Source: Hyphomicrobium sp. (GTDB lineage: Bacteria > Pseudomonadota > Alphaproteobacteria > Rhizobiales > Hyphomicrobiaceae). Taken from it: a stretch of 64,000 nt of DNA. This document shows positions 1 to 64,000 of this stretch, in pieces. The notes under the pieces are model-generated. The model was not told the origin of the DNA. It worked only from the letters and a program-made list of their open reading frames with translations, and searched no databases. The DNA is taken from NCBI RefSeq assembly GCF_019753045.1, contig NZ_JAIELN010000012.1, forward strand, positions 62,001 through 126,000, written 5' to 3'. The position numbers were made by a program, and so were the translations under genes. The stretch's first letter is position 1, and every line of letters starts with the position of its first letter.

Positions 1-2258
1 CCGCCGAGCGAAGCCTGCAGCGCTTGAAACACGTCGCTTAGCGACACGCCGAGAACCTGCACCTTGTCTCTGTCGATGTCGAGATACAGCGAGGGATTGG
101 TCGCTGAATAGGTGCTGAACACGCGAGAGAGTTTCGGGTCTTGATTGGCGGCCACGAGGAGACCGCGCATTACCTGCGCCAAAGATTTCGGGTCGCTCCC
201 GCGCAGATCTTTCAGCACGTACGTAAAGCCACCGCCGGAGCCAAGGCCGATGATTGGTGGGGGTGCCAACGGCACGACTGTACCGCCGACCAGCTCTCTA
301 AATTTCGGTCCGAGCCGCGCGATCAGCGCGTGCGCTCCCTGCGAACGATCCTCCCGCTCGGAAAACGGCTTGAGCGTAACCACCATGAAGGCGGCGTTTG
401 CCTGCGAATAGTTATCGATGAAATTGAGGCCGATAACCGAGGTAACATCTTCGACGGCCGGCTCCTCCTTCAGAATCGCCTCCGCGCGCTTCATGATATC
501 AGTGGTGCGAACGACCGAGGCGCCGCCGGGAAGCTGAGCAATGACGAACAGCGCACCCTGGTCGTCTTCGGGTAAGAATCCGGTTGGCGTTATCTTCGCC
601 AAGGCGACAATGCCGGCGGACGCAACGGCAACAAGAACCAAGCCGATCAGGGAGATACGAAGCATGCGTGCAACGCCGGCGCCATAGGCATCTCTGATAT
701 AATCGATCCCCCTCATCGCCGCGCCGATGATCCCCCTTCGAGGTCCGTGGTGCGGCTTCAATAGAATGCCGCACAATGCGGGCGAAAGCGTTAGCGCGTT
801 GATTGCTGAGAGAAGCATCGATACCGCAATCGTCACCGCGAATTGCCGAAACAGCTCGCCGGAAATTCCCGGAATGAAGGCGACCGGCACGAACACGGAA
901 AGGAGCACGAGCGTGATTGCTATGATCGGCGCCGTGATTTCCGCCATGGCGAGTTTTGTCGCCTCGGCGCTCGACAGTTCGGGACGCTCCTCCATGACGC
1001 GCTCGACGTTCTCAACCACCACGATCGCATCGTCGACGACGATACCGATCGCCAGCACCACAGCGAGCAACGACACGGTGTTCGCGGAATATCCGATTGC
1101 GAGCAGTACGATGAAAGCGCCGATCAAACTCACGGGCACGGCAAGAGTCGGTATCAACGTCGCCCGGATGCTGCCCAGGAAGAGATAGACAACGATAACC
1201 ACCAGAATGAAGGCTTCGATCAGCGTCTTTTGTACTTCGTGGATCGTTTCGGTTACGAACTCGGTGGGATCGTAGGTGACTTTCCAGACCAGATCTGGCG
1301 GAAATCTTTTCTCCGCGTCCGCTATCTTCGCACGGACTTCCTTCAGGGTTGCGATCGCATTGGCGCCGGGGGCTTGGTAGATGGCGATCACGGCTGCGGG
1401 AGAGCCATTGAAGAGCGTTTCGCGATCGAGGTTGGCCGCCCCGAGTTCGAGACGAGCGACGTCACCAAGCCGCAATACCGAACCGTCGGGATTCGTTCGC
1501 AACACGATCTTCTCGAAATCCGCAACGTTGTTGAGGCGTCCCTTTGTCTGGATGTTGAGTTGTAGTTGTTGCTCGTTGGAGATCGGGCGGGCGCCGATAC
1601 GCCCGACAGCGGCTTGAAGGTTTTGCGCGTGGATCGCGTTTATTATATCGCCGGTCGTAAGGTTCAGACCGGTTAGCCGGTCAGTCCGAACCCAAGCGCG
1701 CATGGCATAGTCCTGCGGCCCCCAAAGCGTGGCGTCACCGACGCCCGGCGTACTTTTGATCTGGTCGAGAAGGTTGATCGTGACATAGTTCGAGAGGAAT
1801 AGCGGGTCATAGGTATGCTTCGGGGAATAGACCGCTAAGACACCAAGGAGTGCCGACGACTTTTTCTTTACCGAAACACCTTGCCGTTGAACCTCCGGCG
1901 GCAAACTCGAAAGCGCGACCTGGACTCTATTATTGACGTTGACGGTGTTGATGTCGGGATTGGTGCCGATTTCGAACGAGCAGATGAGCGTGTAGCTGCC
2001 GTCATCGCCGCTCACGCTCTTCATATAGATCATCTTGTCGACGCCGACGACCTGCGCCTCGATCGGCTGCGCAACAGTCGCATCGACGACCGATGAATTA
2101 GCGCCTGGGTACATTGTCGTAACCTGCACCTGCGGCGGAACGATATCGGGATACTGGGCGACCGGTATCGCATATAGCGCGAGCGCGCCGGCGATTGTGG
2201 TGACGATGGCAATGACGATTGCGAGGCGGGGACGGTCGACGAAGAGCGCGGAGAGCAT
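1..2258 (-). CDS. RND-family multidrug efflux permease (HAE-1/AcrB type), C-terminus cut by window edge
   Basis: Inner-membrane proton-driven pump subunit of a tripartite efflux system. I translated the reverse strand from the ATG at 2258; the frame stays open for about 752 codons to the window edge, against about 1,040 for the family, so roughly the last quarter is missing. It opens with a first membrane helix and the typical porter-domain start (AQYPDIVPP, then YPGA). Helix 4 carries the paired aspartates of the proton relay (VLAIGIVVDDAIVVVEN, near residue 405), preceded by the usual YLFLGSIRATLIPTLAVP loop and followed by a PALC motif. The start lies 3 bp after the adaptor stop codon, so the two are almost certainly co-translated. 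Substrate cannot be told from sequence. The family call is secure; I give no gene symbol because AcrB, MexF and MdtF types are not separable here. Confidence 0.95.
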   Translation of the reverse strand, partial: MLSALFVDRPRLAIVIAIVTTIAGALALYAIPVAQYPDIVPPQVQVTTMYPGANSSVVDATVAQPIEAQVVGVDKMIYMKSVSGDDGSYTLICSFEIGTNPDINTVNVNNRVQVALSSLPPEVQRQGVSVKKKSSALLGVLAVYSPKHTYDPLFLSNYVTINLLDQIKSTPGVGDATLWGPQDYAMRAWVRTDRLTGLNLTTGDIINAIHAQNLQAAVGRIGARPISNEQQLQLNIQTKGRLNNVADFEKIVLRTNPDGSVLRLGDVARLELGAANLDRETLFNGSPAAVIAIYQAPGANAIATLKEVRAKIADAEKRFPPDLVWKVTYDPTEFVTETIHEVQKTLIEAFILVVIVVYLFLGSIRATLIPTLAVPVSLIGAFIVLLAIGYSANTVSLLAVVLAIGIVVDDAIVVVENVERVMEERPELSSAEATKLAMAEITAPIIAITLVLLSVFVPVAFIPGISGELFRQFAVTIAVSMLLSAINALTLSPALCGILLKPHHGPRRGIIGAAMRGIDYIRDAYGAGVARMLRISLIGLVLVAVASAGIVALAKITPTGFLPEDDQGALFVIAQLPGGASVVRTTDIMKRAEAILKEEPAVEDVTSVIGLNFIDNYSQANAAFMVVTLKPFSEREDRSQGAHALIARLGPKFRELVGGTVVPLAPPPIIGLGSGGGFTYVLKDLRGSDPKSLAQVMRGLLVAANQDPKLSRVFSTYSATNPSLYLDIDRDKVQVLGVSLSDVFQALQASLG

Positions 2259-2261
2259 CGG

Positions 2262-3383
2262 TCAACTCCGATCGGCGGTTCCGGGTAATGGTGTTGCGAT
2301 GACCGATGATCCCGGACGGACCGACTGCAAGCCCTCCACAATCACCTTCTCTCCGCCCGATAGGCCTTCATCGACTATGATGTCGCTTCCACTCTCGCCC
2401 CCTGTCTTAATCCGCCGGACCGATGCTTTGCCGTCATCGACGACGAAGACGTAAACGCCTTGCTGATCTGCAATGAGAGCCGCCTGAGGGACGACGACTT
2501 TTTCCTTAGGCTCGCCAGATTGAATGGCAACGCGCACCAGCTGTCCGTCGATCAACGCGCCGGTGGGATTGGGGAACTTGGCACGTACGAGGACGGTGTC
2601 GGTCGAGCGATTCACCGTGACGTCTACAAAATCGATGGTGCCTTGGTGGTCATAGGTACGGAGATCGGCGAAGCGCAAGGTCGCCTTAAGTTGCGTGACG
2701 TCGAGATCGCGCCCGCTCTGCTGCACTCGCAAAAATTCACGTTGACTGACCGGGAACGTAACGTACATCGGATCTTGGCTGACAATGACCGTCAGCGGAC
2801 CGGTCTCCGGGCTAACGACATTTCCTTTGGTCACGCTCGTTCGGCCGATTTTTCCGGCGATCGGTGCTGTGATTTCCGTGTATCCAAGGTTGATCTTGGC
2901 CGTATCGAGAGCCGCTTCGTTGACGAGAATGTTTCCCTTGGCTTGATCGTCCGCTGCGAGTGCCTGGTCTCGCGCAACAGCGGTGCCGGCGTTTTTCTCG
3001 TAGAGCTCGCTCGCGCGTTTGAGCTGAACCTCACTCAAGACCTTGGCGGCTTTACTCCGCTCCAACGCCCCCGCAGATTCGTTCACCGCCGCTTTAAAGA
3101 GCCCGCTCTCGATCCGGTAGAGAGGCGCGCCGACATCGACCATGTCGCCTTCTTTAAACAGAACTGCTTCCAAGTAACCTGTAATTCGCGCCCTAACCTC
3201 GACACGGTCGATCGCTTCAACGCGCCCTACAAAATCGAGAGCGGATGACACGGGTTTCCGCTCGGCGCTCGCAACGCCGACGGAAATTTTCTCGGATTCG
3301 CCTTGTTGTGCGCGAGCCTGTTGTGCATGCGCTTGGGAGGCCGCCATGCACATGGCCACGACCGCGATATTGGCAAGGCGCAT
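2262..3383 (-). CDS. RND efflux periplasmic adaptor (membrane fusion protein)
   Basis: 373-residue adaptor that would bridge the inner-membrane pump encoded just downstream to an outer-membrane channel. The first 20 residues form a signal peptide ending ASQAHA-Q. Then come the beta-barrel/lipoyl half (VEAIDRVEVRARITGYLE), an alpha-helical hairpin (about residues 100-150), the second lipoyl half (YTEITAPIAGKIGR, near residue 170) and the beta-barrel and membrane-proximal domains (VPQAALIADQQGVYVFVV). Length and order match the AcrA/MexE group. It is the first gene of the operon. No TetR or LysR regulator and no outer-membrane factor gene is visible on this side, so the regulator may lie beyond the pump or elsewhere. 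No lipobox cysteine is present, so it is probably anchored through the complex rather than by lipid. Confidence 0.95.
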   Translation of the reverse strand: MRLANIAVVAMCMAASQAHAQQARAQQGESEKISVGVASAERKPVSSALDFVGRVEAIDRVEVRARITGYLEAVLFKEGDMVDVGAPLYRIESGLFKAAVNESAGALERSKAAKVLSEVQLKRASELYEKNAGTAVARDQALAADDQAKGNILVNEAALDTAKINLGYTEITAPIAGKIGRTSVTKGNVVSPETGPLTVIVSQDPMYVTFPVSQREFLRVQQSGRDLDVTQLKATLRFADLRTYDHQGTIDFVDVTVNRSTDTVLVRAKFPNPTGALIDGQLVRVAIQSGEPKEKVVVPQAALIADQQGVYVFVVDDGKASVRRIKTGGESGSDIIVDEGLSGGEKVIVEGLQSVRPGSSVIATPLPGTADRS

Positions 3384-3716
3384 TTCGGCCTCCCTTCAAA
3401 TTATCGCCGACTGAATGACGTGTTCTGCCGAACTTTTATATTTTCGTGGACCAATCCTTCGCCTAACAATACGCCGTTGACGGTGCCGGGTCACTCACTC
3501 GTATCAAGTGTCGTCGCACACGGTTACTGTCCTCGCCCCTGCACAAAGATCCTCCTCTTCCGCCGCCGCTTGAAAGTGGACGGACGATAAACGCCGCACA
3601 GGGATGAAGCGGAAATACCGCCATGGGCCCCTACAGCACTAGGCAACTACGACGCCGGAGGCGACGGTCGTAACGGCAATGCTCGGCTGTGGCTGCCCAT
3701 GACGGATGCTTCTCGA
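3384..3716. other. Intergenic region upstream of the efflux operon
   Basis: 333 bp between the start of the efflux operon and the end of the polyphosphate kinase gene. Both neighbours are on the minus strand, so the efflux promoter should lie here. Short open frames exist but none has a ribosome binding site or protein-like composition. I see no clear operator palindrome or terminator. Confidence 0.4.
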
Positions 3717-4541
3717 TTAATGTGGCTCGGGAATAAATTTGAAGGGATAGGCGTCGCCGGAATCGTCGACATGCCTCTTCGGCAGCTTGACCTTCTCGCG
3801 CTTGATTTCGACATAGGGAATTCGGCTCAGAAGATGTTCGATAATGTTCAGCCGCGTTCGCTTTTTGTCATCTGATCGCGCCACATACCACGGTGCCCAC
3901 GCAGTGTCGGTCGCCGAGAACATCTCATCTCTGGCACGGGAATAGTCGTCCCAGTGGGTGTAGGATTTCAGATCCATCTTTGATAGCTTCCAGATCTTTC
4001 GACCGTCATCGATGCGCGCCTCAAGCCGCTTCGTTTGCTCGTCAGGGCTTACCTCCAGCCAATACTTGATGAGAACGACGCCGGAGTCGACAATCGCTTT
4101 CTCCACCTCCGGCACGACCTTTAGGAAGCGCTGTGCCTGTTCCTCCGTACAGAAACCCATCACACGCTCGACGCCCGCGCGATTGTACCAACTGCGATCG
4201 AAGATCACGATCTCACCGCCCGCTGGAAGGTGAGGTAGATAGCGCTGAATGTACATTTGGCTCTTCTCGCGGTCCGTCGGGGCGGGAAGCGCCACCACGC
4301 GAAAGATGCGCGGACTTACTCTTGCTGTTATGGCCTTGATGGTGCCGCCTTTGCCGGCCCCGTCACGTCCCTCGAATACGACGCAGACCTTCTGGCCCTT
4401 GTGGCGAACCCATTCCTGCAACTTGACGAGTTCGACGTGAAGCTTCTCAAGCTCGCGCTCGTAGTCCTTGCGCTTGAGCTTCACATTGTGTGACGTCGCT
4501 TCTTCGAACGAATGAGCTTTAGCGTCTTTGCCGTGTTCCAT
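3717..4541 (-). CDS. ppk2: Polyphosphate kinase 2 (PPK2 family)
   Basis: Cytosolic enzyme that phosphorylates a nucleoside diphosphate from polyphosphate, or the reverse. 274 residues from the ATG at 4541, chosen because GAGGA sits about 6 nt upstream; an in-frame start 29 codons earlier has no such support. The core has the Walker A-like FEGRDGAGKGGTIKA near residue 60, the Walker B segment IVIFDRSWYNRAGVERVMG, and the lid region WKLSKMDLKS typical of single-domain PPK2. The C-terminal pattern SRIPYVEIKREKVKLPKR fits class I enzymes, which favour ADP or GDP. It is the last of three same-strand genes after a SulP transporter and a Ca2+/H+ antiporter, with 149 bp to the previous gene. Polyphosphate binds Ca2+, so the neighbourhood is suggestive, but co-regulation is inference. 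Confidence 0.93.
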   Translation of the reverse strand: MEHGKDAKAHSFEEATSHNVKLKRKDYERELEKLHVELVKLQEWVRHKGQKVCVVFEGRDGAGKGGTIKAITARVSPRIFRVVALPAPTDREKSQMYIQRYLPHLPAGGEIVIFDRSWYNRAGVERVMGFCTEEQAQRFLKVVPEVEKAIVDSGVVLIKYWLEVSPDEQTKRLEARIDDGRKIWKLSKMDLKSYTHWDDYSRARDEMFSATDTAWAPWYVARSDDKKRTRLNIIEHLLSRIPYVEIKREKVKLPKRHVDDSGDAYPFKFIPEPH

Positions 4542-4690
4542 GTGAGTCCTCAGCCGAACCGAGTGCCCAACCGTCGCCAATTCCAAGCCCGTGCCGATTG
4601 TGACTGATAAAGGCCGCGCTTGAAACAACTCTTCATGTTTTTCGCTATTAATTCGCTATTGCGCCGCGGGAAGCTATGAGAGGCGGCCGC

Positions 4691-5752
4691 CTAAACTTGT
4701 GGAGTCAGATAGAAAGCAAGACCAAGGATCAGGTAAACGGCGAGTAGTTGAACGCCTTTTAACCAATCCGACCGGCCATCGCTTGCGACTTGCCCTGTAA
4801 TCACTACCGCCACAAACACAGCAAGCAGCAAGCCCTTCCCGAACAGAAGATCCATGGGCTGCGGTCCAACAAGCAAGCTCGCCAGAACAAGGACTGGCGC
4901 CACGAACAGTGCGACTTGAATGCTCGAACCAATCGCAATCGATAAGCTGAGATCCATTCGGTTCCTTACTGCTGCTGTAATAGCGGTTGAATGCTCGGCG
5001 GCATTTCCGATTATGGCGATGACGAACACGCCAACGAATATATTGCTCAGTCCGAACGCGTGCGCGGTCGGCTCGACCGTGCCAACGAGGATCTCGCTCA
5101 GCCACGCAATTGCAACGGTGCAGACTGCAAGGACCAAGAGCGATTGCGCGAGCGTCCAGGACTCAGCTTGCTCGCCATTCTCCGATGCCTTGGCCCCACG
5201 AAAAAATGTCGGATGAGTCCATAGGGAGAATACGAGAAACATGGCGTAGACAGCCAAAAGGACGAGAGATATCGAAATGCTCAGCGCGCGCTCGCCTCCC
5301 GCATACTGCTCTCCCACCAGAACACTGTAGGCGGCGGGAATGACGAGCGCGATGACCGCTAAGGTCAGCATCGTTGCCTCGGCGCGGGCGCCGGCAAGAT
5401 TGAAATTCTGTTCGCGATAGCGCAGGCCGCCAGCCAGCATGGAAGCGCCAAGCACAAGAAGAATGTTCCCCACGATCGATCCTACAATCGTCGCCTTGAC
5501 GACATCTTGAAGGCCGGCGCGCAAGGCGGCGAGAGCAATGATCAATTCCGCGGCGTTTCCGAATGTAGCATTGAGGAGTCCCCCAACGCCTTCGCCGGCC
5601 CGATCCGCAAGCTGCTCAGTGGCGCGCCCGAGCCATCCAGCCAAGGGAAGTATACCGATCGCCGCCGAAGCGAAGATCAGCGCATAGTGGCCCGGGGCGA
5701 AGTGGTTAAGCGCGATTGCGACAGGGCCAAAGACCAGCAACCAATTCGGCAT
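4691..5752 (-). CDS. cax: Calcium/proton antiporter (CaCA superfamily, Cax type)
   Basis: Integral membrane exchanger of about 353 residues from the ATG at 5752, which has GGGGAGA about 7 nt upstream and avoids overlap with the SulP gene. There are about eleven hydrophobic segments. The two inverted alpha-repeats that form the ion site are plain: [20 protein letters not shown] in the first half and [18 protein letters not shown] in the second, each with the GNA(A)E core acidic residue. Length fits bacterial Cax proteins (350-400 residues). The expected activity is Ca2+ export or compartmental exchange driven by protons. It lies 25 bp after the SulP gene stop and is probably in the same transcript. 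Confidence 0.93.
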
Positions 5753-5777
5753 CGTTTGTCTCCCCGGTTGGCGATAG

Positions 5778-7565
5778 TCACGGACGCCTGTCCTCCCAAT
5801 CGACCCAGTCGACAGGATAGGTATCCAGGTAGGCGCTGACGGCTGCGCCGACAGTTGGAAAGAACGACTGCTCACCGAGCGTTGTGAGCAATCCGAAGCG
5901 CTTCAACTTGTCTTTGACGGGATCTTTCAACTCCGCAAACAAAAGCTCTATGCCGGCCTCTCGCAGGGTGCTGTCCAGTTCCGCCACCACGTCCGCCGCG
6001 GTGACGTCGACGCTTGTTACCGGCTCCGCTGCGACGACCACCCACCGCACCGGCGTCCGTGAATTCTCGACGGAGGCAATCACACTTTGCTGAAACAGCT
6101 CCGCGTTTGCGAAAAACAAAGGTGCGTCCCAGCGGAAGAGCACGAGACCCGGGACCTGCCGGGCCTGCGGGTAGCGAACGACGTCGTGGTAGCCTTTGAC
6201 GCCTTCCGCCCGGCCGAGAATGGCGAAGTGGGGCCGCCACGCATCCCAGAGGAATTCGATGACCGCCACGATCACAGCGAGCGCGATTCCCTGGATGGCA
6301 CCGAACACGGCGACGCCAGCAAAGCATAGCATCGACAGCCAGAACTCCCACTTCTGCATGTGATAAATGCGGATCAAATCTTTGACCTCAATCAGCCCAA
6401 TGGCCGACGCGATCACGACCGCGGCAAGTGCGCTCATGGGCAGGTGCTGAAGCAAATTCGGTGCGGCGATGATGAGAAGGGCCACAGCGATGGCGCCTAC
6501 GACCCCCGTCATTTGCGTCTTTGCGCCAGCTGCCTCTGCGACCGGTGTACGAGAGGAACTGCTGCTAATGGGAAAGCCTTGAAAGAAGCCCGTTGCGAAG
6601 TTTGCCGCTCCGAGGCCTATGAGTTCCTGATTGGGATTCACGTAGGTTCGCGTACGCGCGGCGTAGGCGCGCGACAGGACACTCGTATCGGCAAAGGAAA
6701 TGAGAGCGACGGCGAGGCCCCCGGACAGAACCGCCGAAAAATCCGCGGTTGAGATCCACGGCACTTCGAACGCAGGCAGTCCCTGCGGTAATGGCCCCAG
6801 AACGGATACGCCTGCGTTCTCGGACAGGCCGAAGATTCCCACGACGGCCGTCGCGCCGATAACGGCGATCAATATTCCGGGGACGACCTTGAATCGCTTG
6901 AGGATGAAGATCACAGCCAGGGTTGCGGCTCCGACGCCGAAGGCAACCCAGTTCACGCGTCCGTTGATTATGCCGTTACCGATCGCCCAGATATCCCGCA
7001 GCGGACCAACGCCTTCGACTGAGAAACCCAGAAATTTTGGCAGCTGGCTTAGCAAGACGGTCAAAGCGATGCCGTTCATGTAGCCGTAGCGGATTGGCTT
7101 CGAGAGAAGCTCCGTCACGAAGCCAAGCCTGGCCAATCCCGCTCCGATGCAAACAATGCCCGACACGATGGCCATCGCGCTCGCAAGGGCCACTGCGCGC
7201 ATTGAATCGCCTGCCGAAAGGGGCAGTACGACAGCAAGAATGACGGCGGCGAGCGATGAATCCGGTCCAAGCACGAGAATGCGGCTCGGACCGAATAGGG
7301 CGTACACGAACAACGGGACGATGGTCGCATATAAGCCGTAGATTCCCGGCACGCCCGACGCGACGGCATAGGCAATACCGACAGGCACGAGCATCGTGGT
7401 GAGCACCAAACCGGCCACGATGTCATGCCGCAGCCAACCGCGATCGTACCCCTGCAGCATTCTAATGCCGGGAAGCCTACGTTTCAGGCCTGACTGATCA
7501 ATAGCGTCGCGCCGAAGCGATAATCGGCCTTTTCTGGATGCGGGCGCGGCCGGATCAATGTTCAT
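5778..7565 (-). CDS. SulP-family anion transporter with C-terminal STAS domain
   Basis: Inner-membrane transporter of about 595 residues, expected to carry sulfate, bicarbonate or another small anion. The start at 7565 (MNIDPAAP) follows an AGGG about 9 nt upstream. The membrane part begins near residue 40 with DIVAGLVLTTMLVPVGIAYA and the family signature GVPGIYGLYATIVPLFVYALFGPSR, followed by LGPDSSLAAV. A STAS domain occupies the last 110 residues (LVLFRWDAPLFFANAELFQ, later SVDVTAADVVAELD). First of three minus-strand genes with the antiporter and PPK2. There is no carbonic anhydrase neighbour, so substrate stays open between sulfate and bicarbonate. Confidence 0.93.
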   Translation of the reverse strand: MNIDPAAPASRKGRLSLRRDAIDQSGLKRRLPGIRMLQGYDRGWLRHDIVAGLVLTTMLVPVGIAYAVASGVPGIYGLYATIVPLFVYALFGPSRILVLGPDSSLAAVILAVVLPLSAGDSMRAVALASAMAIVSGIVCIGAGLARLGFVTELLSKPIRYGYMNGIALTVLLSQLPKFLGFSVEGVGPLRDIWAIGNGIINGRVNWVAFGVGAATLAVIFILKRFKVVPGILIAVIGATAVVGIFGLSENAGVSVLGPLPQGLPAFEVPWISTADFSAVLSGGLAVALISFADTSVLSRAYAARTRTYVNPNQELIGLGAANFATGFFQGFPISSSSSRTPVAEAAGAKTQMTGVVGAIAVALLIIAAPNLLQHLPMSALAAVVIASAIGLIEVKDLIRIYHMQKWEFWLSMLCFAGVAVFGAIQGIALAVIVAVIEFLWDAWRPHFAILGRAEGVKGYHDVVRYPQARQVPGLVLFRWDAPLFFANAELFQQSVIASVENSRTPVRWVVVAAEPVTSVDVTAADVVAELDSTLREAGIELLFAELKDPVKDKLKRFGLLTTLGEQSFFPTVGAAVSAYLDTYPVDWVDWEDRRP

Positions 7566-7848
7566 CTCTGGCGCCCTGAAAGCGCAGTCCAACAATCGAT
7601 TTGCAAACTGCCGTTTCACAATTGCGCTGTTGGGAAGCGGCCGCAAGAGGGAGATGCTTTGTTGCACTTCTCATCGGAGCCATCTCGCAATGCACAAGCG
7701 AACTCCGCTCGCGAGAACTCCTGAATGGATGGAAAAAGGCATTCAGCGCTCGCCCAACGCACCCAAATTTGATAATTAGTATTTGTACTGTATTTTAATC
7801 AATCGATTGCGAGTGACCTTCACGGAAGAAGATCGCTTCGAAAATAAG

Positions 7849-8256
7849 ATGGGCGATTCACTCAACTGCAGTGCGGACAAGTTTGGAATCTCGTGGCAAT
7901 GCCGGGCTCTCGGTCATGGCGACCAACGATCGTTAACCAGCAGATTTTATCGCGCCATGAGCTGCGAACTTCCGTTAGCTATTTATCGCTCTCCTAATCT
8001 TGATTTCGATCGACGTCGGCATATGCTTCAAAAACTTCGTATGCCGGTGGATCAATTGGAGCAACCGGACATGCCCGATTCAGCGATCTCAGCCGTCCGA
8101 ACGCCAAACAACACGTGGCCTCTCAACTTCGCCCACGACGCGTGGGCGTATTCGATCGATGCCTGGCAGCGGAGCATTCTCATTCTCGATGCGCTTGAGC
8201 AAAATGCGGCCGCGGCTCCAACGGTGCAAACAGTCAGAAGTTCGAAGCATCACTGA
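7849..8256 (+). CDS. Doubtful short ORF with a DUF3141-like C-terminal motif
   Basis: An open frame of up to 135 residues from the ATG at 7849; later in-frame ATGs at 7957, 8023 and 8041 are possible and none has a convincing ribosome binding site. Most of the sequence is unrecognised. The last 45 residues contain AYSIDAWQRSILILDALEQ, which resembles the N-terminal DAWQR-S-x-LF-x-D motif of DUF3141 and PHA-synthase-like proteins. The rest of such a protein does not follow in any frame: the next gene starts 44 bp downstream and is unrelated. It may be a decayed remnant, or a short protein that keeps only the helix. DUF3141 genes are often found near fabI and phosphate/acetyl metabolism genes, which fits the neighbours. 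Confidence 0.35.
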   Translation: MGDSLNCSADKFGISWQCRALGHGDQRSLTSRFYRAMSCELPLAIYRSPNLDFDRRRHMLQKLRMPVDQLEQPDMPDSAISAVRTPNNTWPLNFAHDAWAYSIDAWQRSILILDALEQNAAAAPTVQTVRSSKHH

Positions 8257-8299
8257 GAAAGCAGCTTTCCGCCGGCCGAAGACAGAAGGAGAAGGTAGC

Positions 8300-8728
8300 A
8301 TGCCTGGACTGTTGCGACCCGAAGATCTGCAGATGATCGCATCCGACGCGGAAATGGAAGAGCTGAAGCGCGAGCAAAAGCTCAGTCAAAGCCATAAACA
8401 GCAGCAACGCGAACTGCGCGAAGCCTTCATGTCGCGCAAAGTCGCGCCTGAGGCGGTCGAGCGCATAAACAACGCCGTGCGCATCGCAGCTCAAAACGGA
8501 CATCATCACCTACAGGTCATTACGTTCCCGGCGCACTACTGTAGCGACGGCGGACGGCGCATCAACATAGCGGATCCCGAATGGCCGACGTCGCTAACCG
8601 GATTCGCCAAGGATGCGTTCGAATTCTACGACGTGCAATTGCGGCCACTTGGGTACAAGCTTCGCGCAGAGATCGTAAGTTTTCCCGGTGGAATGCCTGG
8701 GGAGGTGGCGCTCTCCATCGTGTGGTAA
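8300..8728 (+). CDS. Hypothetical protein upstream of fabI
   Basis: 142 residues, start at the ATG at 8300 with AGAAGGAGAAGG 5-15 nt upstream, a strong ribosome binding site. I do not recognise the family. The first 60 residues are charged and helical (DAEMEELKREQKLSQSHKQ), suggesting a short coiled coil. The second half is a compact alpha/beta-looking segment with HHHLQVITFPAHYCSDGGR, one cysteine, and a hydrophobic end (GEVALSIVW). There is no signal peptide or membrane segment, so it is probably cytosolic. It ends 30 bp before the enoyl-ACP reductase gene on the same strand, and the two are likely one transcript. Function unknown; a role beside the reductase is inference from position only. 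Confidence 0.75.
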   Translation: MPGLLRPEDLQMIASDAEMEELKREQKLSQSHKQQQRELREAFMSRKVAPEAVERINNAVRIAAQNGHHHLQVITFPAHYCSDGGRRINIADPEWPTSLTGFAKDAFEFYDVQLRPLGYKLRAEIVSFPGGMPGEVALSIVW

Positions 8729-8758
8729 CCTTTTCAAAGGAGAGAGGTTAAAGCGAGC

Positions 8759-9541
8759 ATGATCGACGCTGCATCGCTGAACCTCCTCATGGGAAAAAAG
8801 GCGCTGGTCACCGGCATCGCAAACGATCAGTCGATTGCTTGGGGATGCGCCAAGGCTTTTCGGTTCTTCGGCGCCGATGTCGCAATCACCTATCTCAATG
8901 ACCGGGCCAAGCCCCACGTCGAGCCTCTCGCTAAAGAGATCGATGCCCCTATCTTCATGCGGCTTGACGTGCAACAGGAGGGCCAGCTCGAGCGAGTATT
9001 CGAAACAATAGACAAGGAATGGGGCAGGCTTGATCTTTGTGTTCATTCGATCGCGTTCGCGCCGAAGGAAGACTTGCAGGGGCGCGTTGTCGATTGTTCC
9101 AAAGACGGCTTTCTTCAAGCGATGGAAATCTCGTGCTGGTCATTCATCAGAATGGCGAAACTCTCCGAGCCCTTGATGAAATCCGGCGGAGCCCTGTTCA
9201 CGATGACCTATTACGGCTCGCAAATGGTGGTCGAGCATTACAACATCATGGGACCGGTGAAGGCTGCTCTCGAATCCGCGACGCGCTACATGGCCGCCGA
9301 ACTCGGACCGAAAGGCATCAGAGTTCACGCGATATCTCCCGGTCCGCTGAAGACACGCGCCGCCTCAGGCATCACCGAATTCGATAAGCTTCTTCGAAAA
9401 GCACAATCGAAGGCGCCGAGCCGCAGTCTGGTCTCGATCGATGACGTTGGCATTGCCGTCGCGTTTCTCGGCATGGACGGAGCTAAGCTGATCACAGGCG
9501 AGACGCTGTTCATCGATGGCGGATACCATATCATTGATTAG
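8759..9541 (+). CDS. fabI: Enoyl-[acyl-carrier-protein] reductase, FabI type (SDR)
   Basis: NAD(P)H-dependent reduction of enoyl-acyl carrier in type II fatty-acid synthesis, or of a related enoyl substrate. 260 residues, the usual FabI length; AAAGGAGAGAGG lies just upstream of the ATG at 8759. It has the FabI form of the nucleotide-binding loop (LVTGIANDQSIAWG), the LDVQQE segment, and the catalytic Tyr161-x6-Lys168 (HYNIMGPVK), with the second tyrosine in the preceding TYYGS. The substrate-loop region ISPGPLKTRAASGI is also FabI-like, and the end is DGGYHIID. The genomic context (polyphosphate and anion transport rather than fab genes) suggests it could be a second, specialised copy rather than the housekeeping one. 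That cannot be settled within this window. Confidence 0.92.
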   Translation: MIDAASLNLLMGKKALVTGIANDQSIAWGCAKAFRFFGADVAITYLNDRAKPHVEPLAKEIDAPIFMRLDVQQEGQLERVFETIDKEWGRLDLCVHSIAFAPKEDLQGRVVDCSKDGFLQAMEISCWSFIRMAKLSEPLMKSGGALFTMTYYGSQMVVEHYNIMGPVKAALESATRYMAAELGPKGIRVHAISPGPLKTRAASGITEFDKLLRKAQSKAPSRSLVSIDDVGIAVAFLGMDGAKLITGETLFIDGGYHIID

Positions 9542-9857
9542 ATCGAGCCGCCGATGAGGCTGGCTGCGATTCATTCGAACGCGAGTGAGACTGGCGCTCA
9601 GCAAAATTGACAATTTTGTAATCTTCTAATCCTTGCGCTGAGCATTCAGTTGCTCCCTCGCAACCTCATCTGTCCCGAACAAAAATCGGGAAAACTTTCC
9701 ACTCCGTCGGGTTCGGCGCGTTTGCCAAACTGGCCTAGCTGAACTGTCGATTCTCGTTTGCCAAAAACCGGGGAAGGCAAAGAGCAAAATCGATAACTCT
9801 GCTGCGTGATGTTCTCCTGTTCGGGACAAGATCGAAGCAGTCAGGATGGGGGACGGC
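9542..9857. promoter_or_regulatory. Upstream region of the TonB-dependent receptor with paired repeats
   Basis: 316 bp without a gene. It holds a perfect 10-bp inverted pair, tgtcccgaac at 9671-9680 and gttcgggaca at 9819-9828, the second only about 30 bp before the receptor start. It also holds an 11-bp direct repeat, cgtttgccaaa, at 9719-9729 and 9755-9765. These could be regulator sites, but no consensus such as a Fur box is recognisable. Confidence 0.35.
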
Positions 9858-12617
9858 ATGAGGCATCCGACTTTCGCCTTGGCGACAGTGGTCGCATTAT
9901 GCGCGGCGGTAGAAATCGCAGGGCCGGCGATCGCACAAGATGCGGGAGGGCCGCCATCCACATCCGCGCCGGCGCCGTCCACATCTGCTCCAGCGCCTGC
10001 CGGGGGCGCCACAACGCCGAGCACAACTCTTCCGGAAGTCCAAGTCATTCAGCAAAAAAAGCCGAAGCCGGGGCCTTCCAAACACGTGACCAAAGCGCCA
10101 AAGGAGGCGAAGCCGATCCCCTCCGTGCAAGTGAGCAAACCTCCCGCGAAAAAGCCTGCTCCAGTTGCGGCCGCGGCTGCCGTTGCGCCACCGGCAGCTG
10201 CTCCACCGCCGGTCGCGCCGCCACCGGCTGTCGAATCCGATACGGAAGGCGTATCGCAGGGCGTGACGTATGAGGTTGCTCCTGGTCCGAGCACCGTGAA
10301 GATGTCGCCGATCAGCGGTAGTGAGATTCCGATCGAGAAAGTGCCGGGCGGCGTCAGCACCATCTCCGCAGGCGAGATCGCACGGCTTAAGGCGGATTAT
10401 GTGCCAGACGCGCTAGCGCACTATGTGCCTGGCGTGATCCTCAGTGACGTCCAAGGAAACGTCTTCCAGAACAACGTCGACTATCGAGGCTTCACTTCAT
10501 CGCCGGTCGATGGCGTGCCGCAAGGACTTGCCGTCTACCAGAATGGCGTCCGCATCAATGAAGCCTTCGGGGATACGGTCAATTACGACTTTCTGCCAGC
10601 CGTCGCCATCAACCACATGGCGATCTTGAGCGGCAACCCCGTCTACGGCTTGAACGCGATTGGCGGCGCGCTGACGATCGACATGAAGGACGGATTCAAT
10701 TATCAGGGTTTGGAGACGGATGCGCGCTTCGGATCTTTCGGCCGGGCGCAGGGCTCCATTCAGGACGGCATGCAGTTTGGCAACTGGGCGACCTACATTG
10801 CGCTCGAAGATATTCACGATGACGGTTACCGCGATTTCGGAACGTCGGATATTCGCCGGATGTATGCCGATCTCGGTGTGAGAGGCGATGGTTCCGAGTT
10901 TCATATCAACTTTACCGGCGCCGATAACACCTTTGGCGCCGCGGCTGCATCCCCTATCGAGCTGTTGGATGAACGGTGGAGCAAGATCTTTACATCCCCG
11001 CAATCGACAACCAATCAAATGGAGATGGTGTCCGTCAACGGGAAGGTGAAAGCTTCCGACACTTGGGACTTGGCCGGCGTCGCCTACTATCGCCACTTCA
11101 ATCAGCAGCATGTCGACGGAAACATTTCCAACGCGAGTCCCTGTCCCATCTTGCCCTCCGGCACGACGACTGGAGCATGCTTCCAGAATCTCGATGGCAC
11201 CAACACCCTGCTGAGCGATACCAATGGCAATACAATCCTCTTGCCGAATGACCTCACGGGCCTCGGCGAAATTGACCGAACATCCATCGATGCGAACAGC
11301 TTCGGCGTTTCGCTTCAGGCTGTAGACAAGGAAAGGCTCTTTGATCGTCACAATCAGTTCTTGGTGGGAGCGAGCATCGATCACGGCAACGTGTCGTTTC
11401 GATCTTCCGCCGAGCTTGGATTTTTCCGACCGAATTTCATCGTAAGCGGAGGTGCCGGGTTTGTCGGACCTGTCGCCCAGGGATGCGATCTCACTGCTTC
11501 CGGAGACCCCGCCGACGGGTGCACTCCCAATGGAGCGACCGCTCTATCCGACATTCGGCCCGTCAATATTTCGACGACGAACACGTACTACGGCATATTC
11601 TTCCTCGACACGTTCGACGCGACGGATCGATTGGCTCTGACCGTGGGCGGTCGATTCAATATCGCCGACCTCCGTATCCATGATGAAACCGGTTTGGCCC
11701 CGAACCTCAACAGTTCCCCCACCTATACGCACTTCAATCCGGTGGCGGGTGGCACATATAAGCTCTTCGACGGGATTTCGGTTTACGCCGGCTATTCGAA
11801 AGCCAATCGCGCTCCGGTTCCGGCAGAACTCGCCTGCGCAGATCCCAATCAACCGTGTCTTCTGCCGAGCTTCTTGACCTCGGATCCGCCGTTGAAGCAG
11901 GTCGTCTCGAATACGTGGGAGGCGGGCTTCAGAGGTGAAAACACAAATATTCTGACACACGAAAAGGTGAGCTGGAGTCTCGGCTATTTCCGCACAACGA
12001 ATAATGACGACATCACAGAGGTCGCATCAGCCATCATCGGGCGCAGTTCGTTCGCCAACGCCGGAGAAACGCTGCGGCAAGGCCTCGAGGCGCAGCTGAA
12101 TTATTGGTCGGGAGGGCTTTTCACCTACATGGGATACAATTTTGTCGAAGCCACTTTTCAGAACGATCTGACCCTTCCCTCACCCTTCAACCCCGCGGCC
12201 GATGCGGATGGAAATATCTTCGTCCATCCCGGAGATCGCATTCCGGGCGTGCCGGCCCACAAGTTCAAAGCTGGCTTCGATTACGGTCTAACGCCGCGTT
12301 GGAGAGCAGGAGCCGATCTGATCGCTGCAAGCAACCAGATCTTCTTTGGCGACGCGTCCAATCAGAATGAGCCGCTTGGCGGTTATGCAAAAGTCAACTT
12401 GCATACCTCCTACGATGTGACCAAAAACATTCAGATCTACGGGCTCGTGGACAACCTCTTCGACCGGCACTACGGCGCTTACGGAACCTTCTTCGATGTT
12501 GAGGAAACCAACGACAGCGGCGCGGCGCTCGGCAGCATTACTTTTTCGAATCCACGCACTATTGTACCGGCTCCGCCAATTACGGCGTACGGCGGCATAA
12601 AATTCAAGTTCAACTAA
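9858..12617 (+). CDS. TonB-dependent outer-membrane receptor with long Pro/Ala linker
   Basis: Outer-membrane gated channel of about 919 residues for an iron chelate, vitamin or other scarce ligand. I prefer the ATG at 9858 because GGGGGA lies 4 nt upstream; an ATG at 9846 is the alternative. A signal peptide ends near AGPAIA-Q. About 120 residues rich in Pro, Ala and Lys follow before the plug begins (SGSEIPIEKVPGGVSTISAGEI, then VPDALAHYVPGVILSDVQGN). Plug and barrel features include NVDYRGFTSSPVDGVPQGLAVYQNGVR and the barrel end GLVDNLFDRHYGAYGTFF. The ending FKFN is close to the usual terminal aromatic. The barrel has four cysteines in two extracellular-loop pairs. Ligand unknown: there is no siderophore or metal gene beside it, only an exported peroxiredoxin 23 bp downstream. 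Confidence 0.93.
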   Translation: MRHPTFALATVVALCAAVEIAGPAIAQDAGGPPSTSAPAPSTSAPAPAGGATTPSTTLPEVQVIQQKKPKPGPSKHVTKAPKEAKPIPSVQVSKPPAKKPAPVAAAAAVAPPAAAPPPVAPPPAVESDTEGVSQGVTYEVAPGPSTVKMSPISGSEIPIEKVPGGVSTISAGEIARLKADYVPDALAHYVPGVILSDVQGNVFQNNVDYRGFTSSPVDGVPQGLAVYQNGVRINEAFGDTVNYDFLPAVAINHMAILSGNPVYGLNAIGGALTIDMKDGFNYQGLETDARFGSFGRAQGSIQDGMQFGNWATYIALEDIHDDGYRDFGTSDIRRMYADLGVRGDGSEFHINFTGADNTFGAAAASPIELLDERWSKIFTSPQSTTNQMEMVSVNGKVKASDTWDLAGVAYYRHFNQQHVDGNISNASPCPILPSGTTTGACFQNLDGTNTLLSDTNGNTILLPNDLTGLGEIDRTSIDANSFGVSLQAVDKERLFDRHNQFLVGASIDHGNVSFRSSAELGFFRPNFIVSGGAGFVGPVAQGCDLTASGDPADGCTPNGATALSDIRPVNISTTNTYYGIFFLDTFDATDRLALTVGGRFNIADLRIHDETGLAPNLNSSPTYTHFNPVAGGTYKLFDGISVYAGYSKANRAPVPAELACADPNQPCLLPSFLTSDPPLKQVVSNTWEAGFRGENTNILTHEKVSWSLGYFRTTNNDDITEVASAIIGRSSFANAGETLRQGLEAQLNYWSGGLFTYMGYNFVEATFQNDLTLPSPFNPAADADGNIFVHPGDRIPGVPAHKFKAGFDYGLTPRWRAGADLIAASNQIFFGDASNQNEPLGGYAKVNLHTSYDVTKNIQIYGLVDNLFDRHYGAYGTFFDVEETNDSGAALGSITFSNPRTIVPAPPITAYGGIKFKFN

Positions 12618-12640
12618 GCTCCGCCAAAGGGGGAACCAAC

Positions 12641-13183
12641 ATGCTGACCCGATATATCTTGGTCGTTGCCATGCTCTTCTCTTGCGGCGCCGAGCCGGCT
12701 TTGGCGGCGCTGAAGCCCGGCGATAAGGCGCCGATGTTCAAAGCGCATGCCTCACAAGGCGGCAAAGAATTCACGTTCTCGCTTGCCGAGGCGCTGAAAA
12801 AGGGACCTGTCGTCGTCTACTTCTATCCGCAGGCTTTCACGTCGGGCTGCACCGTCGAAGCGCACGAGTTCGCGGAGGCGATGGAGAAATTCAATGCCCT
12901 CGGCGCGTCAGTCATTGGCGTCAGCAACGACGACATCGCAACGCTCAATAAGTTTTCGACATCGGAATGCCGTAGCAAGTTTCCGGTCGCGGCAGACAAG
13001 GATCAGCGGATCATGACGGCCTACGATTCCGTGATGATGGGCTTCTTGCCGTATGCAAACCGCACATCGTACGTCGTCACGCCGGATGGGCGGATCTCGT
13101 ACGAATACACGTCGCTCGATCCATCAGACCACGTGAAAAATACGCTGGCTGCAATCCAGAGCTGGAAGACAAAGCACGAGTAG
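12641..13183 (+). CDS. Exported peroxiredoxin (AhpC/TSA, Bcp-like)
   Basis: Thiol peroxidase of 180 residues with a cleavable signal peptide (cut after about residue 22, PALA-A), so it should act in the periplasm; most Bcp proteins are cytosolic. The peroxidatic cysteine lies in YFYPQAFTSGCTVEAHEF (about residue 70), matching the P-x3-T/S-x2-C motif. A second cysteine in STSECRSKF (about residue 111) could be the resolving residue. The C-terminal fold segment TSYVVTPDGRISYEY is typical. AAAGGGGGAA precedes the start. Gene order suggests co-transcription with the TonB-dependent receptor, perhaps protecting the envelope during metal or haem uptake; that link is inference. Confidence 0.9.
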   Translation: MLTRYILVVAMLFSCGAEPALAALKPGDKAPMFKAHASQGGKEFTFSLAEALKKGPVVVYFYPQAFTSGCTVEAHEFAEAMEKFNALGASVIGVSNDDIATLNKFSTSECRSKFPVAADKDQRIMTAYDSVMMGFLPYANRTSYVVTPDGRISYEYTSLDPSDHVKNTLAAIQSWKTKHE

Positions 13184-13206
13184 CCGCGCGCTCTCGTTCT
13201 TAGCTC

Positions 13207-13983
13207 TCAGCCGGCCCTGATCACCGAAACGCCCGCTTCTTCGAGCGCATCGGCGATTGCCTGGGGCGGCTCGGACTCAGTGACGACACGATGCACAGCT
13301 TCCAGCGGCGCGACCTTGATGAGGCCGCCGCGGCCGAATTTCGACGCATCGGCGAGCACCGTGACGGAACGCGATTGCGTGATCATCGCGCGTGCGACAT
13401 CCGCTTCTCTCAAATCGAAATCGAGGATGCCCACCGTCTCGATCGAGCCGACGGCAAGCACGGCGTGGATGGCATGAAACTGGCTGATTTGATCGATGGC
13501 CAGCGGGCCCAGATTCTCAGTGCTTTCAGCGCGATACTCGCCGCCGATCAAAAACGTCGAGTTGGAGGTGCCGCGCGCCGCCAGTGCCGCAATCGCCGCG
13601 GAATTGGTGATGACGGTCAGACCGCTTGCCATCGCGAGCTCTTCCGCAAACAGCAATGTCGTCGTTCCGGTATCGACGAACAGGGTATCGCCGGGCTCAA
13701 AGAGTTGTATGGCGCGCCGTGCAATAGCGCGCTTGGCATCGGCATGCTCCAGGAGGCGCCCCTGAAACGATCCCTCGATGTCCGCCTCGGGAGCCCCCCG
13801 AGGCTCGGCAAGGGTCGCCCCACCATGGATTTTGCGAACGCGGCCGCGCTCCGCCAGATCCGTTAGATCCCGCCGGATCGTTTCCCTTGAAGTTCCAAGG
13901 AGTTCCGCCAGCGCATCGACGGTTACCCGCTCGCGCTCGCGAACCATTTGCTCAATTCGTTCACGCCTTATGTTAGGCCGCAT
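13207..13983 (-). CDS. DeoR/GlpR-family transcriptional regulator
   Basis: 258-residue repressor-type protein. The N-terminal winged helix-turn-helix (RRERIEQMVRERERVTVDAL, then LGTSRETIRRDLTDLAERGRV and the KIHGGA hinge) is canonical. The C-terminal sugar-phosphate-binding domain has the DTGTTTLLFAEEL and ITNSAAIAAL segments and a conserved tail (VLADASKFGRGG). It is divergent from the permease and enzyme genes downstream on the plus strand, with 127 bp between the starts. It is the obvious candidate regulator of that locus, with a phosphorylated polyol as the likely inducer. Possible operators are annotated separately. Confidence 0.92.
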   Translation of the reverse strand: MRPNIRRERIEQMVRERERVTVDALAELLGTSRETIRRDLTDLAERGRVRKIHGGATLAEPRGAPEADIEGSFQGRLLEHADAKRAIARRAIQLFEPGDTLFVDTGTTTLLFAEELAMASGLTVITNSAAIAALAARGTSNSTFLIGGEYRAESTENLGPLAIDQISQFHAIHAVLAVGSIETVGILDFDLREADVARAMITQSRSVTVLADASKFGRGGLIKVAPLEAVHRVVTESEPPQAIADALEEAGVSVIRAG

Positions 13984-14000
13984 TGCATTCTGCCCGTTCG

Positions 14001-14035
14001 GTCATTTTATTTGACTGTTCAGCCATTCTATTGGA
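14001..14035. promoter_or_regulatory. Direct repeats between deoR-type gene and permease operon
   Basis: Two related 14-bp sequences, gtcattttatttga (14001-14014) and gccattctattgga (14022-14035), start 21 bp apart, two helical turns. They lie just upstream of the DeoR-type start. DeoR/GlpR proteins often use repeated half sites, so this is a plausible operator. No experimental consensus is matched. Confidence 0.4.
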
Positions 14036-14049
14036 GCATGCCACAGATA

Positions 14050-14069
14050 TTTCGCCCATACGGGCAAAA
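14050..14069. promoter_or_regulatory. Imperfect 20-bp palindrome upstream of the permease
   Basis: tttcgcccatacgggcaaaa reads as TTTyGCCC-4 nt-GGGCrAAA on both strands. It is centred about 50 bp before the permease start, in the divergent region controlled by the DeoR-type regulator. It could be an operator or part of the promoter architecture. Confidence 0.4.
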
Positions 14070-14110
14070 TGTTGACGATGTCGGTCCGAGTTAACAACTG
14101 GGGGTTGGGA

Positions 14111-15697
14111 ATGGGTCAGGACGAAGATACCAAAGTATTGCATTCCATGGGCTACGCGCAGGAACTGTCGCGGCGCATGGGTGCATTCTCGAACTTCGCA
14201 ATTTCGTTTTCCATCATTTGCATTCTTGCGGGCGGCATCACTTCATATCCGCTCGCAATGGGAACGGGCGGCGGTTTCCAAGCAACCATCGGCTGGATCG
14301 TGGGCGGCGTCTTCGCTCTCGTCGTCGCCACGTCGCTCGGGCAGATCGCATCAGCCTATCCGACAGCCGGCGGTCTCTATCATTGGTCATCCATCCTTGG
14401 CGGACGTGGTTGGGGTTGGGCAACAGCCTGGATCAATCTCCTCGGCCTTATCTTCGTCGTCGCGTCGGTAAACGTCGGCGTCTGGCTTCTATTTCGCGAC
14501 CTCGTTCTTGCCGGCGTTTTCCACATGGACGTCACCGCGTGGACCACGTTGTCGACCGATCCGCTGCCTGCCGGCATGACAGCCGATCAAGTCGCGGCCA
14601 ACAATAACCACGCCTATCTGGTTCAGGTCATTGCAGTCAGTCTCATTACGTTTTGTCAGGCGGTTTGCAACCACTTCGGCATCAAGCTCACCACTGCACT
14701 CACGGATTTTTCCGGATACCTGATCCTCGTCGTTGCGGTCGTGTTGACTGCGATGTTCCTGATCTGGGGAGCGAGCTGGGATTTCTCGCGGGTCACGACG
14801 TTCGTCAACAACACCGGCGAGCCTGGCGGCGGCTATGTGCCGGAGCCACGCACGGCTCTCGTCGCCTTCCTTATCGGTCTGCTCTATCCGCTCTATACGA
14901 TCACGGGCTTCGACGCGTCGGCGCATACGTCTGAAGAAACCCGCGATGCCCGCAATGCGGTGCCGCGCGGCATGATCCATTCGGTGTTCTGGTCGCTCGT
15001 GTTCGGCTTCGTGATGGCGTTGTCGTTCGTGCTCGCCAGCCCCGATATGGCGGCGACCGCCAAAGACGGCGCAAACGCGTGGTTCAACCTCTTCAACAAC
15101 CTGCCTGCGCCGCAAGCACTGAAGGACGTGATCGCGATCTCGATCGTGCTTGCGAACTTCATCTGCGCTCTCGCCGGTCTCACCTCGACCTCGCGCATGA
15201 TCTTCGCATTCGCCCGTGATGGCGGCCTGCCGGGATCGAGCGTATGGAAGAGGGTCAGCCCGACGTGGAGAACGCCGGTTCCGGCCATCTGGCTCGGAGC
15301 GGTGCTTTCCGTTGCCGCAACGCTCTACTCGCCGGCCTTTGCTGCTCTTGCTGCCGGCTGCGCGTTGTTCCTCTACGTTTCGTACGCCATGCCGATCGCG
15401 GCTGGACTCCTTGCTGAAGGAAAGACCTGGACCGAGTTCGGGCCGTTCCGCCTCGGCATCTGGTCGAAGCCGTTGGCACTGCTGACCGTACTTGGCGTCT
15501 TCGTGCTCATGTACGCGGGCATCCAGCCTCCGTTCGACATTCTCATCAACTATGCGATCGGCCTGCTCGTTCTCCTCGTGGTGCTGTGGTTCGGAATCGA
15601 ATCGCGCCGCTTCAAGGGTCCTCCGATCGGAGCCGAAATTGCGAAGCGGCAAGCTGAAATCGCTGCGGCCGAGCGCGCCGTCGGCGAAGCCGTTTAA
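14111..15697 (+). CDS. APC-superfamily amino acid/amine permease
   Basis: Inner-membrane symporter or exchanger of 528 residues with about twelve hydrophobic segments. The start at 14111 (MGQDEDTK) gives the usual short hydrophilic lead before the first motif, RRMGAFSNFAISFSIICILAG. Other family marks are GGLYHWSSILGGRGWGW in the second segment and LYPLYTITGFDASAHTSEET in the middle, as in the amino acid-choline-transporter (GABA permease-like) group. A hairpin terminator follows at once. The enzymes downstream look like a glycerol-3-phosphate-type pathway, for which an APC permease is unexpected. The imported compound may therefore contain nitrogen, for example an amino-polyol; this is inference. 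Confidence 0.88.
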   Translation: MGQDEDTKVLHSMGYAQELSRRMGAFSNFAISFSIICILAGGITSYPLAMGTGGGFQATIGWIVGGVFALVVATSLGQIASAYPTAGGLYHWSSILGGRGWGWATAWINLLGLIFVVASVNVGVWLLFRDLVLAGVFHMDVTAWTTLSTDPLPAGMTADQVAANNNHAYLVQVIAVSLITFCQAVCNHFGIKLTTALTDFSGYLILVVAVVLTAMFLIWGASWDFSRVTTFVNNTGEPGGGYVPEPRTALVAFLIGLLYPLYTITGFDASAHTSEETRDARNAVPRGMIHSVFWSLVFGFVMALSFVLASPDMAATAKDGANAWFNLFNNLPAPQALKDVIAISIVLANFICALAGLTSTSRMIFAFARDGGLPGSSVWKRVSPTWRTPVPAIWLGAVLSVAATLYSPAFAALAAGCALFLYVSYAMPIAAGLLAEGKTWTEFGPFRLGIWSKPLALLTVLGVFVLMYAGIQPPFDILINYAIGLLVLLVVLWFGIESRRFKGPPIGAEIAKRQAEIAAAERAVGEAV

Positions 15698-15710
15698 GAC
15701 TCATGTAACG

Positions 15711-15742
15711 AAGGCCGCGAGCTCACCGCTCGCGGCCTTTTT
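15711..15742 (+). terminator. Rho-independent terminator after the permease
   Basis: Perfect 12-bp stem (aaggccgcgagc paired with gctcgcggcctt), 5-nt loop tcacc, then a run of T. It lies 13 bp after the permease stop and 36 bp before the next gene. The permease transcript probably ends or is attenuated here, and the enzyme genes may need read-through or their own promoter. Confidence 0.85.
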
Positions 15743-15777
15743 GTTTCCGTTACGTCGCTCGCAATCAAAAACGCCGA

Positions 15778-17178
15778 ATGGCAAAGGACCAAAGCAATAT
15801 GTCGATCGCAGATGTCGCGATCGTAGGCGCAGGTGTCGTCGGCTGCGCGATGGCGCGACGTTTCGCTCTCGAGGGGGCAAAAGTCGTTCTTCTGGAACGC
15901 GGCGCGGACCTCCTCTCGGGCGCCAGCAAGGCCAACAGCGCCATCTTGCACACGGGCTTCGATGCGCCGCCCGGCAGCGTCGAACTCAGCTGCATGCAAG
16001 CCGGATACGCCGAATACCAGGCGATACGCGAAAGCTTCAATCTTCCGTTGCTCGAAACCGGAGCCATGGTCGTTGCCTGGTCCGACGCGGAGAAAGCGGC
16101 GCTCGACGGGATCGAGGCGCAGGCGCGTGCAAACGGCGTCCACGATGTGCGGCGACTGACGGCTTCCGAAATACGCGCGCGCGAACCGCAGCTTTCGCCT
16201 CGCGCGCTCGAAGCTCTGCTGGTCCCGGGCGAGCATGTGATCGATCCGTGGTCGCCATTTCTGGCTTATCTGCTGCAAGCAAAAGCCCACGGCGCCGAGA
16301 TCCGATTTGCGACAGAGGTGATTTCTGGAAGCTTTGACGGCGATATCTGGACGCTACAGACGAGCACCGGCGAGCAGAGGGCGCGAACCGTCATCAACTG
16401 CGCCGGACTTTTTGGCGACCGGCTCGACGCGCGTCTCCTCGGCGCGGCTTCATTTCAAATACGCCCGCGCAAGGGTCAGTTCGTCGTCTTCGACAAGGCG
16501 GCGGCAGCGCTGCTCAGAACCATCGTCCTGCCTGTTCCGTCGGAGCGCACCAAGGGCGTCGTTCTTACCCGCACCGCTTTCGGGAACTTGCTCGTTGGGC
16601 CGACAGCTGAAGAACAGCAAGATCGCGAACGCGCGAACGTCGTGGACGACACGCTTCGCGGTTTGATCGCGCGCGCCGTGGAAATGGTGCCCGCTTTGGC
16701 GGATGCCGGCGTGACAGCTGTCTACGCTGGGCTTCGTCCCGCGACCGAAGAGAAACATTATCGTATCTCCACGCATCCAGACCGCAATTGGATCACGGTC
16801 GGCGGCATCCGGTCGACGGGCATGACCGCATCGCTCGGCATCGCGCAGCACATCTACAAACTCTATGAGGAGATGGGTCATCGCCACGTGCCCGTCGCGG
16901 AGCCGGCAACGGCGCGCGTTCCAAATCTCGCTGAGCATGAACCGCGGGACTGGCAATCGGCGGGTTATGGCGAGATCGTGTGTCACTGCGAGATGGTGAC
17001 GTTGCGAGAGATTGAGCAGGCTCTTTCGGGTCCGCTGCCGCCCGGAAATTTCGGTGGCCTCAGGCGTCGCACACGGTGCGGCATGGGCCGATGCCAGGGC
17101 TTCTATTGCAACGCCCGGCTGGCGCAGCTCACGGCCGGACATTTTGCATCGCCTCTGGCAGTCGGAGATGCTGCGTGA
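15778..17178 (+). CDS. GlpD/GlpA-like FAD-dependent dehydrogenase with C-terminal Bfd-type [2Fe-2S] domain
   Basis: About 459-466 residues; the start is either 15778 or the ATG at 15799 (MSIADVAIVG), both reasonable. The N-terminal Rossmann motif VAIVGAGVVGCAMARRFALEG, the family segment GASKANSAILHTGFDAPPGS, and a later GGIRSTGMTASLGIAQHI put it in the DAO family that includes GlpA and L-2-hydroxyglutarate dehydrogenase. The last 75 residues add four cysteines (CHC, then RCGMGRCQGFYC) of a Bfd-like iron-sulfur domain. This architecture is known from glycerol-3-phosphate dehydrogenases in clostridia, Thermotoga and archaea, encoded beside a second FAD protein and glycerol kinase, as here. Expected role: oxidation of a phosphorylated polyol. 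Its stop overlaps the next start (TGATG). Confidence 0.9.
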   Translation: MAKDQSNMSIADVAIVGAGVVGCAMARRFALEGAKVVLLERGADLLSGASKANSAILHTGFDAPPGSVELSCMQAGYAEYQAIRESFNLPLLETGAMVVAWSDAEKAALDGIEAQARANGVHDVRRLTASEIRAREPQLSPRALEALLVPGEHVIDPWSPFLAYLLQAKAHGAEIRFATEVISGSFDGDIWTLQTSTGEQRARTVINCAGLFGDRLDARLLGAASFQIRPRKGQFVVFDKAAAALLRTIVLPVPSERTKGVVLTRTAFGNLLVGPTAEEQQDRERANVVDDTLRGLIARAVEMVPALADAGVTAVYAGLRPATEEKHYRISTHPDRNWITVGGIRSTGMTASLGIAQHIYKLYEEMGHRHVPVAEPATARVPNLAEHEPRDWQSAGYGEIVCHCEMVTLREIEQALSGPLPPGNFGGLRRRTRCGMGRCQGFYCNARLAQLTAGHFASPLAVGDAA

Positions 17179-18455
17179 TGGCCGTGCAGTCTGAGAGATC
17201 CGCGAGCGTTGACGCGCTCGTCATCGGCGCCGGACCTGCGGGCCTCGCGGCGGCGACGCGGCTGAAGCGTCTCGGTCTTGCGCGCGTGATTGTCATCGAT
17301 CGCGAGCTCGAAGCCGGTGGCGTTCCCCGTCACTGTGGGCATTCGCCGTTCGGCATGCGCGAATTCGGACGCGTATTGACCGGCCCCGCCTACGCGCGGC
17401 GGCTGACAGACGCCGCAAGAGGCGCGGGTGTTGAACTGATGCTTGGCAATACCGTCGTCGCGATCGACACCGCCGAATCTTTGGTCGCGACTTGCACGAG
17501 CAGCGAAGGCATCGTCCGCATCGCGGCCAAACGCATAATTCTGGCGACCGGCGTACGCGAGACGCCGCGCGCGGCGCGCCTCGTTTCGGGCGACAGGCCT
17601 CTGGGCGTTCTGAATACGGGCGCTCTGCAGGGATACGCGTATCTTCAACATCTGGCGCCGTTTCGCAGGCCAGTGATCGTCGGCACGGAACTCGTTTCGC
17701 TTTCGAGCCTGCTGACGTGCCGCAAGATCGGCGCGCGTCCGGTCGCGATGATCGAGGAGCGGAGCGGACCGACGACGCGGCGGCTTTTCATGGGCTTGCC
17801 GCGCCTGCTCGGCGTGCCGGTATTTTATGGAACCCGCATCACCGACATTCGAGGGGCGCAGCGTGTCGAGGCCGTGACGCTATCGGGAGCGGACGGAAAG
17901 CGGCAAGACATAGAATGCGACGGCGTGCTTTTTACGGGCCGCTTTACGCCCGACGCGCCGCTCGCTCGAGCCGCGGGGCTCGACATCGATAGCCGCACTG
18001 GCGGCCCGACGATTGATCAATTCGCACGGACGAGCGAGCCGCGGATTTTCGCTGCTGGCAATGTGCTGCATCCGGTCGAGACAGCCGGTTGGTCGTGGCG
18101 AGAGGCAGTGCGCGTCGCGGACTTCGTTGCTGCCGATCTCGCTGGGTGGCTGCCATCGCCAGACAACGCGATCACACTCACACCCGGAGATGGCGTCCGC
18201 TATGTCGTGCCGCAACGCATTGTGCGGGGACCTGGGGGATTGTCTCATATTCAATTGCGTGCGACCGGCGATGTTTCCGGCGCATTGGTTGCCCACAGCA
18301 AAGGCCAGCGATTGAGAACACAACCGATGACATCTGGACCTGAGCGCCGGATTCTGGCGCCGCTAGATGCGTTCCGTCAGGCCGATAGCGATATCACCTT
18401 TAGTTTCGATAACCGCCGTTCAACGGCATCCCGGAGCGATGCGACATGCGTGTAG
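17178..18455 (+). CDS. FAD/NAD(P)-dependent oxidoreductase, partner of the GlpA-like dehydrogenase
   Basis: 425 residues from the ATG at 17178, which shares one base with the previous stop, indicating translational coupling. The first Rossmann motif is ALVIGAGPAGLAAATRLKRLG; a second dinucleotide region lies near residue 150-200, and FAAGNVLHPVETAGWSWREA (about residue 300) is the typical FAD-contacting end seen in sarcosine-oxidase-alpha and GlpB-like partners. There is no membrane anchor. Known relatives pass electrons from the GlpA-type protein to NAD or another carrier. Its 3' end overlaps the kinase gene by 10 bp, so the three enzyme genes form a tight unit. Confidence 0.87.
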   Translation: MAVQSERSASVDALVIGAGPAGLAAATRLKRLGLARVIVIDRELEAGGVPRHCGHSPFGMREFGRVLTGPAYARRLTDAARGAGVELMLGNTVVAIDTAESLVATCTSSEGIVRIAAKRIILATGVRETPRAARLVSGDRPLGVLNTGALQGYAYLQHLAPFRRPVIVGTELVSLSSLLTCRKIGARPVAMIEERSGPTTRRLFMGLPRLLGVPVFYGTRITDIRGAQRVEAVTLSGADGKRQDIECDGVLFTGRFTPDAPLARAAGLDIDSRTGGPTIDQFARTSEPRIFAAGNVLHPVETAGWSWREAVRVADFVAADLAGWLPSPDNAITLTPGDGVRYVVPQRIVRGPGGLSHIQLRATGDVSGALVAHSKGQRLRTQPMTSGPERRILAPLDAFRQADSDITFSFDNRRSTASRSDATCV

Positions 18456-19882
18456 CGGCGATCGATCAAGGCACAACTTCGACGCGGGTTCTCGTCGCCG
18501 ACACGGACGGTACGGTAGAGATCGCGTGCTCCATAACGCATCAACAAATCCATCCGCATCCCGGCTGGGTGGAACACGATCCCGAAGAGCTGCTGTCGAA
18601 CATTCGGGCTTGTCTCCAAGCTGCGGGCGCCGTCGATGCGATCGGCATCGACAATCAGGGCGAGAGCTGCCTCGCGTGGGATGCGCGAACCGGCGCGGCG
18701 TTATCTCCTGTCATCGTATGGCAGGACAATCGTACCGCCGACGTCATCGAACGCCTGAAGGCGGCTGGCGCCGAAGCATTGACGCTGGCGCGGGCCGGGC
18801 TGCCGCTAGATGCGTATTTCTCAGCCTCGAAGCTCGCTTGGATCATCAATACGCTTCCGGCGGCGAAGGCGGCCTTGGACGCGGGGCATCTGCGGCTCGG
18901 CACGACGGATGCGTTCTTTCTCGACCGCCTGACCGGCACCTTCGCAACGGACGTTACGACAGCCTCACGCACGTCCTTGATGAATCTCGAGACAGGACAG
19001 TGGGATGAGGAGCTCTGCCAGCTCTTCGGCGTTCCGATGTCGTGCCTGCCAAAAATCATGCCGACCGTTGCCGATTACGGTCGCGTTGACGGGGTGCCGA
19101 TTACCGCGGCCGTCGTCGATCAGCAGGCGGCCCTCTTCGGTCATGGATGCCGAAAACCCGGCGATGCCAAGATCACCTTCGGCACCGGCGCATTCGCACT
19201 GACGGTGACGGGCGACAAGATCGCGCGCGCGCCGGAAAAAGGTTTGCTGCCGACGGTCGCCTGGTCAATCGATGGCCAAATGACCTACGCGGTCGACGGC
19301 GGGGTCTATGACGCGGGTTCGGCCATCGAATGGGCGCGGCGCATCGGTCTTGTGACGGATCTGACTGCGGATCTCGATTGGTTCGACTGTGAGCCTGCTA
19401 TCGAGCGCGGCGTCGTCTTCGTGCCGGCGCTTTCGGGCCTCGCCTGTCCGCATTGGGACCGGACGGCCGCGTCGCTTTTCCTCGGCATGTCGGCTGCGAC
19501 GACACGGGCGGATCTCTGTCAGGCGTTGCTCGAAGGAATTGCGCTCAGCGCCGCGGATGTCGTCGGGGCCATGGACGCGCACGTTGCGATTGGCCGTTCG
19601 ATTGCCATCGACGGCGGCCTCGCCCGCAGCCGGTATTTCGCGCAGTTCCTTGCCGACATGATCGGCCGCGACGTTGTCGCGACGAGCTTCGATGAGCGCA
19701 CGGCATTCGGGACGGCGTCACTTGCCGCGCGCGGCGCCGGCTTTGCATTGCCTGAGCCCGAGACCGTCTCGCGGACGTTTTCGCCGCGCGCCGGCGATAA
19801 TGGCAAGATACGCGCACGCTTCAGCGAGGCCGTATCACGGGCCAAGGGCTGGCGGGATCACGGTGGACAGCAGACCGGCTAA
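18446..19882 (+). CDS. FGGY-family carbohydrate kinase, glycerol-kinase-like with altered substrate site
   Basis: 478 residues, slightly shorter than glycerol kinase (about 500). The phosphate-binding start AAIDQGTTSTRVLV, the adenosine motif FGTGAFALTVTG and the FGGY C-terminal signature region (ALLEGIALSAADVVGAM, then IAIDGGLARSRYFAQFLAD) are clear. Glycerol-contacting residues kept: Trp in VIVWQDNRT, Tyr in LDAYFSASKLAWI, and Asp in VVDQQAALFG. The arginine of the NQRET motif of GlpK is replaced: here it reads NQGES, Gly72-Glu73. That arginine contacts glycerol in E. coli GlpK, so the substrate may not be glycerol. Last gene of the three-enzyme overlap. I withhold glpK for this reason, though automated tools would assign it. 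Confidence 0.88.
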   Translation: MRVAAIDQGTTSTRVLVADTDGTVEIACSITHQQIHPHPGWVEHDPEELLSNIRACLQAAGAVDAIGIDNQGESCLAWDARTGAALSPVIVWQDNRTADVIERLKAAGAEALTLARAGLPLDAYFSASKLAWIINTLPAAKAALDAGHLRLGTTDAFFLDRLTGTFATDVTTASRTSLMNLETGQWDEELCQLFGVPMSCLPKIMPTVADYGRVDGVPITAAVVDQQAALFGHGCRKPGDAKITFGTGAFALTVTGDKIARAPEKGLLPTVAWSIDGQMTYAVDGGVYDAGSAIEWARRIGLVTDLTADLDWFDCEPAIERGVVFVPALSGLACPHWDRTAASLFLGMSAATTRADLCQALLEGIALSAADVVGAMDAHVAIGRSIAIDGGLARSRYFAQFLADMIGRDVVATSFDERTAFGTASLAARGAGFALPEPETVSRTFSPRAGDNGKIRARFSEAVSRAKGWRDHGGQQTG

Positions 19883-19955
19883 ACGTTCGCAAATAGATAG
19901 GTGAGCTGACATTGGAACTCCCCGCACCTACATGTTCGGGAGGCCGGAGGTTTCA

Positions 19956-20975
19956 ATGGTTCCACTTTCCATACTCGATCTCGTTCGCGTCACAGTAGAC
20001 ACCGATGCGCGCGGCGCTCTCGATAACGCGCGCGACCTCGCCGCGCATGCCGAACGCTGGGGCTACCGCCGCTTCTGGGTCGCCGAGCATCACAACATGC
20101 CGGGGATCGCGAGTGCTGCGACTTCGATCGCCATCGCGCACATTGCCGCCGGATCGAAGTCCATTCGCGTCGGTGCCGGCGGCATCATGCTGCCCAATCA
20201 TGCGCCGCTCATTATCGCCGAGCAGTTCGGCACACTTGCACGGCTTTTTCCCGGCCGCATTGATCTGGGCGTCGGCCGCGCGCCCGGCACGGATCAGCTG
20301 ACGGTGCAGGCTCTGAGGCGGCAACCGACTGCCGCCGATACGTTCCCGCGCGACGTACTCGAGTTGCAGGCCTACTTCGAACCGGCGGCGCCGAACGAGC
20401 GTGTGCAGGCTGTGCCGGCGGCCGGAACGAAGGTGCCCATCTGGATCCTCGGATCGAGCACGTTCGGCGCGCATCTCGCGGCGGAGCTTGGACTTCCGTA
20501 CGCGTTCGCTTCTCACTTCGCACCCGACCAACTGCTGGCCGCGCTCGACGTTTACCGCAGCCGCTTCAAACCGTCGGAGCAACTCGCCCGACCGTACGCG
20601 ACGGTCGGCGTCAACATCATCGCCGCTGAAACCGACAGGGAAGCGCGGCGGCTGGCGACGACGCAGCAGATGTCGTTTGCCAACATCTTTCGCGGGGCGC
20701 GGGGGCTCAGCCAGCCACCGATCGACGACATCGAGACCTATTGGACGCCGCGCGAAAAGGCACAAGTTCTGCAGATGCTTCAGCGTTCCATCGTCGGCTC
20801 GCCGGAAACGGTCCGCGCCGGCATCGACGCGCTCATTGACGAAACCGCTGCCGACGAGATTATGATCGTATCCGACGTTTATGATCATAACGCGCGGTTG
20901 CGCTCGTTCGAGCTCATCGCGGCCGTCCACGAAACCAGCGGCACAGAACACATGTCGACGGAGACTTGTCCTTGA
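19956..20975 (+). CDS. Luciferase-like (LLM class) flavin-dependent monooxygenase
   Basis: About 339 residues, TIM-barrel FMN-dependent oxidoreductase of the MsnO8/YhbW type. I take the ATG at 19956 because GGAGG lies 6 nt upstream; an ATG 24 bp earlier lacks this. Family marks: [11 protein letters not shown] at the start, [19 protein letters not shown] near residue 45, [15 protein letters not shown], and [13 protein letters not shown] near residue 105. Substrate is unknown; relatives oxidise sulfonates, alkanes or long-chain aldehydes. The next gene starts on its stop codon and encodes a sulfite-oxidase-like protein, so organosulfur chemistry is a fair guess but only that. Reduced flavin must come from another locus, since no flavin reductase is adjacent. 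Confidence 0.88.
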
Positions 20976-21643
20976 GCGACGACAAAAGCGAAACGCCTCC
21001 GAGCGCGACCAAGCTTACGCGGAGCAAGCAACGCTGGGCGCGGGAAGGCCGCTTCCTTACGGGACGAACGGCGCGCCCAGAATCGGAGCGGCTGCCCCCG
21101 GGGCAGCACGTGGTTCGCGATTGGCCCGTACTCGATCTCGGGGAGCAACCCGCGATTGCTCTCGACGCTTGGAACCTCGTGATTGACGGCACGGTCGATC
21201 ATCCCGTGACGCTCGATTGGGCTGCATTTCAGAGCGAGCCTCAAACGGCGAAGACTTCGGATATTCATTGCGTGACGACTTGGTCGCGGTACGACAACCG
21301 CTGGACCGGCGTCGCGACACGAGATCTGCTCGAACTCGTCATGCCGAACGCCGCCGCCCGCTTCATCGTTCTGCACAGTTATGATCGCTATACGACCAAT
21401 ATAACGCTCGAAGACTTTGCGTCCGACGACGCGGTCGTGGCGCACACGTGGGAAGGAAAGCCGCTGACCCGAGAACATGGCGGGCCCGTCCGCCTCGTGG
21501 TGCCACATCTTTATTTCTGGAAAAGCGCGAAGTGGCTGAAGCGGATCGAGTTCACGGCTGAGGACGCGCCGGGGTTTTGGGAGGTCAACGGCTATCACAA
21601 CCGCGCAGACCCGTGGCTGGAACAGCGCTATTCCGACGATTGA
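20972..21643 (+). CDS. Sulfite-oxidase-like molybdopterin-dependent oxidoreductase
   Basis: 223 residues; the start is a TTG at 20972 overlapping the previous stop (TTGA), with GGAG 8 nt upstream; a TTG at 20966 is the alternative. It contains the SUOX fold (pfam00174 type): [20 protein letters not shown], then [18 protein letters not shown], where the cysteine (about residue 100) would ligate Mo, and [20 protein letters not shown] with [12 protein letters not shown] at the end. There is no Tat signal, haem domain or dimerisation domain, so it should be a compact cytosolic protein related to the MsrP/YedY catalytic module. Coupled to the flavin monooxygenase. Its cofactor would depend on the mobA, mobB and moaA products encoded at 54-57 kb. 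Confidence 0.88.
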
Positions 21644-21837
21644 AGCGGCGGCTTCACGTGCGGCTCAATTGGTTAACATCCCCTGGGGACGAATTGCACC
21701 TAACCCCCCGATGAGTGAACGCGAATGCGTTTGGCTCGCGGCGCAGTATGAGGGCATAATTTCTGCCATCGTTTCGGCGGAGCATTCACGCTAAGGTCGA
21801 ATCTTATTGCGGGGCAATTAAAAAAAGGGGGGGTCGA

Positions 21838-23802
21838 TTGTTTCCCCATCGACGTTTTTTCGGCATCGCGCCGGCAATTTTGCCGATAGCGATTGCGTTT
21901 CTCTCCCTGGTCGTGCCGCCAGCCGATGCGCAGGCAAAGGACGCTGCGGACGATTGTGAAGGCGCCATCGGCCTGTCGGTACTCGCTTCGCCAGTCGCGC
22001 CGTGGAAGGGCGCGCCGTTGCGGGTGATTTTCACTTCGGAAAAGCCGATCACGGCCGAATTCTCGCTCGCCGGTCCCGATGGCGCGATCGCGGTCAAGTC
22101 CAGCGAGCGTCACGGCGGGCCGCCGTATTTCTGGTTCGCCGAAGTGGCGTCGCCCGCCGCCGGAACGTGGCACGCTAAGCTCACGCGCGAAGACGGCGAC
22201 GCCAATTGCGCGACGATCACACGTGAGATCACCGTCGGCCGAACCGCATCGGCACCCATCAAGGCCGCGAACAAAAGTGTCTGGCCGGTCAGGGGCGCAT
22301 GGAACCGGTCGACCGAAGACCTCTATTCGGCCTGGATCGAGAAGTTGTTCGACGCACCGGTCGAGCAGGAACTGTCATGGCCGGCTTTGCATGAAGTGCT
22401 GCGCGATAAATCGCGCAATTTCCTGTTCAACCATCTCGGTCTTGACGAGGACTCTAAAAAGCTCGTCTTGAAGCCGGATTGCGCCGACCTCCCATACTTC
22501 CTGCGCGCATATTTTGCATTCAAGACCGGGTTGCCGTTCGGATACTCGAAGTGCACGCGCGGCGGCGGCGGTAAGGCGCCCCGGTGTCCGCAGTGGTTCA
22601 ACATTCAGCGGGAAGAATCCGCCCCGGCGTCCGATCAAAATGATGCGCAGGCAGGCTCAGGTTCGCTCTTCGGCGTTTTCGGTAATGCGGCCGCGCAAAC
22701 AGCCCCTTCCCGCGCTTCGTCGCGGCCCCCAGGCCTTGTGCCGGGATTTGGCTACTATTTGCGAACGACAGTCGCCAATGGGGTTCATTCGGGCTCCGGC
22801 CGCACGGCGGCGGACGACGACAACACCGATTATTATCCTGTCCCGCTCACGGCGGACGCGCTTCGTCCGGGTACGATCTACGCCGATCCCTACGGGCACG
22901 TATTGGTGCTCGTGAAGCGGATCGCGCAGACGAGTGATTCCGCTGGGGTCTTTCTTGCGGTCGATGGTCAGCCCGACGGGACTGTCGCGCGTAAGCGGTT
23001 CTGGCGCGGAAATTTCCTCTTTGCACAAAACCCTTCGCTCGGAAGCCCCGGCTTCAAGCGCTTCCGGCCTGTCGTCGCCGATGCAAAGGGTGGTCTGCGA
23101 CGGCTGGCCAACGCCGAGATTTCGAAGGATTCCCAGTACGGAGACTTCTCCCTCGAACAATCGAAGCTCGGGGTCGAAGACTTTTACGATCGGATGGACG
23201 ATGTGATGTCGCCGGAACCGCTCGATCCTTTGCGGGCGATGAAGGAGACGATCACGGCGCTCGAAGAGCAGATCAAGACCCGTGTCACCTCCGTCGAGAA
23301 CGGCCGCAAGTATCAGAACGGCGGGGGCGCGGAGGTCGCAATTCCGGCAGGCGCGTCGATCTTTGAGACGACCGGAGCATGGGAAGATTTTTCCACCCCA
23401 TCCCGGGACCTAAGGTTGCTTATCGCAATCGACGTCGTGCGCGGTTTTCCTGATCGTGTCGCGCGGCGGGCGGACCGGTATGCGATGCCCAAGGATAAGA
23501 GCCCCTCTGAGGTTAAGGGCGAACTGGAGAGCGTGCTCGCAGCTGAACTTGCAGCACGGAAGTTCTCCTATCCGCGCACTGATGGCTCGACTTGGACGCT
23601 TGCCATGAAGGACGTCATCGACCGCGCCGCCGATCTGGAGATGGCGTACAATGTCAACGATTGCGTCGAGCTCAGATGGGGTGCGCCGCAGCAAAGCGAC
23701 GAGGCTTCAACTTGCAAGCGTCGCGCGTCCTCGGCGCAACGGGCCAAAATGGCGGAGTATCGCGCGTGGTTTCACGACCGGCGGCGCCCCGCGCGCGAAT
23801 AG
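21838..23802 (+). CDS. Large secreted hypothetical protein with candidate NlpC/P60-like Cys-His site
   Basis: 654 residues. The TTG start at 21838 is preceded by a run of seven G, a strong ribosome binding site. A signal peptide ends near ADAQA (about residue 33). An Ig-like beta region may follow (FTSEKPITAEFSLAGPDGAI). The central part has KPDCADLPYFLRAYFAF (Cys215) and, 139 residues on, PYGHVLVLVKR (His354) followed by VDGQPDG. This Cys then Gly-His-hydrophobic-strand order is that of NlpC/P60 and transglutaminase-like peptidases. Between them is a low-complexity insert rich in Ala, Ser and Gly. The C-terminal 200 residues are unrecognised. Six or more cysteines suggest disulfides in the periplasm. 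Stand-alone transcription unit; function unknown. Confidence 0.8.
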   Translation: MFPHRRFFGIAPAILPIAIAFLSLVVPPADAQAKDAADDCEGAIGLSVLASPVAPWKGAPLRVIFTSEKPITAEFSLAGPDGAIAVKSSERHGGPPYFWFAEVASPAAGTWHAKLTREDGDANCATITREITVGRTASAPIKAANKSVWPVRGAWNRSTEDLYSAWIEKLFDAPVEQELSWPALHEVLRDKSRNFLFNHLGLDEDSKKLVLKPDCADLPYFLRAYFAFKTGLPFGYSKCTRGGGGKAPRCPQWFNIQREESAPASDQNDAQAGSGSLFGVFGNAAAQTAPSRASSRPPGLVPGFGYYLRTTVANGVHSGSGRTAADDDNTDYYPVPLTADALRPGTIYADPYGHVLVLVKRIAQTSDSAGVFLAVDGQPDGTVARKRFWRGNFLFAQNPSLGSPGFKRFRPVVADAKGGLRRLANAEISKDSQYGDFSLEQSKLGVEDFYDRMDDVMSPEPLDPLRAMKETITALEEQIKTRVTSVENGRKYQNGGGAEVAIPAGASIFETTGAWEDFSTPSRDLRLLIAIDVVRGFPDRVARRADRYAMPKDKSPSEVKGELESVLAAELAARKFSYPRTDGSTWTLAMKDVIDRAADLEMAYNVNDCVELRWGAPQQSDEASTCKRRASSAQRAKMAEYRAWFHDRRRPARE

Positions 23803-24509
23803 CTGAACTTTCTCGGCGATTCAAAAAGGCAGATGATACAAAAATCATCTTGGAGATTACGCTCGTATACATGAAAAGACCCCGACGATTTAACGGCAAT
23901 ATTGCCGGGTCGACGGGGTCAGTTGAAGATTGATAAAATTAATACGTAAGAAAAAATGATTTCTGCAACATGCTATGCAGTGTACTGAATAACCGCTCCT
24001 CTTGCTAGGGCGCCGAATTCCAAAATGAGCTGACGTTGCTGAGGATTTGCGTCGCCAATATCCGCGCAGTTGCTGCACATCTTTGCGAAGATCCGGAATG
24101 ATGTCTTGGGAAATGCAGCACAATAACCCCGCCGCTATATCGCGCTTAGCGATATCCCCAAAAGCGGAAAAAGCCCCGAAAAAAATTTATGGCCTAGGCT
24201 GATTGGGCGAAAGTTTTCAACCGGAATTGATCAGTCTGAAGAAATCTGCATTAGGACAACATTGGCGATAACCCGGCGCATTATCGCTCGGCGGAAATCG
24301 CACTTCACTCTGGCGCGTGCAGAGCTTCGCTCATCGTCGCGAAAATTGGAGAGACGATTGCGCTTTGTGAGGCGATCACTTGACGAGCGCCAACCCGCGA
24401 ACTTCCCGTGTCGCAGTCAACGCCCCGATGACAAGGATCGCGAGGCGCGAAACCGCGCTTGGGGCGCTCTCGTCTCGCCCCAAAATAGCGTCGCTGATTG
24501 TCGTGAAGT
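23803..24509. other. Long non-coding stretch with hairpins
   Basis: 707 bp in which I find no convincing gene. It holds an AGATGAT/ATCATCT hairpin (23831-23850) and a larger nested palindrome (23878-23920), both shortly after the secreted-protein gene and perhaps acting as its transcript end. A 7-bp ATATCGC/GCGATAT hairpin lies near 24136-24155. Composition is lower in GC than the flanks. Open frames here have arginine-rich, non-protein-like translations. Confidence 0.4.
23878..23920. repeat. Nested palindrome downstream of the secreted-protein gene
   Basis: Outer arms gaccccgacga (23878-23888) and tcgacggggtc (23910-23920) pair with one mismatch. Inside lies a perfect 14-bp palindrome, cggcaatattgccg (23894-23907). 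No T-run follows, so it is not a classic terminator. It could be an RNA 3' end structure or a protein site. Confidence 0.5.
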
Positions 24510-24647
24510 CTATTCGGAGCGGCTCAGGACTTTCCGATCAGCGCTATGATTTCGGTTCGTGACGAAGACCACCAAACCGGTACCGAGAGCACCCAAGACA
24601 AGCAGGGCCTCAACTGCGAAAATCATGGTGTAGGCTGAATCGGGCAT
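24510..24647 (-). CDS. Small single-span membrane protein
   Basis: 45 residues from the ATG at 24647, with AGAGGGAAG about 4 nt upstream, a good ribosome binding site. One hydrophobic span covers about residues 8-28 (MIFAVEALLVLGALGTGLVV), followed by a polar, positively charged tail (TNRNHSADRKVLSRSE), so the C-terminus is probably cytosolic. No family recognised. It stands alone between two long non-coding stretches. Confidence 0.5.
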   Translation of the reverse strand: MPDSAYTMIFAVEALLVLGALGTGLVVFVTNRNHSADRKVLSRSE

Positions 24648-24920
24648 TGCGCTTCCCTCTTTATTCTTATGCGGCAATGAAACGCTGTTCCCTCGCAAAA
24701 AGCTACCCAGGACTGCGCTAAACGGCATTTCTTTTTCGAATGCGCGCTGCACTGCACAAAGCCATCTCCAAGCCGTAGACTTTGATTGGATGGTATTTTG
24801 TCGAACGATCGCATGCGCTTGCGATCTTCATTACGCACCCAGACTACGGGTTATTGAGAAACGTTCTTCCCGCGGCGCAACCGGTTGCCTAACCCTGCTT
24901 GGGCAAATATCCCGATTGAA

Positions 24921-25826
24921 CTAACGAGTTTCGAGGAACTGCTGGAGTTCAGCTCGAGTCGGGAGAGCCGCTCGAGCGCCGAGCCCCTTGCAACTGATCG
25001 CGGCGACGGCGGATGCAATGCGTGCACACTCAGCATCCTTCAGGCCTTCGGATATCGCCCATGCAAACGCGCCGTGAAAGGCATCGCCGGCGCCTGTCGT
25101 GTCGACAACTTCGACGGGGAACGCAGATTGGCGGCAGAGTTCTCCGTTGCCGGTCATCCAAAGATACCCGTTTGCGCCCAAGGTTACGCCCGCATGGCGA
25201 ATGCCGGATTGAACCAGCGTCGCCAGGCGCTCCTCGTCGCTGGAGCCCCTCACGAATTGCCTGAAGGCCGGGGCGGAGAAGATCGCGTAGTCGGCGAGCC
25301 CGAGGACTTTCGAAAGCAGTTGCCCGCTGTTCAGATCAATATCGAGGACGGTTGGGACGTTCTGAGCACGGGCGGCTTCGAAAGCGGCAACGGTTCCTTC
25401 AAGCCAGGTCAAGTCGCTGGAAACGGCGCCCGCATTCGCAATATCGGCAATGGGCAGCCAATCGGCGGCGAGAGGGAAATCATGATCGTCCTCGCTGATG
25501 ACGAGTCGTTCTCCGTTACGATCAACGATGACGGCAGCAGTCGCCGATGAAACGCCGGCGCACGTGCGCACGTGGTTCGTATCGACACCCACCGCATCGA
25601 GTTGCTGGCGAATTATTGCGCCGGAAGGATCATCGCCTATGCGCGCCCAGAGCGAGACATCGCCGCCGAGACGCGCGATTGCGGCTGCAGCGTTCGCTGC
25701 CATGCCGCCTCCGCTCGCGACGTGAGCGAGTGCGCGAATTTTCGTAGGCGATGATGGAAACGCCTGGATCCGATAAACGTAATCGAGTGCGGCGTGGCCG
25801 ACCGCGATGATGTGCTTTCCGGGCAT
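24921..25826 (-). CDS. PfkB/ribokinase-family sugar kinase
   Basis: ATP-dependent kinase of a sugar or nucleoside, about 301 residues from the ATG at 25826 (MPGKHIIAVG); an upstream ATG at 25874 would overlap the cbpM gene by 23 bp. The N-terminal region has the GGG-MAANAAAAIARLGG motif of substrate binding (about residue 40) and the C-terminal signature VEVVDTTGAGDAFHGAFAWA with the catalytic aspartate (about residue 250). Length fits the family. Substrate is not deducible: no sugar-transport gene is near. It lies after cbpA and cbpM on the same strand with tight spacing, which suggests co-transcription. Confidence 0.88.
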   Translation of the reverse strand: MPGKHIIAVGHAALDYVYRIQAFPSSPTKIRALAHVASGGGMAANAAAAIARLGGDVSLWARIGDDPSGAIIRQQLDAVGVDTNHVRTCAGVSSATAAVIVDRNGERLVISEDDHDFPLAADWLPIADIANAGAVSSDLTWLEGTVAAFEAARAQNVPTVLDIDLNSGQLLSKVLGLADYAIFSAPAFRQFVRGSSDEERLATLVQSGIRHAGVTLGANGYLWMTGNGELCRQSAFPVEVVDTTGAGDAFHGAFAWAISEGLKDAECARIASAVAAISCKGLGARAALPTRAELQQFLETR

Positions 25827-25851
25827 GAAGCTTTCGCGCGTATGGACGACT

Positions 25852-26214
25852 TCAGGGTAGTGGAGGACGCTCATCCGGCTGGTCGCCAAGAGAGCTTCGC
25901 GCGCTCGCGAGAACGTTCAAACGAGCATGCAGCCGCTCGATCTCGTTCAGGAGATCGAAGACGAGCGCGATGCCGGCGGGATTTAGTCCCAGGTCCCGAT
26001 CGAAGCGTTTCGCCTTCGCGGCAACGACGACGCTCAAGCTTGAAAACCTCCATTCGGACGGGCTCTGTCCCTCAGGCTCGATGATCCCCTGCTCGACGAG
26101 TTCCGAAATCCACGCCACTTCAACATGGCAAGTGTGGCAGAGTTCTTCGAGTGAGTAGACCGATGCGGGACCAATCATTTCAGCGGGCATCGGCTCGCGC
26201 TCTCCATTTGCCAT
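25852..26214 (-). CDS. cbpM: CbpM-like chaperone modulator (MerR-type HTH)
   Basis: 120 residues, with the start 3 bp after the cbpA stop. CbpM binds the J-domain of CbpA and inhibits its co-chaperone and DNA-binding activity. The sequence SVYSLEELCHTCHVEVAWISELVEQGII, then WRFSSLSVVVAAKAKRFDRDLGLNPAGIALVFDLLNEIERL, is the expected MerR-like helical pattern of the family. The tail after residue 105 (DQPDERPPLP) is disordered. Its position directly behind cbpA is the classical arrangement and strengthens the call. Confidence 0.88.
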   Translation of the reverse strand: MANGEREPMPAEMIGPASVYSLEELCHTCHVEVAWISELVEQGIIEPEGQSPSEWRFSSLSVVVAAKAKRFDRDLGLNPAGIALVFDLLNEIERLHARLNVLASARSSLGDQPDERPPLP

Positions 26215-26217
26215 GTC

Positions 26218-27153
26218 TCAAACTCCCAGGTTGGCGCGTGGATCGAACGCCAACTCCTTCGCCATTTCCTCGTAAATCTGACGCGCCTTTTCGTTTGTTG
26301 CCGGCGGCCAAACGATCTTCAGAACCGCGTATAGATCGCCGGGCGGCGTCGCCGGAATTCCGCGGCCTCTGACCCGGAGTTCGCGGCCATGCGCGGAGCC
26401 GGGGGGAACTTTCAGCATGATCGCTCCTGCGGGTGTCGGCATCTTCACGCTTGCACCCAATGCGGCTTCCCACGGGGCAACCGGAAGATCGAGATAAAGG
26501 TCCTTGCCGACCACGCGATAGCGCTGCTCGGGCTTGAAGCGGATTTCGAGATAGAGATCACCTGCCGGGCCGCCTCCCATTCCGGGCGAGCCCTGGCCTT
26601 TCAAGCGAATGCTCTGTCCCTCGGTAACGCCTTTCGGGATCTGAACGGTCAGACTTTTATCGCGCACCAAAACGTGGCCGCCCTCATCGAGTTCCGGCAC
26701 GCGAAGCGTGATCGTGCGCGTGGCGCCTTCGAGTGCGTCCTGGAGATCGATGACGATTTTCGCGTGATGATCTTCACCCCGCATGCGGAACGTCGTGTGC
26801 GCGCGGCCGGGACGCTCCGCGCGAGCTCCGCCGAAAATAGATTCAAAGAAATCGCTGAAGTCGCCTGCTCCGGGCTTCCCAGAAAACTCGAATCCGGCAT
26901 CCCAGTTTGGAGGCGGCCTGAACTCCTGCCCGGGCTGATAATCTTTGCCGAGCTGATCATAGGCGGCGCGTTTCTCGGGATCGCTCAGGACATCATTGGC
27001 TTCGCCGACCTCTTTGAACTTTGCTTCGGCACCCTCCTCCTTGTTGACGTCGGGATGGAATTTTCGCGCGAGTTTGCGGTATGCACGCTTGATGTCGTCC
27101 TCGGTTGCATTTCGTTCCACGCCGAGGATTTTATAATAGTCCTTGAATTCCAT
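26218..27153 (-). CDS. cbpA: Curved-DNA-binding / DnaJ-type co-chaperone CbpA
   Basis: 311-residue Hsp40 of the class without zinc finger. The J-domain fills residues 1-70 with the HPD tripeptide at 33-35 that activates DnaK. A short G/F-rich linker ([22 protein letters not shown]) follows, then two C-terminal substrate-binding domains (from about residue 130, with [20 protein letters not shown] and [21 protein letters not shown]). Length matches E. coli CbpA (306). It is followed by cbpM and preceded by a Nudix gene that ends 12 bp upstream. The regulatory signal probably lies ahead of that Nudix gene, within or beyond the divergent Nudix gene. Confidence 0.95.
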
Positions 27154-27164
27154 GTGGGCTCACA

Positions 27165-27572
27165 TCATCGGATGAGGTTTAGCGCATCAGTGATAATCTC
27201 CCGGTGATCGAAGGCAATATCAATACCATCGAAGTCTTTTATCCAGACCACGGCTGCTGCATCGTCGGCGGCTCTCGCGTCGCCGCGCGCGTCATTCGTC
27301 AGGAAGGCGACCGAGCAGATGTGACCGCGAGGATCTCGATCGGGCCGTGAATAAACGCCGACGAGCGCGAGATTCATCGCGTCAAGCCCCGTTTCCTCCG
27401 CCAATTCGCGTCGCGCCGCATCTTCCACTGTCTCACCGATTTCGACAAATCCCCCGGGAAGCGCCAGATAGTCCTTGAATGGCGGATTTTTCCGCCGGAC
27501 CATAAGGACTCCGCGGTCCTGATCGACAACAACACAGTCGGCGGTCAGGGCAGGCGTTTGAGGAAGCGGCAT
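27165..27572 (-). CDS. Nudix hydrolase (ADP-ribose pyrophosphatase-like)
   Basis: About 135 residues from the ATG at 27572 (MPLPQTPAL). It would hydrolyse a nucleoside diphosphate linked to another moiety. A perfect Nudix box, G-x5-E-x7-R-E-L-x-E-E-x-G, appears at about residues 45-67 (GGFVEIGETVEDAARRELAE). The preceding DCVVVDQDRGVLMVRRKNPP and the later VGVYSRPDRDPRGHICSVAFL fit ADP-ribose or NADH pyrophosphatases of the short type. The start is only 30 bp from the start of a second, divergent Nudix gene. It probably shares a transcript with cbpA, cbpM and the PfkB kinase. Confidence 0.9.
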   Translation of the reverse strand: MPLPQTPALTADCVVVDQDRGVLMVRRKNPPFKDYLALPGGFVEIGETVEDAARRELAEETGLDAMNLALVGVYSRPDRDPRGHICSVAFLTNDARGDARAADDAAAVVWIKDFDGIDIAFDHREIITDALNLIR

Positions 27573-27602
27573 GGCGATCCTATTTATGGCGAAAGCGACA
27601 AC

Positions 27603-28067
27603 GTGAAAACTGCGACGAGCGCCGGATTGCTGTTGTATCGCGATAGAAACGGGCTTGAAGTTTTGCTCGCTCACCCTGGTGGACCCTACTGGCGCAAGAA
27701 GGATGAGGGTTCGTGGACAGTACCGAAGGGTGAAGTTCTAGCCGGAGAGGACTTATATAAAGCAGCGTTTCGCGAATTTGTTGAAGAGACCGGATTTCAC
27801 CCTCGAGGCATTGTCACTCCTCTCGGGTGCATCCGGCAGGCCGGCGGCAAGCGCGTTCATGTGTGGGCGGTGGAGGGCGATTGGAATCCTGAGACGCTCG
27901 TTAGCAATACGTTCAGCATGGAATGGCCGCCGCGCTCTAGCCGGATACAAGCTTTTCCCGAGATCGATCGCGCCGAATGGTTCGATATCGCGACAGCGCA
28001 TCGCAAAATACTGAAAGGGCAAGCCGAATTGCTCAACCGGCTCGAGCTTTTGCGGCATACTAAATGA
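27603..28067 (+). CDS. Nudix hydrolase, divergent from the preceding one
   Basis: 154 residues from a GTG at 27603 (MKTATSAGLLLYR); a longer frame would run into the divergent Nudix gene. The Nudix box is complete (GEVLAGEDLYKAAFREFVEE, about residues 42-63). SAGLLLYRDRNGLEVLLAHPGGPYW and the WTVPKGE entry resemble the bis(5'-nucleosyl)-tetraphosphatase/MutT-like NUDIX_2 group, and GKRVHVWAVEGDW is typical of it. The two Nudix proteins are not close copies of one another. With 30 bp between starts, each promoter must overlap the other gene, or the two share a compact bidirectional promoter. Confidence 0.88.
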   Translation: MKTATSAGLLLYRDRNGLEVLLAHPGGPYWRKKDEGSWTVPKGEVLAGEDLYKAAFREFVEETGFHPRGIVTPLGCIRQAGGKRVHVWAVEGDWNPETLVSNTFSMEWPPRSSRIQAFPEIDRAEWFDIATAHRKILKGQAELLNRLELLRHTK

Positions 28068-28295
28068 GGGCGCCGTTCAGGAGTGGCACCTCATCGTTAT
28101 GGAAGCGACCGCGCAATACGATCCAATACGAAAACAGCGCTAACCGGATTTTAAGCAATCCGGCAGTCGAGGGGCGAAAGCTCTGAAAGTCTTAGGGAAT
28201 ATCGTGGGATATCGATGGCATGCGCGCCGGTCATCTCGAGAGGATTGGGATGGCCGGACAAGTGCGAAAAAATTCCAACGGGATTGAGTGGCGTC

Positions 28296-28505
28296 ATGGA
28301 CGAATGCAATTCAAAGATCGTGCTCTCTGAGGCCTATTCGGAGAGGCTTTCCGACGACGAGATCGCGGAGATGATGGCAGAGGCTGCCATGGTCGACCTT
28401 CTATTCCAGTCTGGGCGAATTTCGACTTTGTATCTTTCCGGCATGGCGGCAGCTGCCGATGCGTCGTCCGAATGGCATCCGGAGCCCGAAGCCTCGGCGG
28501 CCTAA
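28296..28505 (+). CDS. Small hypothetical acidic protein
   Basis: 69 residues from the ATG at 28296 (MDECNSK). Composition is protein-like and acidic, with a helix SDDEIAEMMAEAAMVDLLFQ. No membrane segment or signal peptide. Support for a real gene is the strong terminator that follows 32 bp after the stop on the same strand. The ribosome binding site is weak. Function unknown. Confidence 0.5.
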   Translation: MDECNSKIVLSEAYSERLSDDEIAEMMAEAAMVDLLFQSGRISTLYLSGMAAAADASSEWHPEPEASAA

Positions 28506-28537
28506 TTCGCAATTCGGTCCACGGCCTTTTGTCAACG

Positions 28538-28573
28538 AATGAGCGGGCGCGATCTTGCCCCGCTCATTTTTTT
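28538..28573 (+). terminator. Rho-independent terminator
   Basis: Stem aatgagcggg (28538-28547) pairs perfectly with cccgctcatt (28558-28567), followed by a run of seven or more T. It ends the plus-strand transcript that includes the small acidic ORF, and protects the convergent outer-membrane-protein gene. Confidence 0.85.
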
Positions 28574-28605
28574 GCGCAGCTCGTCTCTCTGAAGGCGAGC
28601 CGATC

Positions 28606-29382
28606 TCATTTCACAGGGCCATACTCTGGGGCATATTCCGGCGCCAACGGTTCCGCTACGGCACTGAAAAGGTAGGTCAGGCCAATGCGGGTTACCCAGA
28701 AGCTGTCCTCAAATTTCGCTTGGACATGACACGGTACACCAGGACCGCCGCAGGAATCAAACGAGAACGAGTTGTTGTCGGTTCCTAGATCGACATAGGC
28801 TGCGTCGCCGCGAAACGTCCAATGGTCCCTGAGAAAAATTTCGAAGCCGCCGCCCACCGTCCAGCCCACCTTCGTTTCGTCATTGTGCCGCGTGAAGGGC
28901 CCATCAAGCGCAAATGGATCGGAGAATTTGTGGTCGACGGTCGCGTAGGCGAACCCGCCGGTCGCGAACAGAAGTATGTTGTCATCGGCTATGACGCCTA
29001 CCCGCCCATTCAGCGAGCCGAACCAATTCATCGATGAGTTGAAGGATGGGCCAAACCTTTCGTTTCCTAAGCGGTTGTCGGCGCCGAAATAGTTGAACGC
29101 CGATTCAATGCCGATCAGCGCGTTTCCGCATTGGATATTGTAACCGGTGTACGAACCGAGGGTGAAACCCTTGTCGTTGCCGCTGATCGTGCCCAAATCG
29201 CCGGACACCTTAGACCGCATGCTGCCGCCGCCGAGCTCACCGCCTGTGTAAAGGCCTGAGTATATGCCGCCACATGGCGTTCCAGGCGGCCCGCCCCAAA
29301 GGATATCCGGGCCATCAGCGCGCGCTGCGGAGGCTCCAGCGAGGCAGATTATCAGCGCAACAACTATCTGAATGATCTTCAT
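28606..29382 (-). CDS. Outer-membrane beta-barrel protein (Omp25/31-like)
   Basis: 258 residues with a signal peptide cut near SAARA-D (residue 22). The rest is an eight-stranded-barrel-like sequence with alternating hydrophobic residues and many Gly/Asn turns, for example GFTLGSYTGYNIQCGNALIGIE and FGSLNGRVGVIADDNILLFATG, and the end segment VTRIGLTYLF. Both motifs match the porin-family/OMP_b-brl group common in Hyphomicrobiales. A short tail after the last strand (PLAPEYAPEYGPVK) is unusual; barrels normally end in an aromatic. Four cysteines could form two disulfides in loops. It may be a structural or immunogenic surface protein. Stand-alone, with AT-rich repeats in its upstream region. 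Confidence 0.88.
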   Translation of the reverse strand: MKIIQIVVALIICLAGASAARADGPDILWGGPPGTPCGGIYSGLYTGGELGGGSMRSKVSGDLGTISGNDKGFTLGSYTGYNIQCGNALIGIESAFNYFGADNRLGNERFGPSFNSSMNWFGSLNGRVGVIADDNILLFATGGFAYATVDHKFSDPFALDGPFTRHNDETKVGWTVGGGFEIFLRDHWTFRGDAAYVDLGTDNNSFSFDSCGGPGVPCHVQAKFEDSFWVTRIGLTYLFSAVAEPLAPEYAPEYGPVK

Positions 29383-29770
29383 AATATGGACACCCGTCTA
29401 AAATCCAATTTTGAAAAATCTGACGTTCGAAGTCGAAAAATTCTCAAGTCTGAAAAATCTGAATCGGTATTTTGAAATCCGAGAACGGCGGCCCGAAAAT
29501 CCAAACCGCGATGAGCGCTTGAGCGTCACAAGCAGGGGATGTGATTCGCAGAGTGCCGTCGAGCGGCGAGCTGCGGGTTTCGATCTCATTGCAGAGAGGC
29601 GTTGCTCAACTTACACGCACGCCGCCTTTCGGCGAGATCGCCGGCGCGTTCAACTGTCATTTCGTGATTTCATTTAAAAAGATACGGCGCGACTTTACGC
29701 AAACTCCACGCCACAGCGGTACGATCAGATATATTTCGCGGCATATTTTTATACTCTGGATCTTTTTACA
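29383..29770. promoter_or_regulatory. AT-rich divergent region between the beta-barrel and LuxR-type genes
   Basis: 388 bp without a gene. A 12-bp direct repeat, tgaaaaatctga, occurs at 29412-29423 and 29451-29462, with a looser third copy (gaaaaattct) between them, all within 80 bp of the barrel start. They may be regulator sites, for example for the LuxR-type protein encoded on the other side. Confidence 0.4.
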
Positions 29771-30445
29771 GTGTTGAAGGGCGTATTAGCGCAGATCGTG
29801 CCTGATCGGGCGGCGATCGTTGAGCGGGACAAGGGCATCGCGTTTCTATCGGCTACGCGATCCATTTATCAGCTCAATGAGCTATTCTACTTCTGTGCAA
29901 ACATTCCCCGGCATTCGAGCCGCGCGTTCGTACATTGTGCTTTCAGCAGTGATTTCGCTGCGCAAGCGATTACGTCTCATCCGATTTCGCCCGAGCAACT
30001 GGCGGGCCTCGAAATCATCAAGCTCTCTCAGCGATGGAAGGAGTGCAATAGCGGTGACGCTGCAGAGTCCGCCATCGCACTGACGGCGCGTGGACGCGAA
30101 GTCGCGATCCTGGGTTTCTCTCGCAGCCCAACCCCTGCCAGCGAAGCAGATGCTGAAGATCCTCTCTCCTCGGCCGAGCTGAAAGCGCTCGGGGATTATT
30201 TCCATAGCCATATGCTCAGACGGAACGGCATCGATACGTCCGATGCGCTCGTGATATCTGCAAGAGAACTCGATTGCCTGAGATGGGTCGCAGCAGGAAA
30301 ATCGGCGTGGGAAGCAAGCGTGATTCTTGGAATCAGCGAGCGCACGGTTCGCTTTCATCTCAATTCCGCGCGGGAAAAGCTCAACTGCACGACAACGACG
30401 CAAGCGGTCGCAATGGTTGTCGCTCAACAACTGATTGCGATATGA
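29771..30445 (+). CDS. LuxR-type HTH transcriptional regulator
   Basis: 224 residues from a GTG at 29771. The C-terminal 65 residues are a clear LuxR/GerE helix-turn-helix (SARELDCLRWVAAGKSAWEASVILGISERTVRFHLNSAREKL). The N-terminal part, about 140 residues, has the length of an autoinducer-binding domain but I do not see its full set of conserved aromatic residues, so the ligand is open. No luxI synthase is nearby, so it would be a solo regulator. Its last 22 bp overlap the end of the convergent secretion-permease gene. Confidence 0.85.
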   Translation: MLKGVLAQIVPDRAAIVERDKGIAFLSATRSIYQLNELFYFCANIPRHSSRAFVHCAFSSDFAAQAITSHPISPEQLAGLEIIKLSQRWKECNSGDAAESAIALTARGREVAILGFSRSPTPASEADAEDPLSSAELKALGDYFHSHMLRRNGIDTSDALVISARELDCLRWVAAGKSAWEASVILGISERTVRFHLNSAREKLNCTTTTQAVAMVVAQQLIAI

Positions 30446-31452
30446 CGCCGTTTCGCTCCTGATTTTCGGAACGCATATACGTTCGCCGTGTGCGGCTCGG
30501 CGACTGGCGCCGAATACAAGCATTCTTTCGTGTTCGGCAGCTGACTGCTTTCGAGAGCTGCGCAAACGCGCACGTATTCAGACCAGGCTTGAAGAGCATA
30601 TGACCGGCCTTCGATCGCGTCTGCGAGTGTCCGAAGCACTCGGTCCGCGATGATGGACGCCGCGATCATCATTCCGGCTGTCAAAGAACCTGCGAGCATG
30701 AGATGCACGCCCCAGCAAATGATGGCAATCGGCGCAGCGATGCGAACGACCCGTGCGGCGAGGGTGTTTTTGAAAAGTGCTGCTCTCAAGACAACGAGAG
30801 CGGCGGTGAACGCGATTAAGCCGAGCCCGGGATCAATGAGGAAGATGACGGCGAAGAAGAGCGGCGTCAGCGGCGCATCGAATAGGAGCAGCATCGTCGG
30901 GCTCGACAGAAAGGCGCGCAGCTTATGCAGAGCGCGCAGCTCTTGCATCTGGCTACCGGACCTGAGCAGGGCTGACAGCATGGCGCTGCCGAGGACCGCC
31001 TCCATCGCAGCGCCGAGCCTGCCGAGCGGTCGCCTTCGAAGGATGTCGAGCACCGACATCATAGCGAGAATACCGAGCGTGAGGGCGGGCAGCATTACCA
31101 GCGGATCCATGCCGCCGCCGGATAGGGCCTGGTCGGCCATGCGGAAGGAATAGATCGGTATCGCGAGCATCAGCAGGTTGGCAAAAATCGAGAATGCCGC
31201 AACTGCGGCAAGCGTTCTTTTTGCCGTCAATCTCCACAGCGCCAGGGCATGGACGGCACGATCCTGCCGCTCAGATGGGGCGGCGGTCGATGCAATGCTC
31301 TTGAATGACCGCTCGACATCGCGGTGAATGTTCGCGAGTCTGGCGAGAGCCGGATGCGGGCGGATGGATTTGCCGAGGTCATCAAGCGTCCCCGGCGTGC
31401 GATCCGTGACTAAGTGTAGACCGTGTCTCTCAACCGTTGACATGACCGGCAT
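30424..31452 (-). CDS. Type I secretion permease, transmembrane domain only (no ATPase domain)
   Basis: 342 residues. From about residue 75 it matches the membrane half of PrtD/HlyB-type exporters: FANLLMLAIPIYSFRMADQAL, then LDILRRRPLGRLGAAMEAVLG, LHKLRAFLSSPTMLLLFDAPLTPLFFAVIFL and the last helix LAGSLTAGMMIAASIIADR. Family proteins continue for about 230 residues with Walker A, signature and Walker B motifs; here the protein stops after a basic tail (KSGAKRRHIAISC). The downstream DNA is occupied by the LuxR-type gene on the other strand, so no ATPase follows in any frame. No membrane fusion protein is adjacent. It is either a remnant or a permease that uses a separate ATPase. The start overlaps a small gene upstream. 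Confidence 0.8.
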   Translation of the reverse strand: MPVMSTVERHGLHLVTDRTPGTLDDLGKSIRPHPALARLANIHRDVERSFKSIASTAAPSERQDRAVHALALWRLTAKRTLAAVAAFSIFANLLMLAIPIYSFRMADQALSGGGMDPLVMLPALTLGILAMMSVLDILRRRPLGRLGAAMEAVLGSAMLSALLRSGSQMQELRALHKLRAFLSSPTMLLLFDAPLTPLFFAVIFLIDPGLGLIAFTAALVVLRAALFKNTLAARVVRIAAPIAIICWGVHLMLAGSLTAGMMIAASIIADRVLRTLADAIEGRSYALQAWSEYVRVCAALESSQLPNTKECLYSAPVAEPHTANVYAFRKSGAKRRHIAISC

Positions 31453-31684
31453 CGAATAGGTTGAGCGTACTGGTCAGGTCATCGAGATCGAGGTTCGATG
31501 CCGCCAGATGGTGGGCCGGCAAGGCATGCGGCGTTGCGCCTATGCCTTCCAAATGGATCACGCGGGCGCGATAGGGACCCCTCCCAATCCTCTGACTGAT
31601 TATGTTCCTGCGGAGACGATGTACGAGTTGGCGATGGAGGCGGTGGGCCGCACTCCGGGGTCTCCACGCAGTCAGGTCTTTCAT
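31430..31684 (-). CDS. Small basic protein upstream of the ATPase-less permease
   Basis: 84 residues from the ATG at 31684, with GGAGAGG 5 nt upstream, a strong ribosome binding site. The first 45 residues are rich in Arg and His (AAHRLHRQLVHRLRRNIISQ), while the last 30 are acidic and hydrophobic (NLDLDDLTSTLNLFDAGHVN). I recognise no family. Its end overlaps the start of the permease gene by 23 bp, so translation is coupled. It could be a cargo, a regulator, or part of a decayed locus. No signal peptide or membrane segment. Confidence 0.55.
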   Translation of the reverse strand: MKDLTAWRPRSAAHRLHRQLVHRLRRNIISQRIGRGPYRARVIHLEGIGATPHALPAHHLAASNLDLDDLTSTLNLFDAGHVNG

Positions 31685-32181
31685 TTCGCCTCTCCGATCA
31701 AAAGCAAGGCAATTTGCTCGGCTCGTTTTTGCTGCTCAGGGACAATGACGAAGAAGGATCGTTTAAGAACCTGATCGGAACGACAGTGGCGACGCGAAAA
31801 TGCTGCTCAATTTGGAAACAAACCGGCAAGGATTCGCTACCTGTCCTGAAGACAGGGCGCGGGGCATACGTTTTGCCGGACAAAACTTTTTGGGGCTTTG
31901 ATCAAATATTCCGTCGAGCGGTGATTTTGGCGTCAGGCCAAGACGCACGTGCGGGCGCCTCGGTTTGGGAGAGCATCGAGGCGCCCGCTATCTGGCGCCA
32001 ACGCGCGGACGGAGCGTCGCTGGCTTGATCAGGGTCTCACATCTGCAACCCTAATCAACTGTCGAAACCGTCAGGGGGAGTTGTCCGAAATGCCCATAGC
32101 GCGGGCGCGGTTTGTGGCGTCAATTGGAATCGTCTTAAGAAGGCGAACATCCGCCAAATTCTGCTTCGAAAGATTTGACCG
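31685..32181. other. Intergenic region with a strong GC-rich inverted repeat
   Basis: 497 bp between divergent genes. Apart from the hairpin at 31951-31988 I find nothing firm. Short frames have no ribosome binding site. Promoters of both the small basic protein gene and the alcohol dehydrogenase gene should lie here. Confidence 0.4.
31951..31988. repeat. 12-bp perfect inverted repeat
   Basis: gcgggcgcctcg (31951-31962) and cgaggcgcccgc (31977-31988) pair perfectly around a 14-nt loop. No T-run follows on either strand, so it is not a standard terminator. It sits about 190 bp upstream of the alcohol dehydrogenase start. Confidence 0.6.
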
Positions 32182-33165
32182 ATGAAAGCCATGGTCTTCC
32201 GCGCCGTCGGGCAACCGCTGGATCTCGAAGAGCGGCCCGATCCTGTTCCGCAAAGCGGCCAAATTCGCATTCGTATCGAAGCATGCGCGGTTTGCCGGAC
32301 GGACCTTCACGTTGTCGACGGCGATTTGCCGTTTCCGAAACTGCCCATCATTCCCGGACATCAGATCGTCGGCATCGTCGATGCCGTGGGTCCGGACACG
32401 ACGGATCATCGCGTTGGCGATCGGGTCGGGGTGCCTTGGCTTGGCCACGTCTGCGGACACTGCCACTATTGTGCGAGCGGACAGGAGAACCTCTGCGATT
32501 TCCCGCTCTTCACGGGCTATACGCGCGATGGTGGTTTCGCGACGCATACAATCGCGGATGCCGATTTTGCATTCCCGATGTCGAATTTCGACGATCCCGT
32601 CGCGGCTGCGCCCTTACTGTGCGCCGGGCTCATCGGCTGGCGTTCCCTACGTCTTGCCGGCGAGGGAGCGCGGATCGGTCTCTTCGGATTCGGAGCGGCG
32701 GCGCACATCATCACGCAGGTGTGCAACTGGCAGGGCCGGGAAGTCTACGCGTTCACCCGGCCCGGCGACGAAGCAGCTCAAAAGTTCGCTCTCTCGGTTG
32801 GTGCGCGATGGAGCGGCGGCACGGACGCGGCGCCGCCAGACCCTCTTGATGCGGCGATCATCTTTGCGCCGGTCGGGGCACTCGTGCCGACAGCACTCAA
32901 AACCGTTCGCAAAGGCGGCCGCGTCGTGTGTGGGGGCATATACATGAGCGACATCCCGACGTTCCCTTACTACTTGCTCTGGGAAGAGCGGGACATTCGA
33001 TCCGTCGCCAACTTGACTCGCCAGGACGGCAAGGAGTTTCTTGCGATTGCTCCCAAAGCCGGAGTCCGCACCACGACGACAGTTTATCCCCTGGAGCGCG
33101 CGAACGAAGCGTTGGCGGATCTTAAGGCGGGACGCTTTTCGGGGGCGGCCGTGCTCGTTCCCTAG
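32182..33165 (+). CDS. Zinc-dependent alcohol dehydrogenase
   Basis: 327-residue medium-chain dehydrogenase/reductase. The catalytic zinc ligands are Cys in ACAVCRTDLH (about residue 38) and His in IPGHQIVG (about residue 59). The structural zinc loop has all four cysteines (CGHCHYCASGQENLC with the preceding VC). The Rossmann segment IGLFGFGAAAHI (about residue 160) is slightly off the usual GxGxxG, so cofactor preference is unclear. It resembles the AdhA group that is found in several alphaproteobacteria. Divergent from the small-basic-protein gene and followed by a convergent HdeD-type gene. Likely substrate: a primary alcohol or aldehyde. Confidence 0.9.
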   Translation: MKAMVFRAVGQPLDLEERPDPVPQSGQIRIRIEACAVCRTDLHVVDGDLPFPKLPIIPGHQIVGIVDAVGPDTTDHRVGDRVGVPWLGHVCGHCHYCASGQENLCDFPLFTGYTRDGGFATHTIADADFAFPMSNFDDPVAAAPLLCAGLIGWRSLRLAGEGARIGLFGFGAAAHIITQVCNWQGREVYAFTRPGDEAAQKFALSVGARWSGGTDAAPPDPLDAAIIFAPVGALVPTALKTVRKGGRVVCGGIYMSDIPTFPYYLLWEERDIRSVANLTRQDGKEFLAIAPKAGVRTTTTVYPLERANEALADLKAGRFSGAAVLVP

Positions 33166-33237
33166 AGCCGGTTTGGCCGTGCCGCCCTCGCGGCCGCCTT
33201 TAAGAAGGTATCCGAAACATCGCCGTCAACTTCCCTT

Positions 33238-33828
33238 CTATGCGGACGTCGGCGTGATGTTACGAGCCTGAAGCGCCATGGCGCACAACGCGAATCCGCC
33301 GAATACGAGATTGATGCCGACCAACAGGCCGATCGCCCAAGCCGCGGATGACGGCAGGGCAAAGAAGATCAACCCAGCGAGCACCAAATCGACGATACCG
33401 CTCAAGAGCATCACCCACCAGCTTCCCGGCAATTCATTGCGATGTTCGGTAGCGAACATGATCGAGGAAATGCCTTCAATGATGAAGAAGGCAATCAGGA
33501 CGAGCGTGAGAGATATCATCCCCGATATTGGCCAGAAGAGCAGGACCAATCCCGCTGCAATGGCGATCAGTGCCGAAATGAGCGACCACCAAAAGCCCGG
33601 CATCGGACGGACGGAAAAGGTCGTGAATAGGCCGGCGATGCCGCTGAACAGCAAAAGCCAGCCGATAAAAAGCTCAACGGTCAAAGTCGCCACTTGCGGA
33701 ATGATGATCGCGGCCGCGCCAAGGATGATCAGCACGATGCCTTCGAACAGATAGAGCTTCCAGTTTGCGTGGAGCGCCGACGCAAATTCCATTCTCAAGT
33801 TGCGAATGTCGGATTGATTGAATGCCAT
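33238..33828 (-). CDS. HdeD-family membrane protein
   Basis: 196 residues with six predicted membrane helices in three pairs, the DUF308/HdeD repeat. Typical segments are LYLFEGIVLIILGAAAIIIPQ, FWWSLISALIAIAAGLVLLFWP and WWVMLLSGIVDLVLAGLIFFALP. E. coli HdeD is linked to acid resistance at high cell density; here the role is not known. Stand-alone on the minus strand. Confidence 0.9.
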   Translation of the reverse strand: MAFNQSDIRNLRMEFASALHANWKLYLFEGIVLIILGAAAIIIPQVATLTVELFIGWLLLFSGIAGLFTTFSVRPMPGFWWSLISALIAIAAGLVLLFWPISGMISLTLVLIAFFIIEGISSIMFATEHRNELPGSWWVMLLSGIVDLVLAGLIFFALPSSAAWAIGLLVGINLVFGGFALCAMALQARNITPTSA

Positions 33829-34163
33829 TTGTCATACTCCCCATTGTTGGAGTGAGAAATCAATGCAGACAATACGACAAAATCCGTTGTCGTGCTTTAA
33901 GAGCCGACACGTCGTGAATTTCTTATGACCAGCAGAGGGAAATTCCCCGATGGGTCCGCTGGTTGGCAATGCGCGGACGCAATCGTCGATCGTGACATGA
34001 AATGAGTTGTCGTTGCAATTATCGCTATGCCGCTCAACGGAGCTTGGCGCGACGACTTTGAACGTTCGCAGAGAGCAACCCGGAATTCCGCCGTGCACGT
34101 CAGAATGACAGAGGCCCGGCAGCTCCTCGCCGCCGGGCCTCTGATTTTCGAGCTGATTTTCTA
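33829..34163. other. Intergenic region upstream of the HdeD-type gene
   Basis: 335 bp that should contain the promoter of the HdeD-type gene and the transcript end of the molybdenum hydroxylase operon (hairpin at 34109-34143). A frame of about 88 codons on the minus strand has no ribosome binding site and I do not support it. Confidence 0.4.
34109..34143 (-). terminator. Probable terminator of the molybdenum hydroxylase operon
   Basis: Perfect 12-bp stem, cagaggcccggc (34109-34120) with gccgggcctctg (34132-34143), 20 bp past the large-subunit stop. The T-run on the minus strand is weak (gtcattctg), so termination may be partial. Confidence 0.6.
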
Positions 34164-36524
34164 TCAGGCGACTTTATCGCCCATCGGCAGATTTCTGAGC
34201 CGCTTGCCGGTCGCCGCGAAGATGGCATTGGCAAGCGCAGGCGCAAACGGCGGGACGCCCGGTTCACCGACGCCACCGGCATGGACGCCCCACGGCGCAT
34301 CGATGATGTGCACCGAGACCTTCTGCGGATAATTGCTCATCCGCGTCACGTCGTAGTCGGTGAAATTCGACTGCTCCACAGCGCCGTTCTTGAAGGTGAT
34401 GCCGCTGTAGAGCGCGTTCGACATGCCCATGACGGCAGCGCCCTCCATCTGCGAACGGATGCGCTCGGGATTGACGTGGAAGCCGCAATCGATCGCCGAC
34501 GTCACCTCCGGCACACGGATCGTTCCGTCGTCATCGATCGCGACATGGACGACGCTCGCGACATAGCTCGCGAACGCGCGATGGACTGCTATCCCGAGGC
34601 CCTGACGCGGAGGCAACGCCTTACCCCAGCCTGCATTCTCCGCCGCAACGCGGACGACGTTCTTCAGGCGCGCCGTGTTGATTGGAAATTCCTTGTAGGG
34701 CTCGCCGTAGTTCCAGAAGTCGTCGGGGAAGCCCGCTGTCTTCGGATCAATCTCGCGGTCCGGACCGAGGAGCTCGAGAAGGAAGTCCTTCGGGTCGCGA
34801 CCTAGCTTGTGGGCAACTTCGCAGACGACTGACTGCGCGGCAAACGCCCGCTGAATGTTCGAGACCGAGCGGAACCAGCCGATGCGCGTGTGCGCCATCG
34901 CCTGGCCGTTCTCACAGCGGATGTTTGGAATATCGAACGGCATATCGACAAAGCCCATGCCGTATTCGATCGGGAACTGGTAGCCGTCATCCTGCTTGAA
35001 CGTCGAGACGATGGACGGCGCGACCGTGCGGTGCCGCCAGCCGGAGACCTTGCCTGCACCATCGACCGCAACCTCGATACGCTCGACGGAGGTCGTGTGA
35101 TAGAACGCATGCTGAATGTCGTCCTCGCGCGTCCATTGGACGAGCACCGGTTTGCCGCCCATTTTCTGCGAAAGCAGTGCGGCCTCGAGCATGAAGTCCC
35201 ACTTCGACTTACGTCCGAAGCCGCCGCCAAGAAGCGAGACGTGTACAGTCACATTCTCAATCGGCATTTTCAGAGCTTCGGCGATTTCCTTCCGTGCGCC
35301 GTACGGGCTTTGTACCGGTGCCCAGATCTCAGCTTTGCCGTCGACGATGCGAGCGATGGCGACAAGTGGCTCCATCGGTGCCTGCACGAGATGTCGGCCG
35401 TGATATTCGGCTGTAATGACGTCCTTGGCGTTGGCAAATGCCGCGTCGGGATCACCTTGGTTGCGCAGAACTTTGCCGGGCTTTGCTGCCGTCGCCGACA
35501 TTTCTGCCGCGTAAGCAGCGCTATCGTAACTGGTGTTGGGGCTGTCTTCCCATTCGATCGTCAGCGCCTCGCGACCTTGCAGCGCTGCATACGTGGTGTT
35601 GGCGACGACTGCGATGCCGCCCAGCTGTCCGAACTTGCGCGGGACCGTGAACACGCCTTCGATTTCGTGCACGGCCTCGACGCCCGGCACCTTGAGCGCT
35701 GCCGAAGCGTCGTAGGACTTCACCTTACTGCCGAGAACAGCGGGACGAGCGATGACGGCGAACTTCATACCGGGCAAACGCGTGTCGGCTCCGTAGCCCG
35801 CCTTGCCGATGGTGATGTCGCGCAAATCCGCGATCTGGACTTCGCCCTTCCCCATCAACGTGAATTCGTTCGGCGACTTGTAGAGGATCGTTTCGGGAGC
35901 CGGCACCGGGACCGCCATCGCGGCTTCGGCGAGTTCGCCAAAGCCCAGGACCTTGCCTGTTTCCTTTCCTTCCTTGTCGAGCAGCGCCACCTGATGATTG
36001 CGTGCGCGGCAGAGCGTGGGGTCGACCTTCCACTTGGCTGCGGCCGCGGTCTCCAGCATTTGGCGCATCGCGGCCCCGCATTGACGCATGGGCTGGATGA
36101 AATGGCGCATGCTTCGGGAACCGTCGGTGTCCTGGTTGCCGTATTTCGGCTCATCGCCCGGCGCCTGCACGAGCGTCACGCGCGACCAGTCGGCGCCCAT
36201 CTCGTCGGCAACGACCATAGGAAGGCTCGTTCTGATGCCGGTGCCCATCTCGCTTCTGTGCGTGACGATCGTCAGGGCACCATCGGGCGCAATGGCGATG
36301 AACACATGCGGATCGGCGACGACGCCGTCCGGCATCGTGAGACCGCCGGTGGGGTAGGGTTTCAGGGCTTCTCTCGCGCTCGCGGGCGTAATGCGAACGG
36401 CGAGCACCAAGCCCGTCGCCGTCAACAACCCGCCAAGCACACCGCGGCGGCTGACGTTCGATATCTCGGCGTCGAATCTCTGGACGTTTTCCGTATCTAC
36501 TTCGGTTTTGAGGTAATGCAGCAT
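34164..36524 (-). CDS. iorB: Molybdenum hydroxylase large subunit (isoquinoline 1-oxidoreductase beta / aldehyde oxidase type)
   Basis: 786 residues from the ATG at 36524, placed 2 bp after the small-subunit stop and preceded by GGGAGGGG. It would hydroxylate an aldehyde or N-heterocycle using molybdopterin cytosine dinucleotide. A twin-arginine-like signal (SRRGVLGGLLTATGLVLAV, about residues 26-44, ending ITPASA) suggests export with the small subunit, as in PaoABC or IorAB relatives. Cofactor motifs include RSEMGTGIRTSLPMVVADEMG, LLGGGFGRKSKWDFMLEAALL near residue 430, and the catalytic glutamate in GVGEPGVPPFAPALANAI near the end. No FAD subunit is encoded here, so electrons should leave to a cytochrome. 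Substrate is not deducible. Confidence 0.92.
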   Translation of the reverse strand: MLHYLKTEVDTENVQRFDAEISNVSRRGVLGGLLTATGLVLAVRITPASAREALKPYPTGGLTMPDGVVADPHVFIAIAPDGALTIVTHRSEMGTGIRTSLPMVVADEMGADWSRVTLVQAPGDEPKYGNQDTDGSRSMRHFIQPMRQCGAAMRQMLETAAAAKWKVDPTLCRARNHQVALLDKEGKETGKVLGFGELAEAAMAVPVPAPETILYKSPNEFTLMGKGEVQIADLRDITIGKAGYGADTRLPGMKFAVIARPAVLGSKVKSYDASAALKVPGVEAVHEIEGVFTVPRKFGQLGGIAVVANTTYAALQGREALTIEWEDSPNTSYDSAAYAAEMSATAAKPGKVLRNQGDPDAAFANAKDVITAEYHGRHLVQAPMEPLVAIARIVDGKAEIWAPVQSPYGARKEIAEALKMPIENVTVHVSLLGGGFGRKSKWDFMLEAALLSQKMGGKPVLVQWTREDDIQHAFYHTTSVERIEVAVDGAGKVSGWRHRTVAPSIVSTFKQDDGYQFPIEYGMGFVDMPFDIPNIRCENGQAMAHTRIGWFRSVSNIQRAFAAQSVVCEVAHKLGRDPKDFLLELLGPDREIDPKTAGFPDDFWNYGEPYKEFPINTARLKNVVRVAAENAGWGKALPPRQGLGIAVHRAFASYVASVVHVAIDDDGTIRVPEVTSAIDCGFHVNPERIRSQMEGAAVMGMSNALYSGITFKNGAVEQSNFTDYDVTRMSNYPQKVSVHIIDAPWGVHAGGVGEPGVPPFAPALANAIFAATGKRLRNLPMGDKVA

Positions 36525-36526
36525 GA

Positions 36527-36985
36527 TCAGACCCCTCCCGCAGCAAGACGAACGGCTTCGTGAATGCGCTGATAGCATCCGCACCTGCAGATGTTTCCCG
36601 ACATGGCCTCGACGATTTCGGCGTCGGAGGGCGCGCGATTTTTGGCGAGCAACGAAGCTGCCTGCATGATCTGTCCAGCCTGGCAGAAGCCGCACTGCGG
36701 CACGCTGATCTTGCGCCAAGCCTGCTGGACGGCGTGCTCCCCATCCGGGCTCAAGCCCTCGATCGTCGTGACAGATTTGCCGGCCGCTTCGCCGAGCGTC
36801 GTCTGGCACGAACGGACAGCAACGCCATCGAGATGAACCGTACATGCGCCGCAGACGCCTGCACCGCATCCGAATTTCGTGCCAGTCAGATTGAGCATGT
36901 CGCGGACATACCAGAGCAGCGGCATGTTCGGATCGCCGCTGAACTCGTGAGCTTCGCCGTTTATCGTGATGGATGACATACCCAT
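36527..36985 (-). CDS. iorA: Molybdenum hydroxylase small [2Fe-2S] subunit
   Basis: 152 residues; the ATG at 36985 has AAGGAGAG upstream, and an ATG at 36979 is equally possible. The N-terminal plant-ferredoxin-type cluster has C-x4-C-x2-C in KFGCGAGVCGACTVHLDG plus a later Cys in VRSCQTT. The C-terminal four-helix cluster domain has QCGFCQAG and NICRCGCYQR. Two clusters carry electrons from the Mo site of IorB. There is no signal peptide, so it would hitchhike with the large subunit's Tat-like signal. First gene of a two-gene operon. Confidence 0.94.
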   Translation of the reverse strand: MGMSSITINGEAHEFSGDPNMPLLWYVRDMLNLTGTKFGCGAGVCGACTVHLDGVAVRSCQTTLGEAAGKSVTTIEGLSPDGEHAVQQAWRKISVPQCGFCQAGQIMQAASLLAKNRAPSDAEIVEAMSGNICRCGCYQRIHEAVRLAAGGV

Positions 36986-37075
36986 ACTCTCCTTCTAGTT
37001 CGCGTGTTCGAATTTCAGACTTCAATGGATTTCCGCTCGCGGCGAACGCGAGCGCAACTTGCTTTCAAGATTTCT

Positions 37076-38719
37076 TCACGGCGCGAGTAGCGTGAATGGC
37101 CAAAGGTACACCTGCGCCATGACAAGTAGTCCGACGAGCGTCGCAAGCGCGAGTGAATGGAAGAACACAAAACGAAGTATCGCCCCCTCGTGCCCGTACC
37201 ATTTGGTGGCAGTCGAGGCGACCACAATAGATTGCGCATCTATCATCTTGCCCATGACGCCGCCCGCGCTATTTGCCGCTGCCATAAGGACCGGATTGAT
37301 GCCGAGCTGTTCAGCCGTGATCCGCTGCAAGCCGCCGAACAATACGTTCGACGATGTGTCCGATCCTGTCAGCGCCACACCGAGCCAGCCGATGAGCGTG
37401 CCGAAGAACGGATATGCCCATCCTGTGTGAGCAAGCGTCAGCCCGAGCGTTGCGTCGCTGCCGGAGTAACGCGTGATGAAGCCAATCGCCATCATGCACG
37501 AGATCGTCAAAAGCGAGTAGCGGACCACGTAGATGGTCTTGGCGTACATCCGCGCGAGTTGGCCGAGACTGTATCCCAAGAAGATGCCGGAGATGATCGC
37601 AGAAATCAGAATACCTGTTCCCGTGGCGGACAGAATGTTGACGTTGAAGATTGCGGCTTCGGCGTGCGGCGATTGAACGACGGGCGGCATTTTCTGCACG
37701 AGTTCGTGCAGACCCATGACCGGAATCTTCTGTATCCAAATTCCATCGAGCGCGGCGCGGACTTGCGGCGTTCCCCAAAGAAAAACGAAGACCGCGAGAA
37801 TGATCCACGGCGTCCATGCGCGGCCTATAACGGCCAGCGAATGAGAGACGGCCGCCGGCGCGAGGGGCTTTTCCGGAACGGGGTCATTCGGCAGCTTGGT
37901 CATCGGAACGGCCGGGCTCCAGACCCGCAAAAAGAGCGCGAGAGCCGCCATCGAAACGAGCGAGGCGACGACGTTGACCAGCCATGGTCCGTGAAAATTG
38001 GAGACGAGATACTGCGGTATCGCGAAGGAAACTCCGGCGACGAGGATCGGCGGCCAGACTTCGATCATTTTGCGAAAACCGACGAAGGCCCAAATCAACC
38101 AGAACGGAACGATGACTGCAAAGGGCGCAAGCTGACGGCCGACGGTCGCGCTCAACTCGTAGAGATCGAGCCCGGTGACGGCAGCCAGCGCCACGAGCGG
38201 TGTCCCGAGCGCGCCGAATGCAACGGGTGCGGTATTGGCGATCAGCGACAGGCCCGACGCGGCGAGCGGCGGAAAGCCCAAGCCGATCAGCATTGCAGCC
38301 GTCACCGCGACGGGCGTTCCAAAGCCGGCGGCGCCTTCGAAGAACGCGCCGAATGAAAACGCGACGAACAGAAGTTGCAGCCGGCGATCGTTGCTTATCG
38401 CGCCGATCGATTTTTGCAGGACGTCGAACTCGCCTTTTTCGCTCGCGAGGCGATAAAGAAAAATGACATTCAGAATGATCCAGCCGATCGGCAAAAGGCC
38501 GAAAGCCGCGCCATAGACAGCGGCCATGCCGGCCATTTTCGCCGGCATTCCATAGGCGAGGATGGCGACCAGCAGGGCCGCGCCGAGGCCAAGGAGAGCG
38601 GCGATGTGGGCGCGCAATTCGAAGAGGCCGATACCTGCAAGCAGGACGACCACTGGAATGATGGCCACGACTGCGGACAACGGCATATTGGCAAAAGGGT
38701 CATATATTTGCGACCACAT
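37076..38719 (-). CDS. L-lactate/glycolate permease family transporter (LldP/GlcA)
   Basis: 547 residues from the ATG at 38719 (MWSQIYDP), with GAGGGG about 10-15 nt upstream. It is an inner-membrane proton symporter for 2-hydroxy-monocarboxylates by family. About 13 membrane helices; typical marks are AFSFGAFFEGAAGFGTPVAV, TAPVAFGALGTPLVALA, FGTLIGWLGVALTGSDTSSN and the C-terminal ANSAGGVMGKMIDAQSIVVA. No lactate dehydrogenase gene is nearby; instead the neighbour is the IorAB molybdenum hydroxylase, 90 bp downstream on the same strand. The divergent FCD-type GntR gene is the probable regulator. Confidence 0.93.
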   Translation of the reverse strand: MWSQIYDPFANMPLSAVVAIIPVVVLLAGIGLFELRAHIAALLGLGAALLVAILAYGMPAKMAGMAAVYGAAFGLLPIGWIILNVIFLYRLASEKGEFDVLQKSIGAISNDRRLQLLFVAFSFGAFFEGAAGFGTPVAVTAAMLIGLGFPPLAASGLSLIANTAPVAFGALGTPLVALAAVTGLDLYELSATVGRQLAPFAVIVPFWLIWAFVGFRKMIEVWPPILVAGVSFAIPQYLVSNFHGPWLVNVVASLVSMAALALFLRVWSPAVPMTKLPNDPVPEKPLAPAAVSHSLAVIGRAWTPWIILAVFVFLWGTPQVRAALDGIWIQKIPVMGLHELVQKMPPVVQSPHAEAAIFNVNILSATGTGILISAIISGIFLGYSLGQLARMYAKTIYVVRYSLLTISCMMAIGFITRYSGSDATLGLTLAHTGWAYPFFGTLIGWLGVALTGSDTSSNVLFGGLQRITAEQLGINPVLMAAANSAGGVMGKMIDAQSIVVASTATKWYGHEGAILRFVFFHSLALATLVGLLVMAQVYLWPFTLLAP

Positions 38720-38766
38720 ACGACCCGTGCCCCTCAACATCGCGGTGCTAGACTGCAGCGGTGTTT

Positions 38767-38787
38767 CTGGTAAATTTTTTATACCAG
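38767..38787. promoter_or_regulatory. Operator-like palindrome between lldP-type and GntR-type genes
   Basis: ctggta and taccag flank an AT-rich 9-bp centre in a 21-bp palindrome, 48 bp upstream of the permease start. FCD-type GntR regulators bind TGGT-n-ACCA palindromes, and the gene for such a regulator is adjacent and divergent, so this is a strong candidate operator. Confidence 0.65.
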
Positions 38788-38897
38788 TGATGGCGAATGG
38801 TCAAATCAGCGAGCCATATAGCTGAACGGAAATAGATAATGGCATCCGCGGGCACGCCGGTTTAGAATTGGGCGCATTACCACAGGGATCAGGCACA

Positions 38898-39659
38898 ATG
38901 CTTGCCGTACGTACGCCAAAAATCGCGGACGCAATCGCATCGAAAATCGAGAAGCTCATTCTCGAGGGCGCACTTCGTCCGGGCGAGAAACTCGCGCCGG
39001 AGCGCGAGCTTGCGCAAAAGCTCGACGTGTCGCGGCCGTCGCTGAGAGAAGGCATCGATAAGCTCGTGCGACGCGGACTGCTGAAATCTTCGAAGAACGG
39101 AACATTCGTCGCCCAGTTCCTGTCGCCGATCATGGCGCCGCTGGCGAACCTCTATCGCGGCAACCAACAGGCGTTCACAGACTATTTCGAGTTTCGCAAA
39201 TGTGTGGAGGCGCAGGCCGCGCGAGATGCTGCGCTTCGGGCGACGGACGTCGAAAGGGCGGCCATTCGAGCCTGCCTGGACGACATGCGCAAAGCTCACA
39301 AGCTCGAGGATCCAGCGCAGGAAGCGGAAGCCGACGTGACATTGCACATGCTCGTCTACGAAGCTGGGCACAACTTCGTCGTACTGCACGTGATGCGTGC
39401 GCTCAGCGAACTTCTTCGAAACAATATCTTCTTCAACCGGAAGAACCTGTATTTGAAGGCGGGCGTCCGCGAGAAACTTCTGGCGCAGCACCTCGCAATC
39501 GGCGAGGCCGTCCTCTCAGGAGATCCGGAGCGCGCGGAAACGGCGGCGGCCGATCATATCGGCTTCGTGTTTGACACCGTTGCGGAAATCCAGAGGGCGA
39601 GCGCGCGGCTCGATACGTCGCTGCTTCGCGCGCGGAGGCGCGATTTCCTGGCAGGCTGA
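38898..39659 (+). CDS. GntR-family regulator, FCD (FadR/LldR) subfamily
   Basis: 253 residues from the ATG at 38898. The N-terminal winged HTH has LRPGEKLAPERELAQKLDVSRPSLREGIDKLVRRGLL. The C-terminal FCD domain keeps the metal-ligand set: Asp and His in DVTLHMLVYEAGH, His in LAQHLAIG, and His in ADHIGFV. In LldR-type members the metal-bound ligand is lactate or a similar 2-hydroxy acid. Divergent from the permease gene with a fitting operator between them, so it probably regulates lactate/glycolate uptake and possibly the IorAB genes beyond. Confidence 0.92.
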   Translation: MLAVRTPKIADAIASKIEKLILEGALRPGEKLAPERELAQKLDVSRPSLREGIDKLVRRGLLKSSKNGTFVAQFLSPIMAPLANLYRGNQQAFTDYFEFRKCVEAQAARDAALRATDVERAAIRACLDDMRKAHKLEDPAQEAEADVTLHMLVYEAGHNFVVLHVMRALSELLRNNIFFNRKNLYLKAGVREKLLAQHLAIGEAVLSGDPERAETAAADHIGFVFDTVAEIQRASARLDTSLLRARRRDFLAG

Positions 39660-39877
39660 TCAGGCAGCTCGAAGCGTCAATATAACTCGGACGCCATTAT
39701 TTCGCCGCAACCTATTCACGCGGGCTTCATATCGCTGCCTTTATCCCTCATCGTCGAAGCGATAGCTTCGGCTTCGTCGAATTGAGGCATTCGCCGAATT
39801 TGCAACTAAAGAGAACGTCGAGGCTATATCGATTCGCGGCGTCATACGGGGACGCAGCAATAATCCGAGGAAACAAC

Positions 39878-41755
39878 ATGAAATCTACCCGACAAGCGAT
39901 CTTGGCTGGAGCATCGCTTTTGGCAGCAGTGGCCGCAACGCCGACACTCGTTCGAGCCGACGATCAACAGAAGTGGCCGGGCAACAACGGCGACAACAGG
40001 GGCAAGGACGACAATCAAAGGCGCCGCGGCAACGAAGATCGCGGCGGTCAGGATCGCGGCCCGCGGGGTCAGCAGGATCGTGGTCAGCAGGATCGCATGC
40101 AGCAGGGTCAGCAGGACCGCGGTCAGCAGGATCGGATGCAGCAGGGTCAACAGGACCGCGGTCAGCAGGATCGCGGCCGGCAGGACCGCGGCCAGAAGGC
40201 CCAGCAGTGGCAACAGCAGCAAGAGCGGCAGGACCGGGCGGTCGGACGGAGGGATCGGGAACCGGGCTCGAATGGACCGGGCAAGCAGTTTGGCGGTGAC
40301 CAGCCTAACGGCAATCCGAATGCATTCGTCAAACCGCAACAGATGAACCCGCAGCAGCAACCCCAACAGTTGCCCAACACCAAACCGCAAAACTTCGACA
40401 ACCAGTTCGGCAATCCCGGTCGAGACAAAGAGAAACACAAGCGGGACCAGCAGAAGCAATTCGGCGGACGAGATCAGGGACCAAATCCCGGTGCCAGCGG
40501 CCCCGACAATCGGCCTATCGTCGACAATCCGAACGGCCCGCAGAAGCAGTTCGGCGGACGGGATCAGGGACAAAACCAAGGGCCAAACGCTGGAGGCAAC
40601 AACCCCGGCAATCGGCCTTTCGTCGACAATCCGAACGGCCCTCAGAAGGAGTTCGGTGGACGGGATCCGCGCCGCGAAAATCGGCCTTTCGACAATCCGA
40701 ACGGCAAGCCGCCGCAGGCGACCAACTTCGGCCAGCCACGCCAACCACTCTCTGCGGCTGACGCAAAACGCAGGTTCGAAACGATGCGCGGCGAGCGCAA
40801 AGAGGTCAAAATCGACGGTGGCAAAGGCGTTGTCATCGAAGAGCCGGGCAAACGCCGGATCTTCAAGGAGAACAATCGCATGGTCATCCAGCACGATGAG
40901 ACCGAGCGGTTGCGGCGCGTGGCACCGAACGCCCGCTTCGAGAAGGGACAAGGCGGCTCGAACGTCTCGATCATCGATCGGCCCGGCGGCTACCGGGTCT
41001 ATTCGGAGACCGACTCCAATGGCCAGTTGCTCCGGCGGTATCGCCGCGGGCCGGATGGACGCGATGTCATCATCATCGACAACCGCCGCCGCCACGGAAA
41101 TGGTTTCGGCAAAGGCGTCGCGACGGGCGTCGGGATCGGCATCGGCGTCGTGGCCGGAGCTGCGATCCTGAATTCCATCCTCGATGTGCCGCCGCCGCGC
41201 GTCAGAATTCCGCGCGATAAGTATATCGTCGACTACGGTCGTGCGAACGATGACGATCTGTATGAAGCCCTCAGCGCGCCGCCGGTCGACGACTACGACG
41301 ACCGCTACTCGCTCGATGAGATTCGGGCGACGGTCGGCCTTCGCGACCGCATGCGTCGTATCGATCTCGACGACATCACCTTCGAGTTCGGCTCGTGGGA
41401 TGTCGATCCGAGCCAATACCGCAAGCTGGAACGTATCGCGCGTGGGATGAACCGAGTCATCGACCGCAATCCCAACGAGGTCTTCATGATCGAAGGCTAC
41501 ACCGATGCCGTCGGATCGGAGGAAGACAATCTCTCACTGTCGGACCGGCGCGCCGAGTCCGTCGCGGAGGTGTTGTCCGAGCAGTTCAATGTGCCGTTCG
41601 AAAACCTGGTCACGCAGGGCTATGGCGAGCAATACCTGAAGGTGCCGACCCAGGCTCCCGAACGGCTCAACCGTCGCGTTGCGGTCCGGCGCATCACGCC
41701 GCTTCTGTCGCGTGACAATGGACCGCCTCCGCCGCCGAGCCGGTATCCGGACTAA
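39878..41755 (+). CDS. OmpA-domain envelope protein with Gln/Arg/Asp-rich repeats
   Basis: 625 residues from the ATG at 39878 (GAGGA upstream). Signal peptide to about residue 28 (TLVRA-D). Residues 30-300 are low complexity: a 13-residue unit DRGQQDRMQQGQQ occurs about twice and in part, then units of about 30-34 residues based on FGGRDQG-x-NPG-x-DNRP-x-VDNPNGPQK appear three times. A glycine-rich hydrophobic stretch (GVATGVGIGIGVVAGAAILNSIL, about residue 410) may span or insert in a membrane. The last 120 residues are an OmpA/MotB-type peptidoglycan-binding domain (FEFGSWDVDPSQY, IEGYTDAVGSEEDNLSLSDRR, LVTQGYGEQYL). Probably tethers the outer envelope to peptidoglycan, with a long charged arm. 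Next gene starts 13 bp later. Confidence 0.88.
   Translation: MKSTRQAILAGASLLAAVAATPTLVRADDQQKWPGNNGDNRGKDDNQRRRGNEDRGGQDRGPRGQQDRGQQDRMQQGQQDRGQQDRMQQGQQDRGQQDRGRQDRGQKAQQWQQQQERQDRAVGRRDREPGSNGPGKQFGGDQPNGNPNAFVKPQQMNPQQQPQQLPNTKPQNFDNQFGNPGRDKEKHKRDQQKQFGGRDQGPNPGASGPDNRPIVDNPNGPQKQFGGRDQGQNQGPNAGGNNPGNRPFVDNPNGPQKEFGGRDPRRENRPFDNPNGKPPQATNFGQPRQPLSAADAKRRFETMRGERKEVKIDGGKGVVIEEPGKRRIFKENNRMVIQHDETERLRRVAPNARFEKGQGGSNVSIIDRPGGYRVYSETDSNGQLLRRYRRGPDGRDVIIIDNRRRHGNGFGKGVATGVGIGIGVVAGAAILNSILDVPPPRVRIPRDKYIVDYGRANDDDLYEALSAPPVDDYDDRYSLDEIRATVGLRDRMRRIDLDDITFEFGSWDVDPSQYRKLERIARGMNRVIDRNPNEVFMIEGYTDAVGSEEDNLSLSDRRAESVAEVLSEQFNVPFENLVTQGYGEQYLKVPTQAPERLNRRVAVRRITPLLSRDNGPPPPPSRYPD
40057..40200 (+). 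repeat. In-frame tandem repeats encoding DRGQQDRMQQGQQ units
   Basis: About 39-bp units inside the OmpA-domain gene, built from ggtcagcaggatcg-like blocks, with near-identical copies and partial copies. The second repeat family (about 90-100 bp units, roughly 40450-40710) follows in the same gene. Such repeats can change copy number by slippage or recombination without shifting frame, as both units are multiples of three. Confidence 0.7.
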
Positions 41756-41768
41756 CTCGGAGTAAGCC

Positions 41769-43463
41769 GTGCTTCGCCGGATCGTGCTGATAGGAGCGAC
41801 TGGCTTCTTCGGACGGCGGCTTGCACGGCGCCTCGCCACCATTCCGGATGTCGAGCTCACGCTGACATCGCGCAGTGAGGAGCGAGTTCGAGACTTCGCG
41901 AAGACGCTAGAAGGGGGTGAGCACATCACCCCCTTTTCTTTTGACCGGGACGACGCGTCGAGCATCGCGCGGCTCGGGTCTCTATCTCCGTGGCTTGTCA
42001 TCGACGCTTCGGGGCCCTTCCAGTCGACCGGTTACGATCTTGCGCGCGCAGCAATTGGGTTCGGTGCGCATTGGATCGATCTCGCCGACGCCCGCGACTA
42101 CCTTCTCGGTTTCAGCGCCGCGCTTGACGCGGCGGCCCGGAAGACGGGCGTCGTCGCGCGTGCAGGCGCGAGTTCGACGCCCGCCTTGTCGATGGCCGTC
42201 GTCACGGACGTGACCGATGGATGGCAGCGCGTCGACAGCGTCGACATCGCGATTTTGCCCGGTGGCGCCGGTGACGTCGGCGAAGCCGTCATTCGCGCAA
42301 TTCTCTCGTACACCGGCGCGAAGATCACGGTCTACGAAGAGGGTGTGGAACGGGAGATATCCGGATGGGGCAGCGTCACCCGCGCAAAGATCGCGCGGCT
42401 CGGAACTCGTTACCTGTCGCCGGTGGAGACGGCGGACGCAACCCTGATGCAGCACCGCTTCAACGTCGCGTCGCGCGTGTCGTTCAGCGCGGGACTTGAG
42501 TCCCGCATCGAACATTTCGGACTTGTCGCTCTCGCGCAGCTGAGACGGCGCGGGTTGATTTCACGGCCAGAGACCTTGGCGCCACTTCTTGGGAAGGCGC
42601 GGCGGGTAACGCGCCTCTTTGCGACCGATCGCGGAGGCATGACGATCACGTGCGCCGGGCTCGACGCGGGCGGCCGGCAAATTTGTGCTCGCTGGTTTCT
42701 TCATGCCGAGAAAGGGGCAGGTCCCGACGTTCCAGTTCTTCCGGCTGTTGCGTTGACGCGATCGCTGCTTCGCGGCGAGAGCGAAACTGGTGCCGGGATT
42801 GCGGCCTTGCCGCTCCCTGCAATCGAAGCCGAGATGACGCGGCCGTCGCTCACGACGACGCGCACCATACAAAGCGGAGGCGACACCTGCCTTCTCGCGT
42901 TGGCGTGCGGGGAAGACGCCTACCGGCGATTACCCAGCGCAATTCGAGCTTTTCACGATCAGACTGCGCCGCCAGTCTGGGCCGGCAAAGCCGACATCGA
43001 CGCTTCGAACTCGATCGCCGGACGTTTACTGAGGGCTGTCTTCGGCTTGCCGTCCCCAGCGCGCGGCGTCGACGTAACGGTTACAGTGGATCGCACCGGA
43101 GACGAAGAAATCTGGCAACGGAATTTCGATGGCCAGCGCTTTGCTTCTCGGCTTGCGCACAAAGGCAGGAACGTCGTTTCCGAACGTTTTGGGCCGATCG
43201 AGATCCTGATGGCGATTGACGCCGACAGCATTGAGGTTCGGATGCCCGTTGCCGGTTGGCGCATTGGCCGGATCAGACTGCCGCTCATGCTTGCGCCGAC
43301 ATCGAAGACTCGCGAATTCGTGGGCGAGGACGGCCGCTTTCATTTCGATGTTGCGATCGGACTGCCGGTCATCGGGCTCTTGGCGCATTATCGCGGCTGG
43401 CTCGAGCCGAAGACCAGTCACGCTCTCAAGCAGACTTCGGTCGCATCGTCATGTACTGGGTAG
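41769..43463 (+). CDS. Saccharopine-dehydrogenase-like oxidoreductase with DUF4166 domain
   Basis: 564 residues from a GTG at 41769, 13 bp after the OmpA-domain gene. The N-terminal Rossmann domain (RIVLIGATGFFGRRLARRLA) and VIDASGPFQSTGYDLARAAI match the saccharopine-dehydrogenase NADP-binding family. From about residue 385 the sequence (PSAIRAFHDQTAPPVWAGKADI, later GEDGRFHFDVAIGLPVIGLLAHYRGWL) matches DUF4166. The combined protein occurs in several alphaproteobacteria; the reaction is not known, and it should not be read as lysine synthesis. Convergent with the thermonuclease gene, 11 bp apart. Confidence 0.85.
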   Translation: MLRRIVLIGATGFFGRRLARRLATIPDVELTLTSRSEERVRDFAKTLEGGEHITPFSFDRDDASSIARLGSLSPWLVIDASGPFQSTGYDLARAAIGFGAHWIDLADARDYLLGFSAALDAAARKTGVVARAGASSTPALSMAVVTDVTDGWQRVDSVDIAILPGGAGDVGEAVIRAILSYTGAKITVYEEGVEREISGWGSVTRAKIARLGTRYLSPVETADATLMQHRFNVASRVSFSAGLESRIEHFGLVALAQLRRRGLISRPETLAPLLGKARRVTRLFATDRGGMTITCAGLDAGGRQICARWFLHAEKGAGPDVPVLPAVALTRSLLRGESETGAGIAALPLPAIEAEMTRPSLTTTRTIQSGGDTCLLALACGEDAYRRLPSAIRAFHDQTAPPVWAGKADIDASNSIAGRLLRAVFGLPSPARGVDVTVTVDRTGDEEIWQRNFDGQRFASRLAHKGRNVVSERFGPIEILMAIDADSIEVRMPVAGWRIGRIRLPLMLAPTSKTREFVGEDGRFHFDVAIGLPVIGLLAHYRGWLEPKTSHALKQTSVASSCTG

Positions 43464-43474
43464 GTGGGCGCCGA

Positions 43475-44200
43475 CTAGTTGGTCGATGCGGGCCGCCAGC
43501 CGGCTGCGGTTGCCTCTTCCTCGGAGCAGAACCAGCGCTTGCCGTGTCCTCCGTCCATTCGGACCTTGTCGTACCAGGTCCCCCACGGCATGTGATAGAT
43601 GCGGCCGCGGGACGAAACGTTGCCTTTGATCGCGCAACCTTTCGGAGCGGCGATTTCGGCGACTTGCCATTCGTTACGACGGTAATCCCAAGGCGCTTGC
43701 GCCTGTCCTTGCCAAACGCCGATCTTTTCCAGGCGCGCTTGGGCTTCGACGTCGACATAGGTGGTCGAATATTTCACAAAGGCCCAGGCGAGCCCGGCGC
43801 GCACCATCGCGTCTTCGATGTCGATGCCATCCACGAAGCACGTCGCGAGCGTCCGGTGATAGCGATCAGTGCCAGTGCGGTCGCAGGCAATCTCTTTGTG
43901 TTCGACCAATTTCCGCAGCATCGCCGCGGCAGCCTTTCCGCATTCCCACATCGCTCCGGTCGCCGTTTGACATGTCTGCGTCAACTCCGGCGCGTCGATG
44001 CCTTCAAGACGAACGCGTGTCTGCCCGACGTCGAGCGTATCGCCGTCAACGACTCGGCCTGGGCCCGAGACGATCGCCGGCTGGCCATTCTCCGGGCCCG
44101 TCACAGCGAGGGCCGCAATTGGCGGAAGTGCCAGGAGAAAAAGCGCACCTGCCTGAAGGCAAGTGCGCGATAGTCGAGACGAGAAAGACAATTCTGGCAT
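43475..44200 (-). CDS. Secreted thermonuclease-family protein with sunset-type C-terminal domain
   Basis: 241 residues from the ATG at 44200 (MPELSFSS). A signal peptide or anchor covers the first 32 residues. The staphylococcal nuclease fold has the acidic VVDGDTLDV, RVRLEGIDAPEL (with Arg, Asp and Glu equivalent to residues 35, 40 and 43 of the S. aureus enzyme) and the second active arginine in TDRYHRTLATC, so it should be active and Ca2+-dependent. The C-terminal 60 residues (GCAIKGNVSSRGRIYHMP, then KRWFCSEEEATAAGWRPA) resemble the sunset domain that follows nuclease domains in some bacteria. Expected site: periplasm or outside the cell. Confidence 0.87.
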   Translation of the reverse strand: MPELSFSSRLSRTCLQAGALFLLALPPIAALAVTGPENGQPAIVSGPGRVVDGDTLDVGQTRVRLEGIDAPELTQTCQTATGAMWECGKAAAAMLRKLVEHKEIACDRTGTDRYHRTLATCFVDGIDIEDAMVRAGLAWAFVKYSTTYVDVEAQARLEKIGVWQGQAQAPWDYRRNEWQVAEIAAPKGCAIKGNVSSRGRIYHMPWGTWYDKVRMDGGHGKRWFCSEEEATAAGWRPASTN

Positions 44201-44490
44201 GGGTCGATCCTGAATGATGGATGCGGCGCAACCTTGGCGATAGCGTGTTATAATTATGCAACCCATAAGCGATTCTCCTCATGAGCGCTAAAAGCGACGA
44301 GACGTCAGGAGGCGATTTGAAAATGTGAGAGGGGCGCTTGGCCCCGATAGACTGGTTCACCCACAGAACAGCGGGCGCCCGGAGCGCTTTGACCTTGCGC
44401 CGCAGGAGTGAGCGGCCCGTAAGTGACATAATTCGCAGCGATATTTCGGCCCGCATTACGCGGCCCGTTCGCCGCTCTTAAGAGGACTGC

Positions 44491-46839
44491 ATGCCTTACA
44501 CTCCCGCGCCGCCTCCGCTGCCGACGATACGGCCGAGCTTCGAGCGCGCTCCCCTCGGTTCAGGTCCACGCCGCACGCCTCCGCCGCCGGGCGGTGGGGG
44601 TGGGCGCCGGGGGCCGCCGGCACGACGGGGCGGCCTCTGGACGGGTATCCTCTACGCGCTGCTTTTCATCGTCGCGGTGGGTGGTGCGGGCATCGGCTAC
44701 CTTCTTCTCAATCCGCCCAGCGACCTGATCCGGCAGAAGATCGCCGAAGAGGTGAAGGCACGGACCGGCCGCGATCTCATCATCGCCGGACGGGCGTCCT
44801 TCACATTCTTCCCGGTGCTGGGTCTCTCATTGAAAGACGTGTCGCTCTCGGGGCCGCCCGGAATGGACGGCCCGTTCCTCAATGCTCAAGCGCTTGAGGC
44901 CAGCCTCGATCCGATGACGCTTTTGGAGCGTCAACCGAAGATCACCGCGGTGACGCTCAAGAGCCCTGTGCTGGACCTCCGCATCGATAAAGAAGGCCGC
45001 CGAAACTGGAAGTTCGCGGCCCGCTCCGCGCCGACGCGGCTCGCTGAGTTGCAGATGCGCGGAACGCAGCGCGACACTGCTCCGATAGAGATCGCGATGG
45101 CGGAAGCCGGCGGCTCGGGAACCGATGCGGCCGATCTGAAAATCGAAAACGTCAGGTTGGAGAATGGGACGTTCCGTTTCACCGACGACCGAACGGGGAA
45201 AATTTCGGAAGTCTCGCAACTCAACGTCACGCTCGGGCTTCCGTCTCTTCAAAGCCCGCTCGTCGCGAACGGCAATCTCGTCTGGCGCGACCAGCGGCTC
45301 GACTTCGACGGCAAAGTCGCCGACGTCCGCGCGATAGCCACCGAGAAGCCGACGCAACTCTCCTTCAACGCCCGGAACTCGTTGATCACAGCTTCCTACG
45401 AGGGAGGCGTCATCCTCAAGGACGGGGCTACCCTCGACGGCAAAGTTTCGGCGCAATCGAATTCGACGCGCGGGCTTGCCACATGGTTCGGCACTCAGCT
45501 GCCGCCCGTTAGCGGCTTCGGCCCGATGTCGATCCAGGGAACGCTGAAGACAGCCGGCAACGTGACGGTGTTTTCGGACGCCGCATTCAGTTTGGACGGC
45601 GCTGCCGCCAGCGGACAGATCAAGGTGACGACCGGCGGCGTCCGGCCGTTGGTAGAGGCCGATCTCGCCGTCTCGGAATTGGATCTCAACAAGTATCTGA
45701 CGAGCGCGGTAACCGGCGGGGAAGCAGGCCCTGTCGCGGACGAGGGGCAAGGCAAGAGTGCGGCAACGCCAGCGGCGCCAGCGCCGGAGTCGCCGGTTGC
45801 GCCGAAGCAGCCAACACCGGCGACGCCGGATCAGATCCAAAAATTGTTGGAAGGCTCGAAAGTTTATGGCTTCGCGCAGCGCGAGGGATGGTCGAGCGAG
45901 CCTCTGAACCTGACCCTTCTCGGCGTCGCCGACGGCAGTGCCCGCGTGAGCGTCGAGAAGCTTCATTTCAAGAATATGTCGATCGGCAAGTCATCCGTCG
46001 ACGTTGCAGTCAAAAACCTCGCCATGCAGGCGAAATTCAATGATGTCGCGCTTTACAAGGGGCACGGCAGCGGCGTCCTTGCCATCAATGGATCGGGAGG
46101 CAACGCCGACGTCACCGCCAACTTCAAACTCGACAACGTTTCGGCGTTTCCGTTCCTCAAGGATGCTGCAAATTTCGGCTGGGTTTCGGGTAACGCCAAT
46201 GTCGCCCTGCAGCTCTCGGCAAACGGCGCGAACCAATTGCAGCTGGTTGAAAGCCTCAACGGAACGGCCGGCTTCCAATTCGCTGACGGCGCCATTGTCG
46301 GCTTCAATCTGCCCGGCGCCATACACGGGCTCACGCAAGGCAACCTGGGCGCGCTCAGAACGTCACCTTCGGAAAAGACCGACTTCACCGCGCTCGGCGC
46401 CTCGTTCACGATTACCAACGGCGTTGCGCAGAACCAGGACCTACAGCTGATCAGCCCGATGCTGAAGGTGACAGGCGCGGGAACCGCTCACATGCCGGAG
46501 CGAACGATCGATTATACGGTCAGGCCGAAACTCGTCGCAGCGGCGGAGCCGCAGAAGGGGAACTCCGAGGCGTCAGGGATCGAAGTTCCGGTCCACATCA
46601 CCGGCTCCTGGGACCAGCCTTCCTACCGGCCCGATTTCAAAGCCGTGCTGTCGGATCAGGACAAGACCGTCGAGACGATCAAGCAGATCGGCAAGAAGTT
46701 CAAAGGCAAGAATGCCAACGAAATCGTCGATCAGCTCTTCGGCAAAAAGGCCGACGAAGATCCGACGAGCAGCGCTGCGACCAACAAGAAGAAAGCCAAG
46801 GATCTGCTGAACAAGTTCCTCGGCAAAGAGGCCCAGTGA
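44491..46839 (+). CDS. AsmA-family protein
   Basis: 782 residues. AsmA/TamB-like proteins are inner-membrane-anchored and span the periplasm to move lipids or help outer-membrane assembly. One membrane helix at about residues 49-71 (WTGILYALLFIVAVGGAGIGY) is followed by the AsmA N-terminal pattern LIRQKIAEEVKARTGRDLIIAG and FFPVLGLSLKDVSLSGPPG. The C-terminal AsmA region includes LVESLNGTAGFQFADGAIVGFNLP and GAGTAHMPERTIDYTVRPKLV. Unusually, the helix is preceded by a 48-residue Pro/Gly/Arg-rich cytosolic lead. A Pro/Ala linker lies near residue 420. A stand-alone gene. Confidence 0.92.
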   Translation: MPYTPAPPPLPTIRPSFERAPLGSGPRRTPPPPGGGGGRRGPPARRGGLWTGILYALLFIVAVGGAGIGYLLLNPPSDLIRQKIAEEVKARTGRDLIIAGRASFTFFPVLGLSLKDVSLSGPPGMDGPFLNAQALEASLDPMTLLERQPKITAVTLKSPVLDLRIDKEGRRNWKFAARSAPTRLAELQMRGTQRDTAPIEIAMAEAGGSGTDAADLKIENVRLENGTFRFTDDRTGKISEVSQLNVTLGLPSLQSPLVANGNLVWRDQRLDFDGKVADVRAIATEKPTQLSFNARNSLITASYEGGVILKDGATLDGKVSAQSNSTRGLATWFGTQLPPVSGFGPMSIQGTLKTAGNVTVFSDAAFSLDGAAASGQIKVTTGGVRPLVEADLAVSELDLNKYLTSAVTGGEAGPVADEGQGKSAATPAAPAPESPVAPKQPTPATPDQIQKLLEGSKVYGFAQREGWSSEPLNLTLLGVADGSARVSVEKLHFKNMSIGKSSVDVAVKNLAMQAKFNDVALYKGHGSGVLAINGSGGNADVTANFKLDNVSAFPFLKDAANFGWVSGNANVALQLSANGANQLQLVESLNGTAGFQFADGAIVGFNLPGAIHGLTQGNLGALRTSPSEKTDFTALGASFTITNGVAQNQDLQLISPMLKVTGAGTAHMPERTIDYTVRPKLVAAAEPQKGNSEASGIEVPVHITGSWDQPSYRPDFKAVLSDQDKTVETIKQIGKKFKGKNANEIVDQLFGKKADEDPTSSAATNKKKAKDLLNKFLGKEAQ

Positions 46840-47081
46840 CCTGCTCGATTGTCGCGCTTCGTTCGCTCGTTCGGCGTGTTGTTTTATCTTCGGTTAAGTT
46901 GATGGAACATCAGCGCGAAAAAAAATCCGCATAGGGGTCAAAAAGATCTTGCGTAGGGGGGGCGTTGGCCTCATATGCACCCTCTCTCGTCTGTCCACCT
47001 GCCAACATGGTCGAGGTTTTCCAGAACCAATGAGGTAAGGAGCGGGCGAGTCAAACCTATCTGCTGGTTGGGGAGGGTCAC

Positions 47082-47636
47082 ATGGCCTTTAATGACACCC
47101 TCTTCCAATTGGGGATGGACTTGACTCGTTCAAGCACCGCCCAAGAGGAAGATTTTTCGCGCGCTGCGTTCAACACGGAAGTAGAAGACTCGACGAGTCC
47201 CTCTACTGAACAAAGCGTAAATAGTGCAGGGACTACGATCTTTATCGATCTCCACGGCGCCAAGCGCCTCGACGACGTCAAGTCGGCCGAGCGTGCGACA
47301 AAGCGTGCCGTCGAGAGCTTGGGCCTCAAGCTCAAGAGCCTCCACCTCGATCGCGTCGCTGGCGGCGGCGTGTCGGGTGTCGCGGTCTTGGGCTCCGGGC
47401 ACCTGTCCTTGCAGGCTTGCTCGCGGACCGGCTTTGCCTCCGTCGACGCGCGCGGCTGTGCCGGACTCCAGCCGGCATCCGCTTTGCTCGCTCTCGCTGA
47501 AGCGTTCGGCGCGCGCGAGGCTGTCATCCGGCGGGAACGGACGCTGTCCACCCTGACCGTGCCTGCCCTTCGCGTTGTGCCAAGAGCACCGCGCAAGGTT
47601 CAGCGCCAGAAGGCCCAAGCGAAGAAAGCGGCTTAA
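47082..47636 (+). CDS. AdoMet-decarboxylase (SpeD)-like protein lacking the processing serine
   Basis: 184 residues; GGGGAGGG lies just upstream of the ATG. Residues 50-140 align along their whole length with class 1 bacterial S-adenosylmethionine decarboxylase: IFIDLHGAKRL, GGGVSGVAVLGSGHLSLQ, GFASVDARGCAG. In active enzymes the chain cuts itself at Glu-Ser in SESH to make pyruvoyl. Here the segment reads Gly104-Ser105-Gly106-His107, so the serine is glycine, and the catalytic His of HTWPE is Gln111. The catalytic Cys (Cys126) and the processing-helper Ser98 remain. A 50-residue Ser/Thr-rich lead and a basic C-terminal tail (KVQRQKAQAKKAA) are extra. It is probably not a decarboxylase; role unknown. 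A terminator follows. Confidence 0.75.
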   Translation: MAFNDTLFQLGMDLTRSSTAQEEDFSRAAFNTEVEDSTSPSTEQSVNSAGTTIFIDLHGAKRLDDVKSAERATKRAVESLGLKLKSLHLDRVAGGGVSGVAVLGSGHLSLQACSRTGFASVDARGCAGLQPASALLALAEAFGAREAVIRRERTLSTLTVPALRVVPRAPRKVQRQKAQAKKAA

Positions 47637-47671
47637 ACCCGCTTCGCTCTCTTCAAGACCAGCGATAGTGG

Positions 47672-47700
47672 CCGCGATCGGAACTCTCCGATCGCGGTTT
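47672..47700 (+). terminator. Rho-independent terminator after the SpeD-like gene
   Basis: Perfect 11-bp stem, ccgcgatcgga with tccgatcgcgg, 4-nt loop, then ttt. It lies 35 bp after the stop and before the convergent exporter gene. The short T-run suggests moderate strength. Confidence 0.75.
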
Positions 47701-47754
47701 CTGGCCGTTCGCGGATTTCATGCTTGGCCGGTTCCGGCTTTCAACTCATCGAAT

Positions 47755-49206
47755 TTATCCGACGTGGCCTTCGCTGAGGCGCGCCACTTCCTTCGGCGGT
47801 TCGGCCGCCTTCATCGCATCCGTCGGCAATAGCGAAGCGCCCGCTGACGGCGACAGCTGCCTGAAGAACAGGATCGACGACGCCGAGACGAGTGCGATCA
47901 AGATGAAGACCGGCGGAAAATGTCCGACGTCGATGGCACTGCCTCCAGCAACGTGCTGCATGCCTTCGAGCCCCATCGCAGCGATCGTCACGCCGACCGA
48001 GCCCGACAACTCCTGACAGACGACGGCGAAGCTCGTCGCGTTGCTCAGTCTCTCGGGCGGTACGTCCGCGTAAGCCAGCGTGTTGACGCTCGTGAACTGA
48101 AGCGAGCGCGACAGGCCGCCCATCAGGAACAGGGCTATGATCATGACCGGCGAGGTCGTGACAGAGAACAGCGCCGGGAACGCAGTAAACAAGCTCGCGA
48201 TGATGGCGTTCACCATTAGCACGCGCCGGAAGCCATAACGCTTGATGATCGTGGCGGCCTGCGTCTTCATGAAGATGGCGCCGACGCCGGTCGCGAACGT
48301 CATCAGCCCCGACTGGAACGCCGTCATGCCGAATCCCGATTGGAACAGTAGCGGCAGCAGGAAGGGACCTGCTCCGAGGCCGGTGCGGAACAGGAAACCG
48401 CCGGCAACGCCCGCGCGGAACGTCGGGATAGCAAGCAACCGGAAATCGATTATCGGCGCCGGCACACGCAAGGCATGCCAAGCATAACCACCGAGCAGCA
48501 CCGCACCGGCGGCCGTGACCAGAAACACCGTCTCGGGCCCGACGATGCCGAGGCCCATCAGCGTGACGCCGGTCAAGAACAGCGACAGACCGGGGCCGAT
48601 CAACAGGAAGCCGCGCAAGTCGAAGGATCTCGACGTTTCCTCGCGCACGTCCGGAATGAAGCGGGTGATCAGCGCGAGCCCGAGAAGCGCGACCGGAATA
48701 TTGATCCAGAAAATCCAGCGCCAATTGAAATACGTGGTGATGAAGCCGCCGAGAGGTGGCCCCAGGACGGGTCCGACGAGGGCCGGTACGGTCAACCAGG
48801 CGATGGCGTTGATCATGTCCGACCTCGGGATCGTACGCAGTACGATCAGGCGGCCGACCGGGGTCATCATCGCTCCGCCGATGCCCTGGAGGATGCGGGC
48901 TGCCACGAGCGTGCCGAGATCCGTCGAAAGGCCGCAGGCGATGGAGCCAGCCGCGAACACCACCATCGCAGCGCGAAAGACGTTCTTGGCGCCGAAGCGA
49001 TCCGCCATCCAGCCCGACGCTGGGATGAAAACGGCAAGCGCCAGGAGATAAGTCGTCAGGGCGAGTTTAAGGTGAATCGGATTGGCGTTCAGATCCTTAG
49101 CTATCGCCGGGAGCGAGGTCGCAAGCACCGTCGCGTCCAGGTTCTCCATGAAGAGGGCCGTGGCCACGATCAGGGGGATGAAGTTGCGTCGGATCTGTTC
49201 GGTCAT
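47755..49206 (-). CDS. MFS multidrug exporter, DHA2 (EmrB-like) family
   Basis: 483 residues with about 13-14 membrane helices. Motif A reads GWMADRFGAKNVFRAA after helix 2; antiporter motif C appears as GPVLGPPLGGFI; and the N-terminal ALFMENLDATVLATSLPAIA is the DHA2 start signature. Expected function: proton-driven efflux of hydrophobic compounds. No membrane-fusion partner or TetR regulator is next to it. Stand-alone on the minus strand. Confidence 0.92.
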   Translation of the reverse strand: MTEQIRRNFIPLIVATALFMENLDATVLATSLPAIAKDLNANPIHLKLALTTYLLALAVFIPASGWMADRFGAKNVFRAAMVVFAAGSIACGLSTDLGTLVAARILQGIGGAMMTPVGRLIVLRTIPRSDMINAIAWLTVPALVGPVLGPPLGGFITTYFNWRWIFWINIPVALLGLALITRFIPDVREETSRSFDLRGFLLIGPGLSLFLTGVTLMGLGIVGPETVFLVTAAGAVLLGGYAWHALRVPAPIIDFRLLAIPTFRAGVAGGFLFRTGLGAGPFLLPLLFQSGFGMTAFQSGLMTFATGVGAIFMKTQAATIIKRYGFRRVLMVNAIIASLFTAFPALFSVTTSPVMIIALFLMGGLSRSLQFTSVNTLAYADVPPERLSNATSFAVVCQELSGSVGVTIAAMGLEGMQHVAGGSAIDVGHFPPVFILIALVSASSILFFRQLSPSAGASLLPTDAMKAAEPPKEVARLSEGHVG

Positions 49207-49255
49207 GGCGGGTGTCTAGCATCCTAACGCTGCCCGGCCAGCCTTTCCGGCGTGC

Positions 49256-49297
49256 GGCTTATGCAGGCCTCAATTGCAGAAAGGTGCGGCATAAGCC
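49256..49297. repeat. 9-bp inverted repeat between divergent genes
   Basis: ggcttatgc (49256-49264) and gcataagcc (49289-49297) are perfect complements, 24 nt apart. They lie in the 282-bp divergent region between the exporter and CoA-transferase genes. Possible operator; no known consensus. Confidence 0.4.
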
Positions 49298-49488
49298 CCT
49301 CGCCACCCCTCGGATAGGGGCCTATTACCCCCTTGAGTGGTGCATGCCCATTCGAGCTAAGCTATGCGCGAATGGCGGTCCGGCTCACAATCCGGTGTCC
49401 GACATAAAACAAAACAACAGCACGGCCTCTACAGGGACCGCTCGAAGTCTCATCGAAGCCTGGACTGTGACTCGGGGAAACGCATCGC

Positions 49489-51432
49489 ATGTCTACCAGC
49501 AAGATCATTTCGGCTGACGAAGCAATCGCCCGCATTGGCGAAGGCGCTGTTGTCGCCACAACGGGTTTTGTCCAGAGCTGCATTCCGGAAGCGCTGCACG
49601 CCGCCCTCGAGAAACGTTTCGTCGAGACAGGAGCGCCGCGCGATCTCACGTTGATCATGTGCGCAGGCGCCGGCGACAGCAAAGGGCTCGGTACTGGCCG
49701 GCTCCATCACGAAGGCCTGTTGAAGCGCGTCATCGCCGCGAACTTCGGGCGCATGCCTAAGGTTGCGCAGGCTGCCCAAGAGGACAAAATTCAGGGCTAC
49801 AACCTTCCCCAGGGCGTCATCTCCAAACTTTATCGCAGCTGCGCATCGGGTAGCCCCGGTCTCTTCACGCGCGTCGGCCTTCATACCTACGTCGATCCGC
49901 GCCTCGGCGGCGGCAAAGTCAACACGAAGACCAAAGAGGATCTCGTCAAGCTCGTCGAGGTCGATGGCAAAGAGTGGCTGTTTTATAAGGCGACCCCGAT
50001 CAACGTCGCTCTCATCCGCGCGACGAGCGCCGATCCGCTAGGCAATCTCAGCATGGAAAGAGAAGCGCTGACGCTCGACGTGCTGGCCCAGGCCATGGCT
50101 GCGCACAACAACGGCGGCATCGTCATCGCTCAGGTCGAGCGCATCGTCGCCGAGGGCTCGATCAAGCCGAAAGACGTAAAGGTTCCGGGCATTCTGGTCG
50201 ATTGCGTCGTCGTCGCCGATCCGCCCGAGATGCATCGCATGAACTACGGCGTCATGTATGACCCGGGTCTTGCAGGCGAAGTGCGCGTGACCGTCGACAG
50301 CCTGCCGACGATGGAACTCGACGAACGCAAGATCATCGCGCGCCGCGCGTCGTTCGAGCTGCCGCCGAACGGCGTCATCAATCTCGGCGTCGGCGCACCG
50401 GACGGCGTTGCAAACGTCGCAAACGAAGAGAAGGTAACGCCCTACCTCGTCATGACGACGGAAGCGGGCGCGGTCGGTGGTGTGCTGGCGGGCGGCTCGA
50501 GCTTCGGATCATCGGCCAACGCGCATTCGATCCTCGATCAGAACCAGATGTTCGACTTCTATCACGGCGGCGGTCTCGATCTTACGTGCCTCGGCATGGC
50601 GGAATGCGACAGTCTCGGCAACGTCAACACGAGCAAGTTCGGCGGCAAGCTCAACGGTTGCGGCGGCTTCATCGATATCTCGCAGAACGCACGCGCTGTC
50701 GTTTTCGCGGGAACGTTCACTGCCGGCGGCCTTGAAGTCGCGATCGAGGACGGCAAGCTGCGCATCGTCAAGGAAGGACGCGCACGCAAGTTCGTGAAGC
50801 AGGTCGAGCAGGTGACGTTCTCGGGCCAGTATGCGGCACAGAAGGCGCAGCCCGTTATCTATGTCACCGAGCGTTGCGTTTTCCAGCTGACCGATCATGG
50901 CCTCGAACTGATCGAAGTGGCGCCCGGCATCGATATCGATCGGGATATCCTTGCGCACATGGCGTTCAAGCCGCACATCCATTCGCCGGTGACGATGAAC
51001 CCGCGGATCTTCATGGACCAGCCGATGGATCTGCTGGCCGATCTCCTGAACAAGAACCTCAAGGACCGCGTCAGCTTCGATTCCGAGCAGAAGATCCTCA
51101 ACCTCGATCTCGAAGGCTGGAGCGTCCGCAAGAAGGACGACATCGCCGACTTGAAGCAGGTGATCATCGATGCCTGCGAGGCAATCGGCGGCCGCGTCAA
51201 TGTCGTCATCAATCAGGCCAGCTGCCGGATCGCCGAGGATCTCTACGACGAATACGCCGATATGGTCGCGTACGTTACGAAGCACCACTATGGCCGCTCC
51301 GCCCGCTATGCGACGAGTGCGCTTACCCGGCAGAAGCTGCTGGAAGCGCTGAGACGGCGCGGGCTCGATACGCACGTCTTCGCGAACGCAGCTGAAGCGT
51401 ACGGCTTCCTTCAGCGCCAAGCGGCGGAATAG
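49489..51432 (+). CDS. Acyl-CoA:acetate/3-ketoacid CoA-transferase, long form
   Basis: 647 residues, fused alpha and beta halves of the YdiF/propionate CoA-transferase type. The N-terminal half starts ISADEAIARIGEGAVVATTGFVQSCIPE. The catalytic glutamate that forms the enzyme-CoA thioester is Glu325 in MTTEAGAVGGVLAGG. The body ends around residue 510 (HMAFKPHIHSPVTMNPRIF). About 130 residues then continue (LLADLLNKNLKDRVSF, later INQASCRIAEDLYDEYADMVAYV), beyond the 510-530 usual for the family. Expected reaction: CoA transfer between acyl-CoA and a short acid, in ketone, propionate or storage-polymer metabolism. A stand-alone gene. Confidence 0.88.
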   Translation: MSTSKIISADEAIARIGEGAVVATTGFVQSCIPEALHAALEKRFVETGAPRDLTLIMCAGAGDSKGLGTGRLHHEGLLKRVIAANFGRMPKVAQAAQEDKIQGYNLPQGVISKLYRSCASGSPGLFTRVGLHTYVDPRLGGGKVNTKTKEDLVKLVEVDGKEWLFYKATPINVALIRATSADPLGNLSMEREALTLDVLAQAMAAHNNGGIVIAQVERIVAEGSIKPKDVKVPGILVDCVVVADPPEMHRMNYGVMYDPGLAGEVRVTVDSLPTMELDERKIIARRASFELPPNGVINLGVGAPDGVANVANEEKVTPYLVMTTEAGAVGGVLAGGSSFGSSANAHSILDQNQMFDFYHGGGLDLTCLGMAECDSLGNVNTSKFGGKLNGCGGFIDISQNARAVVFAGTFTAGGLEVAIEDGKLRIVKEGRARKFVKQVEQVTFSGQYAAQKAQPVIYVTERCVFQLTDHGLELIEVAPGIDIDRDILAHMAFKPHIHSPVTMNPRIFMDQPMDLLADLLNKNLKDRVSFDSEQKILNLDLEGWSVRKKDDIADLKQVIIDACEAIGGRVNVVINQASCRIAEDLYDEYADMVAYVTKHHYGRSARYATSALTRQKLLEALRRRGLDTHVFANAAEAYGFLQRQAAE

Positions 51433-51574
51433 CCGTCAGCCTGCAAATCGTCATTGTTCGGCAAATTTAGCCGAACGATGATGCATGCCTGGAATGCGCC
51501 GCAGTGCTGTGCGGGACTTGATGGATGTGAGGCTCGTCGCCATTTGTTCGCGACTTCATTTCCTCGGGTGCATC

Positions 51575-52603
51575 ATGGAACACAGCTTCTTCCGGGTTCT
51601 CGACGATACCGAAATCGAGACTGGCATCGAACGCGGCGGCGCTCGCCACGACGGCGTGCGGCGCGATGACGTCGCGCTGATGGATGCCTACAGCAACGCC
51701 GTCGTCGATGTCGTCGACACGGTGTCTCCGGCCGTCGTGCATGTCCAGGTTCGCAGCTCGCGCGGCGGACGTACGGGGCAAGGCTCGGGCAGCGGCGTCA
51801 TCGTTTCGCCGGACGGTCTCGTACTGACCAACAATCACGTCATCGACGGCGCACAATCGATCACGCTTGCGCAGGGCGACGGCCAGCGGTTCGGCGCGCG
51901 CCTCGTCGGTCGTGACCCCGATACGGATATCGCCGTGTTGCGCGCGGAGACGACGGAGCGGCTGAAGTTCGCGCGCTTGGCCGATTCCAAGAAGCTCCGT
52001 CCCGGGCAGATCGCCATTGCGATCGGCAATCCGCTCGGCTTCCAGTCGACGGTGACGGCCGGCATCATCAGCGCGGTCGGACGGTCGTTGCGCGCGGAGA
52101 ACGGCCGCCTCATCGACGACGTCATCCAGACGGACGCAGCGCTCAACCCCGGAAACTCCGGTGGTCCGCTCGTCAATTCGTCCGGTCACGTCATCGGCAT
52201 CAACACCGCGACCATCATGGGCGCGCAAGGGCTTTGCTTCGCCGTCGCATCGAACACGGCTGAGTATGTGCTCACGCAGATCTTGAGCCATGGCCGCGTC
52301 CGCCGTGGCGTGATGGGCATCGTTGCCGAACACGTTGTGCTGCCGCAGCGGATCCGACACGCGCTTGGCCTCACCCAAGCGGGCGCGATCGGCATTCGCA
52401 GTGTGCAGAACAATGGTCCGGCGGAGGCTGCTGGACTGATTGCGGGCGATATTCTGATCGCGGTCGACGGCGTCGCCATTGCCGGTGTCGACGACGTTGC
52501 ACGCGTTCTCGATGCGGGCCGCATCGGTCAGAAGGCGACCCTCACGGTCCTGCGTGCAGGAGAAAAGCTCGAGTTCTCGATCGTCCCGGAAGAACGGGGT
52601 TAG
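51575..52603 (+). CDS. HtrA/DegP-like serine protease with one PDZ domain
   Basis: About 342 residues from the ATG at 51575; ATGs at 51485 and 51680 are alternatives. The trypsin-like domain has the triad His in VLTNNHVIDG, Asp in DTDIAVLRAET and Ser in LNPGNSGGPLVNSSG. A single PDZ domain fills the last 90 residues (AIGIRSVQNNGPAEAAGLIAGDILIAVDGV). No signal peptide or membrane segment is seen with this start, whereas most HtrA proteins are periplasmic, so a cytosolic location or a wrong start must be considered. It could degrade or sense misfolded proteins. Convergent with the mrp gene, with a palindromic element between them. Confidence 0.88.
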   Translation: MEHSFFRVLDDTEIETGIERGGARHDGVRRDDVALMDAYSNAVVDVVDTVSPAVVHVQVRSSRGGRTGQGSGSGVIVSPDGLVLTNNHVIDGAQSITLAQGDGQRFGARLVGRDPDTDIAVLRAETTERLKFARLADSKKLRPGQIAIAIGNPLGFQSTVTAGIISAVGRSLRAENGRLIDDVIQTDAALNPGNSGGPLVNSSGHVIGINTATIMGAQGLCFAVASNTAEYVLTQILSHGRVRRGVMGIVAEHVVLPQRIRHALGLTQAGAIGIRSVQNNGPAEAAGLIAGDILIAVDGVAIAGVDDVARVLDAGRIGQKATLTVLRAGEKLEFSIVPEERG

Positions 52604-52635
52604 TGTTCTGATCGCGCACGGCGGGAGCTTTTAGC

Positions 52636-52678
52636 TGCGCACGGCGACTCCGCTTCGCGGAGCCGGCCGCCGTGCGCG
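52636..52678. repeat. GC-rich palindromic element, single copy
   Basis: A hairpin with outer arms tgcgcacggcg and cgccgtgcgc and an inner ctccgc-ttc-gcggag stem fills the gap between two convergent genes. It is closely related in sequence and layout to the three tandem units at 57273-57446, including the shared core gagccggccg. It may act as a bidirectional transcript end. Confidence 0.75.
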
Positions 52679-52683
52679 AAATG

Positions 52684-54246
52684 CTACTCCCGCGTCAGGC
52701 CCTTGGCGGCAAGCTCTTCGAGATACTCGCCCCAGCGCTGATCCTTCTCGCGGCCAATGAGGTGCAGATAGCCCCACGTATAAAGCCCCGTGTTGTGGCC
52801 GTCGTCGAAGGCGATGCGCGTCGCGTAGTTCCCGATAGGCGTCATCCCCGTGATCTTGACGTTCTTCTTTCTCGGCACGGTGATGCGCTGCGACGGCGTG
52901 TGTCCCTGGACTTCGGCGGAAGGACTGACGACGCGCAGGAATTCAGCCGGCAGCTCGAACGTGCGACCGTCGGGAAATGCTGCCTTCAGCGTTTTTCCGC
53001 CGTCGATCAGTTCGAGTAGTGGCGGCGGCGTCAGCGTGCCTTTGGCGCGCTCGACTTCCGTCCACGCGCGTGCAGCCAATTCGCGGAAAATTCCGGCGTG
53101 TACGCTATCGGGCGCTGCGACCGTCACGGGCTTGCCGCTATCCGACATCTCACGGATATCCATATGCAGCGGCACTTCGCCGAGGAACGGCACGCCGAAC
53201 TTTGCCGCTTCCTCGCGCGCGCCGCCGTGGCCGAACACATCCGAGCGCTCTCCGCACTTCGGGCAGAGGAAGTAGCTCATGTTTTCGATGATGCCGAGGA
53301 TCGGCACCTCGACGCGCTTGAACATCGCGATGCCTTTGCGGGCGTCGATCAGCGCGAGGTCTTGCGGTGTCGAGACGATCACGGCGCCGGATAGCGGAAC
53401 GCTCTGCGAGATCGTCAACTGCACGTCGCCGGTGCCGGGCGGCATATCGATAACCAGGACGTCGAGATCGCCGGTGGTACCTGCCCAATCGGTATCTCGC
53501 AGCATCTGTCCCAGCGCCGACACGACCATCGGCCCGCGCCAGACGACGGGCGTTCCTTCGTCGACGAGAAATCCCATCGACATGACTTTCAGGCCCCAGC
53601 CTTCAAGAGGCTTGATGACCTTGCCGTTGCTGACCGTCGGTTTCCCGGTGATGCCGAGCAAGCGCGGTTGTGAAGGTCCATAGATATCGGCGTCGACGAT
53701 GCCGACTTTCAATCCGATCGCCTGGAAGCCGAGCGCAAGATTGACCGCGACCGTCGATTTGCCGACGCCGCCCTTGCCCGAGGCGACCGCGATGACATGC
53801 TTGACGCCAGGAATGGCTTGCGTTTTCGCGGCGGCGCTTGCTCCGGCCGCAGCTTGGCGCGGACCTGCCGCATCGCCGGTCGCGCCTTTGGCGCGCGCCT
53901 CTTGCACGCGTGGGTGCTCGGGACGGGGGCCCGACATGGCTTTGATCCCACCAGCCGGCGCTCGCGGCGGCGGCGGAGCCTGTCGCGATTGTCCGCCCTG
54001 GGCCTCGGCGGTCAGAACTGCCGTCACGCCGGTGACGCCTGCGATATCAGCCACGACCTTCTCGGCGGCGAGGCGCAGCTGCTCGAGCTCCTCGGCGCGG
54101 CTCGCCGGAATCGTGATCGAGAAATAGGGGTGGTCGTCCTTGATGAAGATCTCGGACACGAGACCAAGATCAACGATGTTGCTTTCGAGGTCTGGACCTT
54201 TGACCCGACGCAGGGCGGCAAGCACCTGTGTCTTATCGACTGGCAT
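52684..54246 (-). CDS. mrp: Mrp/NBP35-family Fe-S cluster carrier fused to a DUF971 domain
   Basis: 520 residues from the ATG at 54246 (GGGAG upstream). Domains: DUF59/MIP18-like at 1-75; an Ala/Pro/Gly-rich linker at 80-145; a P-loop NTPase from about 145 with AVASGKGGVGKSTVAVNLAL, VDADIYGPSQPRLLG, VIDMPPGTGDVQLT and the cluster-binding CPKC in MSYFLCPKCGERS. After residue 400 comes DUF971 (LIDGGKTLKAAFPDGRTFELPAEF, then PIGNYATRIAFDDGHNTGLYTW). DUF971 is usually a separate small protein or the N-terminus of gamma-butyrobetaine hydroxylase. Expected role: ATP-dependent assembly or transfer of Fe-S clusters in the cytosol. Divergent from mobA. Confidence 0.92.
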   Translation of the reverse strand: MPVDKTQVLAALRRVKGPDLESNIVDLGLVSEIFIKDDHPYFSITIPASRAEELEQLRLAAEKVVADIAGVTGVTAVLTAEAQGGQSRQAPPPPRAPAGGIKAMSGPRPEHPRVQEARAKGATGDAAGPRQAAAGASAAAKTQAIPGVKHVIAVASGKGGVGKSTVAVNLALGFQAIGLKVGIVDADIYGPSQPRLLGITGKPTVSNGKVIKPLEGWGLKVMSMGFLVDEGTPVVWRGPMVVSALGQMLRDTDWAGTTGDLDVLVIDMPPGTGDVQLTISQSVPLSGAVIVSTPQDLALIDARKGIAMFKRVEVPILGIIENMSYFLCPKCGERSDVFGHGGAREEAAKFGVPFLGEVPLHMDIREMSDSGKPVTVAAPDSVHAGIFRELAARAWTEVERAKGTLTPPPLLELIDGGKTLKAAFPDGRTFELPAEFLRVVSPSAEVQGHTPSQRITVPRKKNVKITGMTPIGNYATRIAFDDGHNTGLYTWGYLHLIGREKDQRWGEYLEELAAKGLTRE

Positions 54247-54402
54247 GAGCGTCTCCCGGGGCGCCGAAGCAGCGCCAATTTCTATCCGCGCGATATAAGT
54301 CCGGGCGGCAACGGTGGAAAGGTACAATGTGGCGGCTAAACCGCCCGAGCCCAAATATTCCCGCGACTTGCGCGCTCCCAGCCAGAACCCTAATCGTTGC
54401 GC

Positions 54403-55035
54403 ATGCCTAATTCCGACCAGATCCTCGGCGTCATTCTTGCGGGAGGCCGCTCCCGACGTTTCGGCGGCGGCGACAAGGGGCTTGCCGATCTCGGGGGGCT
54501 GCCGATCCTTGCACACGTCATCGCGCGGTTTCGCCCCCAGGTTGGCCGGCTTGTCCTCAACGTCAACGGCGACCCGAAGCGGTTCGCTGCTTATGGGCTC
54601 GAAACGATTTCGGATGAAGAAAATCCGGAGCTTGGTCCCCTCAGCGGACTTCTCGCGGCTATGGATTGGGCGACGCGGCATGCGCCTCAGTACGTTGCGA
54701 TCGCTACCGTTTCTGCCGACGTTCCGTTCCTGCCGGACGATCTCGTGGCGCGGCTCGACGCAAGCCGGGGTGACGGTGTCGCGATTGCGACGTCCGGAGA
54801 CCGCCGTCATCCGACGATCGCCGTTTGGCCGACGAGTCTCAGGCAAACAATTGCGGAAGCTCTCGACAAGCGTGCTTTGAGCGTCGACAGGCTCGCGGCG
54901 CATCTCAATGCTGTTGCGGTCGCCTTTCCGATGGGCAACATTCAGCATGCGAACGTCGACCCTTTTTTCAACATCAATACGCCTGACGATCTTTCAACAG
55001 CCCGCGCACTCCTCGCCGGATCCACAGAAGGATAA
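54403..55035 (+). CDS. mobA: Molybdenum cofactor guanylyltransferase MobA
   Basis: 210 residues from the ATG at 54403 (MPNSDQILGV). It attaches GMP to Mo-molybdopterin to give the bis-MGD precursor. The GTP-binding start VILAGGRSRRFGGGDKGLADLGG and the later NVNGDPKRFAAYGLETISDE and VSADVPFLPDDLVARL are the family motifs. Length fits (190-215). It sits 6 bp before mobB and close to moaA. The IorAB hydroxylase in this window would need the cytosine form of the cofactor, made by a different enzyme not seen here. Confidence 0.93.
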   Translation: MPNSDQILGVILAGGRSRRFGGGDKGLADLGGLPILAHVIARFRPQVGRLVLNVNGDPKRFAAYGLETISDEENPELGPLSGLLAAMDWATRHAPQYVAIATVSADVPFLPDDLVARLDASRGDGVAIATSGDRRHPTIAVWPTSLRQTIAEALDKRALSVDRLAAHLNAVAVAFPMGNIQHANVDPFFNINTPDDLSTARALLAGSTEG

Positions 55036-55041
55036 AAAGCC

Positions 55042-55593
55042 TTGGGCAAAGAATTTCGATTTTCTCATTCATTGCCGCTGTTCGGCGTTGCGGGCTGGTC
55101 GAATTCGGGCAAGACGACGTTGATCGAAAAGCTGACGAGGCATTTTGCGGGTCAAGGACTTCGCGTCGCGACGATCAAGCATACGCATCACAAGTTCGAT
55201 ATCGACGCGCCAGGAAGCGATACGGCCCGGCATCGCGCTGCGGGCGCGGCTGAGACGGCGATCGTCTCGGGGTCGCGCGTTGCTGTGATCGAGGAAATCG
55301 AATCCGCCGGCGAGCCCGCACTCGAAGCCGTGGCGGCGCGGCTCAATCCTTCGGACATCATTCTCGTCGAGGGCTACAAGTCAGCGAACATCCCGAAGAT
55401 CGAAGTCCGGCGGGCGGCCGTCGCACCCGAAAAGCTGTTGGCGCCGACGGATCCGCTCGTTCTCGCCATTGCGGCCGATTACGAGGTCGATGCGCACGGC
55501 AAGCCCGTGTTCGATCTCAACGACATCGATGGCATCGCCGCGCTGATCGTCAGGACGCTCGGCCCATTCAATCGCGTCCAGCAACGGGCTTAA
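55042..55593 (+). CDS. mobB: Molybdopterin-guanine dinucleotide biosynthesis protein MobB
   Basis: 183 residues from a TTG at 55042, with AGAAGGA about 9 nt upstream. A GTPase that assists MobA. The P-loop is GVAGWSNSGKTTLIEKLTRHF; the MobB motifs TIKHTHHKFDIDAPGSDTARH and DIILVEGYKSANIPKIEVRR follow. Length is typical. Second gene of the mobAB pair; the stop is followed by a perfect 14-bp palindrome (55594-55607), which may mark the transcript end. Confidence 0.94.
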   Translation: MGKEFRFSHSLPLFGVAGWSNSGKTTLIEKLTRHFAGQGLRVATIKHTHHKFDIDAPGSDTARHRAAGAAETAIVSGSRVAVIEEIESAGEPALEAVAARLNPSDIILVEGYKSANIPKIEVRRAAVAPEKLLAPTDPLVLAIAADYEVDAHGKPVFDLNDIDGIAALIVRTLGPFNRVQQRA

Positions 55594-55603
55594 GTGAGCC
55601 GGC

Positions 55604-55729
55604 TCACGAATGGCCGCTGAAGCTCGAAAAGGTCCGGAGCAGCTCGCTATTCAGGAAGGTCAAAACGAGCAGCCAGATCACGGATGCCGTGATGAACCCG
55701 AGCACGAAGTAAGCCGCCGGACTTTTCAT
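55604..55729 (-). CDS. Small single-span membrane protein between mobB and moaA
   Basis: 41 residues from the ATG at 55729, with GGGAGGAAA upstream, a strong ribosome binding site. One hydrophobic span (residues 6-27, AYFVLGFITASVIWLLVLTF) is followed by a short polar tail (NSELLRTFSSFSGHS). No family recognised. It runs antisense between the two Moco genes, so it is unlikely to be in their operon. Confidence 0.55.
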   Translation of the reverse strand: MKSPAAYFVLGFITASVIWLLVLTFLNSELLRTFSSFSGHS

Positions 55730-55826
55730 ATTTTTTCCTCCCGTAGGGACCTTAATACGGTTTAAGACAACCTGACGCGAGTGCCGAGCTTGCCCTTGGC
55801 GCTCGAAGGTACGATATGGAAGCGAC

Positions 55827-56876
55827 ATGGCCTCTTCCGGAGATGCTTTGATGCCGGGCGACGTTGCCCAAACCGCCGATACGCCTCTGATCGATCCCTA
55901 TGGCAGGAGCATCGAGTATTTGCGCGTGTCCGTGACGGATCGGTGCGATTTCCGCTGCGTCTACTGCATGACCGAGCACATGACGTTTCTGCCGAAACGG
56001 GATCTTCTGTCGCTTGAGGAACTCGACCGGTTGTGCGGGGCATTCATCCGGCGCGGCGTCAAGAAGTTGCGTATCACAGGCGGCGAGCCGCTTGTGCGCC
56101 GCAACATACTTTGGCTGTTCCGGGCGCTCGGCCGCCACCTCGAAACGGGTGCGCTCGAAGAGCTGACGCTGACGACGAACGCGAGCCAGCTCGAAAAATA
56201 TGCGAGCGAACTTTATTCCGCAGGCGTGCGGCGGATCAACGTCTCCCTCGACACGCTCGATCCGGTCAAGTTCAAGGCAGTGACCCGCTGGGGCGATCTC
56301 GGGACCGTGCTTCGCGGCGTCGACGCTGCGGAGGCTGCCGGTATACACGTCAAATTCAACGCCGTGGCGCTCAAGGGGATCAACGAAGACGAGATCGAGA
56401 GCCTCGTTCGGTTCGCGCATGGCCGCGGCGCCGATTTGACCCTCATCGAGACTATGCCGCTCGGCGATATCGGCGAAGACCGGACGGACCAATACCTGCC
56501 GCTGTCGATCGTGCGCGCGCGGCTCATGGATCGGCTAACGTTAGAAGACAATCCCTATCGAACGGGCGGCCCTGCGCGCTACGTGACCGTCAAGGAGACG
56601 GGCGGTCGTCTCGGCTTCATTACCCCGCTCACACATAATTTCTGCGAAAGCTGCAACCGCGTGCGCGTGACGTGCACGGGTCAGCTCTACATGTGCCTCG
56701 GCCAGGAAGACGACGCGGACTTGCGCGCGCCGCTCAGGGCTTCTCCCGACGACGCGGCACTCGACGCCGCCATCGTCGAAGCCATCTCGCGCAAGCCCAA
56801 GGGCCACGACTTCATTATCGACCGGCGCACCAAGAAGCCTTCGGTCCGTCGCCATATGAGCGTGACCGGCGGTTGA
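55827..56876 (+). CDS. moaA: GTP 3',8-cyclase MoaA (radical SAM)
   Basis: 349 residues from the ATG at 55827, with GGAAG 5 nt upstream. First step of molybdenum cofactor synthesis. The N-terminal radical-SAM cluster is C-x3-C-x2-C in [16 protein letters not shown] (about residue 40-47). The MoaA-specific C-terminal cluster is in [19 protein letters not shown] (about residues 271-289). The family's terminal Gly-Gly (SVTGG) is intact. GGEPLVRR is the usual SAM-binding GGE. Grouped with mobA and mobB; moaC, moaD, moaE and moeA are not in the window. Confidence 0.96.
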
Positions 56877-56892
56877 TCCGCTGCATATCCAA

Positions 56893-57255
56893 TCAGGCAA
56901 GCACGCTTTTCACGACCTGCTTGATCTGATCGAGCGTGAAGGGCTTCGAGATCGACAGCAGCCGGCGGACTCGGAGGCGCGCCGCGCGCTCGAGCTGGTC
57001 CGTAAAGCCCGACATCAATACGACCGCGAGCGCGGGCTTCATGGCGAGCGCCTTTTCGGCCAGCGAAATGCCGTCAAGCTGGGGCATATCCACGTCAGTG
57101 ATGAGGATGTCGTAGACGGCACCGTTGGCGCCGAGCGACTCAAGTGCTTCGACGCCGTCCTGGGTGACATGAACCGTGTGGCCGTCGGAACTTAATGCCC
57201 GTCGCACGAGGTCGCGGATCGCGGCATCGTCGTCTGCGAGCAGGATCGTCGCCAT
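56893..57255 (-). CDS. cpdR: Single-domain response regulator, CpdR-like
   Basis: 120-residue receiver domain only. The acidic pair is in ILLADDDAAIRDLVRRAL, the phosphoacceptor Asp in YDILITDVDMPQLDGI (about residue 54), the Thr/Ser position in VVLMSGFTDQ, and the Lys in ISKPFTLDQIK. In Caulobacter and relatives CpdR is phosphorylated by the CckA-ChpT relay and, unphosphorylated, primes ClpXP to degrade cell-cycle proteins. The match in length and C-terminus is good but short receivers are easy to confuse, so the symbol is provisional. It is convergent with moaA and adjacent to palindromic repeats in its upstream region. Confidence 0.8.
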   Translation of the reverse strand: MATILLADDDAAIRDLVRRALSSDGHTVHVTQDGVEALESLGANGAVYDILITDVDMPQLDGISLAEKALAMKPALAVVLMSGFTDQLERAARLRVRRLLSISKPFTLDQIKQVVKSVLA

Positions 57256-57272
57256 CTACCGCCCCCCTCTTT

Positions 57273-57446
57273 CTAGTTTGCGCATGACGACTCGCGTTCC
57301 GCGAGCCGGCCGTCATGCGCGGAAAGAACCCTAGTTTGCGCATGGCGACCCGTGTTCCGCGAGCCGGCCGTCATGCGCGGTAAGAACCCTAGTTTGCGCA
57401 TGGCGACCCGTGTTCCGCGAGCCGGCCGTCATGCGCGGAAAGAAAC
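57273..57446. repeat. Three tandem 58-bp palindromic repeats
   Basis: Units begin at 57273, 57331 and 57389, spaced exactly 58 bp. Each contains a hairpin: gcgcatgrcgacycgygttc paired with gcgagccggccgtcatgcgc, followed by ggaaagaaccctagttt or a close variant. Copies differ at only a few bases. They fill the gap between the 3' end of hpt and the start of the CpdR-like gene. A related single hairpin sits at 52636-52678. This is a REP-like element family; I see no transposase beside it. Confidence 0.9.
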
Positions 57447-57460
57447 CCCTCATTCCAATT

Positions 57461-58003
57461 CTAGTCGACGAGGCGGCCCACGAAAGGCAGCTCCCTGTAG
57501 CGGTGCGCGACGTCCATGCCATAGCCCACGACAAACACGTTCGGGCATTCGAAAGCACAATAGTCCGGTTCAATCGATACGGCGCGCGGGGCCTTCTTGT
57601 CGAGCAATACGCACGTTTCTATGCGGGTTGCCCCGCGGGCCGAAATCAAATCCTTGGCGAAAGCCAGCGTGCGGCCCGAGTCAAGGACATCGTCGATCAG
57701 GATGACGTGGCGGTTCTGAACGTCGAGATCCAGGTCGCGCAGGATCGACACCTGGCCCAAAGATTCCCGGCTTTTCCGATAGCTCGAAAGTGTCAGGAAA
57801 TCGACTTCGGGGGCGAGGCCCGCAGCGTAGAGCGCCCTCAACAAATCGGCCGCGAAGACGAAGCTGCCCTTCAGAACGGGTACAACCAGAAGATTTTCAG
57901 GCGCCTTGGCGGTGATTTCGGCGGCAAGCACCCGGAGGCGGGCCTGAATATCCTCAGCGGAAAAGATCGTTTCGATGGTTTGTTTCGCGTTTGAATCGGG
58001 CAT
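57461..58003 (-). CDS. hpt: Hypoxanthine phosphoribosyltransferase
   Basis: 180 residues. Purine salvage enzyme that makes IMP or GMP from the free base and PRPP. The PRPP motif is VILIDDVLDSGRTLAFAKDL (about residues 103-122), the pyrophosphate loop VVPVLKGSFVFAADLL near residue 43, and the base-contact segment LDKKAPRAVSIEPDYCAFECPNVFVVGYGMD. Length and motifs are typical. Same strand as the CpdR-like gene, but the repeat array lies between. Divergent from ftsE. Confidence 0.95.
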   Translation of the reverse strand: MPDSNAKQTIETIFSAEDIQARLRVLAAEITAKAPENLLVVPVLKGSFVFAADLLRALYAAGLAPEVDFLTLSSYRKSRESLGQVSILRDLDLDVQNRHVILIDDVLDSGRTLAFAKDLISARGATRIETCVLLDKKAPRAVSIEPDYCAFECPNVFVVGYGMDVAHRYRELPFVGRLVD

Positions 58004-58171
58004 TTATTTATTCCTAGTCGTTCAGAGCGACCGGGTATCCGGAACCCTGAAGGATCTTGTGTACACGACTGCGCCACAATCGTAATCGATTGATCATTGT
58101 GTCCGCCACGTGTCTATACGCGTCGGGCATTGCAAACTGCTCCGAATATCCACTGCCAAGGCAAATTCCTC

Positions 58172-58828
58172 TTGATTCGCTTGACGAATGTCGGACTGAA
58201 ATACGACAGAGGACCCGAGGTGCTGCAGGATGTGACATTCCATCTGCGGCCGGGTTCCTTTCACTTTTTGCATGGCGAATCCGGAGCGGGAAAATCATCG
58301 CTGCTCCGGCTGATGTTCATGTCGCTCCATCCCAACCGCGGCGAAATCCGCATGTTCGGCGAAGACGTCACGAAGGTCAGGCCGCAAAAGCGCGCCCAGA
58401 TGCGGCGGCGCATCGGCATCGTGTTCCAAGATTTCAGACTGCTGGACCATCTCACCGTTTGGGAAAACGTCGCACTTCCTCTCCAGGTCGTCGGCAAGAA
58501 GCCTTCCGACTACCGCGAGGATGTGACGGACCTGTTGCAATGGGTTGGTCTGGGTGACCGGATGTATGTTAATCCGTCCGTTCTTTCGGGCGGCGAGAAG
58601 CAGCGGGCGGCCATCGCACGGGCGGTCATCGGCAAGCCGGAAGTGCTGCTCGCCGACGAGCCGACGGGTAACGTCGATCCGCAAATGGCGCGACGCCTGC
58701 TCCGGCTTTTCGTCGAGTTGAACAGACTCGGTACCTCCGTCGTGATCGCGACGCACGATCATCAGCTGATGCGGCAGTTCAAGGCGCCGCGCATTGAGGT
58801 GCACAAGGGCCATGTCCGGATCATCTAG
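58172..58828 (+). CDS. ftsE: Cell-division ABC transporter ATPase FtsE
   Basis: 218 residues from a TTG at 58172 (LIRLTNVGLKYDRGPEVL read as Met-Ile-Arg), the position that matches the family start; an ATG 75 bp earlier would add an atypical lead. Walker A is FLHGESGAGKSSLLRLMF, the signature NPSVLSGGEKQRAAIARAVI, Walker B VLLADEPTGNVD, and the switch His lies in IATHDHQLM. FtsEX controls peptidoglycan hydrolysis at the division site. The gene overlaps ftsX by 17 bp. Confidence 0.94.
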   Translation: MIRLTNVGLKYDRGPEVLQDVTFHLRPGSFHFLHGESGAGKSSLLRLMFMSLHPNRGEIRMFGEDVTKVRPQKRAQMRRRIGIVFQDFRLLDHLTVWENVALPLQVVGKKPSDYREDVTDLLQWVGLGDRMYVNPSVLSGGEKQRAAIARAVIGKPEVLLADEPTGNVDPQMARRLLRLFVELNRLGTSVVIATHDHQLMRQFKAPRIEVHKGHVRII

Positions 58829-59924
58829 CCGCTTTCCCGGACGCGTCGAGCCAGCGATGCCGCTGCCGGGGTATGAGTCTTACGACGACCCGACCACGGG
58901 CGTGACCGCGCGCACCGCAGGCTATCCTCCGCAATATGGAGACACCGAACCCGCGGTGACAGCGGACGATCCGCAACGCAGTCTCAAACCTCCCGCACGT
59001 GACCGCGACAGCGCGCGCAAAATGAAGGTGACGGCTCCGGTCGTGCCGCCGGGCTCGGTCACCGGCCGATCACTGACGCTCGTCATCGGGATCATGTGCT
59101 TTCTCGCCTGCCTGACGTCGGGCGCCGTTTGGATGATCAAGGAATCGTCCGATGCCTGGCTGAACGACATCGCCAGCGAGGTCACCGTGCAGGTCATTCC
59201 GCAAGAGAATGGCAATATCGATAAAGCCGTTGCCGATGTCGTCGGCTTTCTGCAAAAGCAGCGCGGCATCGCCAACGTCAAGGCATTGAGCCTCGATCAA
59301 TCGGCGGAGCTTCTGCAGCCTTGGCTCGGCTCGACGGACGCGTTGAAGTCACTTCCGGTACCCCGCTTAATCGCCGTCGAGGTCAACCGGACCGACCCGC
59401 CGGATCTCACCGAGATCGGAACTGCTCTCGGCCGTGATTTCAAAGGCGCTTCGCTCGACGATCACCGCCGTTGGCAGCAGCAGATCCGGGCCGTCACACG
59501 ATCTTTGGCACTGGGTGGTATCGCGATCCTTGTGCTCGTCGGGGCGGCAACCACAGCAATCATCGTATCGGCGACACGCAGCGCGATGGCCTCGAATCGA
59601 GAAATCGTCGAGGTGCTCCATTTCGTCGGCGCCACCGACAAATTCATTGCCCGAGAATTCGAGAAACATTTCTTGAGACTCGGGATAAAGGCAGGGATCG
59701 TCGGCGCAAGTTGCGCAATGCTTGTTTTCATTTGCATGCCGGCGATAACCGAGATGCTGGGGGGCGGCGCCGTCAGTGCCGTGGAAATGCAACGCCTGAT
59801 CGGTACCGGGGCGCTCGACTCGCTCGGTTACATCATTCTGGGACTTGTCGTCGTAACCATAGCCGGCCTTTGCATGGTGACATCCCGCGTCGGCGTTTAT
59901 CGCATCCTGAATGGACAGCACTAA
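58812..59924 (+). CDS. ftsX: Cell-division ABC transporter permease FtsX
   Basis: 370 residues from the ATG at 58812, preceded by AAGGG and overlapping ftsE. Membrane partner of FtsE that links ATP hydrolysis to periplasmic amidase activation. A 75-residue disordered cytosolic lead is followed by the first helix (LTLVIGIMCFLACLTSGAVW), the extracellular domain (ASEVTVQVIPQENGNIDKAV), then three helices starting GGIAILVLVGAATTAIIVSAT, with NREIVEVLHFVGATDKFIAREFEKHFL between them, a strong FtsX signature. The N-terminal lead is longer than in E. coli but common in this order. Confidence 0.94.
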   Translation: MSGSSSRFPGRVEPAMPLPGYESYDDPTTGVTARTAGYPPQYGDTEPAVTADDPQRSLKPPARDRDSARKMKVTAPVVPPGSVTGRSLTLVIGIMCFLACLTSGAVWMIKESSDAWLNDIASEVTVQVIPQENGNIDKAVADVVGFLQKQRGIANVKALSLDQSAELLQPWLGSTDALKSLPVPRLIAVEVNRTDPPDLTEIGTALGRDFKGASLDDHRRWQQQIRAVTRSLALGGIAILVLVGAATTAIIVSATRSAMASNREIVEVLHFVGATDKFIAREFEKHFLRLGIKAGIVGASCAMLVFICMPAITEMLGGGAVSAVEMQRLIGTGALDSLGYIILGLVVVTIAGLCMVTSRVGVYRILNGQH

Positions 59925-60108
59925 CGGCGAGCACGGCAAAACGTAGATCTCGACCGCGTGCTAAGCCGCCCGATTTCGTGTAGGGCAAAGCCCGGCCGGA
60001 GCCGCGAGGTGGCTGCGTGGGACGTCCAAATCGGTTACACTTCGACGGTGAGCGACGGCAGATAGACAGGCGATCCGAACAGGCGACACGAACAAGTACA
60101 TTCCGCAA

Positions 60109-60753
60109 ATGAAAATGTTCTCACACGCAATCATTGTCCTGCTGGCGCTCGGCGCGGCCGCGCTGGCATTTGGATTCGTGCTGTTTGCGGTTTCGGTCAC
60201 CCGGGATGATGCTGCCGATTTGGACAAGGCCGATGGCATCGTCGTGCTGACCGGCGGCGACAACCGGATCGAGGCTGGTGCCAAGCTTATGAGCGAAGGG
60301 CGTGCCAAGCGCATGCTCATTTCTGGCGTCAATCGCAAGGTCAGTCGCGAAGAGATGCAGCGGATCGTGCGAATCGACAACAAGGTTTTCAATTGCTGCG
60401 TCGATCTCGGATACGAAGCGCTCGACACGGTCGGCAATGCCGACGAGACGAGGACCTGGGCCAATACGAACGGCTACACGAAGCTGATCGTCGTGACCTC
60501 GCGCTATCACATGCCGCGCAGTCTTGCGGAGCTGGCTCTCGTCATGCCGGGTGTCACGCTACTGCCATATGCGGTCACTCCGAAGCGCTTCCCTGAGACA
60601 GCGTGGTGGCTGCACGTCGCGACGACGAGAGTGCTGCTATCCGAATATCTGAAATTTCTCCCGGCCGTCGCTCGCCTCACGGCGCAGCGCGTCATCGATT
60701 GGCGCGACGGGCAATCGGTCGCGATCATGCCACAGAAGCGCGCCGATGGCTGA
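60109..60753 (+). CDS. YdcF/DUF218-family envelope protein
   Basis: 214 residues. One N-terminal hydrophobic segment (residues 7-29) anchors it in the inner membrane, the rest lying in the periplasm. DUF218 marks: GIVVLTGGDNRIEAGAKLM, RMLISGVNR, NADETRTWANTNGYTKLIVVTSRYHMPRSLAEL. Members include SanA and ElyC, tied to envelope and peptidoglycan-lipid homeostasis; the reaction is not established. In many Hyphomicrobiales it follows ftsEX and precedes plsC, as here. Its last 8 bp overlap plsC. Confidence 0.9.
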   Translation: MKMFSHAIIVLLALGAAALAFGFVLFAVSVTRDDAADLDKADGIVVLTGGDNRIEAGAKLMSEGRAKRMLISGVNRKVSREEMQRIVRIDNKVFNCCVDLGYEALDTVGNADETRTWANTNGYTKLIVVTSRYHMPRSLAELALVMPGVTLLPYAVTPKRFPETAWWLHVATTRVLLSEYLKFLPAVARLTAQRVIDWRDGQSVAIMPQKRADG

Positions 60754-61546
60754 GCAACCGCTGCCTGGGCCCGGCGCATTGGTCGTCGTGCGTTCGCTCA
60801 TTTACTTCGTCGTCTTTTACGTCGTCACGGCGCTTTATCTGGTGCTCGGCTCGTGGCTGCTCATCGGGCCGCGGTCCTGGGCGATGAAGGGGCTCGAGGT
60901 TCACGGGCGGACGTGCGTCTGGTTGCTGCGCCTGATTTGCGGAACCAAGCTCGAGGTTCGAGGCCGCGAAAATTTGCCGAAGACCGGCTGCCTCGTCATC
61001 TCCAAGCATCAGTCGGCCTGGGACACCTTCGGCCTCATTTCGCTGTTCCGCGATCCGGCGATCGTCCTCAAGGACGAGCTGAAATGGATCCCCTTCTACG
61101 GCTGGTTCTGCGTGAAGTTCGAGCACATTCTCGTCAAACGCGAAAAGGCTTCGGCGGCACTCAAATCGATGATCCGCGATGCGAAACAACGCATCAGCAT
61201 CAACCGCGAGGTCGTCATTTTTCCGGAAGGCACCCGAACGATACCGGGTTCGCCTCCCGACTATAAACCTGGCTACGTCGCGCTCTACGAAGCGCTTGGC
61301 GTCGTGACCGTGCCGCTAGCGCTCAACTCCGGACTGTTCTGGCCGCGCCGCAGCCTCTGGCGCTATCCAGGGACGATCGTCGTCGAGTTTCTTCCGGCGC
61401 TACCGCCGGGATTGCCGCGCGCCGAATTTCGCTCCCGCATCGAATCCGCGATCGAGGCGGCGAGCACGCGGCTCATCGAGGAAGCTGCGAGGAGCCCTTC
61501 CCCGCCGCCGCTCGCACTGGCCTACAGGCGCACACACGCCGGTTGA
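60746..61546 (+). CDS. plsC: 1-acyl-sn-glycerol-3-phosphate acyltransferase (PlsC)
   Basis: 266 residues. Makes phosphatidic acid from lysophosphatidic acid at the inner membrane. The catalytic H-x4-D is in VISKHQSAWDTFGLI (about residue 90), and the FPEGTRT motif (about residue 160) contacts the acceptor phosphate. An N-terminal hydrophobic region (IYFVVFYVVTALYLVLGSWLL) is the membrane anchor. The start overlaps the DUF218 gene, so the two are coupled. Confidence 0.94.
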   Translation: MAEQPLPGPGALVVVRSLIYFVVFYVVTALYLVLGSWLLIGPRSWAMKGLEVHGRTCVWLLRLICGTKLEVRGRENLPKTGCLVISKHQSAWDTFGLISLFRDPAIVLKDELKWIPFYGWFCVKFEHILVKREKASAALKSMIRDAKQRISINREVVIFPEGTRTIPGSPPDYKPGYVALYEALGVVTVPLALNSGLFWPRRSLWRYPGTIVVEFLPALPPGLPRAEFRSRIESAIEAASTRLIEEAARSPSPPPLALAYRRTHAG

Positions 61547-61712
61547 CGTTATCCACAGGCCTGCGAAGCAAGCACGGCCCGTCTAAATCGCATGATGTGC
61601 GGATGCCGCAATGCGGAGGAAATCGTCGTTCCCGGATGGTTTGTTATGCACGGATGCCTCTTCGATATGGCACGGTCGAGCCCTCATCGTTTTCCATTCA
61701 TGGAGACATCCA

Positions 61713-62015
61713 ATGCGCACTGCCGCCCGAATGATGTGGGCCGTAATCGCCGTCGCAGGCGCTGCCATGGCAGCTGCGCCGGCTGAGGCCAAAAGCTGTT
61801 TCAAGAAAGCCGCCGAAGGCGTCGCCCTCACCGAGCAGCTCGCCCATTTCCAGGTCGATGCAGCCCTGCTGCAGGCGACCGACTGGAGCATCTATTTCAC
61901 CTGGGTCTCCGGCAACGGGACGCCCGGCTATTCGTTCGGTCCGCGCCGCTATAAGTGCAGCGCCGGAGGGATCGGCTGGCAGTGCAAGGGCGAAGCGACG
62001 CTCTGCAAACTATAA
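61713..62015 (+). CDS. Small secreted hypothetical protein
   Basis: 100 residues from the ATG at 61713 with GGAG 7 nt upstream. Signal peptide to about residue 26 (AAPAEA-K). The mature part has four cysteines (KSCFKK, RRYKCSAG, WQCKG, TLCKL), fitting two disulfides, and aromatic segments YFTWVSGNGTPGYSFGPRRY. No family recognised. Probably periplasmic. A strong terminator follows 30 bp after the stop. Confidence 0.75.
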   Translation: MRTAARMMWAVIAVAGAAMAAAPAEAKSCFKKAAEGVALTEQLAHFQVDAALLQATDWSIYFTWVSGNGTPGYSFGPRRYKCSAGGIGWQCKGEATLCKL

Positions 62016-62044
62016 GAGCGAAGGTTTTCGACCGATCTACAAAG

Positions 62045-62080
62045 CCGTCGGCCCGTTGATCCGGGCTGGCGGTTTTTTTT
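62045..62080 (+). terminator. Rho-independent terminator
   Basis: ccgtcggcccg (62045-62055) pairs with cgggctggcgg (62062-62072), using two G-U pairs, followed by eight T. It ends the transcript of the small secreted protein and separates it from the ribonucleotide reductase gene. Confidence 0.85.
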
Positions 62081-62183
62081 GTGTGGAGGGAGGCAGATCA
62101 AACCGTTTGACAGCAGGGGTCCGAGAACATATAGTGAACAATAATTGAAGACGGGCTTTTGATACCCATATTCCGGGGACCTG

Positions 62184-64000
62184 ATGAGCGCGATTTTTTC
62201 AGATCTTCCGGCCATTTCCGACGCCATTTGGCGGCGCAAGTATCGTTTTGCCGGTTCGCCTGCGGTCGCCGCCGACAAGACGATCGAAGACACGTTCCAG
62301 CGGATCGCGGCGGCTGCGGCTTCGGTCGAGAAGCCTGCCAACCAAAAGAAGTGGGCTAGCGCCTTCTACGATGCGATGTCGGACTTCGGCTTTCAGCCGG
62401 CCGGGCGCATCATCGCGGGCGCCGGCACCGACCGGAACGTCACGCTCTTCAACTGCTTCGTGCTCGGCCGGATCGGCGACGACCTTTCGAGCATTTTCGA
62501 CAACGTCAAAGACGCGGCGCTGACGATGCAGGCGGGCGGCGGCATCGGTCATGATTTCTCGACGCTTCGCCCGCAGGGCGCGCCGGTCAAAAGCATCGGG
62601 GCGGACGCCTCGGGCCCTGTCAGCTTCATGGATGTCTGGGACGCGATGTGCCGGACGATCATGTCGGCCGGGCAACGCCGCGGAGCGATGATGGCGACGC
62701 TTCGCTGCGACCATCCGGATATCGAAACGTTCATCGCGGCGAAAGCGGATTCGCAGCGGCTACGGAATTTCAACCTTTCAGTTCTGGTGACCGATGCGTT
62801 CATGGACGCCGTGAAGCGCGGCGCATCATGGGACCTCGTTTTCGAGGGCAAGGTCTACAAGACGGTCGAAGCGCGCGGGCTGTGGGACAAGGTCATGCGC
62901 GCGACGTATGATTATGCGGAACCCGGCGTCATCTTCATCGACCGGGTGAATGCCGCGAACAATCTCGAATATTGCGAAACGATCTCGGCAACGAACCCGT
63001 GCGGAGAGCAACCGCTCCCTCCTTATGGCGCCTGCCTTTTGGGATCGATCAATCTCGCGCGCCTTGTCGAACATCCGTTCACGCCCGCCGCAGACATCGA
63101 CCGCGCGAAACTCGAAGCGCGTGTCGCGACGGCGGTTCGCTTTCTGGACAACGTTATAGATATCTCGCGCTATCCGCTCGAAGCGCAGGCCGCGGAAGCC
63201 CGTGCCAAGCGGCGCATCGGCCTCGGCATTACGGGCCTCGCGGATGCGTTGATTTTTCTTGGGCTTCCTTACGGCAGCCCGGCGGCGCGAGAAAAGGCGG
63301 CCGAATGGATGGCCGCAATCCAGAACGCCGCCTATCGAGCGAGCGCGGCTCTTGCCGCCGAGAAAGGCGCGTTTCCGCTTTACGATGCAAAAGCATTCCA
63401 GTCGCGTCCGAACGTGTTGCGGCTCGACGCCGATGTGCGCCAGGCGATTTCTGCAAGCGGCGTTCGCAACGGCTGCATCACGTCGATCGCTCCGACGGGT
63501 ACGATTTCTCTTCTCGCCGGCAACGTGTCGAGCGGCATCGAACCCGTGTTCGATTTCGTCTACCAGCGCCGCGTGCTGGGAGACGGACAGACGGCCACGG
63601 AAGAGACTGTCGAGGATTACGCTTACCGGAAGTTTCGCGCCGCATCGGGAGACGACGCGACGCTGCCCGAAGCATTCGTCACAGCGGATACACTATCGCC
63701 TGCCGAGCACATCGCGATGCAAGCGGCGCTGCAGCCCTATGTCGATAGCGCCATTTCGAAAACGATCAATTGCCCTGAGGATATTTCCTTCGAGCAGTTC
63801 GAACACATCTATGCCGAGGCGTTCGATCTCGGACTGAAGGGGTGCACGACCTATCGGCCGAACGCGATAACGGGCGCTGTTCTCTCGCGCGCCGCGCCGG
63901 TCCGCACAGACGAGGAGCCGCTCGATGAGATTTCGGCTTCCGCGATTTCCGCTCAGCGCGCGCCCGGGCTTAGAGCCGTCGAAGATCCGGCGAAGGCGGG
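62184..64000 (+). CDS. nrdJ: Class II (adenosylcobalamin-dependent) ribonucleoside-diphosphate reductase, C-terminus cut by window edge
   Basis: I translated from the ATG at 62184; the frame is open for 605 codons to the window edge. It makes deoxyribonucleotides for DNA synthesis by a B12-based radical, with or without oxygen. Key segments: the first redox Cys in NVTLFNCFVLGR (about residue 91), MQAGGGIGHDFSTLRP, the finger-loop Cys in ISATNPCGEQPLPPYG (about residue 275), and SIAPTGTISLLAGN. There is no N-terminal ATP-cone. The C-terminal part after residue 560 looks like the linker to the zinc-finger tail seen in NrdJ. No B12 riboswitch is visible in the 100 bp between the terminator and the start. 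Confidence 0.93.
   Translation, partial: MSAIFSDLPAISDAIWRRKYRFAGSPAVAADKTIEDTFQRIAAAAASVEKPANQKKWASAFYDAMSDFGFQPAGRIIAGAGTDRNVTLFNCFVLGRIGDDLSSIFDNVKDAALTMQAGGGIGHDFSTLRPQGAPVKSIGADASGPVSFMDVWDAMCRTIMSAGQRRGAMMATLRCDHPDIETFIAAKADSQRLRNFNLSVLVTDAFMDAVKRGASWDLVFEGKVYKTVEARGLWDKVMRATYDYAEPGVIFIDRVNAANNLEYCETISATNPCGEQPLPPYGACLLGSINLARLVEHPFTPAADIDRAKLEARVATAVRFLDNVIDISRYPLEAQAAEARAKRRIGLGITGLADALIFLGLPYGSPAAREKAAEWMAAIQNAAYRASAALAAEKGAFPLYDAKAFQSRPNVLRLDADVRQAISASGVRNGCITSIAPTGTISLLAGNVSSGIEPVFDFVYQRRVLGDGQTATEETVEDYAYRKFRAASGDDATLPEAFVTADTLSPAEHIAMQAALQPYVDSAISKTINCPEDISFEQFEHIYAEAFDLGLKGCTTYRPNAITGAVLSRAAPVRTDEEPLDEISASAISAQRAPGLRAVEDPAKA

Follow-up and report, generated by a model that had tools for sequence, protein, structure and literature searches.

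The open reading frame at 47,082–47,636 on the forward strand of the window, the 64,000-nucleotide stretch of Hyphomicrobium DNA analyzed here, probably encodes a noncatalytic SpeD pseudoenzyme that would be under the control of an undescribed speD leader. Comparison of sequences establishes two features of the locus. A protein of predicted SpeD fold, without the serine that gives rise to the pyruvoyl group, has been kept by selection in a lineage that lacks spermidine synthase. The start codon of its gene sits in a conserved RNA that is present in many families of the class and for which two mutually exclusive hairpins can be drawn.

A SpeD homolog without the processing serine

The pseudo-speD reading frame begins with the ATG at 47,082, its stop codon ends at 47,636, and the 184-amino acid product consists of a leader (codons 1–24), a variable linker (25–50), an AdoMet_dc domain (approximately 51–150) and a basic tail (151–184). 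The original prediction of an AdoMet decarboxylase homolog is borne out by a match of residues 53–150 to Pfam PF02675 (AdoMet_dc; E 3e-11, 44.1 bits against a cut-off of 25), by alignment with T. maritima SpeD (E 7e-5) and by a SpeD-like predicted fold. An AlphaFold2 model, built from 56 aligned sequences (the window protein and 55 relatives taken from the best 80 of 123 confirmed loci), has 10-residue pLDDT means of at least 90 across residues 51–150, with a low-confidence lead and tail. The top PDB matches of this fold, 1tlu, 1tmi and 1vr7, are SpeD structures from T. maritima and A. aeolicus, and 1tlu is the best of them (E 5e-8, TM 0.77 by target length). The alignment to class 1 SpeD had been described as gap-free and is nearly so, the phmmer alignment of residues 61–153 having two single-residue gaps. 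The protein therefore resembles class 1b SpeD (PF02675, TIGR03330; T. maritima 1tlu and 1tmi) in fold, domain length and retention of the Ser55 and Cys83 equivalents, but it is without the processing serine, the preceding Glu and the catalytic His, and it scores 43.7 bits against the SpeD equivalog model TIGR03330, under the cut-off of 75.65.

The active-site changes are as first predicted. In the alignment to T. maritima SpeD, E62 and S63 of the Glu-Ser processing pair correspond to Ser105 and Gly106 (codons at 47,394–47,399, forward strand, as are those that follow), leaving no serine to become pyruvoyl, and the catalytic H68 corresponds to Gln111 (47,412–47,414). The catalytic cysteine, C83, is kept as Cys126 (47,457–47,459) and the helper serine, S55, as Ser98 (47,373–47,375). 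W70 and E72, which we take to bind AdoMet in T. maritima SpeD, are replaced by Cys and Arg, so the usual binding of AdoMet by the pseudo-SpeD is doubtful and a SAM-sensing role of the protein is unsupported; the roles given here to E62, S55, F49, W70 and E72 of T. maritima SpeD are presumed ones. The same losses recur in relatives. Among 80 named loci, the best 80 of 123 confirmed loci, 26 are serine-less, and the expectation that orthologs share Gly at the processing site agrees with 25 of these, the remaining one having Val. S63, H68 and C83 are essential for self-processing of T. maritima SpeD, according to PMC10407285 (2023).

Acquisition of a new enzymatic function that dispenses with the pyruvoyl group is very improbable. 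Elsewhere, SpeD homologs in genomes without spermidine synthase have become arginine or ornithine decarboxylases (PMC10407285), a situation like the present one, and Cys126 is kept in this genome. However, those decarboxylases use a pyruvoyl cofactor, and the authors expect S63, H68 and C83 to be conserved in them (PMC10407285), whereas the serine, H68, W70 and E72 are gone here and Cys83 is lost at 18 of the 26 serine-less loci (best 80 of 123 loci). Nothing favoring a new catalytic role turned up in the sequence analysis.

The reading as a pseudoenzyme, which we regard as highly probable, also has to account for the state of the gene. The 4.52 Mb genome, 97% complete, contains a single PF02675 match, the pseudo-speD itself, and a hidden functional speD elsewhere was rejected on that ground; the separate functional speD whose presence was to be checked was not found by the profile search. 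Sequencing error or recent decay was likewise rejected, many relatives having the same residues and the domain being under purifying selection. The claim that the gene is not decayed is upheld by that selection, by identical residue losses in separately sequenced relatives, by the confidently predicted domain and by its position as the lone SpeD of the genome, and much the same evidence supports the proposal of a pseudoenzyme. The matched relatives have open frames free of stops. In the domain of 13 serine-less Hyphomicrobium genes, mean pN is 0.083, pS is 0.400 and median dN/dS is 0.15 (Nei-Gojobori pairs), and the protein is therefore constrained; the value is approximately threefold that of 14 intact genes with speE (0.05, same method), so the constraint is looser than on the enzyme. 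Three small further serine-less groups have domain dN/dS values of 0.20, 0.20 and 0.32, and across five serine-less sets, two of them overlapping, the domain medians are 0.15–0.32.

The pseudo-speD is orthologous to the intact speD of sister genera, with which it shares the leader and an upstream AsmA-family gene (44,491–46,839, forward strand). The AsmA-family gene, which probably belongs outside the system, provided an independent marker for a tree; it is upstream of speD at 57 of the 80 named loci (best 80 of 123), and 8 of the other 23 have less than 2 kb of upstream DNA. On the tree of these 57 loci, made by a quick method, the serine-less state needs seven changes, a count that is soft because of the method and because long branches meet, and well-supported branches force at least three. 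Downstream of the pseudo-speD is a convergent MFS transporter gene. Among named relatives, Hyphomicrobium facile DSM 1565 is the closest, with 97% identity. The gene or its start is present in 34 of 36 family genomes (this genome and G001–G035); the two without it are G005, which is 71% complete, and G029, which is small at 1.8 Mb.

Another PF02675 protein, shorter (125–127 amino acids) and with an ETSH motif and LDFYTCG, is encoded in addition in three of the 22 genus members (L159:1571–1951, L160:1420–1794 and L161:1336–1710); it is unlike the speD of Hyphomicrobiaceae. It is possibly one of the neofunctionalized SpeD enzymes, and it was not found in the genome studied here.

A separate feature of the locus is that draft assemblies break there. 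A contig end or a run of N lies within approximately 300 bases of the start codon in 9 of the 34 family genomes with the gene (G004, G010, G012, G014, G016, G017, G022, G031 and G035). Breaks also occur at 6 of the 80 named loci (best 80 of 123), partly in the same genomes; the loci listed for breaks are L032–L039, L017, L005 and L012, and the equivalent region of the window is approximately 47,030–47,300. Assembly may be failing there because of strong hairpins, or because different species have the same sequence.

Spermidine synthase and the carboxyspermidine route

Loss of the catalytic serine is associated with a missing spermidine synthase. Among the best 80 of 123 loci, speE lies within approximately 3 kb downstream at 34, all of which have intact E62, S63, H68 and C83. 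It adjoins none of the 26 serine-less loci, 25 of which have at least 1.2 kb of downstream sequence, and none of the five loci where Cys83 is changed to Ser; a further 13 loci of the same 80 have an intact site and no nearby speE, and two are too short to judge. Those 13 mean that a missing adjacent speE does not by itself signify a dead SpeD. At the level of whole genomes, SpeE is found above cut-off in all six family genomes whose SpeD is complete and intact (G027, G028, G030, G032, G034 and G035) and in none of the 30 other family genomes, including the present one, which at 97% completeness has no TIGR00417 (SpeE) match. Weak matches below cut-off occur in four of those 30 (G017, G022, G023 and G025); the G022 match is a fragment lying where a contig starts, and the SpeD of G022 is cut by a contig end.

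The carboxyspermidine decarboxylation enzyme NspC is present above cut-off in all 22 genus members, this genome included, where nspC adjoins a saccharopine-dehydrogenase-like gene. The Hyphomicrobium lineage would probably make its spermidine by the carboxyspermidine route, with NspC and the neighboring dehydrogenase; SpeD catalysis would then have fallen idle and been lost. NspC also occurs in three of the six SpeE genomes (G028, G032 and G034), so the carboxyspermidine route may predate loss of the serine. In G023 (locus L025), nspC (C110:30167–31279) is just downstream of the pseudo-speD (29516–30058), on the opposite strand and convergent.

Among loci that keep the ESH motif, Ser55 is replaced by Ala at eight (L081, L084, L091, L097, L101, L102, L103 and L111), and at five others Cys83 is replaced by Ser and Ser55 by Thr (L065, L085, L090, L096 and L100). 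None of these 13 has an adjoining speE. They may be partly disabled enzymes en route to serine loss.

A conserved RNA at the start of speD

The speD leader element is 94 nucleotides long (47,059–47,152, forward strand; covariance model score 110.8 bits) and comprises the last 23 bases of the 5′ UTR and codons 1–24 minus the final base. Its box 1, AUCUGCUGGUUGGGGAGGG (47,059–47,077), contains the ribosome binding site GGGGAGGG (47,070–47,077), and its box 2, CCCUCUUCCAAUUGGGGAU, lies at 47,098–47,116, inside the coding region. The strong ribosome binding site originally reported is indeed there, but folding predictions place it inside a paired hairpin arm once the 5′ UTR is added. The Ser/Thr-rich lead of the protein also needs a different reading, its first part, codons 7–24, being the read-out of the conserved RNA. 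Farther upstream, a promoter-like pair, CTTGCG and CATATG separated by 18 bases (46,948–46,977, forward strand), starts 134 bases before the start codon and is conserved in 6 of 10 relatives examined, and it is visible in a sequence alignment as well; it may act as a promoter. Between this pair and the element, at 46,998–47,040, CGTCTGTCCACCTGCC and GGTCGAGG are shared by most members of the genus and, in part, by the 5′ UTR of the family, outside the modeled element.

Synonymous positions in the leader are nearly frozen. In codons 2–24, pS is 0.000 in the 13 serine-less genes, against 0.400 in their domain, and 0.107 in 14 intact genes, against 0.698. In a codon table of 71 of the best 80 of 123 loci (those that start with MA and exceed 150 amino acids), codons 7–14 and 17–23 each use a single codon in every locus that has the majority residue there; three Leu positions, two Ser positions and one Gly GGG are among them, and the mean share of the top codon at conserved positions is 0.98 in the leader (n = 15) compared with 0.54 in the domain (n = 37). 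An exact 26-base core is found at all 26 serine-less loci and at 44 of the 54 others (best 80 of 123), and its first 24 bases are exact at 53 of those 54. The leader element was matched in all 80 named relatives (best 80 of 123); in one of them a contig end truncates it, and another has a run of N. We consider it highly probable that the leader is a functional cis-acting RNA. The freezing would otherwise reflect constraint on the peptide itself, FQLGMDLTRSSTAQ, at the N terminus or as a nascent chain that might, for example, stall the ribosome, and the peptide is, like the RNA, conserved across families. That explanation is quite improbable, since synonymous variation is missing as well, even at the six-fold degenerate Leu and Ser codons, and since some distant relatives (L134 and L135) have paired residue changes that preserve base pairs.

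The element is widespread in the class. In a search of 385 genomes of the class, a covariance model built from 13 sequences (R1) gave matches in 29, and the 28 matches outside this genome stand at a speD reading frame whose ESH, His and Cys motifs are intact. A second model (R2), rebuilt from 41 sequences that were mostly R1 matches, matched 39 of the 385 genomes at E ≤0.01, and in all 39 cases a PF02675 domain follows 53–149 bases downstream in the same orientation. From a separate set of 44 matches, a stricter E-value removed three that were antisense. PF02675 is present in 157 of the 385 genomes, so approximately a quarter carry an element that the model recognizes. Among the 30 best-scoring PF02675 loci, R2 matched 11 at E <0.01 and left 19 unmatched. 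A search of 398 genomes of the phylum, for which the share outside the class is unstated, gave 13 matches, all in the same class; the class and phylum searches used stricter Infernal filters, which miss weak matches. Rfam gave no match at the gathering score in the whole 64,000-nucleotide window, and a known RNA family for the leader (speF, SAM-I, SAM-II and others) was rejected for that reason. Around the gene, relaxing the limit to E 5 brought up three hits that fell well short of the gathering score; one, cow-rumen-3 (E 4.3), runs antisense across part of the element. In eight relatives, at E up to 1, there was one match, away from the element. A tRNA-like reading of the TTCAAG box was dropped, the T-loop fit being only partial.

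The strength of this conservation raises the question of whether the RNA is all that is kept, with the leader, or a small RNA from it, acting elsewhere and the rest of the reading frame a slowly eroding passenger. The leader is frozen in the 13 serine-less genes while the serine-less state needs seven changes on the tree, and one lineage (L104) is barely above the Pfam cut-off, at 27.1 against 25. However, the domain dN/dS medians of the five serine-less sets, the stop-free frames of the matched relatives, the confident predicted fold and the position of all 39 element matches in front of a speD make a passenger improbable.

Two hairpins are predicted in the element. In the OFF form, box 1 is the 5′ arm and box 2 the 3′ arm, and AUCURCUGGUUGGGGAGG, with the ribosome binding site, pairs with CCUCUUCCAAUUGGGGAU. 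In the ON form, part of box 2 becomes the 5′ arm (UCUUCC, 47,101–47,106, and UUGGG, 47,109–47,113), and the 3′ arm is at 47,130–47,152, as indicated by covariation and, for most of the outer two helices, by RNAalifold. UCUUCC pairs with GGAAGA (47,147–47,152), UUGGG with CCCAA (47,140–47,144), UGG (47,116–47,118) with CCG (47,137–47,139) and CUUGA (47,120–47,124) with UCAAG (47,130–47,134), all four helices lying within codons 7–24. Since UCUUCC is used by both, the two hairpins exclude each other.

Covariation favors the ON form. In an alignment of 41 sequences fitted to the ON structure, 91.3% of cells pair, with 35 compensatory cells compared with 6.4 (sd 3.2) in shuffled alignments (0 of 500) and at most 13 in slid controls. 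The 13 seed sequences alone give a small signal (three cells compared with 0.9 shuffled, 10 of 500), and RNAalifold, unprompted, found nine pairs of the outer two helices in the 41 sequences, five with two-sided changes. For the OFF form, 90.8% of box 1 cells pair with box 2 in the 41 class sequences, with six compensatory cells compared with 3.2 shuffled (31 of 500) and 9 to 12 in three slid controls; covariation is weak here because both arms hardly vary. Leaders cut after box 2 fold into the OFF form in 12 of 13 cases, and the full 94-nucleotide elements into the ON form in 7 of 13. The leader of the window folds as OFF at 60 nucleotides (z −2.28) and, with more of the 5′ UTR, at 141 nucleotides (z −2.99), and as ON at 94 nucleotides, where it is no more stable than shuffles (z −0.61). 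A 5′ extension, GAGUCAA/UUGACUC, adds predicted pairs to the OFF form in Hyphomicrobiaceae.

That both folds are predicted across the leaders makes two-state control plausible, and on these models we lean slightly toward a two-state switch. In the OFF state, box 1 with the ribosome binding site would pair with codons 6–12. In the ON state, codons 7–24 would fold on themselves approximately 20 bases into the reading frame, just past an initiating ribosome, and the ribosome binding site would be freed. The exchange of hairpins would turn translation on or off, and its usual task would be to set SpeD output. We think it unlikely that the leader instead serves an RNA-binding protein, either as a fixed operator of translation or as a site of processing. 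The unpaired AA and GA conserved within the ON hairpin, several GGA motifs and an OFF form without strong covariation of its own are consistent with such an operator. The pairing of box 1 with box 2 across the 41 sequences, though slid versions show little covariation, and the shared UCUUCC strand that makes the forms exclusive argue instead for the two-state switch.

Precedents and possible function

A dead homolog retained by selection has a parallel in the trypanosomatid AdoMetDC prozyme, which is reportedly a catalytically dead homolog under selection that activates an active AdoMetDC paralog; PDB entries 5tvm and 6bm7 bear on it by title. The likeness ends with the partner, no active AdoMetDC having been found in the present genome. 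What remains for the SpeD fold in Hyphomicrobium would be a noncatalytic role, most likely in regulation or binding, with the same control kept. A regulatory role specifically in polyamine metabolism is a tentative proposal.

Several described RNAs resemble the speD leader in part. The odc1 motif (PMC8632094) is also restricted to alphaproteobacteria and located at a polyamine gene, with the ribosome binding site paired in a hairpin; however, it precedes ornithine decarboxylase, is mainly upstream and has an 11-amino acid uORF, whereas the speD element is largely inside the reading frame. The speF element RF00518 (PMC1273637) is likewise an alphaproteobacterial polyamine-gene leader, but it is intergenic, approximately 400 bases long and situated at ornithine decarboxylase, and there is no Rfam match at the speD leader. 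The spermidine riboswitch, a SAM-I variant (PMC10853860), is also associated with speD, speE and other polyamine genes, but its variant SAM-I aptamer was not reported by Rfam at the speD leader. The fungal SDC motif (PMC5640933) is a structured RNA at SAM decarboxylase that represses translation; by its description it is set apart as fungal, with a uORF in the 5′ UTR, whereas the speD element is bacterial and overlaps the main reading frame. The parts available of these four papers describe no RNA at the start of a bacterial speD reading frame, and a word search of two RNA discovery papers (PMC2864571 and PMC2704228) found no mention of speD or polyamines. Within open-licence PMC, which covers no preprints and few subscription papers, we found no description of an alphaproteobacterial speD riboswitch or of a speD pseudoenzyme. 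The leader element thus appears undescribed in the literature so far found, where an account of it may have been missed.

A bolder possibility, which we hold to be doubtful at present, is that the leader is an undescribed alphaproteobacterial riboswitch whose sensor, in the first 24 codons of speD, reads a metabolite of the polyamine pathway, and that SpeD has always had a second, noncatalytic regulatory role, exposed in Hyphomicrobium and relatives, where catalysis was lost several times while the switch and the fold persisted. Repeated loss of the serine without discard of the gene points to a hidden second function of SpeD, which would be directly testable in these lineages without masking by catalysis. 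An RNA structure that overlaps coding sequence is of a kind missed by searches confined to intergenic regions, and the speD leader is a candidate, and a compact one, for regulating polyamine synthesis throughout a bacterial class.
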